Assembly: GCA_003599635.1 (NCBI GenBank) | Contig: QZIX01000017.1 | Location: forward strand, 1-45,156 | DNA length: 45,156 bases | Source of the DNA: Candidatus Parcubacteria bacterium | GTDB taxonomy: Bacteria; Patescibacteriota; Patescibacteriia; Buchananbacterales; SURF-54 | Reading direction: 5' to 3' | Part shown: positions 1 through 45,156 of the stretch, one piece after another | How positions within the stretch are numbered: the first letter of the stretch is position 1 | Layout of the letters: every line of letters begins with the position of its first letter | Notes under the pieces: generated by a model | Seen by the model: only the letters and a program-made list of their open reading frames with translations | The model's database searches: none | Told to the model about the DNA's origin: nothing | Made by a program: the position numbers and the translations under genes

Positions 1-234
1 GTAAAGAAAAAAATCCCCGAAAGCGTGTCAATTTTCATTGCCCCGCAATCTTACAATGAACTAAAAAAAAGGCTTATCAAAAGAGGCTCGGATTCGATAA
101 AAACCATAGAAAAACGAAAAAAATTCAGCCAACAATGGCTCAGACAAAAAAAAGTTTATGATTTTGTAATAATAAATAAACAAGGGAAACTTAAAGATAC
201 CGTCAATAAAGTTTATGACATAATTAACAACTGA
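1..234 (+). CDS. gmk: Guanylate kinase, C-terminal fragment (truncated by window edge)
   Basis: Open frame from base 1: VKKKIPESVSIFIAPQSYNELKKRLIKRGSDSIKTIEKR resembles the C-terminal part of Gmk; stop at 232-234. Confidence 0.72.
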   Translation, partial: VKKKIPESVSIFIAPQSYNELKKRLIKRGSDSIKTIEKRKKFSQQWLRQKKVYDFVIINKQGKLKDTVNKVYDIINN

Positions 235-302
235 TACTTGACCGGAAATCGATTTTAGTATATAATCTTTAAATCCTAATCATTAAATTTTAAATCATTT
301 AT

Positions 303-641
303 ATGGCAACTGATACCAAAGAAACCGGAACCGCGGTTAAACTTAAGCCGGGAATGACTGTGAGAGTCTACCAAAAAATTAAAGAATTGGGGGTAACGGG
401 CAAAGAAAAGGAAAGAATTCAGGCTTTTGAGGGCATAATAATTGCCAGAAAAGGCGGTAACAGCACCTCGGCAACTTTTACGGTACGAAAAATTTCCGAA
501 GGCGTTGGCGTAGAAAAAATCTTTCCCCTGCATTCACCTACTATAACCAAAATAACTCCCGTTAAGCAGGCAAAGGTCAGCAAGTCAAAGCTGTACTATT
601 TGCGCGGTTATAAAAAAAGATTAAAAGAATCCAAAGCTTAA
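303..641 (+). CDS. rplS: 50S ribosomal protein L19 (bL19)
   Basis: [15 protein letters not shown]...[15 protein letters not shown]...[22 protein letters not shown]...RRAKLYYLRG-type L19 signature. Confidence 0.97.
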
Positions 642-672
642 AAAGAAAAAGCCGGCATTTAAAATCGTTTCT

Positions 673-756
673 GCTCTGGTGGCGGAATTGGTATACGCAC
701 AGGACTGAGGCTCCTGGCCATTTTTTGGCATGCGGGTTCAACTCCCGCCCAGAGCA
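673..756 (+). tRNA. tRNA-Leu (anticodon GAG)
   Basis: GCTCTGG/CCAGAGC acceptor, CAGGA-CTGAGGC-TCCTG anticodon arm, long variable arm, GGTTCAACTCC T arm. Confidence 0.95.
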
Positions 757-760
757 TCTT

Positions 761-837
761 GGGTTTGTAGCTCAGTTGGTTAGAGCGCCTCGTTTACACC
801 GAGGAGGTCACAGGTTCGACTCCTGTCAAACCCACCA
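761..837 (+). tRNA. tRNA-Val (anticodon TAC), CCA encoded
   Basis: GGGTTTG/CAAACCC acceptor; CCTCG-TTTACAC-CGAGG anticodon arm; CACAGGTTCGACTCCTGT T arm; ACCA. Confidence 0.96.
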
Positions 838-909
838 TCACATTTCGATGTACCTGGATTTAGCAGAAATTGATAATATTAGTGATTATTTTCTATAAAT
901 AATAAATCT

Positions 910-1161
910 ATGTCAAGAATAATAATCGGTTTTGTCATAGTTGCGATAAGCGGTCTGATTGTTGTAAGATCCGAATGGATTTACCAAAATGTCGGCGCCA
1001 TTCCATGGGCAGAAGCCCATCTGCACGCCGAGGGCGGCAGCAGAATGATGTATAAACTGATCGGCGTTGTCGGCATAATAATCGGCTTTATGCTGATTAC
1101 CAATATGTTAGGTTCTATTTTATTATGGATTTTAAGTCCGCTTCTGGGTGTAAAAAAATAA
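910..1161 (+). CDS. Small membrane protein (two predicted TM helices)
   Basis: ORF 83 aa with hydrophobic N- and C-terminal segments. Confidence 0.7.
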   Translation: MSRIIIGFVIVAISGLIVVRSEWIYQNVGAIPWAEAHLHAEGGSRMMYKLIGVVGIIIGFMLITNMLGSILLWILSPLLGVKK

Positions 1162-1174
1162 GCATTTTTAATTT

Positions 1175-1210
1175 GGGCTGTTAGCTTAACTGGAAAGCGC
1201 CGCATTTGTC
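1175..1210 (+). pseudogene. Decayed 5' half of a tRNA-Ala-like gene
   Basis: GGGCTGTTAGCTTAACTGGAAAGCGCCGCATTTG closely matches the first half of the intact tRNA-Ala at 1471, then diverges in the anticodon loop. Confidence 0.6.
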
Positions 1211-1470
1211 CCGAATCATTGTTTAACAATTCATAAACGTAGGTATCTGTAATGATACAGATAAAGAAATTAAAACTACGCAAGGCGGTTGCTGTAAAAT
1301 CAACAAAAAGATATTTGCCTTGGCAATTATTATATTTTGAAAAATTTGGAACAATAGCTGAATAAGTAAGAAAACGAGAGAAATAAATAAAATCATGAAA
1401 AAAACTGCTGTTGAAAATTTAATCCCAGTATCAATAATGGATTTGGTTGATTAGCTAGAAAAATTATGGA

Positions 1471-1547
1471 GGGCTGTTAGCTCAGTTGGCTAGAGCGCCA
1501 CATTTGCAATGTGGAGGTCGAGGGTTCAACTCCCTCACAGTCCACCA
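1471..1547 (+). tRNA. tRNA-Ala (anticodon TGC), CCA encoded
   Basis: GGGCTGT/ACAGTCC acceptor with G3:U70; CCACA-TTTGCAA-TGTGG anticodon arm; GAGGGTTCAACTCCCTC T arm. Confidence 0.96.
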
Positions 1548-1647
1548 TAATTTTTCTAACAGTAACTTTAATCTCAAATTATCCGCCAAATCTATCGGGA
1601 CAATGAGGAGGCTCGCCTCGCTGGAATTAATAAGGCACGGCAAAGCT

Positions 1648-1674
1648 GGTCACCGGTTCTAATCCAGGGGTCCA
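1648..1674 (+). pseudogene. tRNA 3'-half-like remnant
   Basis: GGTCACCGGTTCTAATCCAGGGGTCCA resembles a T arm plus acceptor 3' strand; no intact 5' half. Confidence 0.4.
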
Positions 1675-1782
1675 AAGGACGTGTTATGAGAGTTTTTATG
1701 GTTTGAATTTTCACTGAGAGTCCATTATTAAAATAACAACGCGATTAATCACCTTAAAAGGTAATTTTGCTATAATCCAGAT

Positions 1783-2235
1783 ATGACAATCCCCACCCAC
1801 CTCCTTGCCGGTATGGTAATCGGCAAATTGACTAATAACTACGGCGCGGCTCTAGCTGGTTCCGTCTTAATTGACCTTGACCATATAATTTCTTACTCCC
1901 AGCATAAAATTTTATTCAAACCAAAAGTTCTTTTAAAAACCATGCGAACCGAAAGTGATCCCTGGCAAGATCAAAGGAATATCTTACACAGCGTTTTTTC
2001 TTTTGCTATAATTATTATATTGCTGGCGCTGGTAAATTTCTCCTTTGGCTTGGTTTTCGGACTAGCATACATAGCGCATCTTACACTGGATATGTTCGAT
2101 AGTGCTGACTTTCACCCTTTCTTCCCTTTTAAGAAGATAAATCTAAAGGGTCCATTCAAATTTTTTTCCCTCTGTGAACTTTTAATTGATTTGGCTTTAA
2201 TCTTAACTTTATCCTTTTTAATTTTTAGCAAATGA
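1783..2235 (+). CDS. YdjM/DUF457-like membrane-bound metal-dependent hydrolase family protein
   Basis: MTIPTHLLAGMVIGK...GSVLIDLDHI...LHSVFSF...AHLTLDMFD motifs. Confidence 0.7.
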   Translation: MTIPTHLLAGMVIGKLTNNYGAALAGSVLIDLDHIISYSQHKILFKPKVLLKTMRTESDPWQDQRNILHSVFSFAIIIILLALVNFSFGLVFGLAYIAHLTLDMFDSADFHPFFPFKKINLKGPFKFFSLCELLIDLALILTLSFLIFSK

Positions 2236-2236
2236 T

Positions 2237-2830
2237 ATGAATAAGACAATCAAACTCTTAATGATTTCCGACATTTTCGTCCTTACCGGCTTTGGATTAA
2301 TCGATCCTATTTTAGCCATCTTTATAAACGATAATATAACAGGCGGCAGTATTTTTACCGCCGGCATCGCCAGCAGCATCTTCTTAATCACCAAGTCATT
2401 TGTGCAGCTGCCTTTTTCCAGGCATGTTGATTCCCATGATGACGATGACGATTTAAAATGGCTCCTGCTCGGTACTTTAATGGTAACTTCAGTGCCGTTT
2501 TTTTATATTTTTGCCAAAAATATCGTGGTTGTTTATTTAGCGCAGCTTTTGCAGGGTATTGGCAGCGGTCTTGCCTATCCTGCCTGGCTGGGTTTATGGA
2601 GCACTCACCTTGATAAGAAAAAAGAAAGTTATGAATGGAGTCTTTATTCCACATCCGTAGGTCTGGGCACCGCGGTAAGCGCCAGTGTCGGCGCAGCAGT
2701 TGCCCAATATGCCGGTTTTAAATTAACCTTTCTAATCGTGGCGGCTATGTCTTTTTTCGGATGCACAATATTAATCTATTTGAAAAGAAACGAATCGCCA
2801 AAAAAAATCTCCGCCGCTTTTAAACAATAA
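2237..2830 (+). CDS. Half-length MFS-type transporter (about six TM segments)
   Basis: FVLTGFGLIDPILAIFI...QLPFSRHVD...LAQLLQGIGSGLAYPAWLGLW; stops after 197 aa. Confidence 0.75.
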   Translation: MNKTIKLLMISDIFVLTGFGLIDPILAIFINDNITGGSIFTAGIASSIFLITKSFVQLPFSRHVDSHDDDDDLKWLLLGTLMVTSVPFFYIFAKNIVVVYLAQLLQGIGSGLAYPAWLGLWSTHLDKKKESYEWSLYSTSVGLGTAVSASVGAAVAQYAGFKLTFLIVAAMSFFGCTILIYLKRNESPKKISAAFKQ

Positions 2831-2837
2831 ATTTTTA

Positions 2838-2866
2838 TTGCTGATATTGATTTTTTTTGCTATAAT
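2838..2866 (+). promoter_or_regulatory. Sigma70-like promoter for the basic micro-ORF
   Basis: TTGCTG - 17 bp - TATAAT with TGC just upstream of the -10. Confidence 0.6.
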
Positions 2867-2947
2867 TATATTAGAAATAAAAATTTTTTTAGAAGTTTTT
2901 TTAAAAAAAATTTAAAAACTTCTATTTACTGAAAGGGGGTGAGCAAA

Positions 2948-3031
2948 ATGGCAAAAAGAAAAAAAGCGAAGAAAGGAAAGAAAAAAGCCACTAAAAAGAA
3001 AAAGAAAGGTGGTAAAAAGAGAAGACGATAA
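2948..3031 (+). CDS. 27-aa ultra-basic Lys/Arg-rich microprotein
   Basis: ATG..TAA encodes MAKRKKAKKGKKKATKKKKKGGKKRRR; strong SD AAAGGGGGTGAGCAAA; own promoter and terminator; absent from the supplied ORF track. Confidence 0.75.
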   Translation: MAKRKKAKKGKKKATKKKKKGGKKRRR

Positions 3032-3057
3032 GAAAAGCTTCTATTTCAAATAAAACA

Positions 3058-3085
3058 AAAATTCGGCTTAAATCCGAATTTTTGT
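3058..3085 (+). terminator. Intrinsic terminator
   Basis: AATTCGG-cttaaat-CCGAATT followed by a T-rich tract. Confidence 0.7.
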
Positions 3086-3110
3086 TATTTTAGCTAAATT
3101 TACTCTAAAT

Positions 3111-4367
3111 TTATAACAACGCTTCCTGCTTTGGGAACAATTTTTCCATTTCTTTCGGATTAAAAACCGATACTTTGCCGTATACTCCGTCGTAGCCGGG
3201 CTGAACAAAAACTTCCCCCTTTTTCATTTTTTCCACGGCTGTGGCAATCTGAGGCAAGGTAATTTTTTTTAATTCTGCCGCCGACAAATCCAAAAGGATT
3301 TTAAATTCACTGCCGCCTTTTTTTATCAGATCAAAGTAAAAGTTATCCACAGTTTTTGTATTTTTTTGTTTTCCCAAAACTTCCGCAATTATTTCCTGAA
3401 GCGGTATAACGCTTCGATATGCTACTCGTCCTTTGCCATCGATTTTTTTTCTGTCCGCTAAACGGCAAACGCGGTTACTTACGCCTATAGTGAGCGGCTT
3501 TCTGCATTTAGGACACAAATTTTTATTTTTGAAAGACTCCCGGGGTGAAAAAACCACACCGCATCTGCTGTGACCGTCATAATGATATTTTCCTTCCTGG
3601 GGAAAAAATTCAATAGTGTAAAGAAATTTTTCCTTGTCGTTTTTTTTCAATATCTTGACCAAGCCGGCATAAGACAGGTTTTGGCTGTCGATTTCTAAAA
3701 CATTGGCTTCCCGGCCCAGATTCGACGGCGAATGGGCGTCAGAATTTGAAATTAAAGTTATATTGTCAAGCTCGGACCAGCGCCAGTTCATTTCGGGATC
3801 AGAGGACAGACCCGTTTCAATGCCGAAAATCCGCGGCGACAATTCTTCATAGCATTCTTTAATTGAATCAAAACCTGAAAATGAACCAAATATGGAAAAC
3901 CAGGGTGTCCAGGCATGGGCGGGAATAACCAGACAATCCGGATCAATATCCCAGAAAATTTTCGCCACATCTTTTACATCCAGTCCCAGAATAGGCCGGC
4001 CGTCCGATTTTATATTGCCGACTGAGTCCAGTTTCTTGTTTATCTTTTCGGCTGTTTCCAAAGAGGGTACAAAATATATTATATGTAAACGTCTGGTTTT
4101 TCCTTTCTTCGAATAAATACAGCTGATTTCCGTCGTCAGAATGAATTTTGTTTTTTTGTCACTGCCGCGCAGGGTATAAAGTCCGGAACCGTCGCTTTCC
4201 AGGTTGTTTTTCAATTCTTTAAACCAGCCGGGATGGGTTAAATCGCCTGAACCGACGATGTCAATGCCTTTGATTTTGCACCATCTTTCTATTTCAGATA
4301 AAACCATTTGACTGGAAGTGGCTCGTGAATATTTAGAATGGATATGAAAATCACAGATATATCTCAT
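3111..4367 (-). CDS. PHP-domain endonuclease Q (EndoQ/TIGR00375-like)
   Basis: MRYICDFHIHSKYSRATSSQM..GIDIVGSGDLTHPGW...SNSDAHSPSNLGREANVL plus C-terminal CGVVFSPRES...CPKCRKPLTIGV. Confidence 0.85.
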   Translation of the reverse strand: MRYICDFHIHSKYSRATSSQMVLSEIERWCKIKGIDIVGSGDLTHPGWFKELKNNLESDGSGLYTLRGSDKKTKFILTTEISCIYSKKGKTRRLHIIYFVPSLETAEKINKKLDSVGNIKSDGRPILGLDVKDVAKIFWDIDPDCLVIPAHAWTPWFSIFGSFSGFDSIKECYEELSPRIFGIETGLSSDPEMNWRWSELDNITLISNSDAHSPSNLGREANVLEIDSQNLSYAGLVKILKKNDKEKFLYTIEFFPQEGKYHYDGHSRCGVVFSPRESFKNKNLCPKCRKPLTIGVSNRVCRLADRKKIDGKGRVAYRSVIPLQEIIAEVLGKQKNTKTVDNFYFDLIKKGGSEFKILLDLSAAELKKITLPQIATAVEKMKKGEVFVQPGYDGVYGKVSVFNPKEMEKLFPKQEALL

Positions 4368-4404
4368 ACATCAAACAGTTTAACACTAAAACAAATGATC
4401 TGAC

Positions 4405-4436
4405 AAACAAAAAAACCTTAGTTTTCCCAGGTTTTT
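4405..4436 (-). terminator. Intrinsic terminator
   Basis: Minus strand AACCT-gggaaaact-AAGGTT followed by Ts, just after the 4450-5205 gene. Confidence 0.55.
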
Positions 4437-4449
4437 CTTTTATTAAAAC

Positions 4450-5205
4450 TTACAGCAATCTTTTAACTAATTCCAATTGTTCAGGTGTATTTACGCCGAC
4501 AGCTTCTTTATTTTCTATCGCAATTGATGTGACTTTCTTTCCCTGATCAATGGCAATTTTTACCAAATCAGTTATAAGATATTCTTTCTGCGCATTTTCG
4601 TTTTTCAGTTTATCAATATTTTGCCACAGCCATTCCGAATTAAAACAATAATATCCGGGATTGACCTCCTTAATTTTCAGTTGTTCCGGCGTTGCATCCT
4701 TTTTTTCAACAATAGCGAAAATTTTTCCGTCAACCCTCAGTATTCTTCCAAAATCGTAAAAAGACAGCCGCCAATCGTTAAAGTCTTTTACCGTTGTAGT
4801 CATCAAAGTAATGATGTTTTTATTTTTCTGATGCTCATCAAACAATTTCAAAAAAGTGGCCGGCGCAATCAGAGGATGATCGGCATACAAAACAGAAATT
4901 CCATCTTCTGTTTTTGGCAGTTTATTCTTGCAGACTGCGACAGCATGTCCTGTTCCCAGCGGCTCCTTCTGCAAAACATAATTTACCTCATCTCCTAAAA
5001 CCTGCCTGAACAAATCGCGGTTTTTGCCCACCACAATGACCGGTTTTTCACAAACACCGGATTTTTTTATTGAATTCAAAAGATGCCTTAAAATAGGCTG
5101 ACCGTTAATTTCTACCAGTGGCTTGGGGATATCTGATTTCATTCTTTTTCCTTTCCCCGCAGCTAAAATGATAATTTGCAGCATAAAAAAATAATTTTTA
5201 TACAT
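4450..5205 (-). CDS. Nucleotidyltransferase, GlmU N-terminal-like UDP-GlcNAc pyrophosphorylase
   Basis: LQIIILAAGKGKRMKSDIPKPLVEINGQPILRHLL...VLYADHPLI; start may be the internal MLQII. Confidence 0.82.
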   Translation of the reverse strand: MYKNYFFMLQIIILAAGKGKRMKSDIPKPLVEINGQPILRHLLNSIKKSGVCEKPVIVVGKNRDLFRQVLGDEVNYVLQKEPLGTGHAVAVCKNKLPKTEDGISVLYADHPLIAPATFLKLFDEHQKNKNIITLMTTTVKDFNDWRLSFYDFGRILRVDGKIFAIVEKKDATPEQLKIKEVNPGYYCFNSEWLWQNIDKLKNENAQKEYLITDLVKIAIDQGKKVTSIAIENKEAVGVNTPEQLELVKRLL

Positions 5206-5292
5206 TTACTTTAATGTCTTTAGACAGGTTTGTCAAAAAACAAAGAGGTTTAAAAAAACGGCCGGCAGACGTAACAGCCAAATTTCGGTAAT

Positions 5293-5790
5293 TTAATAAA
5301 TTTCAACCTTGAGCGTTCTTAATCCAAATTTCTGCGCCTCCTGCCGCGTCGGAAACCAAATATCGATTCTGTCGGGAAAACGCTTGTTCATTCTGTCGGT
5401 AATCAAAAAAATCTGATCGCCGAAATAATCCGGAATTTTTATATTGGTATAAAACGGCAAAAAATTAGCCGCGGCAATTCCCCACCTGACTTTGGTGCCG
5501 TTAGCCGTGGTAAAAGGATCCCCGTCGGTCTGGTCCGGTGTGCTGGAGTAAGCGGTTATTGTAATATACTTCACAATTCGTGGCTGTTTGTCCTTATTTT
5601 CAGGCAAATGGTTGATTTCGGCTGATTCTTGATTTGCAGCAATCATTTCAGAATCGCTCCCTGAAATGATTTGCCGGGCTAAAACATAATGTTGCGGGAA
5701 CAAATTGGTATAGCCAAAAATAGCTAAAATTACAACATTAAATAAAATTTTCTTATAAATTTGCGGCTGTTTTATTATTTTGTAGTTCAT
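5293..5790 (-). CDS. 3D-domain (YabE/YorM-like) secreted protein
   Basis: ITAYSSTPDQTDGDPFTTANGTKVRWGIAAANFLPFYTNIKIP...ITDRMNKRFPDRIDIWF. Confidence 0.8.
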   Translation of the reverse strand: MNYKIIKQPQIYKKILFNVVILAIFGYTNLFPQHYVLARQIISGSDSEMIAANQESAEINHLPENKDKQPRIVKYITITAYSSTPDQTDGDPFTTANGTKVRWGIAAANFLPFYTNIKIPDYFGDQIFLITDRMNKRFPDRIDIWFPTRQEAQKFGLRTLKVEIY

Positions 5791-5904
5791 AATTGCTTTT
5801 TTAAAGTAACCAAGTATTTAAGCATATTTTCAAATTTTTGTCAATACTTACCTTTAAAAAAATTCCCATAACCAGAGGGAATTTTTTCGTCTTATTTTTA
5901 TTTT

Positions 5905-6321
5905 TTAAAACAAATCTTTTAATTTTTTTGGCAGTTCTGCTTTTACGTCTTTAATTTCCCCTTCCGAAACATACCTTTCAAAAACACGAAAAACTCTTTT
6001 TATGAGTTCCGGGGTAGTCAGTTCAACTGAATAGAAAAAATTTTCCTGAACAATATTTATAAATTGTTCTTTGCTTATTTTTTTTGGAACAGCGGACGGT
6101 TTCCAGCCCTCATAATAAATTCCGCGGATAAGCTGCGGCAATTGCGCTCCAAAATCCGCCGCTTCTTCCACTGTTAGCCGGTCTCTTAATGTCTGCAAAA
6201 CGATTCTTAACGCCGCATATGCCTGCGCCTTGCGGTCTTCCCAGCCCATTTCGCTTTCAATCTCACGGAGAAACTGATTGCTTTTCTGAATGGTCGACGC
6301 AAAGGGGTCTTGAGATGCCAT
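5905..6321 (-). CDS. DUF2267-like protein
   Basis: AYAALRIVLQTLRDRLTVEEAADFGAQLPQLIRGIYYEGWKP. Confidence 0.8.
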   Translation of the reverse strand: MASQDPFASTIQKSNQFLREIESEMGWEDRKAQAYAALRIVLQTLRDRLTVEEAADFGAQLPQLIRGIYYEGWKPSAVPKKISKEQFINIVQENFFYSVELTTPELIKRVFRVFERYVSEGEIKDVKAELPKKLKDLF

Positions 6322-6375
6322 AATGAAAACTTAATACATTACCATTTAATAATAAAAAATAAAAATTAAGACAAT

Positions 6376-6412
6376 ATTAAAAACCCTCCGCGGACAGGCG
6401 GAGGGTTTAAGT
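6376..6412. terminator. Hairpin terminator, possibly bidirectional
   Basis: AAACCCTCCGCGGACAGGCGGAGGGTTT. Confidence 0.65.
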
Positions 6413-6422
6413 TTAAATTTGT

Positions 6423-7541
6423 TTAAAGACTCTTTCTGACTAGTGCGGCTGAATTTACGGCATTAAACGCTTCAATGAAATTTCTGGCTTCCTGGTAACT
6501 TTTTTGCTCAATATCTTTTCTGCATTCTTCATCCATCAAATAAATTTCATTAAAAAATTGCTTTATAGCGAATTTGCCGTTCTTGCCGAAAATTTCTTCT
6601 TTTCCCTTGTCTGGCAACGGTTTATTTTCCATAACCCAGTCTGTCATTCTTTCATACAATCCTGGCTGGTGAATTTTTATGCAATCAAAAACTATATTTT
6701 GAAACAGTGTCGCCACATTGCCTTTTAAAATGTCGCCTTTAGGAAATTTTTCCCGTATCAGATCCAAGGGTGTTCCGGTTATGCCGTGCTGGGCGATTCT
6801 CACCTTAAAACCGGCATCGCGCAGGGCTTTGGCAATGGCTTTAGTCCTTTCAATATCGATACAGACTTGCGCAATGATATTGCCGTTTTTGTCGTAAACA
6901 TTGCCGTGAGTCGAACCGTTGGCGATGGCTAAAACATCCGGCTTTACTCCCGCTTCTTCCAGTTCATTAATAAAGGTTACCGCTTCTTCGGGCCGGGTTA
7001 AAATCATTCCGTTTTCATTGGTTCTGCCGATTTCCCCCACTTCCACTTCCAGACCGAAATTGCCGTCACCCTTTTTTGCGGCAATATATCTGGCTATTTT
7101 TATTGTCGCGTCCAGGTTCGGCTTTAGTTCATCTTTAACCGTTTTTCCGTCAAAATCAAAAAGATGGGAAGCATCAATGGCAAATGACGTATAGCCGGCT
7201 TCAACCTGCATATCGATCAGTTTTTTGGTAGCTTCAATTTCATCGTCGTCGCCCGTTTTTATGCCGATGTGGTCGGCGTGCAAAGCCCAGATATCGTGCT
7301 TTATTTTAGAATTTGCCTCAATTAAACGTGCCGACAAAGTAAGCGGGGTTAATCCTGTATAACCGCCTTTTTCATCGCATTCTGACCTTGCCAGCTCCAT
7401 AATGATGGCGGCATCCAAATCTTTGGCCGCTAAAAAAATGCCCGTCGCCACACCAGGAATTATTCTTGGGTTGCAGGCCAGGACGATTAAATTTTTATCA
7501 AGCAAAGCGTTAAAAATAATTTTACTCGATACAGGAGACAT
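6423..7541 (-). CDS. Class II fructose-bisphosphate aldolase
   Basis: HADHIGIKT, EVEVGEIGRTNENG, LAIANGSTHGNVY, AQHGITGTPLDLI motifs. Confidence 0.85.
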   Translation of the reverse strand: MSPVSSKIIFNALLDKNLIVLACNPRIIPGVATGIFLAAKDLDAAIIMELARSECDEKGGYTGLTPLTLSARLIEANSKIKHDIWALHADHIGIKTGDDDEIEATKKLIDMQVEAGYTSFAIDASHLFDFDGKTVKDELKPNLDATIKIARYIAAKKGDGNFGLEVEVGEIGRTNENGMILTRPEEAVTFINELEEAGVKPDVLAIANGSTHGNVYDKNGNIIAQVCIDIERTKAIAKALRDAGFKVRIAQHGITGTPLDLIREKFPKGDILKGNVATLFQNIVFDCIKIHQPGLYERMTDWVMENKPLPDKGKEEIFGKNGKFAIKQFFNEIYLMDEECRKDIEQKSYQEARNFIEAFNAVNSAALVRKSL

Positions 7542-7543
7542 AA

Positions 7544-7807
7544 TTACTCAAATTCAATATTAAATTGGACGTATTTTTCAGACAATAGGTCGGCTTTTTG
7601 TTTTAACTCATTATCTTTTGCACCAAGAAGTCGGTAGGTTTCAAAAAATCTGGTCAGAATCGACTTTAAATTATCAATTTGGTTTTCCTGGGGCAATTTT
7701 TGCTTTTCCCTTAAAAAAGCAAGTTTATTAAAAATGATTATGGCACTGGCAAATAGTTCTTCCATTTGTCCGTTTAATTCTTTAATTTCCTCTAAATTTT
7801 CAGACAT
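7544..7807 (-). CDS. Hypothetical protein, predicted alpha-helical
   Basis: ORF 87 aa packed tightly between aldolase and FBPase genes. Confidence 0.6.
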   Translation of the reverse strand: MSENLEEIKELNGQMEELFASAIIIFNKLAFLREKQKLPQENQIDNLKSILTRFFETYRLLGAKDNELKQKADLLSEKYVQFNIEFE

Positions 7808-7822
7808 AATAGCGAATTATTT

Positions 7823-8779
7823 TTAACTATATGCTTTATGCTCAGTTTTAATATATCTGACCGTGCCGGAAGTGCCGCGAACGACAATGGAGTGTGTCAT
7901 AATTTTATCCGAATAAAACTTTACTCCCTCCAATAAGGGGCCGTCAATAACTCCGGTAGCTGTAAAGGTTAATAGATTATTTTTGGCCATGTCATTTGTT
8001 GAAAAAACCTTATTTATGTTTGTAATTCCAGCTTTTTTTAAATGCTCTTCTATATTTTTCTTATCTTCATCGGATCGCGGGGTAAAACGGCACAGGATTT
8101 CTCCGCCAAATATTTTTAAAGGCACAGCGGCCAATACTGCTTCAGTTGATCCGCCGATGCCAAACAAAGCATCAATTCCTGAATCAGGCAAGGCGCAGGC
8201 AATGGCAGCTGCCACATCACCGTCTGTTATCAGCCTAACCCTGGCTCCGGCATTTCTTATTTCCTTGATTAATTCCTGATGCCGCTCACGGTCTAAAACA
8301 ATCGCCGTAACTTCTCTCGGATCTTTACCTAAAGCTTTGGCAATTTTTTTAATATTGTCTTTTATCGGGGCATCCAAATCTATAACTTTTGCCGCTTTTT
8401 TGCCAACAGCGATTTTATTCATATAAGTATCAGGTGCATGAAGCAATGTACCTTTTGGTCCCGCCGCAATAACTGAAATAGCATTATATCTGCCCCAGGC
8501 AACGCTGTCTGTGGCTTCCAAAGGGTCAATTGCCAGATCCATTTCAGGCTCACGGTTTTTGCCGACAATTTCTCCGGTGTAAAGCTTTGGCGCCTCGTCT
8601 TTTTCTCCCTCACCAATAACAACTGTTCCTTTAAATTCAATTTGATTGAACCTGTCGCGCATCTCATCTACAGCCGCACCATCGGCTTTTTTCTTTTCTC
8701 CGCGTCCCACCCACTCGGCGGCAGCAATAGCCGCGGCTTCGGTTACGCGCACGAATTCCAAGGCTAAGTTTCTGTCCAT
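7823..8779 (-). CDS. glpX: Class II fructose-1,6-bisphosphatase
   Basis: MDRNLALEFVRVTEAAAIAAAEWVGRGEKKKADGAAVDEMR...GEGEKDEAPKLYTGE...AIDPLEATD. Confidence 0.95.
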   Translation of the reverse strand: MDRNLALEFVRVTEAAAIAAAEWVGRGEKKKADGAAVDEMRDRFNQIEFKGTVVIGEGEKDEAPKLYTGEIVGKNREPEMDLAIDPLEATDSVAWGRYNAISVIAAGPKGTLLHAPDTYMNKIAVGKKAAKVIDLDAPIKDNIKKIAKALGKDPREVTAIVLDRERHQELIKEIRNAGARVRLITDGDVAAAIACALPDSGIDALFGIGGSTEAVLAAVPLKIFGGEILCRFTPRSDEDKKNIEEHLKKAGITNINKVFSTNDMAKNNLLTFTATGVIDGPLLEGVKFYSDKIMTHSIVVRGTSGTVRYIKTEHKAYS

Positions 8780-8785
8780 ATTTTG

Positions 8786-8813
8786 TAAATTGTAAATTGT
8801 TAATTGTAAATTG
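8786..8813. repeat. 7-bp tandem repeat x4
   Basis: TAAATTG TAAATTG TTAATTG TAAATTG between two minus-strand genes. Confidence 0.85.
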
Positions 8814-8818
8814 AATTC

Positions 8819-9658
8819 TTATTTACCATTCCTGCTCTTTACCGCTTCCTCATAGCTTTTGGGATTGCCGACATCAAACCACTTGCCACGGAAAAAATAA
8901 CCGTAAATCTGTTCTTCGTAAGCGAGCTTCGGGAAAACGTCTTTTTCCAATTTTATAGTTTTTTTATTGATGTAATTGAAAATCTTGGGTTCCATAATAT
9001 AAATTCCGGCATTGATTACATGGGATAAATTCTTTGACGGTTTCGGCTTTTCCGTAAATTCCAGAACCTGCGAGCCGCGGATTCCGCATACACCCCAATC
9101 CGATGATTTTTCAACGGAAGTTAATGCCATCGTGACCGTACCCTTGTGCGATAAATGAAATTCAATCATGTCGGACAAATCAATTTCAGCCAAAACGTCG
9201 CCATAAATCAAAATAAAAGGCCTGTCGGAAAAAATTTCTTTTACCTGCAACAAGGCCTGCGCTGTTCCCACAGCTTCTTTTTCCTGCTCAATATAATCGA
9301 TTTTAACGCTAAAACGTGTACCGGCGCCGAAATACTGTTTTACCTTTTCGCCAAGAGGACCGAGAGATAAAGTGATGTCGCGTATTTCGTTATTGCGCAA
9401 AAGATCGATTGTATGTTCCAAAAGCGGTTTTCCCGAAATCGGCAGCATTACTTTGGGCAGTTCATAGGTTAACGGACGCATCTTCAGACCCTTGCCACCG
9501 GCTAAAATCAGGGCCTTGCTTACTTTACTCGCCAGACTTTTTGAAAGCAAATATTCAATGGCATGCGACCGGTTCCTGATTTTTTCCTCGTCGATTACCC
9601 TGTCAACCTGGTCCAGAAGGTCTTTTTTTATTGATATTGTCAGCCTTTTTCTGTCCAT
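8819..9658 (-). CDS. N-terminal ribbon-helix-helix domain fused to a sugar-nucleotide pyrophosphorylase-type nucleotidyltransferase
   Basis: MDRKRLTISIKKDLLDQVDRVIDEEKIRNRSHAIEYLLSKSL (RHH) then KALILAGGKGLKMRPLTYELPKVMLPISGKPLLEHTI...YGDVLAEID. Confidence 0.87.
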   Translation of the reverse strand: MDRKRLTISIKKDLLDQVDRVIDEEKIRNRSHAIEYLLSKSLASKVSKALILAGGKGLKMRPLTYELPKVMLPISGKPLLEHTIDLLRNNEIRDITLSLGPLGEKVKQYFGAGTRFSVKIDYIEQEKEAVGTAQALLQVKEIFSDRPFILIYGDVLAEIDLSDMIEFHLSHKGTVTMALTSVEKSSDWGVCGIRGSQVLEFTEKPKPSKNLSHVINAGIYIMEPKIFNYINKKTIKLEKDVFPKLAYEEQIYGYFFRGKWFDVGNPKSYEEAVKSRNGK

Positions 9659-9664
9659 ATTACA

Positions 9665-9694
9665 ATATCATACCATATCATACCTCTTCATACA
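9665..9694 (-). promoter_or_regulatory. Candidate operator: three 10-bp tandem units 6 bp upstream of the RHH-nucleotidyltransferase start
   Basis: ATATCATACC-ATATCATACC-TCTTCATACA on the plus strand. Confidence 0.5.
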
Positions 9695-9872
9695 ATACCG
9701 TTAATGTTACTATTTTGTGGACTGAATTTTTAATTTTTTTATTATTTTTATAAAAGGGTAAACAAAAAATTCACGATGTCGATAAAAGCAGGTGCTAAAT
9801 TTAAATGCAGTTTTTGTTATACCTAATACCAAAAGGCGAACAAATTACTTCAGCTTCTTATTGTAAATTATC

Positions 9873-10466
9873 TTATATTTTCCTCTTTGACTCATTCTTT
9901 TTATTGATATCACACTGACTTTTTTTACATACTGTATCAACTAGCTTTTTGGCATTCGATTCAAAAATAACTTGCGCGCCGGTTTTTTTTCCGGCATCTT
10001 CAATTAAAACTTTAATCGCCCGTTCGGTAATACCTCCGGTGCCTGTTAAAACGCCGATTGTTTTGCCCATATCATAAGCCATGGTAAATTCGCTCATAGT
10101 GCCGATACGTCCGGAAATTATTATTGCCGCGTCAATATAAGCCACAGACATCACGTTGCGGTATTTTTTGCAAACCAAATCGTTATTGGAGTAATGGAAG
10201 TCTTTTGGGACAAAAATAAACTCTGAAAAACCTTCAGAAGGAAAACCTATTTTTTGATGGCCTTCAATATCAACTGCCGGAGAAAAGGCTATGCATTTGC
10301 CGCCGGCTTGGCTGCAGGCAACGGCAGCTTCATGAGGAAGACCCGAACAGCCGCCGGTTATTAAAATCGCATTATTTTCGGCCACGGCTTTGCCGATTTG
10401 CCGGGCTTTAGCCCTGACGGCTTCGGTTAATTCCCTCGCCGCCGATCCGTAAACTCCGATTTTCAT
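9873..10466 (-). CDS. LOG/TIGR00725-like Rossmann-fold protein
   Basis: MKIGVYGSAA...ILITGGCSGLPHEAA...IIISGRIGTMSEFTMAYDMGKTIGVL. Confidence 0.82.
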   Translation of the reverse strand: MKIGVYGSAARELTEAVRAKARQIGKAVAENNAILITGGCSGLPHEAAVACSQAGGKCIAFSPAVDIEGHQKIGFPSEGFSEFIFVPKDFHYSNNDLVCKKYRNVMSVAYIDAAIIISGRIGTMSEFTMAYDMGKTIGVLTGTGGITERAIKVLIEDAGKKTGAQVIFESNAKKLVDTVCKKSQCDINKKNESKRKI

Positions 10467-10475
10467 AAAATCAGA

Positions 10476-11261
10476 TTATCTTTTAACAATAAATGCAAGA
10501 ATTAAATCTATAACAATAGGTAATATTAAGCTTGAAATAACTATTTTTAGCAATTTTCTTCTCCTTTTCTCTAGTTTAGTGTATTCTGGACCAAAATCAA
10601 ATTCAATGGATGGAAAATATCTTCTGTAAAAAGGTTCAAATATCATACTAGCGGTTGAAAAACCTAATACCAAAATCATTAATAATATAAGGAAAGCACC
10701 TGTATAAATCATTTGTTTGTTTTCGGCAGTAAAAATAATTACATCGTTTGGATTTAATGATGCCCCAGAGAGGATTAAAAAAAATATGGGAATATATAAC
10801 AGAGAAAAACTAATAGTGGCTAAATAAAAAAAACCATTTTTATATTTAAATAATACTGATTCATGCCGCGGAAAGGATTCAAATATTTCATTTAACCTAT
10901 TAAATGTACCACTTACCCAATTTCTATCAGCACCTACTACAATAAAACGATTTTGTTCAGAATTATTTTGAATTATAGAAATATCAATTTTTTTATATGC
11001 CTTAAGATTTGAAAAATGAAAATAAACACTTTCACATTTTTTTAAATCTAAAATATCACCGGTGTTAAAAATATCATCAGTTGTAGTTTCATAACTTGAG
11101 CCATCAATACAATTTATCTGAATTGAAAAAGTTAAATACAATTCATTGTCCTTATTTGATAAAGAATCCATGTACTGCGATTTTACATACTCAAATATAG
11201 TTTTTAGGTTCTCTTTATTCATTATTACGTTCTGGAAACTTTTTTTTCTTGTTTCTTTCAT
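10476..11261 (-). CDS. Hypothetical membrane protein, soluble N-terminal region plus C-terminal TM helices
   Basis: ORF 261 aa; hydrophobic segments near residues 150-210 and at the C terminus. Confidence 0.7.
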   Translation of the reverse strand: MKETRKKSFQNVIMNKENLKTIFEYVKSQYMDSLSNKDNELYLTFSIQINCIDGSSYETTTDDIFNTGDILDLKKCESVYFHFSNLKAYKKIDISIIQNNSEQNRFIVVGADRNWVSGTFNRLNEIFESFPRHESVLFKYKNGFFYLATISFSLLYIPIFFLILSGASLNPNDVIIFTAENKQMIYTGAFLILLMILVLGFSTASMIFEPFYRRYFPSIEFDFGPEYTKLEKRRRKLLKIVISSLILPIVIDLILAFIVKR

Positions 11262-11404
11262 AAAAGTAATTTCATTAAATTTATTATAAATAAATTAATA
11301 TTGTAATTTTACTGCAATATTAACTATTATGCAAAACAAGCAAAAAAAAGATCCTGAAATAAATTCAGATGACAATTTAAAAAAATTTTTCCAATAATAA
11401 AACC

Positions 11405-11524
11405 CTTTGTCCTGGCGGTGACCTACTTTCCCCAGAAAGAGTATCATCGGCGCTGGTGGGCTTAACTTCTGTGTTCGGGATGGGAACAGGTGTGACCCCA
11501 CCGCTAAAACCACCAAGACAAAGG
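11405..11524 (-). rRNA. rrf: 5S rRNA (ends approximate)
   Basis: Plus-strand TCATCGGCGCTGGTGGGCTTAACTTCTGTGTTCGGGATGGGAACAGGTG is reverse-complement 5S; TTGTC/GACAA terminal stem. Confidence 0.93.
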
Positions 11525-11914
11525 GTTCTATATTTTAACAATTAACAATTGACTATTAACAAATAACTTCTAATAAATAGCCGGAATTTAAAATTAAATT
11601 CCTTATAAGCTTTAATTTTTGTGGTTAAATATCTCGGCCTATTAGTACCTCTCGGCTGAATGCATTACTGCACTTACACCTGAGGCCTATCAACCTCATC
11701 ATCTTTGAGGGGCCTATAATGAAACCTAATCTTGAAGACAGCTTCGCGCTTATATGCTTTCAGCGCTTATCTAAACCGAACTTAGCTACCCAGCGGTGCC
11801 CTTGGTAGAACAGCTGGTACACTAGAGGTTCGTTCTTCCCGGTCCTCTCGTACTAGGGAAGAGCCTTCTCAAGTTTCAACGTCCGTGGCGGATAGGAGAC
11901 CGAACTGTCTCACG

Positions 11915-12211
11915 CATGTTATTCCTAAATTGCTTTAGGCACTGACTATACCTTCATCCTCTCAAAAACATTTGAGGAGGAGCTAACGTCTGATAGAAGT
12001 TTAATTCCTGAATATCAGGTACCTTCTATCTCAGTCCGACATAACGTCGGACATCAGTCGATACGGGGAATAATTTATGCTGCAATAGCACAAAATTAAT
12101 CTTCCCTCGGTATTGCCCTAAAAAAATCAGTTCGTAAAATTAATTTAGGGTTTCACCGATATTAGTTAGATTTTTTTTATCACATTTCTGTGATAGAACG
12201 CAATGTAATTT
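11915..12211 (-). other. Group I intron in 23S at the site equivalent to L2593, 297 nt, no ORF
   Basis: Exons read GGGTTCAGAACGT^CGTGAGACAG in rRNA sense; intron ends in G; contains S-like element GAAGGTATAGTC. Confidence 0.82.
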
Positions 12212-12244
<33 letters not shown>

Positions 12245-12278
12245 TGGCGAACAGCCAAACCCTTGGGAGCTTCTTCAC

Positions 12279-12311
<33 letters not shown>

Positions 12312-12807
12312 GAACCGGGCCGTCTATGTGAACTATTGGGCCCGACTAGCCTGTTATCCCCGGAGTAGCTTTTATCCGTTGAGCTTCCGCCGTCCTATTT
12401 CGTACGGTCGGATCACTAACTTCTGCTTTCGCAACTGCTTGTCTGGTTAGACTCGCAGTAAAGCTGGCTTATGCGTTTGCACTATCATCCCGATTTCCAT
12501 CCGGGATTAGCCAACCTTTGTAAACGCCTCCGTTACTGTTTGGGAGGCAACCGCCCCAGTTAAACTACCCACCAGATACTGTCCCTTCACCCGCTTCAGG
12601 GCAAAAGGTTAGACTTAAAAAATCACAAGGGTGGTATCTCACTGTCGTCCCGCCAAAGGCGGGACTCCCACCTATTCTGAACATGCGAAACTTTAAGCCA
12701 ATATCAAGTTATAGTAAAGCTTCACGGGGTCTTTTCGTCCAGCCACGGATAACGAGCATCTTCACTCGTCTTGCAATTTCACCGAGTACCTCGTTGAGAC
12801 AGTTCTC

Positions 12808-12839
<32 letters not shown>

Positions 12840-12860
12840 CACCCGACAAGGAATTTCGCT

Positions 12861-13243
12861 CTTCGTTTCCCTTTTACGAAGGACTATATCTTCACCCGAT
12901 GCTTGATCGGGGCTTAGCGTATAGTCTCTGAGGATTCTTAATAGTTGAAATAGCTGCGGAAGTAATTATTTAGGTTGTTTAAAAAACAACTATGTTTGTT
13001 TTCCAACTACTTCTATTTCAACGCTTCTATTCACATTGTTTTTTCAATAGAAGCCGCTTTCAACAATTTTGTTATTAATATCATAACAAAATTTAACTAT
13101 TAAGCCTTTCCTGCTGGTCATGGATTACCACTTCCCAGCATACAGCTAAGTTTTTACGGACCAATTTTACATTGCTGTAAAACGAGGCAGACTTCTTTTA
13201 TAATCCGTCCCAGTCCTTTTGTTCTCATATATATAAGAACAAA
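12861..13243 (-). other. Group I intron in 23S at the site equivalent to L1931, 383 nt, no ORF
   Basis: Exons read CCGTCCTAAGGT^AGCGAAATTCC in rRNA sense; intron ends in G; R/S pair CTCAGAGACTATACG and AAGATATAGTCC form P7. Confidence 0.9.
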
Positions 13244-14081
13244 ACCTTAGGACGGTTATAGTTACCGCCGGCGTTCATCCGCGCTTCAGTTCAAGGCTCA
13301 TCCCGCTTGCGCGGGGGTCACCTCTCCCCTTAACGTTCGGACACTGGCCAGGCATCAGCCCCTATACATCACCTTACGGTTTAGCAGGGACCTTTGTTTT
13401 TGATAAACAGTCGCTTGAGATCTTTAGCTGCGTCCCGCCAAAGGCGGGAAGCCCTTATTGCGAACTTACGGACGCTTTTTTGCCGAGTTCCTAAACGAGG
13501 TTTCTCTCGTACACCTTAGCACACTTATGCCCGCCTACCTGTGTCGGTTTGCGGTACGGTTACTTTCAGCTTAACTCTAGAGGTTTTTCTAGACATCAGT
13601 TTTGACTTGATTGGCATCAGCAAGCTTTCAGCCTTTTGCCAAGTCGGAAATTTGCGGCAGCGGATTTGCCTACTGCCATTTCCAAATCAGCAACGTCCAT
13701 ACCATAGAACGTCAAATCTCCACTAATGCGTCACCCCGTCGAAAACCAAAAGTAGTGCTGGAATATTAACCAGCTCGTCCATCGACTACGCCTTTCGGCC
13801 TCGCCTTAGGACCGACTAACCCTGGGTCGATTTGCGTTGCCCAGGAAACCTCAGGCTTACGGTGGGCGGGGTTCTCACCCGCCTTTTTGCTACTCATGCC
13901 AACATTCTCTCTTCTTTAACCTCCACCAGCCCTCACGGGTCTGACTTCAGCGGTTAAAGAATGCTCCTCTACCGTCCGACGAAATAAATTCCGCCGGACC
14001 CATATCTTCGGTACTAAGCTTGAGCCCCGATAAATTTTCGGCGCAAGACAACTTGACCAGTGAGCTGTTACGCTTTCTTTA

Positions 14082-14112
<31 letters not shown>

Positions 14113-15560
14113 TTGTTTGAGTCATGTCACCACCTTTTACACTTAGCTTAGATTTAGGGACCTTAAATGATGGTCTGGGCTGTATCCCTTTTGACTAATG
14201 GAGCTTAGCCCCCACAGTCTTACTCCTGCCGATAAAGCTAACCCGGTATTCGGAGTTTGGTTGGGTGAAGTAGGATCACTCCATCCGCACCCATTCAGTG
14301 CTCTACCCCCGGGCGCAACGACAAGGCTAGCCCTAAAGCTATTTCGAGGAGAACCAGCTATCGCCAAGTTCGATTGGAATTTCTCCGCCAGCCACAACTC
14401 ATCCCAATGTTTTGCACAGCATACGGGTTCGGGCCTCCTCCCGCTGTTACGCGGGATTCACCCTGGTCATGGCTAGGTCACCTGGCTTCGGGTCTTGTAC
14501 AAATGACTAAATCGGGTTATTAACCCTCGCTTTCACTTTGCCTCCGTCCGTTAAGAACTTAGGCTTGCCATTTGAAACAAACTCGTTGGCTCATTCTTCA
14601 ATAGGAACGCCGTCATCCCGCGAACGCGGGACTCCGACTCTTTGTAAGCATATGGTTTCAGATACTATTTCATTTCCCTCACCGGGATGCTTTTCACCTT
14701 TCCCTCACGGTACTTGTTCGCTATCGATCATCAAAAGTATTTAGCCTTGGCCAATAGTCTGGCCTGCTTCCCGCAGGGTTTCACGAGTCCCGCGGTACTC
14801 AAAATAATCACTGTAGAGCTATAACCCCTTTCGCGTACAGGACTGTCACCTTCTATGGTTGCCACTTTCCAGAGGCATTCCACTAGGGAAGTCATATTTC
14901 ATATTACCCTACTTAAGCTTGCAAGAACTTAGATGCAATTATTTTACAACGTTCTATAGGCATTACGGGCTTGCACCCTTAATTTTAAAAATAAACCAAT
15001 CCTTGCGGATCAATAAATTTCCAAAAATAACCTACAGAATTTGGGCTCTTCCCTGTTCGCTCGCCACTACTAAGGGAATGGAGCAACTTACAATTCCGCA
15101 ATCGTCTAAAAGACAATTGCAAAATGTAAATTGCAAAATTCTTTTTCTTTTCCTCCGGCTACTAAGATGTTTCAATTTGCCGGGTCGTCTTCATTACCCT
15201 ATGAATTCAGGCAATGATGATCCGATCTTCCATCGGACCGGGTTACCCCATTCGGAGATCCACGGATCAAAGGTTGCTTGCCACCTAACCGAGGCTTATC
15301 GCAGGCTGCTGCGTCCTTCATCGTCTTTTGATGTCGAGGCATCCACCATATGCGCTTGAATGATATTTAACCACAAAAATTATAAGCTTATAATTTTCGT
15401 TTAAAAATTTTTTACTAATTGGTGTACTCGTTATCTATGTACTTATTTATTGTTTATTCAGTTGTTAAAGTTCCCGAAATTTCTGATTTTTGTTCTTGAC
15501 ATCCTCAAGGCAGCAGATTTTTGCTGAATTTCAGGAGGCCAATTTCTTTCCACCTGGACT

Positions 15561-15583
15561 AAAAAAACCGCTTTTGCAAGCGG
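15561..15583 (-). terminator. Intrinsic-terminator-like hairpin in the 23S leader
   Basis: Minus strand CCGCTTGCAAAAGCGGTTTTTTT. Confidence 0.65.
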
Positions 15584-15738
15584 CTTTAACTAGCACAAAC
15601 TATACGGCTAACCGCTTGGCTTTTTTAGTGTAAGAAATATTTTTCTCATATTAAGCTGGAAATAATTTTATCCTTTTATAATTTCTTAGTCAATACGCCT
15701 AAAGCGTATTTTTGGGGATAAACAGTTGATACCTTTAC

Positions 15739-15767
15739 ATTATATAGTAAATTAGCTCGATTGTCAA
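15739..15767 (-). promoter_or_regulatory. Consensus sigma70-type promoter upstream of 23S
   Basis: Minus strand TTGACA-17 bp-TATAAT, both hexamers perfect. Confidence 0.82.
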
Positions 15768-15777
15768 GTATAGTCTG

Positions 15778-16083
15778 CTAATCCTTTTTCGGGTTATTAT
15801 CAATTTTTTGCTTGGCTAAATTTACAGCTCTTCCCAGATAAATCGTTATAAAAACAACAAAAACAGTAATTATCACGGCGTAAATAAACATTGCCAGTAT
15901 ATTACCTGACGGTTGAGGAAAGAGTTTACTAAACAATCCCTGAATGGCCTGATTCCAGGCCAAAGCCGCAACCAAACCAAAACCGGCAGTTGCGAGGGCG
16001 GCAAGTTTTTCCAGGATTTCGACTTTGAGCGTTTTGCCTTTTTGATTATTGTTGTTATGGTTGTTTTTTGCCACGGATTCCAT
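15778..16083 (-). CDS. DUF5654-like small membrane protein
   Basis: LEKLAALATAGFGLVAALAWNQAIQGLF...FIYAVIITVFVVFITIYLGR. Confidence 0.75.
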   Translation of the reverse strand: MESVAKNNHNNNNQKGKTLKVEILEKLAALATAGFGLVAALAWNQAIQGLFSKLFPQPSGNILAMFIYAVIITVFVVFITIYLGRAVNLAKQKIDNNPKKD

Positions 16084-16507
16084 ATTAAAGATTTAATATT
16101 AAGAGTTCCTGAATTGATTTTATCAGATAAATAAGATGAAGGCGATAATTGCACTACCATATAACGATATATGGTAGTGGAGCGACAAGAACGGTTGATT
16201 ATCGTTTTTCATTTTATATTTTATTGAATTTAAGGCGATATTGGCCAATGTCTTCTTCTGTAATTTTGCTTACCAATTTATTTGATTCAGTAGGCTGCGT
16301 TGAAGGCGGTATGTCGACTCGCCTCGGTTTGCTCGGCAAAGCGGACGTATCGCCACCTTACAATTGTCATGCCGAAATTTTTTAGCAATCGCGTAAATAA
16401 AAAAGGCCGCATTAAGCTGCAGTCATTTTTTTGTTATTCTCAAAACCCCCGCACCATTTCCACCTTTGGCGGAGATACGGGCATACTCGAACTCTTGATT
16501 ATATTAT

Positions 16508-16592
16508 TGGTGCTGGAGGGGAGACTCGAACTCCCAAGCCTTGCGGCACGTGCTCCTAAGGCACGCGCGTATGCCAATTCCGCCACTCCAGC
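16508..16592 (-). tRNA. tRNA-Leu (anticodon TAG), CCA encoded
   Basis: GCTGGAG/CTCCAGC acceptor, CGTGC-CTTAGGA-GCACG anticodon arm, long variable arm. Confidence 0.95.
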
Positions 16593-16892
16593 TCATTATA
16601 TATTGTAAAGGCGCCTGGCCCTGTACCGGGGCGAAGCGATTGGTGCAGGTTTTTACCATCGCGGTGCACATCAACTAATAATGAACTAATTTCTTTTCCT
16701 TGTCAAAACTTCCTTATTTAATTTTACACTAGATCAAAAATTTCCAGAAATTTCCAATAAGTGTAAATTTACATAAAATTAAACATTTGTATTTGACAAC
16801 AAGCATATTTTGTTAAATAATACCCTGAAAGTCAACTGGGGGTGGTTGGCTTCAAACAGATACATTTTACATCAGAAGTGGAGGTAGCGAGT

Positions 16893-17273
16893 ATGTGGCA
16901 AAGTACAGTAGTAAAGTGCCGAGGTTTAAAATTCGGAAAAAGAGTGATGACCGATCCAGTTACTATGAAAAAAATACCTATTGAACTGCCACAATCAACC
17001 GATGACACGCTGACTCACGCTGGGAGGGCGGAAGTTATCTGTAAAGAAATCATCTGTCGCGTGGAATCAATCAAAACAACGGAACTGCCGATCAAACAGC
17101 TTGCCATTGCCAATGGAATTATGGACCAAATCGCCCATCTGGAGGCAATGCTGACCGTACTCGAAAAGCCCGAGCAAGTCAAGCCCGTACTGGACAGGGT
17201 TTCCAGTCAAATTTCGGAAAATGCTTTACCGGGCACATTCGGACTTACTGTGTCCAATCTATTTAAAGTTTAA
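16893..17273 (+). CDS. Hypothetical protein
   Basis: ATG preceded by GGAGGTAGCGAGT SD; 126 aa; followed by a terminator. The ORF track starts upstream at 16842. Confidence 0.7.
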   Translation: MWQSTVVKCRGLKFGKRVMTDPVTMKKIPIELPQSTDDTLTHAGRAEVICKEIICRVESIKTTELPIKQLAIANGIMDQIAHLEAMLTVLEKPEQVKPVLDRVSSQISENALPGTFGLTVSNLFKV

Positions 17274-17286
17274 TGCCGTTTCAAAC

Positions 17287-17317
17287 GCCCGCATGCAGCA
17301 GCTGCGGGCTTTTTTTT
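17287..17317 (+). terminator. Intrinsic terminator
   Basis: GCCCGCATGCAGCAGCTGCGGGCTTTTTTTT. Confidence 0.85.
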
Positions 17318-17331
17318 ATTTCATCAGAAAT

Positions 17332-17362
17332 AAAAAAACCTCCCACCACAATGAGTGAGAGG
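17332..17362 (-). terminator. Intrinsic terminator
   Basis: Minus strand CCTCTCACTCATTGTGGTGGGAGGTTTTTTT. Confidence 0.75.
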
Positions 17363-17370
17363 AAAAATTA

Positions 17371-17565
17371 TTAGAACAAGCTTTTAACCTGAGACACGTT
17401 AAATTGCACATCTCCTCTTTCATCAGAGATAACAAAATCGCCGTTGGCTTCGTCAAAAACTGAAATTTCTCCAACGCGGCTTTGGCCGTCTTTAAAGTAC
17501 ACGATTGTTGATAAACTTGTCCCCTCCAGCTTCCTCAAACTTTCAATTATATTTCTTTCTACCAT
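17371..17565 (-). CDS. Hypothetical 64-aa protein
   Basis: GGGGGTGAAAT SD upstream of ATG, own terminator. Confidence 0.65.
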   Translation of the reverse strand: MVERNIIESLRKLEGTSLSTIVYFKDGQSRVGEISVFDEANGDFVISDERGDVQFNVSQVKSLF

Positions 17566-17635
17566 ATTTCACCCCCTGTCTTTGATTTTCTTCACAGGAT
17601 TAAATATTAAAAACAATTTAATAAAAAGTCAAACC

Positions 17636-17663
17636 TTGACATATTGAATAAAACTGTTATATT
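17636..17663 (+). promoter_or_regulatory. Sigma70-like promoter
   Basis: TTGACA-16 bp-TATATT. Confidence 0.7.
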
Positions 17664-17669
17664 GTCTTT

Positions 17670-17732
17670 GAGGCTAAATTTTTAGACTCAACACGGCGCA
17701 AGCGAGAAATCGCTTGCGTGTTTTATTTTTTT
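17670..17732 (+). ncRNA. Predicted ~60-nt small RNA between promoter and terminator, no ORF
   Basis: GAGgCTAAATTTTTAGaCTC hairpin then CACGGCGCAAGCGAGAAATCGCTTGCGTGTTTTATTTTTTT terminator. Confidence 0.5.
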
Positions 17733-17780
17733 AAGTTTATCCGAGATAAAATTTCAGTTGAATGTTTTTATTTTAAAAAT

Positions 17781-18240
17781 CCTAAGCACTAAATCCTAAA
17801 TACCAAACAAATTCCATTGTTCCAAATTCAAAATACAAAACAATATGATCTAGAAGATAGAACTCTTAAATTTGCTCTTGATATCAGGCTATTTGTTAAA
17901 CAACTTCCTAAAAACATTACCAATTTCGAAGATGTAAAGCAATTAATCAGATCATCCGCTTCTGTTGGTGCAAACTATATAGAAGCTAACGAATCTCTTA
18001 GTAAGAAAGATTTCTTAATGAGAATAAAAATTAGTAAAAAAGAAACCAAGGAAAGCAGATTCTGGTTAAAGCTTATTGATACAAATTCAGATAAAAATTT
18101 GGGGCAACAACGAGATGCCTTTATAAATGAATCAACAGAATTAATGAAAATATTAGCTGCCATTATAGAAAAATCTAGATAGTTTAAATATTATAATTTA
18201 GAATTTAATATTTGTTTAGAGTTTAGTGCTTAAAATTTAT
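17781..18240 (+). repeat. Imperfect inverted repeat pair flanking the four-helix-bundle ORF
   Basis: TAAGCACTAAA (17783-17793) and TTTAGTGCTTA (18222-18232) are perfect inverted copies with further imperfect AT-rich complementarity. Confidence 0.7.
17817..18182 (+). CDS. Four-helix-bundle protein of the 23S-IVS (S23/TIGR02436-like) family
   Basis: YDLEDRTLKFALDIRLFVKQLPKN...QLIRSSASVGANYIEANESLSKKDFLMRIKISKKETKESRFWLKLI; likely non-ATG start. Confidence 0.87.
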   Translation: MFQIQNTKQYDLEDRTLKFALDIRLFVKQLPKNITNFEDVKQLIRSSASVGANYIEANESLSKKDFLMRIKISKKETKESRFWLKLIDTNSDKNLGQQRDAFINESTELMKILAAIIEKSR

Positions 18241-18286
18241 AATTTCAATTGTATACGAACAATCATAAGTAATTAAACAAAAAATT

Positions 18287-21205
18287 ATGAAGGCTAGCAA
18301 ACAACTGTTAATCAACACTGCGCTAATCGCGTTTTTTTTGTTTTTGCCAAAAGCACTAAAAGCGCAGGAACTGACGGTTGTAATAAATGAAATCGGCGCT
18401 TACCAGGCAACTGACCATGAATGGATAGAAATTCTAAACGTCACGGGATCTCCAGTCGACCTTTCCGGCTGGAAATTCTGGGAAAACCAGACCAACCACG
18501 GCCTAAGTTTATTCCAGGGAGCTGACTTAATCATCGGGGTGGCTGAATATGCGATTATCGCTCAAAAAGCCGACATTTTCCATACCGATTACCCTGATTT
18601 TACCGGCACTATAATCGACAGCTCCTGGGGCAGCCTAAAAGAAGACGGAGAAGAGATAGGATTAAAAGATGCCGGAGGCAGTTTTATTGAACAGTTTACA
18701 TATACCCCGGCGCCTGATTTTTCTTTAGAAAGAACGGATTCCAATCTTGCAGACTATACATCAGTTAACTGGCACGAGCATTCAGATTCTAATACCGCAG
18801 GAATGGAAAACTCAGCACCGACGGTAAATCCTCCGGTCGATGAAATTTCTGATGGCAGCGCGTCTGATGATATTCCATCTGAAAATTCCAGTAATGAGGC
18901 TGCCCCCGAAATAATTGAAACCGGAAATACAACGGCCGAATATCTGCCTTCTGATATTGTTGTTAATGAGTTTATGCCCGATCCGGGTTCAGACGACGAA
19001 GAATGGATTGAGCTTTATTCCAATTACATTTATCCGATAAACTTGTCCGGCTGGACCATTGAAGACGGCACCGAAAAACCTCAAGCGCTTTCAGGTTCGA
19101 TTCTGCCGCGGCAATTTACGGTTTTGGAAAATCTGAATTTTCAGCTCAACAACGCTGGCGATATTATTGTTTTAAATGATGCAAACGGAAAAATCATTGA
19201 CCAGGTGTCTTTCGGCGCCTGGGATGACGGCAATATTTCAGACAATGCTCCCAAAAGCGGCAGCAGGCAAAGCCTGGCCAGAAATATTGACGGCAAAAAT
19301 ACTGACAACAATTTCAACGATTTTTCCAAAACATCCGCTGATACCAAAGGACTTGAAAATATTATCAGCTTTCAAGGTTCAGATGAATCGACGGATGTTG
19401 GTTGTGAAAAATCAGTTATCATAAATGAAGTTTTTCCCGATCCCCGGGGATCCGACGCTGATTATGAATGGATAGAATTGAAAAATCTAAACCAGGAAAA
19501 AATAAATCTGAAAAACTGGGTTTTAAAAGATGCCGCCAAAACCGGATTCACTTTTGCTGAAGATGAAATTACCGCCGGCGGCTTTATCATATTAAAAAGG
19601 GAGTTTACCAAAATCGCTTTAAATAACAGCGGTTCGGAAAAACTGCAGCTTCTTTCCAGCAGCGGCTGTCTGGTGTCGGAAATAAGCTATGAAGGCAAGG
19701 TAGTGGAAAATACAAGTTACGCCTTGAATGGCAGTAATTGGACATGGACGGAAAGCCCTACGCCGGGCGCGGAAAATATTATAAAACAGCCGAATCAAAG
19801 GCCAATTGCGGTAATTGACGCGCCGGGTACAGCCATAACCGGCGAAACCGTTTTATTTGACGCTTCCGACTCATCTGACCCGAACAATGACAATCTGGCT
19901 TTCCGCTGGGATTTTGGCGACGGAGTTTTGGGCAATTTAATTTCGACCAAACATACTTATGATACGGCGGGAAATTATCTGGTTAAATTAACGGTTACCG
20001 ACGATTCCGGGGCGGAGTCGGAAGTCATACAGGAAGTGAACATCACGAAAAATGGTGTTGTAAAAGAAACGCGGCAAACAGTGCCGACCGCCGAACGAAT
20101 TATCGTCAGCGAAATTTTTCCCAATCCATCAGGATCTGACGATGCGGAATTCATTGAACTTTACAACCCTACTCCCTGGCCGGTTGACTTGTCTTTTTGG
20201 CAAATAGACGATTCAAAAAACACGGGAAAGCCGTACAAGATCCCTTTAAAAACAACGATCGAACCTAGGCAGTTTTTGTTTTTCGAAAAAACGACAACAG
20301 GAATTATTTTAAACAATGATTCTGATTCAGTAAGACTTTCCGATCCTGTATCTAATTTGGTCGACCAAATAAAATATCAAAACCTAACCGAGGGCCATTC
20401 TTTGGCGATAGATGAGAATTATTTATGGCAGGAAACGTCAACGCCCACGCCGGGCGAAGAAAACAAAATCACTTTTTCTTCAGGTGCACAAAAGGCATCC
20501 GATAAATTTGAGGCAATGGCTCCGGCTGATGCGCAAAATCTTGATTCCGGTGAAAAAATCAAAGTTATCGGAACAGTCACGGCAATACCCGGGCTGTTTT
20601 CCTCCCAGTACTTTTACATTGACGGTCTGCAGATTTACAGTTTCAAAAAAGATTTTCCCTCTTTGGCTTACGGCGATAAAATCGAAGTTTCCGGTGAAAT
20701 TTCTAAAATCAATAACGAAAAACGACTCAAAATCAAAAGCAGGGAAGATATAAAAATTATTGCGCAAAATCAGCTGACAGCACCCCTGGAAATTTCAGTA
20801 GCCGAAATCACTGAAGAAAAACTGGGAATGCTCCTTAAAATTTCAGGCGAAGTCACGGATCTGAAAGGGTCGCTTTTTACTGTTGATGACGGAACCGAAG
20901 AAATTGCCGGGTATTTAAAAAACGGCACCGGCATAAAAAAAGATTTTAAAATCGGCGATACGGTCAATTTAACAGGTATAATTTCCGGCAGTAAAAACGG
21001 TTTGCAGATTTTACCAAGATCGCAGGATGATATTGTGCCAAGCAAAGTTTTGGGAGAATCAAACATTGAAACGACAACCGGCAACAGACAACTGTTTACG
21101 GTTTCAAGAAGCTGGTTTTTCCCTGTTACCCTTTTAATTCTAGCGGCTTTAATCCTTTGGCAGAGAATAAAAATAATCCAGTTAAAGGAATTTATAAAAG
21201 AATAG
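18287..21205 (+). CDS. Large secreted/anchored protein with repeated lamin-tail-like domains, PKD domain, OB-fold-like region and C-terminal TM
   Basis: Repeats of VINEI...EWIEILN/ELYN...VDLSGW; DSSDPNNDNLAFRWDFGDG PKD; IKVIGTVTAIPGLFSSQYFYIDGLQIYS; hydrophobic C-terminus. Confidence 0.83.
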   Translation: MKASKQLLINTALIAFFLFLPKALKAQELTVVINEIGAYQATDHEWIEILNVTGSPVDLSGWKFWENQTNHGLSLFQGADLIIGVAEYAIIAQKADIFHTDYPDFTGTIIDSSWGSLKEDGEEIGLKDAGGSFIEQFTYTPAPDFSLERTDSNLADYTSVNWHEHSDSNTAGMENSAPTVNPPVDEISDGSASDDIPSENSSNEAAPEIIETGNTTAEYLPSDIVVNEFMPDPGSDDEEWIELYSNYIYPINLSGWTIEDGTEKPQALSGSILPRQFTVLENLNFQLNNAGDIIVLNDANGKIIDQVSFGAWDDGNISDNAPKSGSRQSLARNIDGKNTDNNFNDFSKTSADTKGLENIISFQGSDESTDVGCEKSVIINEVFPDPRGSDADYEWIELKNLNQEKINLKNWVLKDAAKTGFTFAEDEITAGGFIILKREFTKIALNNSGSEKLQLLSSSGCLVSEISYEGKVVENTSYALNGSNWTWTESPTPGAENIIKQPNQRPIAVIDAPGTAITGETVLFDASDSSDPNNDNLAFRWDFGDGVLGNLISTKHTYDTAGNYLVKLTVTDDSGAESEVIQEVNITKNGVVKETRQTVPTAERIIVSEIFPNPSGSDDAEFIELYNPTPWPVDLSFWQIDDSKNTGKPYKIPLKTTIEPRQFLFFEKTTTGIILNNDSDSVRLSDPVSNLVDQIKYQNLTEGHSLAIDENYLWQETSTPTPGEENKITFSSGAQKASDKFEAMAPADAQNLDSGEKIKVIGTVTAIPGLFSSQYFYIDGLQIYSFKKDFPSLAYGDKIEVSGEISKINNEKRLKIKSREDIKIIAQNQLTAPLEISVAEITEEKLGMLLKISGEVTDLKGSLFTVDDGTEEIAGYLKNGTGIKKDFKIGDTVNLTGIISGSKNGLQILPRSQDDIVPSKVLGESNIETTTGNRQLFTVSRSWFFPVTLLILAALILWQRIKIIQLKEFIKE

Positions 21206-21245
21206 CTCCCGGAAAATCCAGGAGCCTATTATAAAAGTTGTCAGT

Positions 21246-21419
21246 TTATTGTTGAGGTTTTATAGGTGAATGTTGCTGCTGCTGGCTCTGCAAACCCGGT
21301 ACAAAGCGTTCATTGGTCGGCATAACCGATGCTTCTTTACGAAGCGTCCGTTCGGGCATGCGCCGTTTTTTTCTTATCAAATGCTCATAAGAACGCTGCT
21401 GTCTTTTTTCTTCATTCAT
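21246..21419 (-). CDS. Small basic, Gln-rich hypothetical protein
   Basis: GGGGGAATGACAAA SD before ATG at 21419; ORF track start at 21452 is an alternative. Confidence 0.5.
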   Translation of the reverse strand: MNEEKRQQRSYEHLIRKKRRMPERTLRKEASVMPTNERFVPGLQSQQQQHSPIKPQQ

Positions 21420-21730
21420 TTTGTCATTCCCCCAATTGTTGACCTTGGCCATTATATTTTATCTTTTCCTATACAAAAACTGGCTACTAAAACTTGGCCA
21501 GCTAAGGGACGCAAAATAAAATTTGAAAAGTTTGAATTCTAATTTCAGAATCCACGCTTCTAAAATTTTAATGGTGTCACAACTCCTTAGCCAAGCCATT
21601 AAAGGTCAATTAATTTTCCAAAGAACAATTTTAAATATTATATTCAAAACTATAATAATGTCAATGGTTAGCTGTTGAAAACAGCACCTATTTTTAGCTT
21701 TATTCATCATTTTTGTGCTAAAATAACATT

Positions 21731-23311
21731 ATGAAAATAAAAGCAGAGGCAAAAAAAATATTATTAGAATTTAAAAAGACCAAAAAAATGTATATTCTTA
21801 TTTTTATGGCAGCGGCGTTAATCACCTACATACTGTATGTCCTTACGCCTGTCGGCAGAATCAATTATTTATTGATGTCAAAACAAGAGCTGGAGGAAAA
21901 AATTAATTCTGACTTTTTTAGCGCCGAATTGTATATAGCCGGCATGAATGAAACCATGCAAAAAATGGACAACATTAAAAATGTTTTTACCGCAAAATCT
22001 CTTGACGATATCCAGGAAGCCGAAAAAGTACAATTATTGCAGCTTTGGGGGAACTTTATTGATTATCAGATTGCCTTAAGCAAGCTTGTAGACGACTACA
22101 AATATTTTTACCAAATAAATTACTTTCTGAATAAAAATTTGCATGCAAAAGCTTTCATTATCGGCTATTCTTCTTTTTTGTCTTCATACTCAAGCGGCAT
22201 TAAGTTTATTGATTATTCAATGGGAAATAATGTTATCGAAAAAATTCTTGACGATTCTTACCCTGAGTACGGCATCGACAAAGGCATGTATGAAAAATTA
22301 AAATGGAACGTTATCCACGTTAATGATGTTTTAAGGCTTACCGCGGGGTACCGAAATTATTTATTTTTAAAACCGGTATATATAAAAAACGGCCTTAATG
22401 ATTCTGCGCTAGCGGCTGATCTCGAGGCCAATTACAATTTTAGCGTTTCCAAGCTGAACGATAAATCGCTGGAATGGTTCCCTGAAAATACCGTAGCCAT
22501 CTTTAAGAAAAAAACTTTCACTGCCTGGTTCCCTGTCCAGAAAAATCTGACATATAGGATAGGAAAAATAAGATTTACATCAAGAGTTAAAAATTTCATA
22601 ACCGATAAGCAGCTGTCAGGGATGAAAAAAACATTACAACCCGGGGACTTGCTGGTAGAAAGAAGGAATTGGTTTACGAGCAATGTCGGCATTCCCGGCT
22701 TTTGGCCCCATGCGGCAATTTACCTTGGCAATTTTGACGAATTCAAAAAATATTTTGATACGCCAGAGATAACAAGCTATATTTATGAGTCCGGCTATTC
22801 CGATATTGAAGATATGCTTGCCAGGCTTAACAAAGAATTTTACGAAAAGTATTCGAAAAATAAATTTGAAGTCATTGAAGCCAAGGCGGCAGGCGTGGTA
22901 TTAGAGCCGCTTAACGGCAGCGCCAACGCCGATTACGCCGCAGCCTTACGGCCGAAAATCGACAAGTTAAAAAAATTCAAAGCCTTAACTTCAGCCGTAA
23001 AACATTATGGCAAAGCCTACGATTACAGTTTTGATTTTATAACCGATTCAACATTAGTCTGCTCCGAACTGGTCTATAAATCATTCAATCCTTACCTGGA
23101 TATAAAATTGTCGCCATATCTGGGCAAAATGATTTTTACAGCTACTGATCTGGTTAAAAAATTTGACGCCGAATACGGCACTCCCAAACAGGAACTTGAT
23201 TTTGTTTATTTTTTAGACGGCCAGGAAGCCGAAAAAAAAGCCATTGTGGGAAATTTGGACGGCTTTAAAAAAACATGGGCCAGATCCAAATGGGATTTTA
23301 ATCAGCAATAA
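21731..23311 (+). CDS. Membrane-anchored YiiX/permuted NlpC-P60-like papain-fold hydrolase
   Basis: LQPGDLLVERRNWFTSNVGIPGFWPHAAIYLG and DSTLVCSELVYKSF, N-terminal TM. Confidence 0.75.
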   Translation: MKIKAEAKKILLEFKKTKKMYILIFMAAALITYILYVLTPVGRINYLLMSKQELEEKINSDFFSAELYIAGMNETMQKMDNIKNVFTAKSLDDIQEAEKVQLLQLWGNFIDYQIALSKLVDDYKYFYQINYFLNKNLHAKAFIIGYSSFLSSYSSGIKFIDYSMGNNVIEKILDDSYPEYGIDKGMYEKLKWNVIHVNDVLRLTAGYRNYLFLKPVYIKNGLNDSALAADLEANYNFSVSKLNDKSLEWFPENTVAIFKKKTFTAWFPVQKNLTYRIGKIRFTSRVKNFITDKQLSGMKKTLQPGDLLVERRNWFTSNVGIPGFWPHAAIYLGNFDEFKKYFDTPEITSYIYESGYSDIEDMLARLNKEFYEKYSKNKFEVIEAKAAGVVLEPLNGSANADYAAALRPKIDKLKKFKALTSAVKHYGKAYDYSFDFITDSTLVCSELVYKSFNPYLDIKLSPYLGKMIFTATDLVKKFDAEYGTPKQELDFVYFLDGQEAEKKAIVGNLDGFKKTWARSKWDFNQQ

Positions 23312-23347
23312 AAAAAATCCGCCTCATTTTCTTTGAGGCGGAGGATT
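23311..23347 (+). terminator. Intrinsic terminator
   Basis: AATCCGCCTCATTTTCTTTGAGGCGGAGGATTTTT. Confidence 0.75.
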
Positions 23348-23518
23348 TTTCCGGGAGACAACATCCCAAGATTTAACGCATTTAATATTTCGACATCTTG
23401 GTATTTTCGTCTGTGAACGGCCGTGACAATGACAGTAGCATGCGCCATCTACATTGTTAAGCGGACTGATACAATCTGACCTGGAATACAACGCTTGTCC
23501 GCATGTGCATTTGTACAT
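23324..23518 (-). CDS. Small cysteine-rich hypothetical protein
   Basis: 64 aa with eight Cys including CYCHCH; GGGGGGGG tract 4 bp before ATG; overlaps the convergent terminator. Confidence 0.45.
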   Translation of the reverse strand: MYKCTCGQALYSRSDCISPLNNVDGACYCHCHGRSQTKIPRCRNIKCVKSWDVVSRKNPPPQRK

Positions 23519-23528
23519 TTACCCCCCC

Positions 23529-23771
23529 CTATTCGGTTGAAAAACCGTTTTCAAAAAAAATTTGGTTACAAGTAACCTCCAACATCTCTTTTTCCTCATT
23601 CCACGATGGCCCTTTAAAAAAAGCTATCGGATCCGTTAAATAAATATTCCTGCCGGCAACCAACTGTTTAGCTTTGACCTCGTGTTCTGAAATCCAGCCA
23701 ATGTTCGTCCCCCATTTGAATTCAAAAGGGGGGCTGATTAAACACTTAACAAAGCCGTTTTTTATTATCAT
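23529..23771 (-). CDS. Hypothetical protein
   Basis: AGGGGGACATA SD before ATG at 23771, 80 aa. Confidence 0.55.
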   Translation of the reverse strand: MIIKNGFVKCLISPPFEFKWGTNIGWISEHEVKAKQLVAGRNIYLTDPIAFFKGPSWNEEKEMLEVTCNQIFFENGFSTE

Positions 23772-23839
23772 TATGTCCCCCTGTTTACCATTGTAATGTA
23801 CGACAATATAGGGTATCATAAAGCATATAAAAAATCAAT

Positions 23840-24925
23840 ATGATAAAAGAAGCCCTCACCTTTGATGATGTTTTGCTGGTGCCGCAAAAATCTGACTTTC
23901 CGCCCGACACTACAAACACCAAAAGCCGGCTGTCGCGCCGGATTAGTTTAGATATTCCCATTGTTTCCGCGGCCATGGATACGGTAACCGAAAACGGTTT
24001 GGCAATTGCGTTGGCAAAAGAAGGGGGCATCGGCATTATCCATAAAAATATGCCGCCGGAAAAACAGGTTGCTGAAGTAAAAAAAGTTAAGGCAAAAAAA
24101 CTTCTGTGCGGCGCGGCGATTTCCGTCGGTAATGATTCTTTTTTGCGGGCAAAGAAATTACTATCGGCAAAAGTCGATGTTTTGGTTGTCGATGTTGCCC
24201 ACGGCCATTTTTATAAAGTGGCGCAGATGGTCAAGCGGCTGAAAAAAGACAAAAACTTCAAAAAAATTGATATTATCGGAGGCAATATCGCCACAGCTGC
24301 TGCGGCTCGAGATTTAATTGCAGCAGGCGCGGATGCAGTCAAAGTCGGCGTCGGCCCAGGTTCGATTTGCACTACGAGAATTATCGCAGGCATCGGCATT
24401 CCTCAACTGACTGCCATTATGGATGTGGCCAAAGGAGTTAAAAATAAAGTTCCGATAATCGCCGACGGCGGCATAAGGTATTCAGGCGATATGGTCAAAG
24501 CTTTGGCGGCAGGCGCGTCAACTGTGATGCTTGGCGGGATATTAGCGTCGTCTAAAGAATCGCCGGGAAAAATAATTACTTTAAACGGCAAAAAATATAA
24601 AATCTACCGCGGCATGGGCTCGATTGGCGCTATGAAAAAAGGATCTAAGGACAGATATTTGCAGGCCGGAAAAAAATCAGCGGAAATGATAACCGAAGGA
24701 GTTGAAGGTTTGGTCCGGTACCGGGGTACGGTTGCGGAAATTGTTTTCCAGTTTGTCGGAGGATTAAGGCAAGGACTGGGGTACTGCGGCTCGGCGGATA
24801 TAAAAATGCTGCAAAAAAAAGCTGAATTTGTAAAAATTACGGCCGCGGGTATTGCCGAATCTCATCCGCATGATTTGGAAAAATTTAACACTAACTCCAA
24901 TTATTCAGGAGAAAAATTTCTTTAA
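23840..24925 (+). CDS. guaB: IMP dehydrogenase lacking the CBS module
   Basis: [60 protein letters not shown]; 361 aa. Confidence 0.9.
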
Positions 24926-24982
24926 TCTTCAAATGCTAAAAAATTCAGCTGATCTAACAAAACTTCTGTTCTGGTCCGACTC

Positions 24983-26398
24983 TTATGATTTTCCCATCCG
25001 CCGCCGCAACTCCATATGGGAATTTTGCAGCTGATTTAAAAGCGCAGTTTCATTGATAAAATTATGAGCGCGGTTGGAAATGACAAATTCGCCGTTGATC
25101 ATCAGGTCACGGATAAAACTGCCGCCGTGAGTGATCATATTGCCGACAAGCGACAGCGGCTTTTTTTCATTATAAGGTATAAACCCCCTGTCATTTAGTT
25201 TCCAGATGCTCAAGTCGGCCCTATGGCCAGGCAAAATCTTGCCAACTTTGCCAAGCTTTAGAATTCGAGCCGCATTAGAGGTTAACATCTTAAACAAATC
25301 CTCATAAAACACGATTTTTTTGTCATGGTGCATAATGCGCGTCTGCAGTGCTTCGGACAGCAGATCAAGACTGTTTTTGGAAATGACGCTGTCTGTTCCC
25401 AAGGCTATTTGGTTAACTGCGCCCTCTGTATAAAATTTAGGATATTTAAACTCACCACTTTTGTGGATTTTGTTCGATGTCGGCAGATGGATAATGCCGG
25501 CTTTTCTTTTTTTTACCAATTTTATTTCTTCATCCGTAAAATGCACCGAGTGGGACAAAACCACATTGGAATTTAAAAGCCCCAGTTTATCCAGGGCAAA
25601 AGCCGTCCGGTTACCGTATTTTTTTACACATTCGGCGACAAATCCCTCTGTTTCAGCCGCGTGCATGGTAAACAAAACTTTATACTTCTTAATCAGTCCC
25701 TTTATCTGCATAAGCTGCTGCGGCGAAGCTTTGTGAATATAATGAATGGCTATGGCAGGAATGGTATAATATTTTTTGGAATTTTTAAGAATTTTTTCCG
25801 CCATGGCCACATTATTTTCCGGGTGGCTGTTGGAAACGGCTGATATTGCGTTTATAACGTTGTGATGGGTTATCCTTGCTGCTTCTTCCACTGCGTTAAA
25901 AATAGAATAATGGGAAAACGTTGTGGTAATTCCGTTTTTCTGCTCTTCCGTAAAATCGCCTATGGCTCCGATTACAAAATCTTCAAAATTCATATTCTTT
26001 TCAAACTGAGCCATTTTTGCCAACTGCTCTGCCATACTTCCCTTGTCCAAAGACATTGATGAGCGCAAAAGGTACATGGGCGGGTGCGCGTGGCCGTTTA
26101 TAAAACCGGGGGTAACTACCATGCCTTCACGCTCATAAGCGTTGTAGACAAGGTCAACACCCTTAATTTTTTTGCCGTTGAAGTTAAAGATTTCAGATAT
26201 TACGCCATTTACAATCAATAACGACTTGTTTTTAAGGACTTTGAGCTTATCATTTTCGTCAACGGTAATTATTAATGCTGCCCCGTTAATCAATATCTTT
26301 TTAACATCTTTTTGTCGCGACAAAACCTGATATCTGGTTCGCCCCTGCCGGCGGCTTTCAAAATTGTCATATCTTGTTATGAATTCAAATTGTTTCAT
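24983..26398 (-). CDS. Amidohydrolase of the chlorohydrolase/deaminase (SsnA/MtaD-like) type
   Basis: VVTPGFINGHAHPPMYLLR, FTMHAAETEGFV, LSHSVHFTDEEI, LGTDSVISKNSLDLL. Confidence 0.8.
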   Translation of the reverse strand: MKQFEFITRYDNFESRRQGRTRYQVLSRQKDVKKILINGAALIITVDENDKLKVLKNKSLLIVNGVISEIFNFNGKKIKGVDLVYNAYEREGMVVTPGFINGHAHPPMYLLRSSMSLDKGSMAEQLAKMAQFEKNMNFEDFVIGAIGDFTEEQKNGITTTFSHYSIFNAVEEAARITHHNVINAISAVSNSHPENNVAMAEKILKNSKKYYTIPAIAIHYIHKASPQQLMQIKGLIKKYKVLFTMHAAETEGFVAECVKKYGNRTAFALDKLGLLNSNVVLSHSVHFTDEEIKLVKKRKAGIIHLPTSNKIHKSGEFKYPKFYTEGAVNQIALGTDSVISKNSLDLLSEALQTRIMHHDKKIVFYEDLFKMLTSNAARILKLGKVGKILPGHRADLSIWKLNDRGFIPYNEKKPLSLVGNMITHGGSFIRDLMINGEFVISNRAHNFINETALLNQLQNSHMELRRRMGKS

Positions 26399-26462
26399 GT
26401 CTTTTTAAAAACAATTTTAATGATAATTTTACTTGCACTAAACTTTTTGTTAAAATAATGTC

Positions 26463-26630
26463 ATGACGGTCAAATTTTCACAGGTATTTACCAGGGGGGA
26501 TAAAATAAAAATAGGCATTCTTTTGGCTGTGGCCGCTCTATGCTGGGTTATTGTCTGGAAAGAATATAAAAAGCCGCTGGATTTCAACTGGCAGGAGGGA
26601 ATGATCACGCATGGATCGGAAAGAAATTAA
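26463..26630 (+). CDS. 55-aa single-TM protein
   Basis: MTVKFSQVFTRGDKIKIGILLAVAALCWVIVWKEYKKPLDFNWQEGMITHGSERN; terminator follows. Confidence 0.5.
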   Translation: MTVKFSQVFTRGDKIKIGILLAVAALCWVIVWKEYKKPLDFNWQEGMITHGSERN

Positions 26631-26656
26631 TATTTAGTAATTATAGAAAGAATTGT

Positions 26657-26685
26657 TCTGCAATGCAAGACTTGCAGTTTTTTTA
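26657..26685 (+). terminator. Intrinsic terminator
   Basis: CTGCAATGCAAGACTTGCAGTTTTTTT. Confidence 0.7.
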
Positions 26686-26732
26686 ATTTCTGATATAATT
26701 CTTTTGTTAACAGAGGGATAAATTGTAATTTC

Positions 26733-26815
26733 GCGGCAGTAGTTCAGTCACCCCGCCTGGAATCGCCTGAATTTATCTAAGCATCGTCAAAGCGAGGCGG
26801 GTAGAACGTCTCCTT
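26733..26815 (+). pseudogene. Interrupted and truncated tRNA-Gly copy
   Basis: GCGGCAGTAGTTCAGT - about 50 nt insert - GGTAGAACGTCTCCTT matches the 5' half of the intact tRNA-Gly at 26895. Confidence 0.75.
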
Positions 26816-26894
26816 TCCTTAAAATAAAATTAATAAATATAATAGTTACATTTTTAAAGTTAATAGTCAATTGTTAATAGTTAACTGTTATTAT

Positions 26895-26958
<64 letters not shown>

Positions 26959-26967
<9 letters not shown>

Positions 26968-27174
26968 AATTGATAGACGAACTAAATCAATATAAGCACG
27001 AATTTAATCCCTTCATAATTTAAACCGACTCTCGCCCGCAAAACCGAAACCTCGGTTTTTTTATTTAAGGTTTCTGCAGGGTCTGCCGCTTATTGATTTA
27101 CAAACTTAACCAAATATAACTTTAAATTACATCTTAACAAAATATAAATTGAGTCTCGCCCTGTAAAACCCAGC
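26959..27174. repeat. Imperfect tandem duplication, period about 123 bp
   Basis: TCTGCCGCT.ATTGAT (26959, 27082) and CTCGCCC.G.AAAACC (27031, 27155) recur with the same spacing. Confidence 0.6.
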
Positions 27175-27290
27175 CGATAAATTCCCTGCCATATTACGTT
27201 TTTGGTAAAGTTTTGAATTTAAATTTTTTGGCTTTAATATAAAAAACAGTCTTTTGCAAAAAAGCCTTTGATTTTGCTGAGGCAATAAAA

Positions 27291-27773
27291 TCATAATTGC
27301 TTCAGATAAAATAAAGCAATGCCGCAGGCAACTGAAACGTTTAGAGATTCTTTTTTCCCACGCATTTTAATGGTAACGATTTTATCAGCTTCCTTTAAAA
27401 TATTCTTGCTGATGCCGGAAACTTCATTGCCTATTACCAAAGCCAGCGGAAATTCAGGTTTTAAATTATGCAGGGGTAAACTTTCTTTTCCTGTTTCAAG
27501 GGCAATTATTTTTACGCCTTCTTTTTTCAATTTTTTGATCAATGATAAAGTCCGCCTGCATTTTTGCCAGGGGATATTTTTTTGCGCACCAAGCGCGGTT
27601 TTAGCAATCTGCATTTCGAATCTGCTTGCCATCGGCCCGCCTGTGATTCCGCACAAATAAATTTTAGTCACCCCAAAAGCATCGGCTGAACGGAAGAGCG
27701 ATCCGACATTATATAAACTTCTGATATTATAGGCGATTAAATAGATTTCTTTTTTGAAAATTTTTGTTGACAT
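27291..27773 (-). CDS. TrmH/SpoU-family RNA methyltransferase
   Basis: NIRSLYNVGSLFRSADAFGVTKIYLCGITG...LALVIGNEVSGIS...ESLNVSVACGIALFYL. Confidence 0.9.
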   Translation of the reverse strand: MSTKIFKKEIYLIAYNIRSLYNVGSLFRSADAFGVTKIYLCGITGGPMASRFEMQIAKTALGAQKNIPWQKCRRTLSLIKKLKKEGVKIIALETGKESLPLHNLKPEFPLALVIGNEVSGISKNILKEADKIVTIKMRGKKESLNVSVACGIALFYLKQL

Positions 27774-27966
27774 TTTATAAAAAATATTTATAATGAAGTA
27801 GTATTAAATATTGTAAATCGGGAACGGTTAGTTGTAAACCGCATTTTGCCCAGGTGGCATGCTTCGCCGTGACTAATTTAGTTCCAGCGAGGCGAGCGGA
27901 ATGCCGTATACCGTGCAACTGTCGCTAAAGTTCCGAAGCAGGGCAAGCGCGCATAAACAACATTAT

Positions 27967-28051
27967 GCCCGGGTGGTGAAACTGGTAGACACGCAAGACT
28001 TAAAATCTTGTGGCTGAATAAGCCGTGCGGGTTCGAGTCCCGCCCCGGGCA
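27967..28051 (+). tRNA. tRNA-Leu (anticodon TAA)
   Basis: GCCCGGG/CCCGGGC acceptor, CAAGA-CTTAAAA-TCTTG anticodon arm, long variable arm. Confidence 0.95.
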
Positions 28052-28308
28052 TTTTTAAAATAATTAGGGTTCGGGTTATAACACTCACTGAACGACTGCC
28101 AAGTTCTGGGGATGGGTTCTTTCCTGGGCATTAAATAATTTTTAATAAGTCTTTGAAACAAAAATCCACTACAAACAAAATGTACATCAAAAATTTCATA
28201 ATTATCGTGCTCATTTAAAAAATTTATTTACATGCAATAACATTACTTTTTTATTAATAGAGTGCTAAAATAAAATTTAAGAACTGACGCCGGGAAAGGA
28301 GAAATGCT

Positions 28309-28764
28309 ATGTATGCTACTGATATTAGTAACTGGACAGGAATAGATGAAATTGCTTGTGCTCTTTACTGGAAAATTCACGATGAAACTGCAGGTTTTAC
28401 CTGGGAAATTAATATTCATGAAACAAAAGAGGGCTTCGGCAGTTTCAGGGTAATTAAAGCCAGATCCGCTAGATTAGGTCTATATATTGTTTTTTACCTG
28501 ATTGAGGATCCTTGGGCTGATCTAAAAATGTACTTTGAAGTAGGAAATAAATCCTATAGCTGCACACGTCAGCCATTTGAAAAATCGGAATGGCTGCGGC
28601 AAATCGCTCAATTTTTTTCTGATTCTTACAAAAAAAAATTAGAAGAGTTAAACGAACAGAAACTAAAAAACGGACGAGAGCAAAAAGAAAAAGAGATACA
28701 ACTTGAAAAAGATCTGAAAGAAGAGCTGTTGGCACAACTAAAAGAAGAACCAAACCACCTCTGA
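28309..28764 (+). CDS. Hypothetical protein with C-terminal coiled coil
   Basis: GGAAAGGAGAAATGCT SD; 151 aa ending in a charged heptad-like segment. Confidence 0.7.
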   Translation: MYATDISNWTGIDEIACALYWKIHDETAGFTWEINIHETKEGFGSFRVIKARSARLGLYIVFYLIEDPWADLKMYFEVGNKSYSCTRQPFEKSEWLRQIAQFFSDSYKKKLEELNEQKLKNGREQKEKEIQLEKDLKEELLAQLKEEPNHL

Positions 28765-28887
28765 AAGACAGCGCGCTTTCAGAGATTTTTTTTCTGATAT
28801 AACAAGTAGCCCAAACAGACCCAAATTTGTTTCTAAAAAATAGTTACTTGTTTTTTTGTTTGCGAAAAGGTAAAATACAGACAAAAT

Positions 28888-29913
28888 ATGGCCGAAAAAA
28901 CCGAAAGAATAGTTAATCCGCAATCACAGGATACAGACAAGCTTTTTGATTTTGCTTTGCGTCCCAAAAAACTTTCCGAATTCATCGGCCAGGATAAATT
29001 AAAGGAAAACCTGGAAATTTTTATTACCGCGGCTAAAAAAAGAAAAGAACCCATCGAGCATGTCCTGCTTTACGGACCGCCGGGTCTAGGCAAAACCACT
29101 TTGGCCCATATAATCGCTAATGAGATGAATGTCAACATCCGCGTAACTTCAGGTCCGGCAATTGAACATTCAGGCGACCTGGCTGCCATCCTGACAAACT
29201 TAACCGATGGCGATATACTTTTTATAGACGAAATTCACCGGTTAAATAAAGTAATCGAAGAAATACTCTACCCGGCAATGGAAGAGTACGCGCTTGACAT
29301 AATCATCGGCAAGGGACCCAGCGCCAGAACCCTGCGTCTTGACCTTCCCCGCTTTACTTTGATTGGCGCCACAACTAAAATCAGTTTAATCTCTTCGCCG
29401 TTGCGCGACCGGTTCGGCTGTATTCATCACCTGAATTTTTACCAGGATGAAGAAATTGAAAAAATAATTCTGCGCTCCTCAAATCTTTTGAAATTACGCA
29501 CAGACAAAAATACGGCGGCAGAAATCGCCAAAAGATCAAGAAAAACCCCCCGGGTCGCCAACCGTCTTTTGAAAAGAGTGCGGGATTATGCGCAAGTCAA
29601 AGGTTCAGGCAGTCTTGATGAATCCATAACCAAAAAAGCCCTGGAGATGCTGGAAATCGATGACTTCGGACTGGACAATATTGACCGGCTGATACTTAGC
29701 GCAATAATTGAAAAATTCAACGGGGGACCGGTCGGTTTAAATTCCATTTCAGCCGCCACCGGCGAAGATATGGCAACAATTGAAGATGTTTATGAACCGT
29801 TCTTAATGCAATCGGGATTTTTGCACCGTACTCCCCAGGGCAGAATGGCGGCCGATTCCGCCTACAGCCACCTGAGGCTTAAACCAAAAAATAAAAACTT
29901 TAAGTTAATATAA
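28888..29913 (+). CDS. ruvB: Holliday junction branch migration helicase RuvB
   Basis: [23 protein letters not shown]...[23 protein letters not shown]...[10 protein letters not shown]...[11 protein letters not shown]. Confidence 0.98.
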
Positions 29914-30146
29914 TGGTATCATTATCTATCCTTTACTACGCCTATCTTGTCCTGCTGTTTTTATTTTTCATTTTCAGTTTTTTCGTCCTTTACCATTTAA
30001 TCAGGTTCGGCGGCCTTTATATCGGCAGCCTGGTTATGGTGGCGGTTTATATTTTCATTTCCGTGATGATATTATCCATTTCGTTCAATTCCATATCAAA
30101 AGTTGATTGGCAGGAACCAATGGTGATTAATTATACTTTACCGTAA
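29913..30146 (+). CDS. Small two-TM membrane protein
   Basis: ORF 77 aa overlapping the ruvB stop. Confidence 0.6.
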   Translation: MVSLSILYYAYLVLLFLFFIFSFFVLYHLIRFGGLYIGSLVMVAVYIFISVMILSISFNSISKVDWQEPMVINYTLP

Positions 30147-30149
30147 ATT

Positions 30150-30704
30150 ATGTTTAATCTTCTGGTTCCAAATAAAGAACATGACGAAAAAATTATAATG
30201 CTGCTGCGCCGCCACTGGTTTATAATCTGGCTGAAAATATTTTTTTTCGGATTGGCGGGCATACTGCCGGTGATTTTTTACTTTATGGAGCTGCCTTTCT
30301 TCAACAACATTAACCAAAATAACATCGGCCATGCCCTGTTGATTTTGTCGACTAGCGTTTACTATTTATATATCTGGCTGTTTTTATTCGTCGCTTTCGT
30401 CGACTATTATCTTGATGTCTGGATTGTGACCAATAAAAGAATTTTAAATGTCGAACAGCACGGATTATTTCACCGGACCGTTTCGGAACAGCGGCTTTAC
30501 CGCATCCAGGATGTAACTTCGGAATTGAAGGGAATTTTTTCGACTATGTTTAATTACGGCACCGTTCACATCCAGACAGCGGGTGAAAAAGCAAGGTTTG
30601 TATTCAAGGAAGTTCCTGATCCCCACAACATCGCGAAAAAAGTAATGATGATGGCCGAACAAAGCAAAAAATTCAAATGGGTAATGGAAAACGAAAAATT
30701 ATAA
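30150..30704 (+). CDS. bPH2/YdbS-like membrane protein
   Basis: DYYLDVWIVTNKRILNVEQHGLFHRTVSEQRLYRIQDVTSELKG. Confidence 0.82.
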   Translation: MFNLLVPNKEHDEKIIMLLRRHWFIIWLKIFFFGLAGILPVIFYFMELPFFNNINQNNIGHALLILSTSVYYLYIWLFLFVAFVDYYLDVWIVTNKRILNVEQHGLFHRTVSEQRLYRIQDVTSELKGIFSTMFNYGTVHIQTAGEKARFVFKEVPDPHNIAKKVMMMAEQSKKFKWVMENEKL

Positions 30705-30726
30705 ACAAATCATAAACAAAATATGG

Positions 30727-30756
30727 CCTCGAAAGACGCCATATTTTTTGTTTTTG
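30727..30756 (+). terminator. Intrinsic terminator
   Basis: ATATGGCctcgaaagacGCCATATTTTTTG. Confidence 0.7.
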
Positions 30757-30879
30757 TTTTGACTTTCGGCTCAAGCTCTCTTGAAATAATCTTAAACTGA
30801 CAATCAAAACCGGTAATTTAAAAGAACCAGCAATAAGCAGCAAAAAATCACCTTTTAGAAAACAATTTCCTGCCGCCTA

Positions 30880-31167
30880 TCAATATATAAAATATTTATT
30901 TCCCATTTCCGCTTCAATATACTGCCCGGGCTGCCAGCCGACTTTCTTTTCCAGCGCCAGCTGCGCTTCTGATTTGGCAATACGGTTTTCAATTGCCGTC
31001 GACAACATCCTTAAGCCGAAAGCGAACAAAAGAACAATTAAAAAAGCGCTGGCTATACTCAATAAAATCCCTTTTTCGGAAAAATTATAAGCCAACGACG
31101 CGGCCGCTGATTTATCGGATTTCGCGGCAGAATAAAATAACGTCAGATTTGCTGTTGTTTTTTGCAT
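30880..31167 (-). CDS. Single-TM hypothetical protein
   Basis: ORF 95 aa with central hydrophobic segment. Confidence 0.6.
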   Translation of the reverse strand: MQKTTANLTLFYSAAKSDKSAAASLAYNFSEKGILLSIASAFLIVLLFAFGLRMLSTAIENRIAKSEAQLALEKKVGWQPGQYIEAEMGNKYFIY

Positions 31168-31339
31168 ATTTTTATTTTTGTTTTTGTTTTTCCCCGCTTA
31201 TTATCTTGGGAGAATATTTTTGGTATTAAAAAAGTCACCCATTTGAGTGCTTATGTATACATATTAGCACGTCTGAAAAATAAAGTCAAGCGTAAAGACG
31301 GGCTGTTGCCAATGACGGCTAAAATGCTATCATTTACCT

Positions 31340-32770
31340 ATGATAAATCAAATAAATATCGGACAAAATACCATAATGCAGATGTTAGGGCGCACAGGGG
31401 CAATTGCTGTTGCTTTAATCACCATGGGAGTCATCACTCGCTACCTGGGAAGAGACGGATATGGCGATTACACCACCATAATCGCTTTTTTACAGATTAT
31501 CTGGATATTTACTGATTTCGGATTGCAGATGATTTCCATTCAGTCAATATCTGAAAAGGGCGCTGATGAAAGCGAAGTTTTAAGCAATCTGCTTTCATTA
31601 AGAATATTTTTATCAATAGTTTCCCTCGGTTTAACTTTCCTGGTCACTTTTTTAACTCCCTATCCCCGGATAATAAAAGTCGGCATTATTTTTGCCTCCC
31701 TTTCCTTTTTTTTAAACTCCATATCCGTAATTTTATACAGCGTTTATCAAAAATATCTCTTAATGGGCAAACTGGCCTTGGCCGACACCTTAAGCAAAAT
31801 TATAATTCTGGCCTTTACCGCAATTTTCGCCTGGCTCAACCATGGGCTGTTATGGATAGTTCTGGCCATGAATTTAGGCACGGTCTTTTTATTCATTTTT
31901 ATTTTTTATTATGCCAATAGAAAAATAAAAATAAAATACAGGGTCAATTACCGAATCTGGAAAAAGATAATCGGAAAAACACTGCCGTTGGCGATTACCA
32001 TTTCCTTAAATCTGCTTTACTTCAAAGGCGACATAGTAATACTTTCGTTTTACCGCAGCGCTTCGGAAGTCGGTCTTTACGGAGCGCCTTACAGAGTTCT
32101 GGAAGTTTTGATTAACTTTATCTATTTGTTTCTGGGTTTACTGATGCCTCAAATCACATTTTATTACAGTTCCAAAAATTTTGACGCATTAAAAAAAGTG
32201 ATGCAGTTCGGTTATGATATACTCGTAGTTTTTTCTTTTCCAATAATTTTAGGCACACTTTTGATCGGGCCGCAACTGATGAAATTTATCGCCGGCAATG
32301 AATTCGCGGTTTCGGGCGATGTTTTAAAAATTTTGATCTTTGCGACCGTGGCGATATTTTTTGCTTCTCTTTTCGGTTATCTGATAGTATCGGCTAACAA
32401 ACAAAAAGAAACGATTAAATTTTATTTTGTCAACGCCGTTATTTCCCTGACGGCATATTTTATTTTTATTCCCAAATACGGTTTTTGGGCGGCGGCCGTT
32501 ATAACCCTGATTTCTGAAACATTTATTTTGGCTACATCATTTTATATCGCAAAAAGAATATTCGTCTTTAAAGCGGATCTGACTTTGGCCAGAAAAGCGG
32601 CTTTGGCTTCTTTGATTATGTCCTTAGCGCTTTATTTTATAAGAACCGCGCCCGTCTTGCTTAGTTTAGCCCTGGCTGTTGCCGTTTATTTTTCTGCCCT
32701 GTATATTTTGGGCGGCTTTTCCAAGGAAACGATATTTAAAATTTTTAATTTAAAAAAAGAAAGGACCTAA
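31340..32770 (+). CDS. Oligosaccharide flippase (Wzx/MATE-like)
   Basis: 476 aa multi-TM; GAIAVALITMGVITRYLGRDGYGDYTTIIAFLQIIWIFTDFGLQMISIQ. Confidence 0.88.
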   Translation: MINQINIGQNTIMQMLGRTGAIAVALITMGVITRYLGRDGYGDYTTIIAFLQIIWIFTDFGLQMISIQSISEKGADESEVLSNLLSLRIFLSIVSLGLTFLVTFLTPYPRIIKVGIIFASLSFFLNSISVILYSVYQKYLLMGKLALADTLSKIIILAFTAIFAWLNHGLLWIVLAMNLGTVFLFIFIFYYANRKIKIKYRVNYRIWKKIIGKTLPLAITISLNLLYFKGDIVILSFYRSASEVGLYGAPYRVLEVLINFIYLFLGLLMPQITFYYSSKNFDALKKVMQFGYDILVVFSFPIILGTLLIGPQLMKFIAGNEFAVSGDVLKILIFATVAIFFASLFGYLIVSANKQKETIKFYFVNAVISLTAYFIFIPKYGFWAAAVITLISETFILATSFYIAKRIFVFKADLTLARKAALASLIMSLALYFIRTAPVLLSLALAVAVYFSALYILGGFSKETIFKIFNLKKERT

Positions 32771-34086
32771 TGTTTACTTTCGATTTTCCTTATCAAATAC
32801 AGCATCTGCTAACTTCTTTTTGGCTTGCCGTGCAAATTGCGCTTTTAATTTATCTCGGGCTGGTATTTTATTTTTCACTTAAAAATCCGGCTTACGCCGT
32901 TTTTTTGACCGTTATTGTTTTGCCGTCATATCTTTTCAGAACCAAATTTAATTTTATTCCTTTAACTTTCCTGGAAATTTGCCTTCTGATTCTGTTTTTT
33001 TCCCTGCTGATTAATCTTGGGGTTAAAAAAGAACGGCAAAAAAAATATTTTTACCCCTACAGGTGGCCGATATTGCTGATTTTGTTAACTTCTACCATGT
33101 CAGTATTCATTGCCGCTGACACTGACAAAGCCGCCGGCATCTGGAAAGCATATTTTATTGAACCGGTGATGTTTTATATTGTTTTGATTAATTTCATCCA
33201 GTCAAAAAAAGATTTCAGGCTTTTGGCGTGGGCTTTGGGAATTTCCGGCTTTTTGATCGCGGCAATTTCCATTTTTCAAAAATTCACCGGCTTCGGCATA
33301 GCCGAAGTTTCGTGGTACGCGCCGAATTTGCGCAAGGTAAATGCCGTCTACACTTCGCCTAACGCTGTCGCCTTATTTTTAGGACCGATCAGCGCGGTCT
33401 ATATGGGCTGGCTTTTGGCTGATGTAAAAAATAAAAATTTTTCCGGCAGATTTTTGCTAAAAATTATTTTGCTGCTTTCTTTCTTAACGACGATTTATTT
33501 CACCAAATCCGCGGGCGGGGCAATCGCGATTTTTACCTCAGCAATATTTATTCTTTTTTTCGGCTTAACAAAAAAATGGACAATATTAGCCGTGTTATTT
33601 TTAATATTGGCATCACTAATTTTTTCTCCGCTAAGGCATAATATCGGGCAGACCTTTGATTTGGCGGATCCTTCCTGGCAAAACCGCCTGATTTTATGGC
33701 AGGAAACGTGGAAGTATCTGACTTTTAGCGTTAAAAATTTTATTTTCGGCGCCGGGCTTTTTTCTTTTCCCCAAATCCAAAATCAATTCCGTGACCCGCT
33801 AAAAATGGAACCCCTGCTTTATCCGCACAATATATTTTTGAACTTTTGGATAGAAACCGGGCTTGCGGGGCTGGCGGCTTTTTTGTGGCTTATGTTTTCC
33901 TTCTTCCGTAACGGATTTAAAGCCGCGGCTTATGGCAACAAGGCTTTTGTTTATGGGATTATGTCCGCCATGGTTTATATAATTATTCACGGTTTATTTG
34001 ACGTGCCTTATTTTAAAAACGATCTATCGGTTTTATTCTGGATAATTGTTTCTCTGTCAACTATGACCTATACCTTTGACAAATAA
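32770..34086 (+). CDS. O-antigen ligase-like (WaaL/Wzy) membrane protein
   Basis: 438 aa multi-TM; RLILWQETWKYL...GAGLFSFPQIQNQF...PHNIFLNFWIETGLAGL. Confidence 0.85.
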   Translation: MFTFDFPYQIQHLLTSFWLAVQIALLIYLGLVFYFSLKNPAYAVFLTVIVLPSYLFRTKFNFIPLTFLEICLLILFFSLLINLGVKKERQKKYFYPYRWPILLILLTSTMSVFIAADTDKAAGIWKAYFIEPVMFYIVLINFIQSKKDFRLLAWALGISGFLIAAISIFQKFTGFGIAEVSWYAPNLRKVNAVYTSPNAVALFLGPISAVYMGWLLADVKNKNFSGRFLLKIILLLSFLTTIYFTKSAGGAIAIFTSAIFILFFGLTKKWTILAVLFLILASLIFSPLRHNIGQTFDLADPSWQNRLILWQETWKYLTFSVKNFIFGAGLFSFPQIQNQFRDPLKMEPLLYPHNIFLNFWIETGLAGLAAFLWLMFSFFRNGFKAAAYGNKAFVYGIMSAMVYIIIHGLFDVPYFKNDLSVLFWIIVSLSTMTYTFDK

Positions 34087-34134
34087 TCTTCTTTATTTTA
34101 AAATAATAAGCGTTTTTTAAATATGGGAGGGAAT

Positions 34135-34380
34135 ATGGAAAATGAAACTCTGAGCGTTTCCGAATTGGCAGAATGCTTTCAGATGACAAAAAAGTATATC
34201 GGCTACCTCATCCGTAACGACAAGCTGCCCTTTTATTTACACCGCAAAAAAAGAAGATTTCGTGTGTCAGAAATAATAGAATGGCTGGATGAGCGTCATT
34301 TCCATATTATCTGGAGAAAAGGACGAGATGGAAATGAAACTCCTAAAATCGAACATTATCCCGTACAACAGGCTATTTGA
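34135..34380 (+). CDS. Excisionase/HTH_17-type DNA-binding protein
   Basis: LSVSELAECFQMTKKYIGYLIRNDKLPFYLHRKKRRFRVSEIIEWLDER; GGGAGGGAAT SD. Confidence 0.75.
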   Translation: MENETLSVSELAECFQMTKKYIGYLIRNDKLPFYLHRKKRRFRVSEIIEWLDERHFHIIWRKGRDGNETPKIEHYPVQQAI

Positions 34381-34459
34381 TCTCAACTCAAAAGAGGACC
34401 TCCATGGCCCTCTTTTTTTGGAAAAGACAAAATCGTCTTAGCGTCGGACCAATTTAATC

Positions 34460-35146
34460 TTATTTTTTAATATATCGGTCAGTAATTTGCTCTATAAATA
34501 ATTTGGCGCGGTCTTTGCCGCCAAGACCGAATGCCAGGCCGCCGGCCAAAGCCAACATACCCACAAAACCGGTAAAAAAAGTCTGTATCAGTCCGGGCGC
34601 GATTCTTAAATGGATCAAAGCGGCCATAATTGCAAAAATTATTATTGACCATCTTGCCAACGCTCCCAAAATTGCCGCCGCCAAAATTCCGGCAGCCGTA
34701 GCCGCATTAAAAACTGCTGTCTGGACAAAGCCGGCCGCAATCAATCCTATGGAGAGTATGGCGACTGCGACAATTACGTTAGGGATATAATAGACAACAT
34801 CTTTAATAAAAGCAGAGATCGTGGGTAAATCCAGTATTTCAGCTGCAATAATTAGAAAAACGGCGACAAGCAGCCAGTACACCAAAAGACCGAAAAACCT
34901 GCTAACGCTCGTCTTGAAACCGATTTTTTCCAAACCATCTTTCACATGAACCTCATCCAATCGCCTGTCTAAATTAATTTTTTCCAGAATTTTCTCTATT
35001 AACCGGCCCAACCCTTTGGCTATATATAAACCGATTATAAAAACCACCAGCGCGGCTATGATTTCGGGAATAAATCCTATAAACTGATTCCACACGTCAA
35101 TAAATGAATTTTTGACCGCGACAGCCCACGATGTGACATTTTGCAT
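34460..35146 (-). CDS. Mechanosensitive-channel-related conserved TM-helix protein
   Basis: IIAALVVFIIGLYIAKGLGRLIEKILEKINLDRRLDEV...GGLAFGLGGKDRAK. Confidence 0.78.
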   Translation of the reverse strand: MQNVTSWAVAVKNSFIDVWNQFIGFIPEIIAALVVFIIGLYIAKGLGRLIEKILEKINLDRRLDEVHVKDGLEKIGFKTSVSRFFGLLVYWLLVAVFLIIAAEILDLPTISAFIKDVVYYIPNVIVAVAILSIGLIAAGFVQTAVFNAATAAGILAAAILGALARWSIIIFAIMAALIHLRIAPGLIQTFFTGFVGMLALAGGLAFGLGGKDRAKLFIEQITDRYIKK

Positions 35147-35234
35147 ATAAATAAAACTTAATTGTAAATTAAATTTTTGTTAAAAAACTTTACGAAAACT
35201 AAAATTTATGATAAAATATAGATATTAAGATATT

Positions 35235-37478
35235 ATGAAATTTACAGCAAAAACAAAAAACAAAAATTACAATAATTTTTTTGAAAACTTATTGCAAATT
35301 ACATCTGCCGGTGTAATTTGTTTTTTATTATTGAATCCGCTTATCGTTTCCGCCCGAAGCTACGAACCGGAAAATATCATTTCTGACGCTGAACTTTTCG
35401 ACAAAAATTCACTGACGCAAAAAGCCATTCAGGTATTTTTGGAACGGGAAAATTCGGTTCTGGCAAGATACAGCCAGATAGTCAACGGTTCGGCAAAAAA
35501 AGCATCGCAGATAATTTACGAAATCAGCCAGCAGCAAAACATCAACCCTAAATTTTTACTGACAACCCTGGAAAAAGAACAGGGACTTGTCAGCAAAAGC
35601 CAGGCCACGGAAAAAGCGCTTGACTGGGCTACCGGCTACAGTTGTTACGGAGGCAGCTGCAATTCAAAATACAAAGGTTTTTTCAATCAGGTTGAATCAG
35701 CGGCTATTGTTCAGAATATTTACAAAGCCAAAGCGTCAGGATACTCTTTTCAGGTAAATAAAACCACTAAAACTTACGACGGCTATTATTTAAAACCGAA
35801 AAATCAGGCCACGGCCAATTTGTTCATTTATACCCCCTATGTCGGCTATTCCCCCGAGCTTGGCGTTTTGGACCCTTTTGGCGGCAATCGGCTTTTTTGG
35901 CGGATCTGGAACAGATATTTTACCAAAAAATATTTTCCCGACGGTTTGGCAATTAAAAACAACGGCAATTATTATTTGATCGAAAAAAATAAAGCCAGAA
36001 AGTTTTCAAGCCGGGAAATATACCTGACCTATTTTGAAGAAGATGAAGCTTATTTTATATCCGATGACGCTTTTAAATATTATGACACCGGCTTGCCGAT
36101 TGATCTTGCCCGAAATATGTTGATTAAATCGCCGACCTCCGGACAGATATATTTAATTGCCGATGATTTTACCAAACGACCGGTTTTAAACAACAATGCT
36201 TTAGCTTTAATTTCCGATTTCCGGCTTGCGGCCGCGGAAAATGAAATAAAAACAGGCAGCGCCGAACAGCTGGGACACTTTATCGAAGGCGCGACCATTT
36301 CAGAAAACAGCAAATACCCTCAGGGAAAACTTTTTAAGGATGAAAGCGGCAACATTTTCTATGTTAAGGATGGCATAAAAAAATCAGTCGACCCGATGGT
36401 CTGGCAGATCAAATATAATTCGGCAGAGCCGGAACTGGTCACTGCAACCTATCTTGAAAATTTTTTATCCAGTACGCCGGACAAGTTACCTGACGGCAGT
36501 ATCGTCAAAAACGATGGCAAATATTATCTGATTGCGGGAAACGGACAGAGAATGAGATTCGATAATGTTGACTTCGTTTCCAAAATTTACGGACCCGACA
36601 AGCTGGCTGCCGCATCCTCTGTTTCCACGTCACTTCTGGAAGTCCACACTGCGGGTGAAGTAATCGATTTTATGGATGACACGGTTAAAGAATCAGCCGT
36701 CAAGACCGCGCCGTCAAGCAGCGGTCAGCAGTTTAGCGCACAATTCTATGCCATGGAACCGGACGGCTTGATTTTACTAAACGGCGAAAGCAAAACCGCA
36801 ACAATAAAATTTAAAAATAACGGCAGTTCCAGCTGGACTGCGGAAACTGTCTGGCTTAAAGCCCTGAATCAGGACGGCAGTGACTCATCTTTTGGTCCGG
36901 CTGAAAAATTTTACCTTTCAGAAGCACAAATTGCCGCCGACGGCATCGGCACTTTTAATGTCAGTCTTACCGCCCCCTATACTCCGGGTTTGAACGAAGT
37001 CATTTTCCAGCTCTATTATGACAATTCAGGAACTGAAACAAAATTTTCTTCAGGTTCTGTCGGAAAATTTATAATGGTTAAAGCCGGTGAAACAGGAGAA
37101 GTTGTCAGTCATAACCTTCCGGTTGCAGTAAAAAACAATTGGCAGCCGGTTACAATCGACATTAAAATAAAAAATACCAGCAAAGATACCGTCTGGACGG
37201 CCAAATACACTAAACTTAAAATTTATGACGAAAAAGGAAATTTGAGCCGCTTCTACGATCCGGGCGACTGGCTGTCAAAAGATATTGCCGCCATCCCGTT
37301 GCGTACAAAAACCGTAAAACCGGGAGAAACGGCTGAATTTCAGTTTACCTTAAAAGTTAAAGGGGTAAATCCGGATATGTACGGCCATAAATTAGTTTTA
37401 TATCTTGAAGATCTGGAAAAACAAGTCGCTTTGGACGGAACTTTCTCCTATATCCGGCTGATGAGAGTGGATAAATAA
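35235..37478 (+). CDS. Secreted protein: muramidase-like N-terminal region, internal repeats, C-terminal NBR1-Ig-like domains
   Basis: NPKFLLTTLEKEQGLVSK...WATGYSCYGGSC; repeated DG.IKNNGNYYLI / DGSIVKNDGKYYLI; IKFKNNGSSSWTAETVWLK. Confidence 0.75.
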   Translation: MKFTAKTKNKNYNNFFENLLQITSAGVICFLLLNPLIVSARSYEPENIISDAELFDKNSLTQKAIQVFLERENSVLARYSQIVNGSAKKASQIIYEISQQQNINPKFLLTTLEKEQGLVSKSQATEKALDWATGYSCYGGSCNSKYKGFFNQVESAAIVQNIYKAKASGYSFQVNKTTKTYDGYYLKPKNQATANLFIYTPYVGYSPELGVLDPFGGNRLFWRIWNRYFTKKYFPDGLAIKNNGNYYLIEKNKARKFSSREIYLTYFEEDEAYFISDDAFKYYDTGLPIDLARNMLIKSPTSGQIYLIADDFTKRPVLNNNALALISDFRLAAAENEIKTGSAEQLGHFIEGATISENSKYPQGKLFKDESGNIFYVKDGIKKSVDPMVWQIKYNSAEPELVTATYLENFLSSTPDKLPDGSIVKNDGKYYLIAGNGQRMRFDNVDFVSKIYGPDKLAAASSVSTSLLEVHTAGEVIDFMDDTVKESAVKTAPSSSGQQFSAQFYAMEPDGLILLNGESKTATIKFKNNGSSSWTAETVWLKALNQDGSDSSFGPAEKFYLSEAQIAADGIGTFNVSLTAPYTPGLNEVIFQLYYDNSGTETKFSSGSVGKFIMVKAGETGEVVSHNLPVAVKNNWQPVTIDIKIKNTSKDTVWTAKYTKLKIYDEKGNLSRFYDPGDWLSKDIAAIPLRTKTVKPGETAEFQFTLKVKGVNPDMYGHKLVLYLEDLEKQVALDGTFSYIRLMRVDK

Positions 37479-37488
37479 TTCGGTTAAA

Positions 37489-37517
37489 CATAAAAGAGCC
37501 CTCTTTAGGGCTTTTTT
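37489..37517 (+). terminator. Intrinsic terminator
   Basis: AAAAGAGCCCTCTTTAGGGCTTTTTTG. Confidence 0.8.
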
Positions 37518-37532
37518 GTAATGGCATAGCAG

Positions 37533-38480
37533 TTAAATTTCAATACCCAGGGCGTTTTGGCGCCTGTGCCTTTCCAATTCCCTCAAAAAACCGGATTCTG
37601 ATTCGCTTAACGGAATTACCCTGTTATTATCTATTATGTCCGGATCAACATAGCGGAATTTTTTTATTATAGTAACGCCGACTTTGGACAGAGTCTTGCT
37701 TTTTAATTTTTCAAAATCAGCCTGAAGGGGGCTTTGTTCGATTTTTTTTGACAGCAGCGAATCGTCCCCGTATAAATCCTTCAAAGTCAGGATTTTTGCT
37801 GCCAGGGCTTTTTTTATGATTTCTGCCAGCTGATAATAACGGCTGGATGCTCCTGCTCCTCCCCAGTGTTCGGTTTGCAGCCGCAAAAAGTTAACGGCAA
37901 ATTTGTTTGCCGTTTCTTTGGTTTTGAAAACTATTTTGTCATCTATAACAGTCAGGTCAGCAAGAATTTCCGGAACAATTCCGGGGTTTGCCCAGGATTT
38001 TAATTCTCTTAAAGCATAATCAATTCTGTCGGCGCACAGTTTTGGGATCGGCTGTTCAAGCAGCAAAAAATTTTTTTGGCCGGCTATTTTTTCAATGTCA
38101 AAACCGTATTTTGTTAGAATCATGGCTATACTGCTTTTTTTAAAAAATTCTTCGTGAGTATGATCCTGGTAATCCTCATTTTCTGTGCTGCCCATGACAA
38201 AGTCAATCACGTGTGAAAAGACAGTGTGGGCAATATCATGAATCAGACCGGCAATTTTTTCTTCAAGAGAAGCTTTCATTCTGTCCAATAAAATCATTAC
38301 TCCCAGCGAATGCTCAAAGCGGTAAAAAATGGGAAAAGGATAATTGTCAGGCAAGCCGCCGAACTGCGATACTCTCTTTAAGCGCTGCAATTCGGGAGAA
38401 TTGATGATTTTTAAAATCACCGGTTCGGTTATTTCGTATCGGCCGTAGATGTTGTCAACTATTCTTATTATATTATGCAT
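37533..38480 (-). CDS. HD-domain phosphohydrolase (COG1078/dGTPase-like)
   Basis: LKRVSQFGG...FYRFEHSLGVMILLDRM...IAGLIHDIAHTVFSHVIDFV...CADRIDYALRELK; ATG at 38480 chosen over TTG at 38492. Confidence 0.85.
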   Translation of the reverse strand: MHNIIRIVDNIYGRYEITEPVILKIINSPELQRLKRVSQFGGLPDNYPFPIFYRFEHSLGVMILLDRMKASLEEKIAGLIHDIAHTVFSHVIDFVMGSTENEDYQDHTHEEFFKKSSIAMILTKYGFDIEKIAGQKNFLLLEQPIPKLCADRIDYALRELKSWANPGIVPEILADLTVIDDKIVFKTKETANKFAVNFLRLQTEHWGGAGASSRYYQLAEIIKKALAAKILTLKDLYGDDSLLSKKIEQSPLQADFEKLKSKTLSKVGVTIIKKFRYVDPDIIDNNRVIPLSESESGFLRELERHRRQNALGIEI

Positions 38481-38488
38481 AAATTTTC

Positions 38489-39061
38489 TCAAAGAAGATT
38501 TGCACTTTCTAAATGATGTCGTATATCAATACCTAAAAGTGACTTTATTTGGTGATAGTCTAACCGCCTTATTGCCTCGGCTTCATCATGCATCCAACCA
38601 TAACCATAGTTTTCGGCTATACTTTTTAAGTATGGCCATAGAATAATAAAACCTATATTACTATAGCTCTTTCTTGCCCTTCTTTTATTTTTAACAAAAA
38701 CTGATTTATTCTTAAATTGATAGATTATACTTACAGCAGCTTGAAATTGTCCTACCGTACAATCTGATTCTATAAGAAGAATAGTTTTATAGCCTTTATA
38801 ATTAATGAATTTTTCATCAGCGCTTTCTAACCAAGGCACAACTCGGTTACTGGAAAATCTTGTTAAAAAGTAATCTTTACTCTCTCCAATCTTAAGTTCA
38901 ATTGCAATTTGCAACTTATGATTTACAAGATCTGCTGTTTTCAAATTTTTAACCTCCCTATCACCATCTATCCAATTACTATTTTGGCTAGTCAAATGTT
39001 TTAACCAATATGCTTTTCTAGTCTTTTCTTTATTTTTGTCTATTTTATCGATATTTTCCAT
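38489..39061 (-). CDS. Hypothetical protein, possible PD-(D/E)XK-like fold
   Basis: KNLKTADLVNHKLQIAIELKIGES; no recognised family; 8 nt upstream of the HD gene. Confidence 0.6.
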   Translation of the reverse strand: MENIDKIDKNKEKTRKAYWLKHLTSQNSNWIDGDREVKNLKTADLVNHKLQIAIELKIGESKDYFLTRFSSNRVVPWLESADEKFINYKGYKTILLIESDCTVGQFQAAVSIIYQFKNKSVFVKNKRRARKSYSNIGFIILWPYLKSIAENYGYGWMHDEAEAIRRLDYHQIKSLLGIDIRHHLESANLL

Positions 39062-39305
39062 TTGTGTTGTAGCACGAAAGGTAATTTTAAAAAATACTAT
39101 TATCAACCAGTCAGAGTTAGATCATTATTTAAAATAATCGGATGCATGGCTTTAAGCTCATCAGTATAAAAAAACCTGGGAATTTCATTTAACAAATAAT
39201 TTTTTTATCTAACGCATGAACAAAACCCATCTCGATAAAATTACCAAAATTGCAGCTGCCTACTTTATTAAACGGTATTACCTTTTAATCAAATCCCCTT
39301 CTGCC

Positions 39306-39488
39306 TTAATCAAATTTTTTCTGCCAGGGCTCGGGCAATAATTCCTTGAGTTTAACAATTCTGTTTTCTTCAAGAATTATGTCAGTATCATAATTTTTGT
39401 CATTTATCTGATATATCATCTCTTCTTTATATAATTTTACCAAGCTTTGAGCCGTTGATATTAATTCCTTGTCACTAAATTTTCCCAT
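39306..39488 (-). CDS. Hypothetical 60-aa protein
   Basis: MGKFSDKELISTAQSLVKLYKEEM...; the upstream extension in the ORF track abuts the tRNA and is unlikely coding. Confidence 0.5.
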   Translation of the reverse strand: MGKFSDKELISTAQSLVKLYKEEMIYQINDKNYDTDIILEENRIVKLKELLPEPWQKKFD

Positions 39489-39631
39489 ACGGTTTGTTCT
39501 TATTTTAATTTGATTTAAAAACTTAAATGAAATATTAAAAACCTTTTGATTATGTACAAAAGCGGTGTGGATGTCCGTAAATTCGAGCCTGTGGCGCCAT
39601 TGGCATATCAGCTTTGGAATCCCGTACAAAG

Positions 39632-39718
39632 CGGAAGGGGCGAGATTCGAACTCGCGAAGGTCTTACAACCTTACGGCTTTTCGAGAGCCGCGCTTTCGA
39701 CCACTCAGCCACCCTTCC
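39632..39718 (-). tRNA. tRNA-Ser (anticodon CGA)
   Basis: GGAAGGG/CCCTTCC acceptor, CGGCT-CTCGAAA-AGCCG anticodon arm, long variable arm. Confidence 0.95.
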
Positions 39719-39930
39719 GCATTTTACGGGACCAGCCGTCTTGCGTTACAGATATTTTCGCCCGCCCGTACCAAACGAACGTTGTGAATTTTGGCCCGGC
39801 CGACCCTCAACTTTTATCCGTCGCTGTCAAATTCAAATTATATCTTATCACTAAAAAAACATTTTTAAAAGGACTGGCAAATAACAAACAATATGTGTTA
39901 TAATTAAACCGTAATTTTCAGTAAATATTT

Positions 39931-40743
39931 ATGGCAAAAGTAAAAAAAGCGGTTATCGCAGCAGCCGGTCTGGGAACTCGTTTTCTGCCGGCAACCAAGG
40001 CGCAGCCGAAAGAAATGCTGCCTATAATCGACAAGCCCATCATACAATATATAGCGGAAGAAGCAGTTGCATCAGGAATTGAAGACATAATAATTGTCAC
40101 CGGCCAAAGCAAACGGGCTATTGAAGATCACTTCGACCAGAACCAGGAACTGGAAAATCTGCTTATAAAAAGCGGCAAAAAAGAAAAAGCGAGAGAAATG
40201 GAAAAAATAGCTGAAATGGCGAATTTTATTTATATCAGACAAAAGGGCCCTTACGGCAACGGTACGCCGGTGCTTAACGTGAAACATTTAATCGGCAATG
40301 AACCATTCGCGGTAATGTTCGGTGACGACTTGTTTGTGGGGAAAAAACCCCGGCTGGCCCAATTGATTGACGTTTACAACAAATATACTGATCCGGTAAT
40401 TACCGCCGTGCCGACTGACGCTGACGGAACTAAAAAATACGGCATCATCGACGGTACAAAAGTCGAAACAAATGTTTATCAGGTAAAAAATATCATTGAA
40501 AAGCCGGGACCGCAAAAAGCTCCGACCCGGCTGGCTTCAATTTCGGGCTATATCTTTACGCCCGACATTTTTGATGCCCTGGAAAAAACCTCTTTGGGAA
40601 AAAATAACGAACTGTGGCTGGTCGACGCCATTTATAAACTTCTGAAAAAAAGACCCATTTATGCCTGCGAAGTCGACTGCGTTTACTACGATGTGGGATC
40701 TCCCTCCGGCTGGCTTAATGCCAATATAGAACTGTCAAAATAA
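39931..40743 (+). CDS. galU: UTP--glucose-1-phosphate uridylyltransferase
   Basis: KKAVIAAAGLGTRFLPATKAQPKEMLPIIDKPIIQYIAEEAVASGIEDIIIVTG. Confidence 0.95.
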   Translation: MAKVKKAVIAAAGLGTRFLPATKAQPKEMLPIIDKPIIQYIAEEAVASGIEDIIIVTGQSKRAIEDHFDQNQELENLLIKSGKKEKAREMEKIAEMANFIYIRQKGPYGNGTPVLNVKHLIGNEPFAVMFGDDLFVGKKPRLAQLIDVYNKYTDPVITAVPTDADGTKKYGIIDGTKVETNVYQVKNIIEKPGPQKAPTRLASISGYIFTPDIFDALEKTSLGKNNELWLVDAIYKLLKKRPIYACEVDCVYYDVGSPSGWLNANIELSK

Positions 40744-40747
40744 CAAA

Positions 40748-42118
40748 ATGAAAAAAATAAAAAAAATAACTATTCTGCTTTTGGCGGCAATGCTGGCGAC
40801 AACCGGTTTTCGCTGCAAATTCCAGCCCACTGAAGTCCAGCAAAAATTAAAACCAATAACACTGAACTATTGGCGCGCCTGGGACGATACTGAAGATTTT
40901 TCTCAAATCATAAATGAGTATCGGGCGATTCATCCCAATATCAACATCAACTACCGCAAATTAAGATACGAAGAATATGAAAAAGAACTTTTAGAGGCCT
41001 GGGCAGAAGACAGGGGCCCTGACATTTTTTCAGTCAGGAACACCTGGGTCAGGGCTTACGAAAGTAAAATATCGCCGTTGCCGAAAGAAATTTCCATGGC
41101 TTACCAGCGAACGGAAAAATCACTTGGCATTAAAGAAGAAACGGTGGTGGAAATAAAAAAACAAAAATCAATAACTCCGGCGGAAATCAAGCTGAATTTT
41201 TTGGACGTTGTTTATAAAGACGCGGTGATAGGAAGTGAAATATACGGACTGCCTTTAAGCGTTGACACCCTGGTTATGTTCTATAACCGAGGACTCCTTA
41301 ATAATGCCGGAATTTCCCTGGCGGCAGGCGATTGGCGGCAGTTTCAGACAGACGTTAAAAAAATCAGCTTATTGTCCCGTGACAATAATATCATCCAGGC
41401 CGGCACTGCTTTAGGGACTGGAAAAAATGTTTTGCACGCCTTTGATATAATTTCCCTCCTGATGATGCAAAACGGGGCGGTGATGGCGGACACGGCCGGC
41501 AACCCGACCTTTCATTCAATCCCCCCCGGCAGTTCCAGCAACTATAATCCCGGCATTGAAGCAACCAAATTTTATACGGATTTTGCTTCGCCTTCAAAAG
41601 AAGTTTATTCCTGGAATTCAAATATGACCAATTCCCGGCAGGCCTTTGCCCGGGGTCTTGTCGGATATTATTTCGGCTATTCTTCTGACATAGAATATAT
41701 TGAAAGGGACAGCCGGGGCAAATTAAATTACGGCATAACCAATATGCCGCAAATTGAGGGCAACACGGAGGTTAACATCGCCAACTACTGGCTGGAAACA
41801 GTGTCCAAAAAAAGCAAGTATCAAAATGAAGCCTGGGATTTCATTCAATTTATGACTCAGGCAAAAAATGTCAAAAGTTACCTGGGTTCAGCAGCCAGGC
41901 CGACTGCCTTAAGAGCTCTGATAGATGAACAAAAAAGTAACGGCAATATGGCAATTTTTGCCTCCCAGCTTTTAACGACCAAAACCTGGTATCAGGGAAA
42001 AAAAGCAGCCGAGGCAGAAGAAATTTTCAAAGAAATGGCCGATTCGATAGTCAAAGGCGAAGACCCGAATAAAGCCGTACCCTTTGCCGCTCAAAGAGTT
42101 TCACAAACAATACGTTAA
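40748..42118 (+). CDS. Extracellular solute-binding (carbohydrate ABC) protein
   Basis: LNYWRAWDDTEDFSQIINEYRAIHPNININYRKL...YGLPLSVDTLVMFYNRGLL; N-terminal signal peptide. Confidence 0.82.
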   Translation: MKKIKKITILLLAAMLATTGFRCKFQPTEVQQKLKPITLNYWRAWDDTEDFSQIINEYRAIHPNININYRKLRYEEYEKELLEAWAEDRGPDIFSVRNTWVRAYESKISPLPKEISMAYQRTEKSLGIKEETVVEIKKQKSITPAEIKLNFLDVVYKDAVIGSEIYGLPLSVDTLVMFYNRGLLNNAGISLAAGDWRQFQTDVKKISLLSRDNNIIQAGTALGTGKNVLHAFDIISLLMMQNGAVMADTAGNPTFHSIPPGSSSNYNPGIEATKFYTDFASPSKEVYSWNSNMTNSRQAFARGLVGYYFGYSSDIEYIERDSRGKLNYGITNMPQIEGNTEVNIANYWLETVSKKSKYQNEAWDFIQFMTQAKNVKSYLGSAARPTALRALIDEQKSNGNMAIFASQLLTTKTWYQGKKAAEAEEIFKEMADSIVKGEDPNKAVPFAAQRVSQTIR

Positions 42119-42135
42119 ATTAAATCGTTGATCTT

Positions 42136-42621
42136 ATGGAATTAATAAAAAAATACAGTTTAGCTGTTTTATTTGCGCTTACCGTATTAAACTTTTTAAC
42201 GCCCGTCAAATCGTCCGCCGCAGAACCATGCGCGGTACAAGGACCGCAATGGCTGAAAGACATCGGCATTACAGACGGCCTGATTATTCCCTGCAACTGC
42301 ATTCAAGGCGACGGCAGCCAATGCCGTTTTCCGGAAATGATCCAGGTGGCGCTAAATATTTCCCAGCTGATTTTAGGAATAGTCGGCAGTCTGGCTTTAC
42401 TGATGTTTGTTTACGGAGGATTTATGTTTATCATCTCCCAGGGAAATGAACAAAAAGTAACTTCAGCCAGGCAGATTTTAAGCAATGCCGCCATCGGAAT
42501 CGTTATTGTTTTTGCCAGCTGGATTATAGTCAATACTGTCCTATTCGGGCTCACCGGTCAGGGCTCTTTGGCCGAAACTGTTAAAATATTCGGACGGGAA
42601 TGGAACAAAGCAGCTGAATAA
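42136..42621 (+). CDS. T4SS-pilin (VirB2/TrbC-like) family protein 1
   Basis: Signal sequence, two TM segments, MFVYGGFMFIISQGNEQKVTSARQILSNAAIGIVIVFASWIIVNTV. Confidence 0.78.
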   Translation: MELIKKYSLAVLFALTVLNFLTPVKSSAAEPCAVQGPQWLKDIGITDGLIIPCNCIQGDGSQCRFPEMIQVALNISQLILGIVGSLALLMFVYGGFMFIISQGNEQKVTSARQILSNAAIGIVIVFASWIIVNTVLFGLTGQGSLAETVKIFGREWNKAAE

Positions 42622-42654
42622 AAAAATACTGGGGATAAATATGAGGAAAAATTG

Positions 42655-42684
42655 TTGACAAAACGGGAAAAAAATTGCTATACT
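42655..42684 (+). promoter_or_regulatory. Sigma70-like promoter upstream of pilins 2-3
   Basis: TTGACA-18 bp-TATACT. Confidence 0.7.
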
Positions 42685-42800
42685 ATAACAAATTAAGTAA
42701 TCAATCAGGGTTTGCCCCTTTCTTTAAAAAATCTTTTAACATACTATTATTAACAACTTATAATCAATATAATTATAAGTAAAAGAAGGGGGGTGAGTTA

Positions 42801-43172
42801 ATGAAAAAATTAGCTATTTTTGCAGCAGTTATTGCTGTGTTCGCCTTTAGCGCGATGCCAGCGGTAGCTACGGCTTTGGACTTAGGAACCACATATTTGG
42901 GATCCACAGGACTAGGAACCAGAGAACTTCGCGAGGCGGTAATGAGCATTGTTAACGTCGCCTTAACTTTCCTGGCGGTAATCGCGATTTTAATCATACT
43001 TTACGGCGGTTTTGTCTGGATGACGGCAGCGGGTTCAGAAGATAAGGTTTCCCAGGCAAAAAATATTATTATCGCCGGAGTTATCGGTTTGGTTATAATA
43101 TTAGCCGCCTTGGCAATTACCAACTTTGTCTTGACTTCATTGATTAACGCAACCGGAGCCAATGCAGCTTAA
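42801..43172 (+). CDS. T4SS-pilin-like protein 2
   Basis: AGGGGGGTGAGTTA SD; YGGFVWMTAAGSEDKVSQAKNIIIAGVIGLVIILAALAITNFV. Confidence 0.85.
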   Translation: MKKLAIFAAVIAVFAFSAMPAVATALDLGTTYLGSTGLGTRELREAVMSIVNVALTFLAVIAILIILYGGFVWMTAAGSEDKVSQAKNIIIAGVIGLVIILAALAITNFVLTSLINATGANAA

Positions 43173-43212
43173 AAAAAATAATTACGAATTTCTTATGAAA
43201 GGGGGTGTAAAA

Positions 43213-43575
43213 ATGAAAAAATTAACTTTTATTGCCACTACGGTTGCTGTATTCACATTAGCCGTAATGCCGGTTCTGGCAGTTGATTTAGGCACCAGTT
43301 ATTTAGCTTCCACCGGATTGGGAACCAGAGAACTTCGCGAGGCGGTAATGAGCATTGTTAACGTTGCTTTGGGATTTCTGGGTGTATTAGCGATTTTAAT
43401 CATATTATGGGGCGGTTTCAGATGGATGACAGCCGGCGGTTCGGAAGATAAGGTCGGAGAAGCCAAAAAAATTATTGTTGCCGGTATTATCGGTTTAGTC
43501 ATAATATTAGCCGCTTTAGCAATCACCAATTTTGTCCTCGTAGCGTTGTTGAATGCCACCGGAGTTACACCATAA
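43213..43575 (+). CDS. T4SS-pilin-like protein 3
   Basis: AAAGGGGGTGTAAAA SD before ATG at 43213; WGGFRWMTAGGSEDKVGEAKKIIVAGIIGLVIILAALAITNFV. Confidence 0.85.
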   Translation: MKKLTFIATTVAVFTLAVMPVLAVDLGTSYLASTGLGTRELREAVMSIVNVALGFLGVLAILIILWGGFRWMTAGGSEDKVGEAKKIIVAGIIGLVIILAALAITNFVLVALLNATGVTP

Positions 43576-43587
43576 ACTTTTAACTTA

Positions 43588-43622
43588 TATAAAGGCCCGG
43601 GTTTTTCCGGGCCTTTATTTTT
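43588..43622 (+). terminator. Intrinsic terminator inside the pilin array
   Basis: AAAGGCCCGGGTTTTTCCGGGCCTTTATTTTTTTT. Confidence 0.85.
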
Positions 43623-43643
43623 TTTGGCAAAATATAGTATAAT

Positions 43644-44072
43644 ATGGGTATGAAACATTATTTTAACCTGAACAAGTATTGGGGAATATTACTTTCCCTG
43701 ACTTTAATAGTTAGCGGCCTGATAATGAATCTGAACAGTGTAAACGCCCAGCCGTCACAGGATCTCTACGGGCTTAAGCAGACAACCGATGCTGTTCCCG
43801 ATTTTCAGACCAATAAGGAAACCGATTTGTCTATAATCGCCGGCAGAGTTATAAATTATATTTTCGGTTTTGTCGGCATTATATTTTTAATAATGATCCT
43901 TATCGGCGGTTATAAGTGGATGTCATCAGGCGGCAATGAAGAAAGGGTAGCCGACGGGAAAAAAATGATTGTCCAGGGAATAAACGGCATGATTGCCATA
44001 TTTTTAGCCTATGCTTTGACTTACGCCGTTCTATCCGGTCTGAAAGCCGCCACTTCATCAACACAACAGTAA
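43644..44072 (+). CDS. T4SS-pilin-like protein 4
   Basis: IGGYKWMSSGGNEERVADGKKMIVQGINGMIAIFLAYALTYAV. Confidence 0.8.
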   Translation: MGMKHYFNLNKYWGILLSLTLIVSGLIMNLNSVNAQPSQDLYGLKQTTDAVPDFQTNKETDLSIIAGRVINYIFGFVGIIFLIMILIGGYKWMSSGGNEERVADGKKMIVQGINGMIAIFLAYALTYAVLSGLKAATSSTQQ

Positions 44073-44073
44073 A

Positions 44074-44487
44074 ATGAACAGAAAAAAAATATTAATTTCG
44101 CTGGCTTTAATTTTTTTTACGATTTTTATTCCCTGGTTTGATTTATCGGCATTGTCGGCCATTGATAATTTAAAAAATATGGGCGCAGAAGCCGGTTATA
44201 ATCCGGGCGATGCAGGCGCGCCGCCCAAAGAATTCGGCTCGGCGCTGATGACTTATGTGGACGGATTTTTATTAATCATCGGCGCCTTTTACGTTGTGCT
44301 GCTGATATTTGCCGGTTATTTATGGATGTCATCGGCGGGAAACAACGAGCAGATTTCCCGCGCCAAAAAAATTATTCTTTGGTCGTCTGCCGGCATTGCG
44401 ATTATAATTTTTGGCAGAATCATAGCTGAATTTGTAATTATATCTTTGGGTGAAGCGAGTAATGCCCCTTATAGCCCGACATCATGA
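44074..44487 (+). CDS. T4SS-pilin-like protein 5
   Basis: FAGYLWMSSAGNNEQISRAKKIILWSSAGIAIIIFGRIIAEFV. Confidence 0.8.
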   Translation: MNRKKILISLALIFFTIFIPWFDLSALSAIDNLKNMGAEAGYNPGDAGAPPKEFGSALMTYVDGFLLIIGAFYVVLLIFAGYLWMSSAGNNEQISRAKKIILWSSAGIAIIIFGRIIAEFVIISLGEASNAPYSPTS

Positions 44488-44894
44488 AAAAAAAGAATTT
44501 TAAAATTATCGTTTTTTTTCTTATTCTAACAGCTTTTAGCCCTGCTTTTGGCGCTTTGGCTGCTGATTCGGTTTTTGATCGCGTCTCGGGCAATTTAAGC
44601 GACACTGCAATTGAAGCCGGACTTAGAGACCGCGAAAGCACGGAAATGGCCGATTTTGCTTTATACCTGATGCGAATTATCAACATATTACTGAGCTTTA
44701 TCGGCATTGTTTTTTTAATACTAATTATATACGGCGGTTATCTTTGGATGACAGCTTCAGGCAATGAAGAACAGGTCGGAAAAGCCAAAAAAATGATTAT
44801 TGCTTCCGTAATCGGTTTGGCTATAGTATTAATGTCCCGAATAATTGCCGAGTTTGTGATCCTGGCTTTGGGGGAAAGCTCCGCTGCACAATAA
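44484..44894 (+). CDS. T4SS-pilin-like protein 6
   Basis: YGGYLWMTASGNEEQVGKAKKMIIASVIGLAIVLMSRIIAEFV; ATGA overlap with previous gene. Confidence 0.82.
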   Translation: MKKKNFKIIVFFLILTAFSPAFGALAADSVFDRVSGNLSDTAIEAGLRDRESTEMADFALYLMRIINILLSFIGIVFLILIIYGGYLWMTASGNEEQVGKAKKMIIASVIGLAIVLMSRIIAEFVILALGESSAAQ

Positions 44895-44898
44895 ATTT

Positions 44899-45156
44899 AT
44901 GATGTATAAAAAAACTCTTTTGATCTTCCTGACAGTGCTTTTGCTTGGGCCCGGTCTTGTTTTAGCCGATCCTTCGGACAATATCACGACCAAAATGACA
45001 GATCAGATCGAAAAATCAGGCACCATTCTGGAGAGTTATGAAAAAGGATCTAATGAACCTGAAATAATCGTCGCCAAAATAATTAATGTTTTGCTCAGTT
45101 TTCTGGGAGTTATATTCATCATCCTGATAATTTTCGGCGGCTTCAAATGGATGACA
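44899..45156 (+). CDS. T4SS-pilin-like protein 7 (truncated by window end)
   Basis: MMYKKTLLIFLTVLLLGPGLVLADPS...INVLLSFLGVIFIILIIFGGFKWMT. Confidence 0.75.
   Translation, partial: MMYKKTLLIFLTVLLLGPGLVLADPSDNITTKMTDQIEKSGTILESYEKGSNEPEIIVAKIINVLLSFLGVIFIILIIFGGFKWMT

Follow-up and report, generated by a model that had tools for sequence, protein, structure and literature searches.

What does a protein do that joins a ribbon–helix–helix (RHH) DNA-binding domain to a sugar nucleotidyltransferase fold, and are the short repeats in front of its gene the sites to which it binds? The question is raised by a gene in the window (the whole stretch of 45,156 nucleotides analysed, a 45 kb contig from a 778 kb assembly of a genome that is ∼80% complete). 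The gene (8819–9658, (−) strand) has an ATG start and encodes 279 residues, and was identified as an RHH–nucleotidyltransferase fusion from its open reading frame, domain searches and homologues. Its closest named relative (JAHIRB010000008.1) has 77% identity across the whole protein, and by this match the window is assigned to Patescibacteria.

The gene unit and its predicted operator

The fusion gene is followed on the same strand, after 39 bp, by glpX, which encodes a class II fructose-1,6-bisphosphatase (7823–8779, (−) strand; PF03320, E = 2e-127). A small open reading frame of 87 residues (orf87; 7544–7807, (−) strand), for which no convincing Pfam match was found, lies 15 bp after glpX, and a class II fructose-bisphosphate aldolase gene (fba; 6423–7541, (−) strand; PF01116, E = 6e-26) lies 2 bp after orf87; the two Pfam matches bear out the initial annotation, which had placed glpX and a class II aldolase downstream. 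Directly 3′ of the aldolase gene is a hairpin with a T tail that resembles an intrinsic terminator (6381–6408, (−) strand). It comes from a consensus scan in which the number of matches was not above that in shuffles; the same scan gave no terminator-like site on the (−) strand from 9658 to 6408. The short gaps between the genes, and the position of the first terminator-like hairpin after the aldolase gene, suggest that fusion–glpX–orf87–fba is probably one transcription unit.

Upstream of the fusion gene and on the same strand are 5S and 23S rRNA genes (11410–15372, (−) strand), with a match to a group I intron within the 23S rRNA gene (11923–12221, (−) strand; Rfam RF00028, 57.6 bits). A co-oriented 23S gene is found near the fusion in 12 of 12 neighbourhoods scanned, which are not an unbiased sample, and the rRNA of L160 has another group I intron match.

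Just before the start of the fusion gene, where the initial annotation had seen them, are three 10 bp repeats (9665–9694, (−) strand) that place GTATGA half-sites at −35, −25 and −15 from the ATG. The repeats are ATATCATACC at 9665–9674 and again at 9675–9684, and TCTTCATACA at 9685–9694; on the coding strand the array reads GTATGAagagGTATGAtatgGTATGAtatt, with a half-site spacing of exactly 10 bp. Short half-sites repeated about one helical turn apart at a gene's own promoter are a trait of RHH repressors that is found here at the level of the sequence. Searching the 778 kb assembly for GTATGANNNNGTATGA gave an exact match only at these repeats, and allowing one mismatch gave one other site (none for the reversed-pattern control). 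As the genome of the window has only one such site, it is best described as the predicted autoregulatory operator of fusion–glpX–orf87–fba. A large regulon in this genome was considered and rejected, there being one operator only.

The repeats overlap a possible σ70-like promoter (TTAACG-16-TATGAT; 9677–9704, (−) strand), the −10 element of which is the middle half-site. This match is weak (9/12); the matches in relatives are much better (for example TTGACT-17-TATGAT in L010), and in most of them the position of a TTGACN hexamer brings the −10 element into or next to the operator. Repression by occlusion would be the simplest reading, as the protein, once bound, would lie over the core promoter. 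The overlap might also mean that the repeats are themselves promoter elements, tandem TATGAT −10 boxes unrelated to the RHH domain, as TATGAT is like a −10 hexamer, with a −35-like hexamer often present 16–18 bp upstream. We regard this as very improbable. The half-site has a leading G and occurs in two or three copies at a fixed 10 bp spacing, the phase of the repeats relative to the −10 element differs by lineage (+11, +8, +1, −6 and −12) and a separate −10 element lies just upstream of the repeats in six genomes (L011, L023, L024, L025, L110 and L140). The variable phase and the separate −10 elements argue that the repeats are not merely −10 boxes, and the repeats as plain −10 boxes were rejected on this account. 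Few operator-like sites, moreover, occur genome-wide, and they cluster at the fusion gene (the strict direct pattern has ∼75 matches in 57 fusion genomes, versus ∼22 for the control), and inverted versions exist (see below).

Conservation of the operator, the DNA-contact residues and the candidate targets

We compared 72 fusions from 70 Patescibacteria genomes: 28 near relatives and 44 found by sampling the phylum evenly, where 44 of 380 genomes have a full-length fusion. A scan of GTDB contigs, using patterns that reach close relatives only, gave a single fusion, which is from Patescibacteria too. Many families are involved, and the fusion proteins are often only ∼50% identical. A GTATGA-N4-GTATGA pair with no more than one mismatch is present within 250 bp upstream of 35 of the 72 fusions (20/28 of the near relatives and 15/44 of the wider-phylum set), versus 0.21% of 1,440 dinucleotide shuffles; a perfect pair is present within the same distance for 19 of the fusions and for none of the shuffles. 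The binomial P for this enrichment (∼1e-73) is nominal and overstated, because related genomes do not count as independent observations. Only the two half-sites (the core TATGA, then T-A) are conserved; conservation is at background outside them, including the bases between the half-sites (positions 8–9).

In five fusions (L027, L129, L134, L136 and L142) the GTATGA pair is inverted at the same 10 bp offset, and genome-wide there are 25 inverted sites versus two for the reversed-pattern control. If each half-site were bound by an RHH dimer of two-fold symmetry, its orientation would be free while the spacing stayed fixed, as in these sites. A near-perfect direct pair is absent within 250 bp upstream of 37 of the 72 fusions. 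The expectation that homologues of the fusion would carry upstream repeats thus holds in part: the near-perfect pair is present in about half and the inverted one in another five, but some have neither. The fusions without a pair come mainly from a subfamily in which a DNA-contact residue has changed, or from genomes in which the operator lies before another gene. Taken with the overlap or abutment with the promoter, the retention of the repeats with the fusion across the phylum supports their reading as an operator.

The N-terminal RHH domain (residues 1–43; 9530–9658, (−) strand) was recognized from conservation, PDB matches and a model. Its strand is R5-x-T7-x-(T/S)9 and residues 28–31 are RNRS. 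The match of residues 5–39 to Pfam RHH_1 (E = 0.012) is below the Pfam cut-off, yet the earlier assignment of an RHH domain to the first ∼43 residues is upheld, as this is the most invariant part of the family. R5, T7 and R28–S31 are invariant in 26 aligned sequences, R5 is present in 60 and T7 in 65 of 69 near-full-length fusions, and no residues of the family are more invariant than R5, T7, T/S9 and the RNRS segment. The strand–helix–helix order, alternating polar residues in the strand and NRS N-cap before helix 2 that mark the MetJ/Arc repressors are all found, the helices as predictions and the strand at low confidence. The closest solved RHH domain is that of NikR (best PDB match, E = 0.05), and the RHH domain of L033 matches NCBIfam nikR (E = 0.0014). 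An AlphaFold model built from six sequences (pLDDT 67.6, mediocre) has helices at residues 12–22 and 30–40, with the strand, and residues 1–28 generally, at low confidence; as a prediction, it confirms the nucleotidyltransferase fold but not the DNA-binding mode.

Six fusions have a Lys at position 5, and GTATGA pairs are absent from all six. CGTAT repeats with 10 bp spacing lie upstream of the K5 fusions L120, L122 and L133, and those of L122 and L133 have a 10-7-10 bp spacing. A possible explanation, resting on one clade, is a switch of operator and specificity tied to one contact residue. These data also bear on the idea that the RHH domain is an assembly or antitoxin-like relic and that another regulator binds the repeats. 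Although RHH domains are common in antitoxins, we give this idea scarcely any weight: the operator accompanies the fusion in different lineages, no residues of the protein are better conserved than the contact residues and the change of R5 to Lys goes with the absence of GTATGA pairs and, in three cases, with CGTAT repeats. In L026 (G074) the fusion gene is split after residue 172 by an in-frame TGA and has a perfect operator; it is either a pseudogene or an assembly error.

Genes neighbouring the fusions encode PFK, PfkB, PGK, GlpX, aldolase, NagB, CofD/YvcK-like and TrmB proteins, as well as a GlmS-like protein (recognized by eye only). In several genomes (among them L075:6184-7176, L077:7068-8045 and L086:6348-7355) the gene that follows the fusion encodes a DUF6206-like protein (weak recognition). 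In L046 glpX starts after the fusion; in L074 (G001) a full-length glpX open reading frame was not picked up, for which a frameshift or insertion is possible.

Away from the fusion locus, matches to a loose pattern (28 genomes) are no commoner than those to the reversed-pattern control, and because of this our regulon claims use the stricter 14-base patterns only. Sites of this kind lie directly before genes for PGM/PMM and a split transketolase in G315, NagB fused to a PIG-L domain in G294, α-amylases in two genomes (G260 and G114), a hexokinase-like protein in G114 and aminotransferases in G235, G424 and G342. The operator of G141 lies before a phosphoribosyltransferase gene that is itself immediately upstream of the fusion. 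The fusion of G114 has no operator of its own, and since this is so its regulator seems to have kept its targets and lost autoregulation. No evident target was found for the strict off-locus sites in G148 (C49 and C76), G294 (C23), G235 (C99) and G020 (C42, inside a gene).

The nucleotidyltransferase domain

Pfam, structure matches and alignment assign a nucleotidyltransferase fold to residues 48–279 (8819–9517, (−) strand). Residues 48–274 match Pfam NTP_transferase (E = 9e-45), and the best structural matches are to GDP-mannose, glucose-1-phosphate and MurNAc-1-phosphate nucleotidyltransferases. The canonical signature of these enzymes is GGXGXR(L)XPL-X5-PK, and in GDP-mannose pyrophosphorylase its Arg residue is absolutely conserved and anchors the phosphates (PMC9424295). 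The window protein has GGKGLKMRPLTYELPK instead, with L58-K59 replacing T-R, and does not have the invariant Arg of active nucleotidyltransferases. The domain had been described as a complete sugar-nucleotide pyrophosphorylase; it does span the full length, but with an altered catalytic signature. The Lys could partly substitute for the Arg.

The position of the signature Arg is occupied by Lys in 34 of the 69 near-full-length fusions, by Arg in 13, by a gap in seven and by other residues in the rest. The Arg is replaced or missing in 56/69 fusions and is present in all seven of the unfused relatives compared. Ten of the 13 Arg-bearing fusions have it in a GTR-like context; in a tree with an uncertain root these ten fall mostly with unfused nucleotidyltransferases and the rest form one large group. 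The ten fusions that keep GTR may be active enzymes, judging from their signature. Nearly all 69 fusions retain D154, G189, E203-K204, W260 and D262. Much of the NTP loop is deleted in L021, L033, L035, L038 and L100, and in three of these (L021, L035 and L038) the operators are intact or near-intact. As three loop-deleted fusions retain operators and the sugar-site residues are kept in nearly all fusions, selection appears to have maintained both DNA binding and the part of the pocket that faces the sugar in proteins with impaired NTP chemistry.

Like PutA or NadR, the protein might nevertheless be a trigger enzyme with two functions, catalysing nucleotidyl transfer and also repressing its own operon, with substrate binding switching between the two roles. 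Trigger enzymes that carry a DNA-binding domain are well established (PMC8249747), and the fusion shares with PutA, NadR and BirA the joining of a DNA-binding domain to a metabolic-enzyme domain. Its fold is complete, D154, K69, E203-K204 and D262 are retained and GGxGTR is kept in the ten fusions noted above. We consider this reading unlikely: the phosphate-anchoring Arg is a Lys in the window protein and is not an Arg in most of the fusions, and some operator-bearing proteins lack the loop. A sensor is likelier than an active enzyme because the signature Arg has been lost and because some proteins with an intact operator have lost most of the NTP loop. Of the initial picture of an enzyme that autoregulates a gluconeogenesis operon, the autoregulation is retained as a prediction and the gluconeogenesis genes are present in the unit; the enzyme is not retained, given the loss of the signature Arg.

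Proposed mechanism and known systems

The reading that we prefer, and hold to be quite probable, is that the protein is an enzyme-derived, likely non-catalytic sensor of a sugar phosphate, an NDP-sugar or a nucleotide that acts as an RHH repressor of its own operon. For the domains, the operator, its co-conservation with the fusion and its siting at sugar-metabolism promoters we rely on sequence comparison. The RHH domains would dimerize, with a β-ribbon (R5, T7 and T/S9) entering the major groove of GTATGA half-sites and dimers stacking one helical turn apart on direct repeats (inverted in some lineages). Binding to repeats that cover the promoter of the fusion gene would switch off fusion–glpX–orf87–fba. 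The C-terminal domain would be a descendant of a sugar-1-phosphate nucleotidyltransferase that, in the clade of the window protein, has lost the signature anchoring the NTP phosphates and is most likely a sensor; binding of a sugar phosphate, NDP-sugar or nucleotide would change the arrangement of the RHH domains and their affinity for DNA. Repression, the ligand, the direction of the response, the loss of catalysis and the allostery are what we infer from this arrangement.

In the freely accessible literature searched, we found no paper uniting an RHH domain with a sugar nucleotidyltransferase. RHH repressors and enzyme-derived regulators (PutA and BzdR) are known; this combination, its operator and its regulon were not found in that literature. 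It seems reasonably likely that the fusions constitute an undescribed, phylum-wide family of carbohydrate regulators in Patescibacteria, in which an RHH-captured nucleotidyltransferase senses the sugar-nucleotide state. Its target would be its own gene in most lineages and, in certain lineages, genes of glycolysis, gluconeogenesis, the pentose-phosphate pathway, amino-sugar metabolism and starch metabolism; a subfamily that keeps the signature shows an apparent switch to a CGTAT operator together with the R-to-K change. Most Patescibacteria have not been cultured, and how they control metabolism is poorly understood; here the regulator, operator and candidate targets can be read together across ∼70 genomes, giving a regulon that is testable without culture. 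The family also seems to span a path from enzyme to transcription factor, from fusions with an intact signature to loop-deleted ones, with the DNA-binding domain conserved throughout, and the half-site that it has in common with NikR lends itself to testing RHH recognition.

Like NikR, the fusion has an N-terminal RHH domain on a C-terminal domain that senses a ligand (putatively so in the fusion), and in the alignment it shares the R-x-T-x-T strand, the residues that make the base contacts in NikR. The GTATGA half-site is identical, but the operator of Escherichia coli NikR is GTATGA-N16-TCATAC (PMC7055735), whereas the half-sites of the fusion are direct or inverted with a 10 bp offset. The fusion has a nucleotidyltransferase fold in place of the ACT-like nickel domain, and its operators lie at sugar genes rather than at those for nickel uptake. 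The DNA-binding domain of PutA is likewise an N-terminal RHH domain. PutA, a proline dehydrogenase, resembles the fusion in carrying a DNA-binding domain on a metabolic-enzyme domain and in the autogenous control of an operon of the same pathway (PMC8249747); it differs in having an unrelated enzyme domain and a different operator, and the catalytic signature is mostly lost in the fusions. GMPPB, RmlA, MurU and archaeal GlmU share the fold and many sugar-site residues with the fusions, most of which differ from them in having GGxGxR altered or deleted and in the additional N-terminal RHH domain. NadR (HTH and NMN adenylyltransferase) also joins a DNA-binding domain to a nucleotidyl-transferring domain, although both its fold and its DNA-binding domain differ from those of the fusion. 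Finally, BzdR has a shikimate-kinase-like sensor, an enzyme fold that was recruited as the sensor of a regulator and lost its activity (PMC3602430), as would be the case for the fusion, albeit with an RHH rather than an HTH domain, a nucleotidyltransferase rather than a kinase and a different pathway.

What the first reader, a model, noticed from the sequence alone, without database searches (positions are those of the whole stretch)
42136..45156. Tandem array of at least seven diverged T4SS-pilin (VirB2/TrbC-like) paralogs, continuing past the window
Seven consecutive same-strand genes share one layout: signal-peptide-like N terminus, variable stretch, TM1, a (Y/F/W/I)GG(F/Y)xWM(T/S)xxGxE-type turn, a Lys-rich segment and TM2. 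Several are coupled by ATGA or near-zero spacing, and a strong terminator after number 3 splits the array into at least two units. VirB2/TrbC pilins usually occur as one or two copies; no ATPase, coupling protein or relaxase lies in this window. The variable region before TM1 may diversify surface filament subunits. Inference: a multi-subunit appendage or secretion/adhesion apparatus suited to an episymbiont. This is my best candidate for an undescribed system here.
Basis: partly seen in the sequence, partly recalled or inferred. Interest (0 to 1): 0.78.

Follow-up and report, generated by a model that had tools for sequence, protein, structure and literature searches.

The report
Known Patescibacteria pilin array with sugar-binding partner
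This is a row of seven diverged pilus-subunit genes of a type already described in Patescibacteria (tiny bacteria thought to live attached to other microbes); the less expected part is that the row starts with a sugar-binding-type protein that has no transporter of its own and sits beside pilin genes across much of the phylum.

Summary
Seven same-strand genes at 42136-45156 encode secreted two-helix proteins of Pfam T4SS_pilin (PF18895). The seventh is cut by the contig end; gene 3 really starts at 43213. The terminator (43589-43618) is real. An unnoticed strong promoter (42655-42684), conserved in six relatives, makes genes 2-3 a separate unit.

The 'undescribed system' reading is not supported. 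Arrays of 2-11 diverged VirB2-like pilins are published for Patescibacteria (PMC12102498), and one is essential for epibiotic growth in Ca. S. epibionticum (PMC10633639). Here 280 of 287 genomes sampled from the phylum carry the family. The T4SS core (VirB4, PrgI) and a T4CP-like ATPase lie on other contigs of this genome.

New, as far as the held papers show: (1) pilin positions are orthologous across genera, so these are old, specialised subunits; (2) pilin 1 follows an SBP_bac_1 lipoprotein in 84 of 87 scorable loci, and 179 of 218 genomes carrying that protein have no ABC permease, so a published 'sugar transporter' is probably a pilus partner; (3) relatives carry pilin-headed proteins of 3,300-5,800 aa related to pilins 2-3.

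Best model: a host-contact T4SS pilus with major pilins 2-3, minor pilins 4-7 and an SBP-linked pilin 1. Roles are inferred.

The parts
39931..40743 (+). galU (UTP-glucose-1-phosphate uridylyltransferase), conserved upstream neighbour; not claimed as part of the apparatus
   Evidence: TIGR01099 E 4e-97; same place in 13 loci
40748..42118 (+). Extracellular solute-binding protein (SBP_bac_1), lipoprotein-like (near-invariant Cys23), with no ABC permease in this genome; conserved partner of pilin 1
   Evidence: PF01547 E 5e-22; alignment; SBP fold; permease search negative
42136..42621 (+). Pilin 1 (p1), Cys-containing N-terminal part, always next to the SBP
   Evidence: PF18895 47.1 bits; one clade across 12 arrays
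42655..42684 (+). Strong sigma-70-type promoter TTGACA-N18-TATACT in front of pilin 2
   Evidence: 11/12 match; 11-12/12 in the same gap of six relatives
42801..43172 (+). Pilin 2, proposed major pilin
   Evidence: PF18895 39.8 bits; 73% identical to pilin 3
43213..43575 (+). Pilin 3, proposed major pilin (true start 43213; the ORF opens at 43162)
   Evidence: PF18895 47.4 bits; ribosome-binding site AAAGGGGGTG; 84% identical to L047 pilin 3; helical hairpin model pLDDT 82
43589..43618 (+). Intrinsic terminator closing the pilin 2-3 unit
   Evidence: 13-pair stem, loop 4, T-run
43644..44072 (+). Pilin 4, proposed minor pilin
   Evidence: PF18895 30.9 bits; orthologue L047 p4
44074..44487 (+). 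Pilin 5, proposed minor pilin
   Evidence: PF18895 26.5 bits, 28.1 (cut-off 26.6)
44484..44894 (+). Pilin 6, proposed minor pilin; ATGA overlap with pilin 5
   Evidence: PF18895 32.0 bits
44899..45156 (+). Pilin 7, truncated by the contig end
   Evidence: open frame; array profile E 1e-17; contig ends at 45156

Best explanation
The genes encode subunits of the pilus of the chromosomal, relaxase-poor T4SS of Patescibacteria (class ABY1), which is thought to work in contact with a host cell. Proposed working: each subunit enters the membrane through Sec, loses its signal peptide and sits as a helical hairpin with the basic turn between its helices. The VirB4 ATPase (on contig C16) then extracts subunits into a filament. 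Pilins 2 and 3, made from their own strong promoter and ribosome-binding sites, form the filament body (major pilins). Pilins 4-7+ are scarcer, faster-evolving minor subunits. Pilin 1 is a dedicated partner of the SBP lipoprotein encoded just upstream, which would act at the pilus base or tip, for example in glycan recognition or subunit handling, rather than in sugar uptake. Shown here: family, gene order, orthology by position, promoter and terminator sequences, SBP fold, absence of a permease, presence of VirB4, PrgI and a T4CP-like protein in the genome. Inferred: filament formation, major and minor roles, SBP function, host contact.
For: PF18895 matches. VirB4 and PrgI on C16 beside radA-, recG- and comF-like genes, the neighbours published for ABY1 T4SS loci (PMC12102498); T4CP-like ATPase and an eighth pilin on C3. 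Pilin arrays are essential with the T4SS in Ca. S. epibionticum. Pilins 2/3: 11-12/12 promoter conserved in seven loci, strong ribosome-binding sites, short branches in the tree while later pilins have long ones. Pilin 1 and SBP: adjacent in 84 of 87 scorable loci, median gap 11 bp; p1 reciprocal best hits 348 of 371 on p1; SBP in 218 of 287 phylum genomes and permease absent in 179 of those 218.
Against: No solved structure matches the pilin, by sequence or fold (best E 0.3), so filament formation is unproven. PF04956 (TrbC/VirB2) is not reached by any window pilin. The array is not linked to virB4 in this genome. Adjacency does not prove that the SBP binds a pilin; in 6 of 24 out-of-class loci no pilin follows it. 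Out of class, the resemblance of the first pilin to p1 often rests on small score differences.
Confidence: 0.62

Rival explanations
1. The array is a reservoir for diversity: paralogs vary the exposed region before TM1 to match different hosts or avoid defences, as proposed for Bartonella and Anaplasma VirB2 arrays, with any one subunit able to build the filament.
For: Low identity inside the array; long branches and lineage-specific duplications among later pilins (34 of 99 middle pilins have their best hit in their own array); proposed in PMC12102498.
Against: Pilin 1 is one clade across 12 arrays and positions 2/3 mostly pair with each other; pilins 2/3 are conserved across genera. Fixed positions and different transcription units suit fixed roles.
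Confidence: 0.17
2. The SBP is an ordinary sugar or glycan receptor for uptake, next to the array by chance or through co-regulation with galU.
For: Confident SBP fold close to oligosaccharide-binding proteins; listed as a retained sugar transporter component (K02027) in PMC7137472.
Against: No PF00528 permease in the own genome and in 179 of 218 SBP-bearing genomes, while the same search rings in all 14 control genomes; adjacency to a pilin in most loci in and out of the class.
Confidence: 0.18
3. The proteins are not filament subunits but small membrane anchors of the cell envelope that only share a hairpin with T4SS pilins.
For: No significant structural match to a solved pilin; PF04956 not reached; in relatives the same module heads proteins of up to 5,761 aa, which suits an anchor.
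Against: Curated T4SS_pilin family over its cut-off; one relative's pilin head scores TrbC E 4e-6, just below the cut-off; pilin genes cluster with T4SS genes in other Patescibacteria and are essential with them.
Confidence: 0.15

Closest known systems
VirB2-like pilin arrays of Patescibacteria (PMC12102498; Ca. Southlakia epibionticum SEML1_0006-0019, PMC10633639)
   Same: Same Pfam family, tandem arrays of 2-11 genes, low mutual identity (about 25% there, 25-41% here), no relaxase found with the common model, VirB4 and PrgI in the genome.
   Different: In this genome the array stands apart from virB4 (different contig); the galU-SBP-pilin 1 head, the conserved promoter before pilins 2-3 and the positional orthology are not mentioned in those texts as far as I searched them.
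MPF_FATA conjugation systems of monoderm bacteria
   Same: VirB4 and PrgI homologues; PMC12102498 places Patescibacteria VirB4 with this class.
   Different: MPF_FATA systems lack VirB2 pilins and are tied to relaxases; here pilins abound and the relaxase model PF03432 finds nothing.
VirB2/TrbC pilins of diderm T4SS (PF04956)
   Same: Signal peptide and two-helix layout; weak sub-threshold similarity (p4 E 0.019; a relative's pilin head 4e-6).
   Different: Below the PF04956 cut-off for every window pilin; many paralogs instead of one or two.
VirB2 arrays of Bartonella and Anaplasma
   Same: Tandem amplification and divergence of T4SS pilins.
   Different: Those are virulence systems of diderms; no orthologous-position pattern or SBP partner is known to me there (recalled, not tested).
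Sugar ABC transporter solute-binding proteins (SBP_bac_1)
   Same: Sequence family and fold.
   Different: No permease in most genomes, and genetic linkage to T4SS pilins.

Membership tests
T4SS_pilin (PF18895) | Score over the curated cut-off (26.6 bits) | tested here: met
   Pilins 1-4 and 6 over it; 5 at 26.5 and 28.1; 7 truncated
T4SS_pilin (PF18895) | Signal peptide and two TM helices | tested here: met
   Hydropathy; predicted helices 37-72 and 78-116 in pilin 3
VirB2/TrbC (PF04956) | Score over the curated cut-off (27.9 bits) | tested here: not met
   Best window value 15.6 bits, pilin 4
VirB2/TrbC (PF04956) | Fold match to a solved VirB2/TraA-type pilin | tested here: inconclusive
   No significant Foldseek hit; short helical hairpins are poorly resolved by this method
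Patescibacteria T4SS pilin array (PMC12102498) | 2-11 diverged pilin genes in tandem | tested here: met
   Seven genes, 25-73% identity
Patescibacteria T4SS pilin array (PMC12102498) | VirB4 and PrgI/VirB3 in the genome | tested here: met
   C16: PF19044 E 1e-29, PF12666 E 4e-7
Patescibacteria T4SS pilin array (PMC12102498) | Filament on the cell surface | not testable with these tools
   Needs microscopy or proteomics
Conjugative T4SS | Relaxase | tested here: inconclusive
   PF03432 finds nothing in the own genome; other relaxase classes not searched and the genome is 79.7% complete
Conjugative T4SS | Coupling protein | tested here: inconclusive
   TrwB_AAD_bind ATPase on C3, but PMC12102498 notes it may serve another function
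Sugar ABC transporter (for the SBP) | SBP_bac_1 domain and SBP fold | tested here: met
Sugar ABC transporter (for the SBP) | Membrane permease (PF00528) in the genome | tested here: not met
   0 in own genome; 3/18 relatives; 41/287 in the phylum; own genome is incomplete

The most novel reading that the evidence does not exclude
Across Patescibacteria a sugar-binding-protein fold lost its ABC transporter and became a dedicated component of the host-contact T4SS pilus, working with a specific pilin (p1). In class ABY1 the same pilus also carries giant (3,300-5,800 aa) pilin-headed adhesins with Ig-like, lectin-like and VWA domains, so the filament is a composite of major pilin, specialised minor pilins and giant adhesins.
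Probability: 0.4. Interest if true: 0.7.

Novelty: new member of a known kind. Interest (0 to 1): 0.42.

Why it matters
The array itself adds one more example to a described class. What could matter is the partner. A protein listed in the literature as a retained sugar transporter of Patescibacteria is almost always encoded next to a T4SS pilin in this class and lacks a transporter in most genomes. If it belongs to the pilus, it is a new, testable part of the apparatus these episymbionts may use on their hosts, and a correction to metabolic reconstructions. The ordered orthology gives each pilin a defined identity that can be tagged, deleted or searched for in proteomes, and the giant pilin-headed proteins are candidates for host-binding adhesins.

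Tried and rejected
2. PDB sequence search with the pilin profile (no hit) and Foldseek of the pilin 3 model (no significant hit): no structural confirmation of VirB2. 3. 'Undescribed system': rejected on PMC12102498, PMC10633639 and the phylum-wide count. 4. Recent antigenic diversification as the main explanation: weakened by the positional orthology; no relatives of the same genus were held, so dN/dS was not attempted. 5. SBP as part of an ABC transporter: permease search negative; the 278-447 aa genes that flank the SBP in some out-of-class loci do not read as permeases and those genomes have no PF00528 match. 6. Literature on an SBP-pilin link: five full-text searches gave no paper that describes it; the one relevant paper calls the SBP a transporter. 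Absence in this open-access library is not proof. 7. Giant pilin-headed proteins in the own genome: not found, but a search with the hisS-like gene that precedes that locus in relatives also found nothing in this 79.7% complete assembly, so absence means little.
Full report
WHAT IS THERE. The window is one whole contig (C2, 45,156 bp) of a 0.78 Mb, 79.7% complete genome in 19 contigs. The nearest records in the named genome collection are Patescibacteria: a close unnamed 'Patescibacteria group' MAG, Ca. Buchananbacteria and Ca. Falkowbacteria, i.e. the ABY1 class by established naming (inference). At the 3' end are galU (39931-40743), an extracellular solute-binding protein (SBP, 40748-42118) and seven pilin genes, the last cut by the contig end. 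The Pfam T4SS_pilin model (PF18895) scores 47.1, 39.8, 47.4, 30.9, 26.5 and 32.0 bits for pilins 1-6 against a cut-off of 26.6; a profile made from the array recovers the truncated seventh. Each complete one has a signal-peptide-like start and two further hydrophobic segments. Identity inside the array is 25-41%, except pilins 2 and 3 at 73%.

REGULATORY LAYOUT. Six relatives have an 11/12 or 12/12 promoter in the same gap, and first-order Markov shuffles of each gap reach the observed score in at most 1.3% of trials. Pilins 2 and 3 carry strong ribosome-binding sites (AAGGGGGGTG, AAAGGGGGTG), which also shows that pilin 3 starts at 43213, not 43162. So there are at least three units: galU-SBP-pilin 1, pilins 2-3, and pilins 4-7+. 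The terminator is less widely conserved than the promoter.

REST OF THE APPARATUS. No T4SS ATPase, coupling protein or relaxase was found among the main window ORFs scanned. The same genome has VirB4 and PrgI on C16, with a 224-aa gene between them that fits TrsD by position but has no Pfam match, beside radA-, recG- and comF-like genes; the published ABY1 T4SS loci have comF, recG and radA neighbours (PMC12102498). Contig C3 has an eighth pilin and a T4CP-like ATPase (TrwB_AAD_bind). The relaxase model PF03432 finds nothing.

KNOWN OR NEW. Arrays of 2-11 VirB2-like pilins in Patescibacteria, mean identity 25%, are published: 441 arrays in 383 assemblies (PMC12102498). A pilin series inside the essential T4SS cluster of Ca. 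S. epibionticum was found by Tn-seq (PMC10633639). In the present data PF18895 occurs in 35 of 35 relatives and 280 of 287 genomes drawn across the phylum. The array is therefore a member of a known kind.

WHAT THE COMPARISON ADDS, 1: POSITIONAL ORTHOLOGY. Between 24 arrays of five or more genes, reciprocal best hits of position 1 fall on position 1 in 348 of 371 cases; positions 2 and 3 mostly pair with each other (416 of 594), and the rest pair mainly among themselves. In a tree of 108 rows, pilin 1 of 12 arrays is one side of a branch (SH-aLRT 87; 1 change against 11.7 for shuffled labels). Pilins 2/3 of the nearer relatives fall in a starred set (95) with short branches, while later pilins have long ones. 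The tree is a quick one on 145 columns and many forks are open. I read this as an old set with fixed, different roles, with pilins 2/3 the conserved, strongly expressed (major) ones. That reading is inference. About a third of the middle pilins have their best hit in their own array, so lineage-specific duplication goes on as well.

WHAT THE COMPARISON ADDS, 2: THE SBP. A pilin follows the SBP within 500 bp in 81 of 91 loci; four others end at the contig edge, and three of the remaining six turn out to carry a pilin at once after the SBP, so 84 of 87 (loci may include near-duplicates). The median gap is 11 bp. In many Falkowbacteria only this one pilin follows, so SBP plus pilin 1 is the minimal unit. 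Outside the class the SBP is followed by a pilin in 18 of 24 loci, with one more at a contig edge (my count), and the first pilin there resembles p1 best in 14 of 19 scored loci, two of which are the same genome. The SBP is found in 218 of 287 phylum genomes. The ABC permease family PF00528 is found in 41 of 287, of which 39 have the SBP, so 179 of 218 SBP genomes have none (cross-checked by handle), although the same search rings in all 14 control genomes. The own genome has none. The predicted structure is a confident SBP fold (pLDDT 92) matching oligosaccharide-binding proteins (E 4e-23, TM 0.68/0.79). A 2020 paper lists this function (K02027) as a retained sugar transporter component of Patescibacteria (PMC7137472); that its K02027 is this same protein is my inference. 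The evidence here favours a pilus partner instead, but binding to a pilin is not shown.

WHAT THE COMPARISON ADDS, 3: GIANT PILIN-HEADED PROTEINS. In relatives the pilin module heads very long proteins: 5,761 aa in G004 (L188+L190), a 5,332-aa frame in G010 (L189), and 3,312 and 3,309 aa in G033 and G025. Each is preceded by a 620-960 aa pilin-headed protein, and in all four by a gene whose sequence reads as histidyl-tRNA synthetase (my reading, not profiled). The G004 pair has Ig-like, concanavalin-lectin and VWA domains. The heads tested (G004, G010) fall in the p2/p3 set. They look like pilus-displayed adhesins. None was seen in the own genome, but a search with the upstream hisS-like gene also found nothing there, so the locus is probably just missing from the assembly.

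MECHANISM. Most likely (0.62): Sec-dependent insertion as hairpins, VirB4-driven extraction into a thin filament with pilins 2/3 as the body, pilins 4-7 as minor subunits, and pilin 1 tied to the SBP at base or tip. Rivals are a diversity reservoir (0.17), an ordinary sugar receptor next to the array by chance (0.18, which concerns only the SBP), and non-filament membrane anchors (0.15). These are not mutually exclusive, so the figures need not sum to one.

LIMITS. No closed genome of this organism; VirB6 and most relaxase classes not searched; no solved structure of this pilin family to compare with; the literature library is open-access only. The reading of 'first pilin resembles p1' outside the class rests on small score differences in several loci.

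Noticed in passing
L188 6410-19900 (continues in L190), L189 6369-19901, L192 1982-11917, L193 1446-11372: Giant proteins (3,300-5,800 aa) of relatives that begin with a T4SS_pilin module, each preceded by a 620-960 aa pilin-headed protein, downstream of a hisS-like gene; the G004 pair has Ig-like, lectin-like and VWA domains.
   Followed up: partly
window 11621-15372 (intron 11923-12221), - strand: 23S rRNA gene stretched to 3.75 kb, with a group I intron match inside it (RF00028); no 16S match was listed in this contig.
   Followed up: no
L184 4945-5817, L185 5081-5875: In two out-of-class genomes the same SBP family lies just downstream of a sortase (L184 shown by Pfam; L185 by its similar sequence) instead of next to recognisable pilins.
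   Followed up: partly
window 18287-21205: 972 aa protein with PKD and four lamin-tail (LTD) domains, probably a surface or secreted protein.
   Followed up: no
L032 13376-13954, L041 10382-10864, L043 10615-11085: A 156-192 aa gene on the opposite strand is inserted before the last pilin in three related arrays; the two tested (L032 and the L041 copy in L048) have no Pfam match.
   Followed up: partly
L032, L034, L038-L041, L043 (after the array): A DUF2079 membrane protein of about 640 aa follows the pilin array in eight loci, with glycosyltransferase genes beyond it in several.
   Followed up: no
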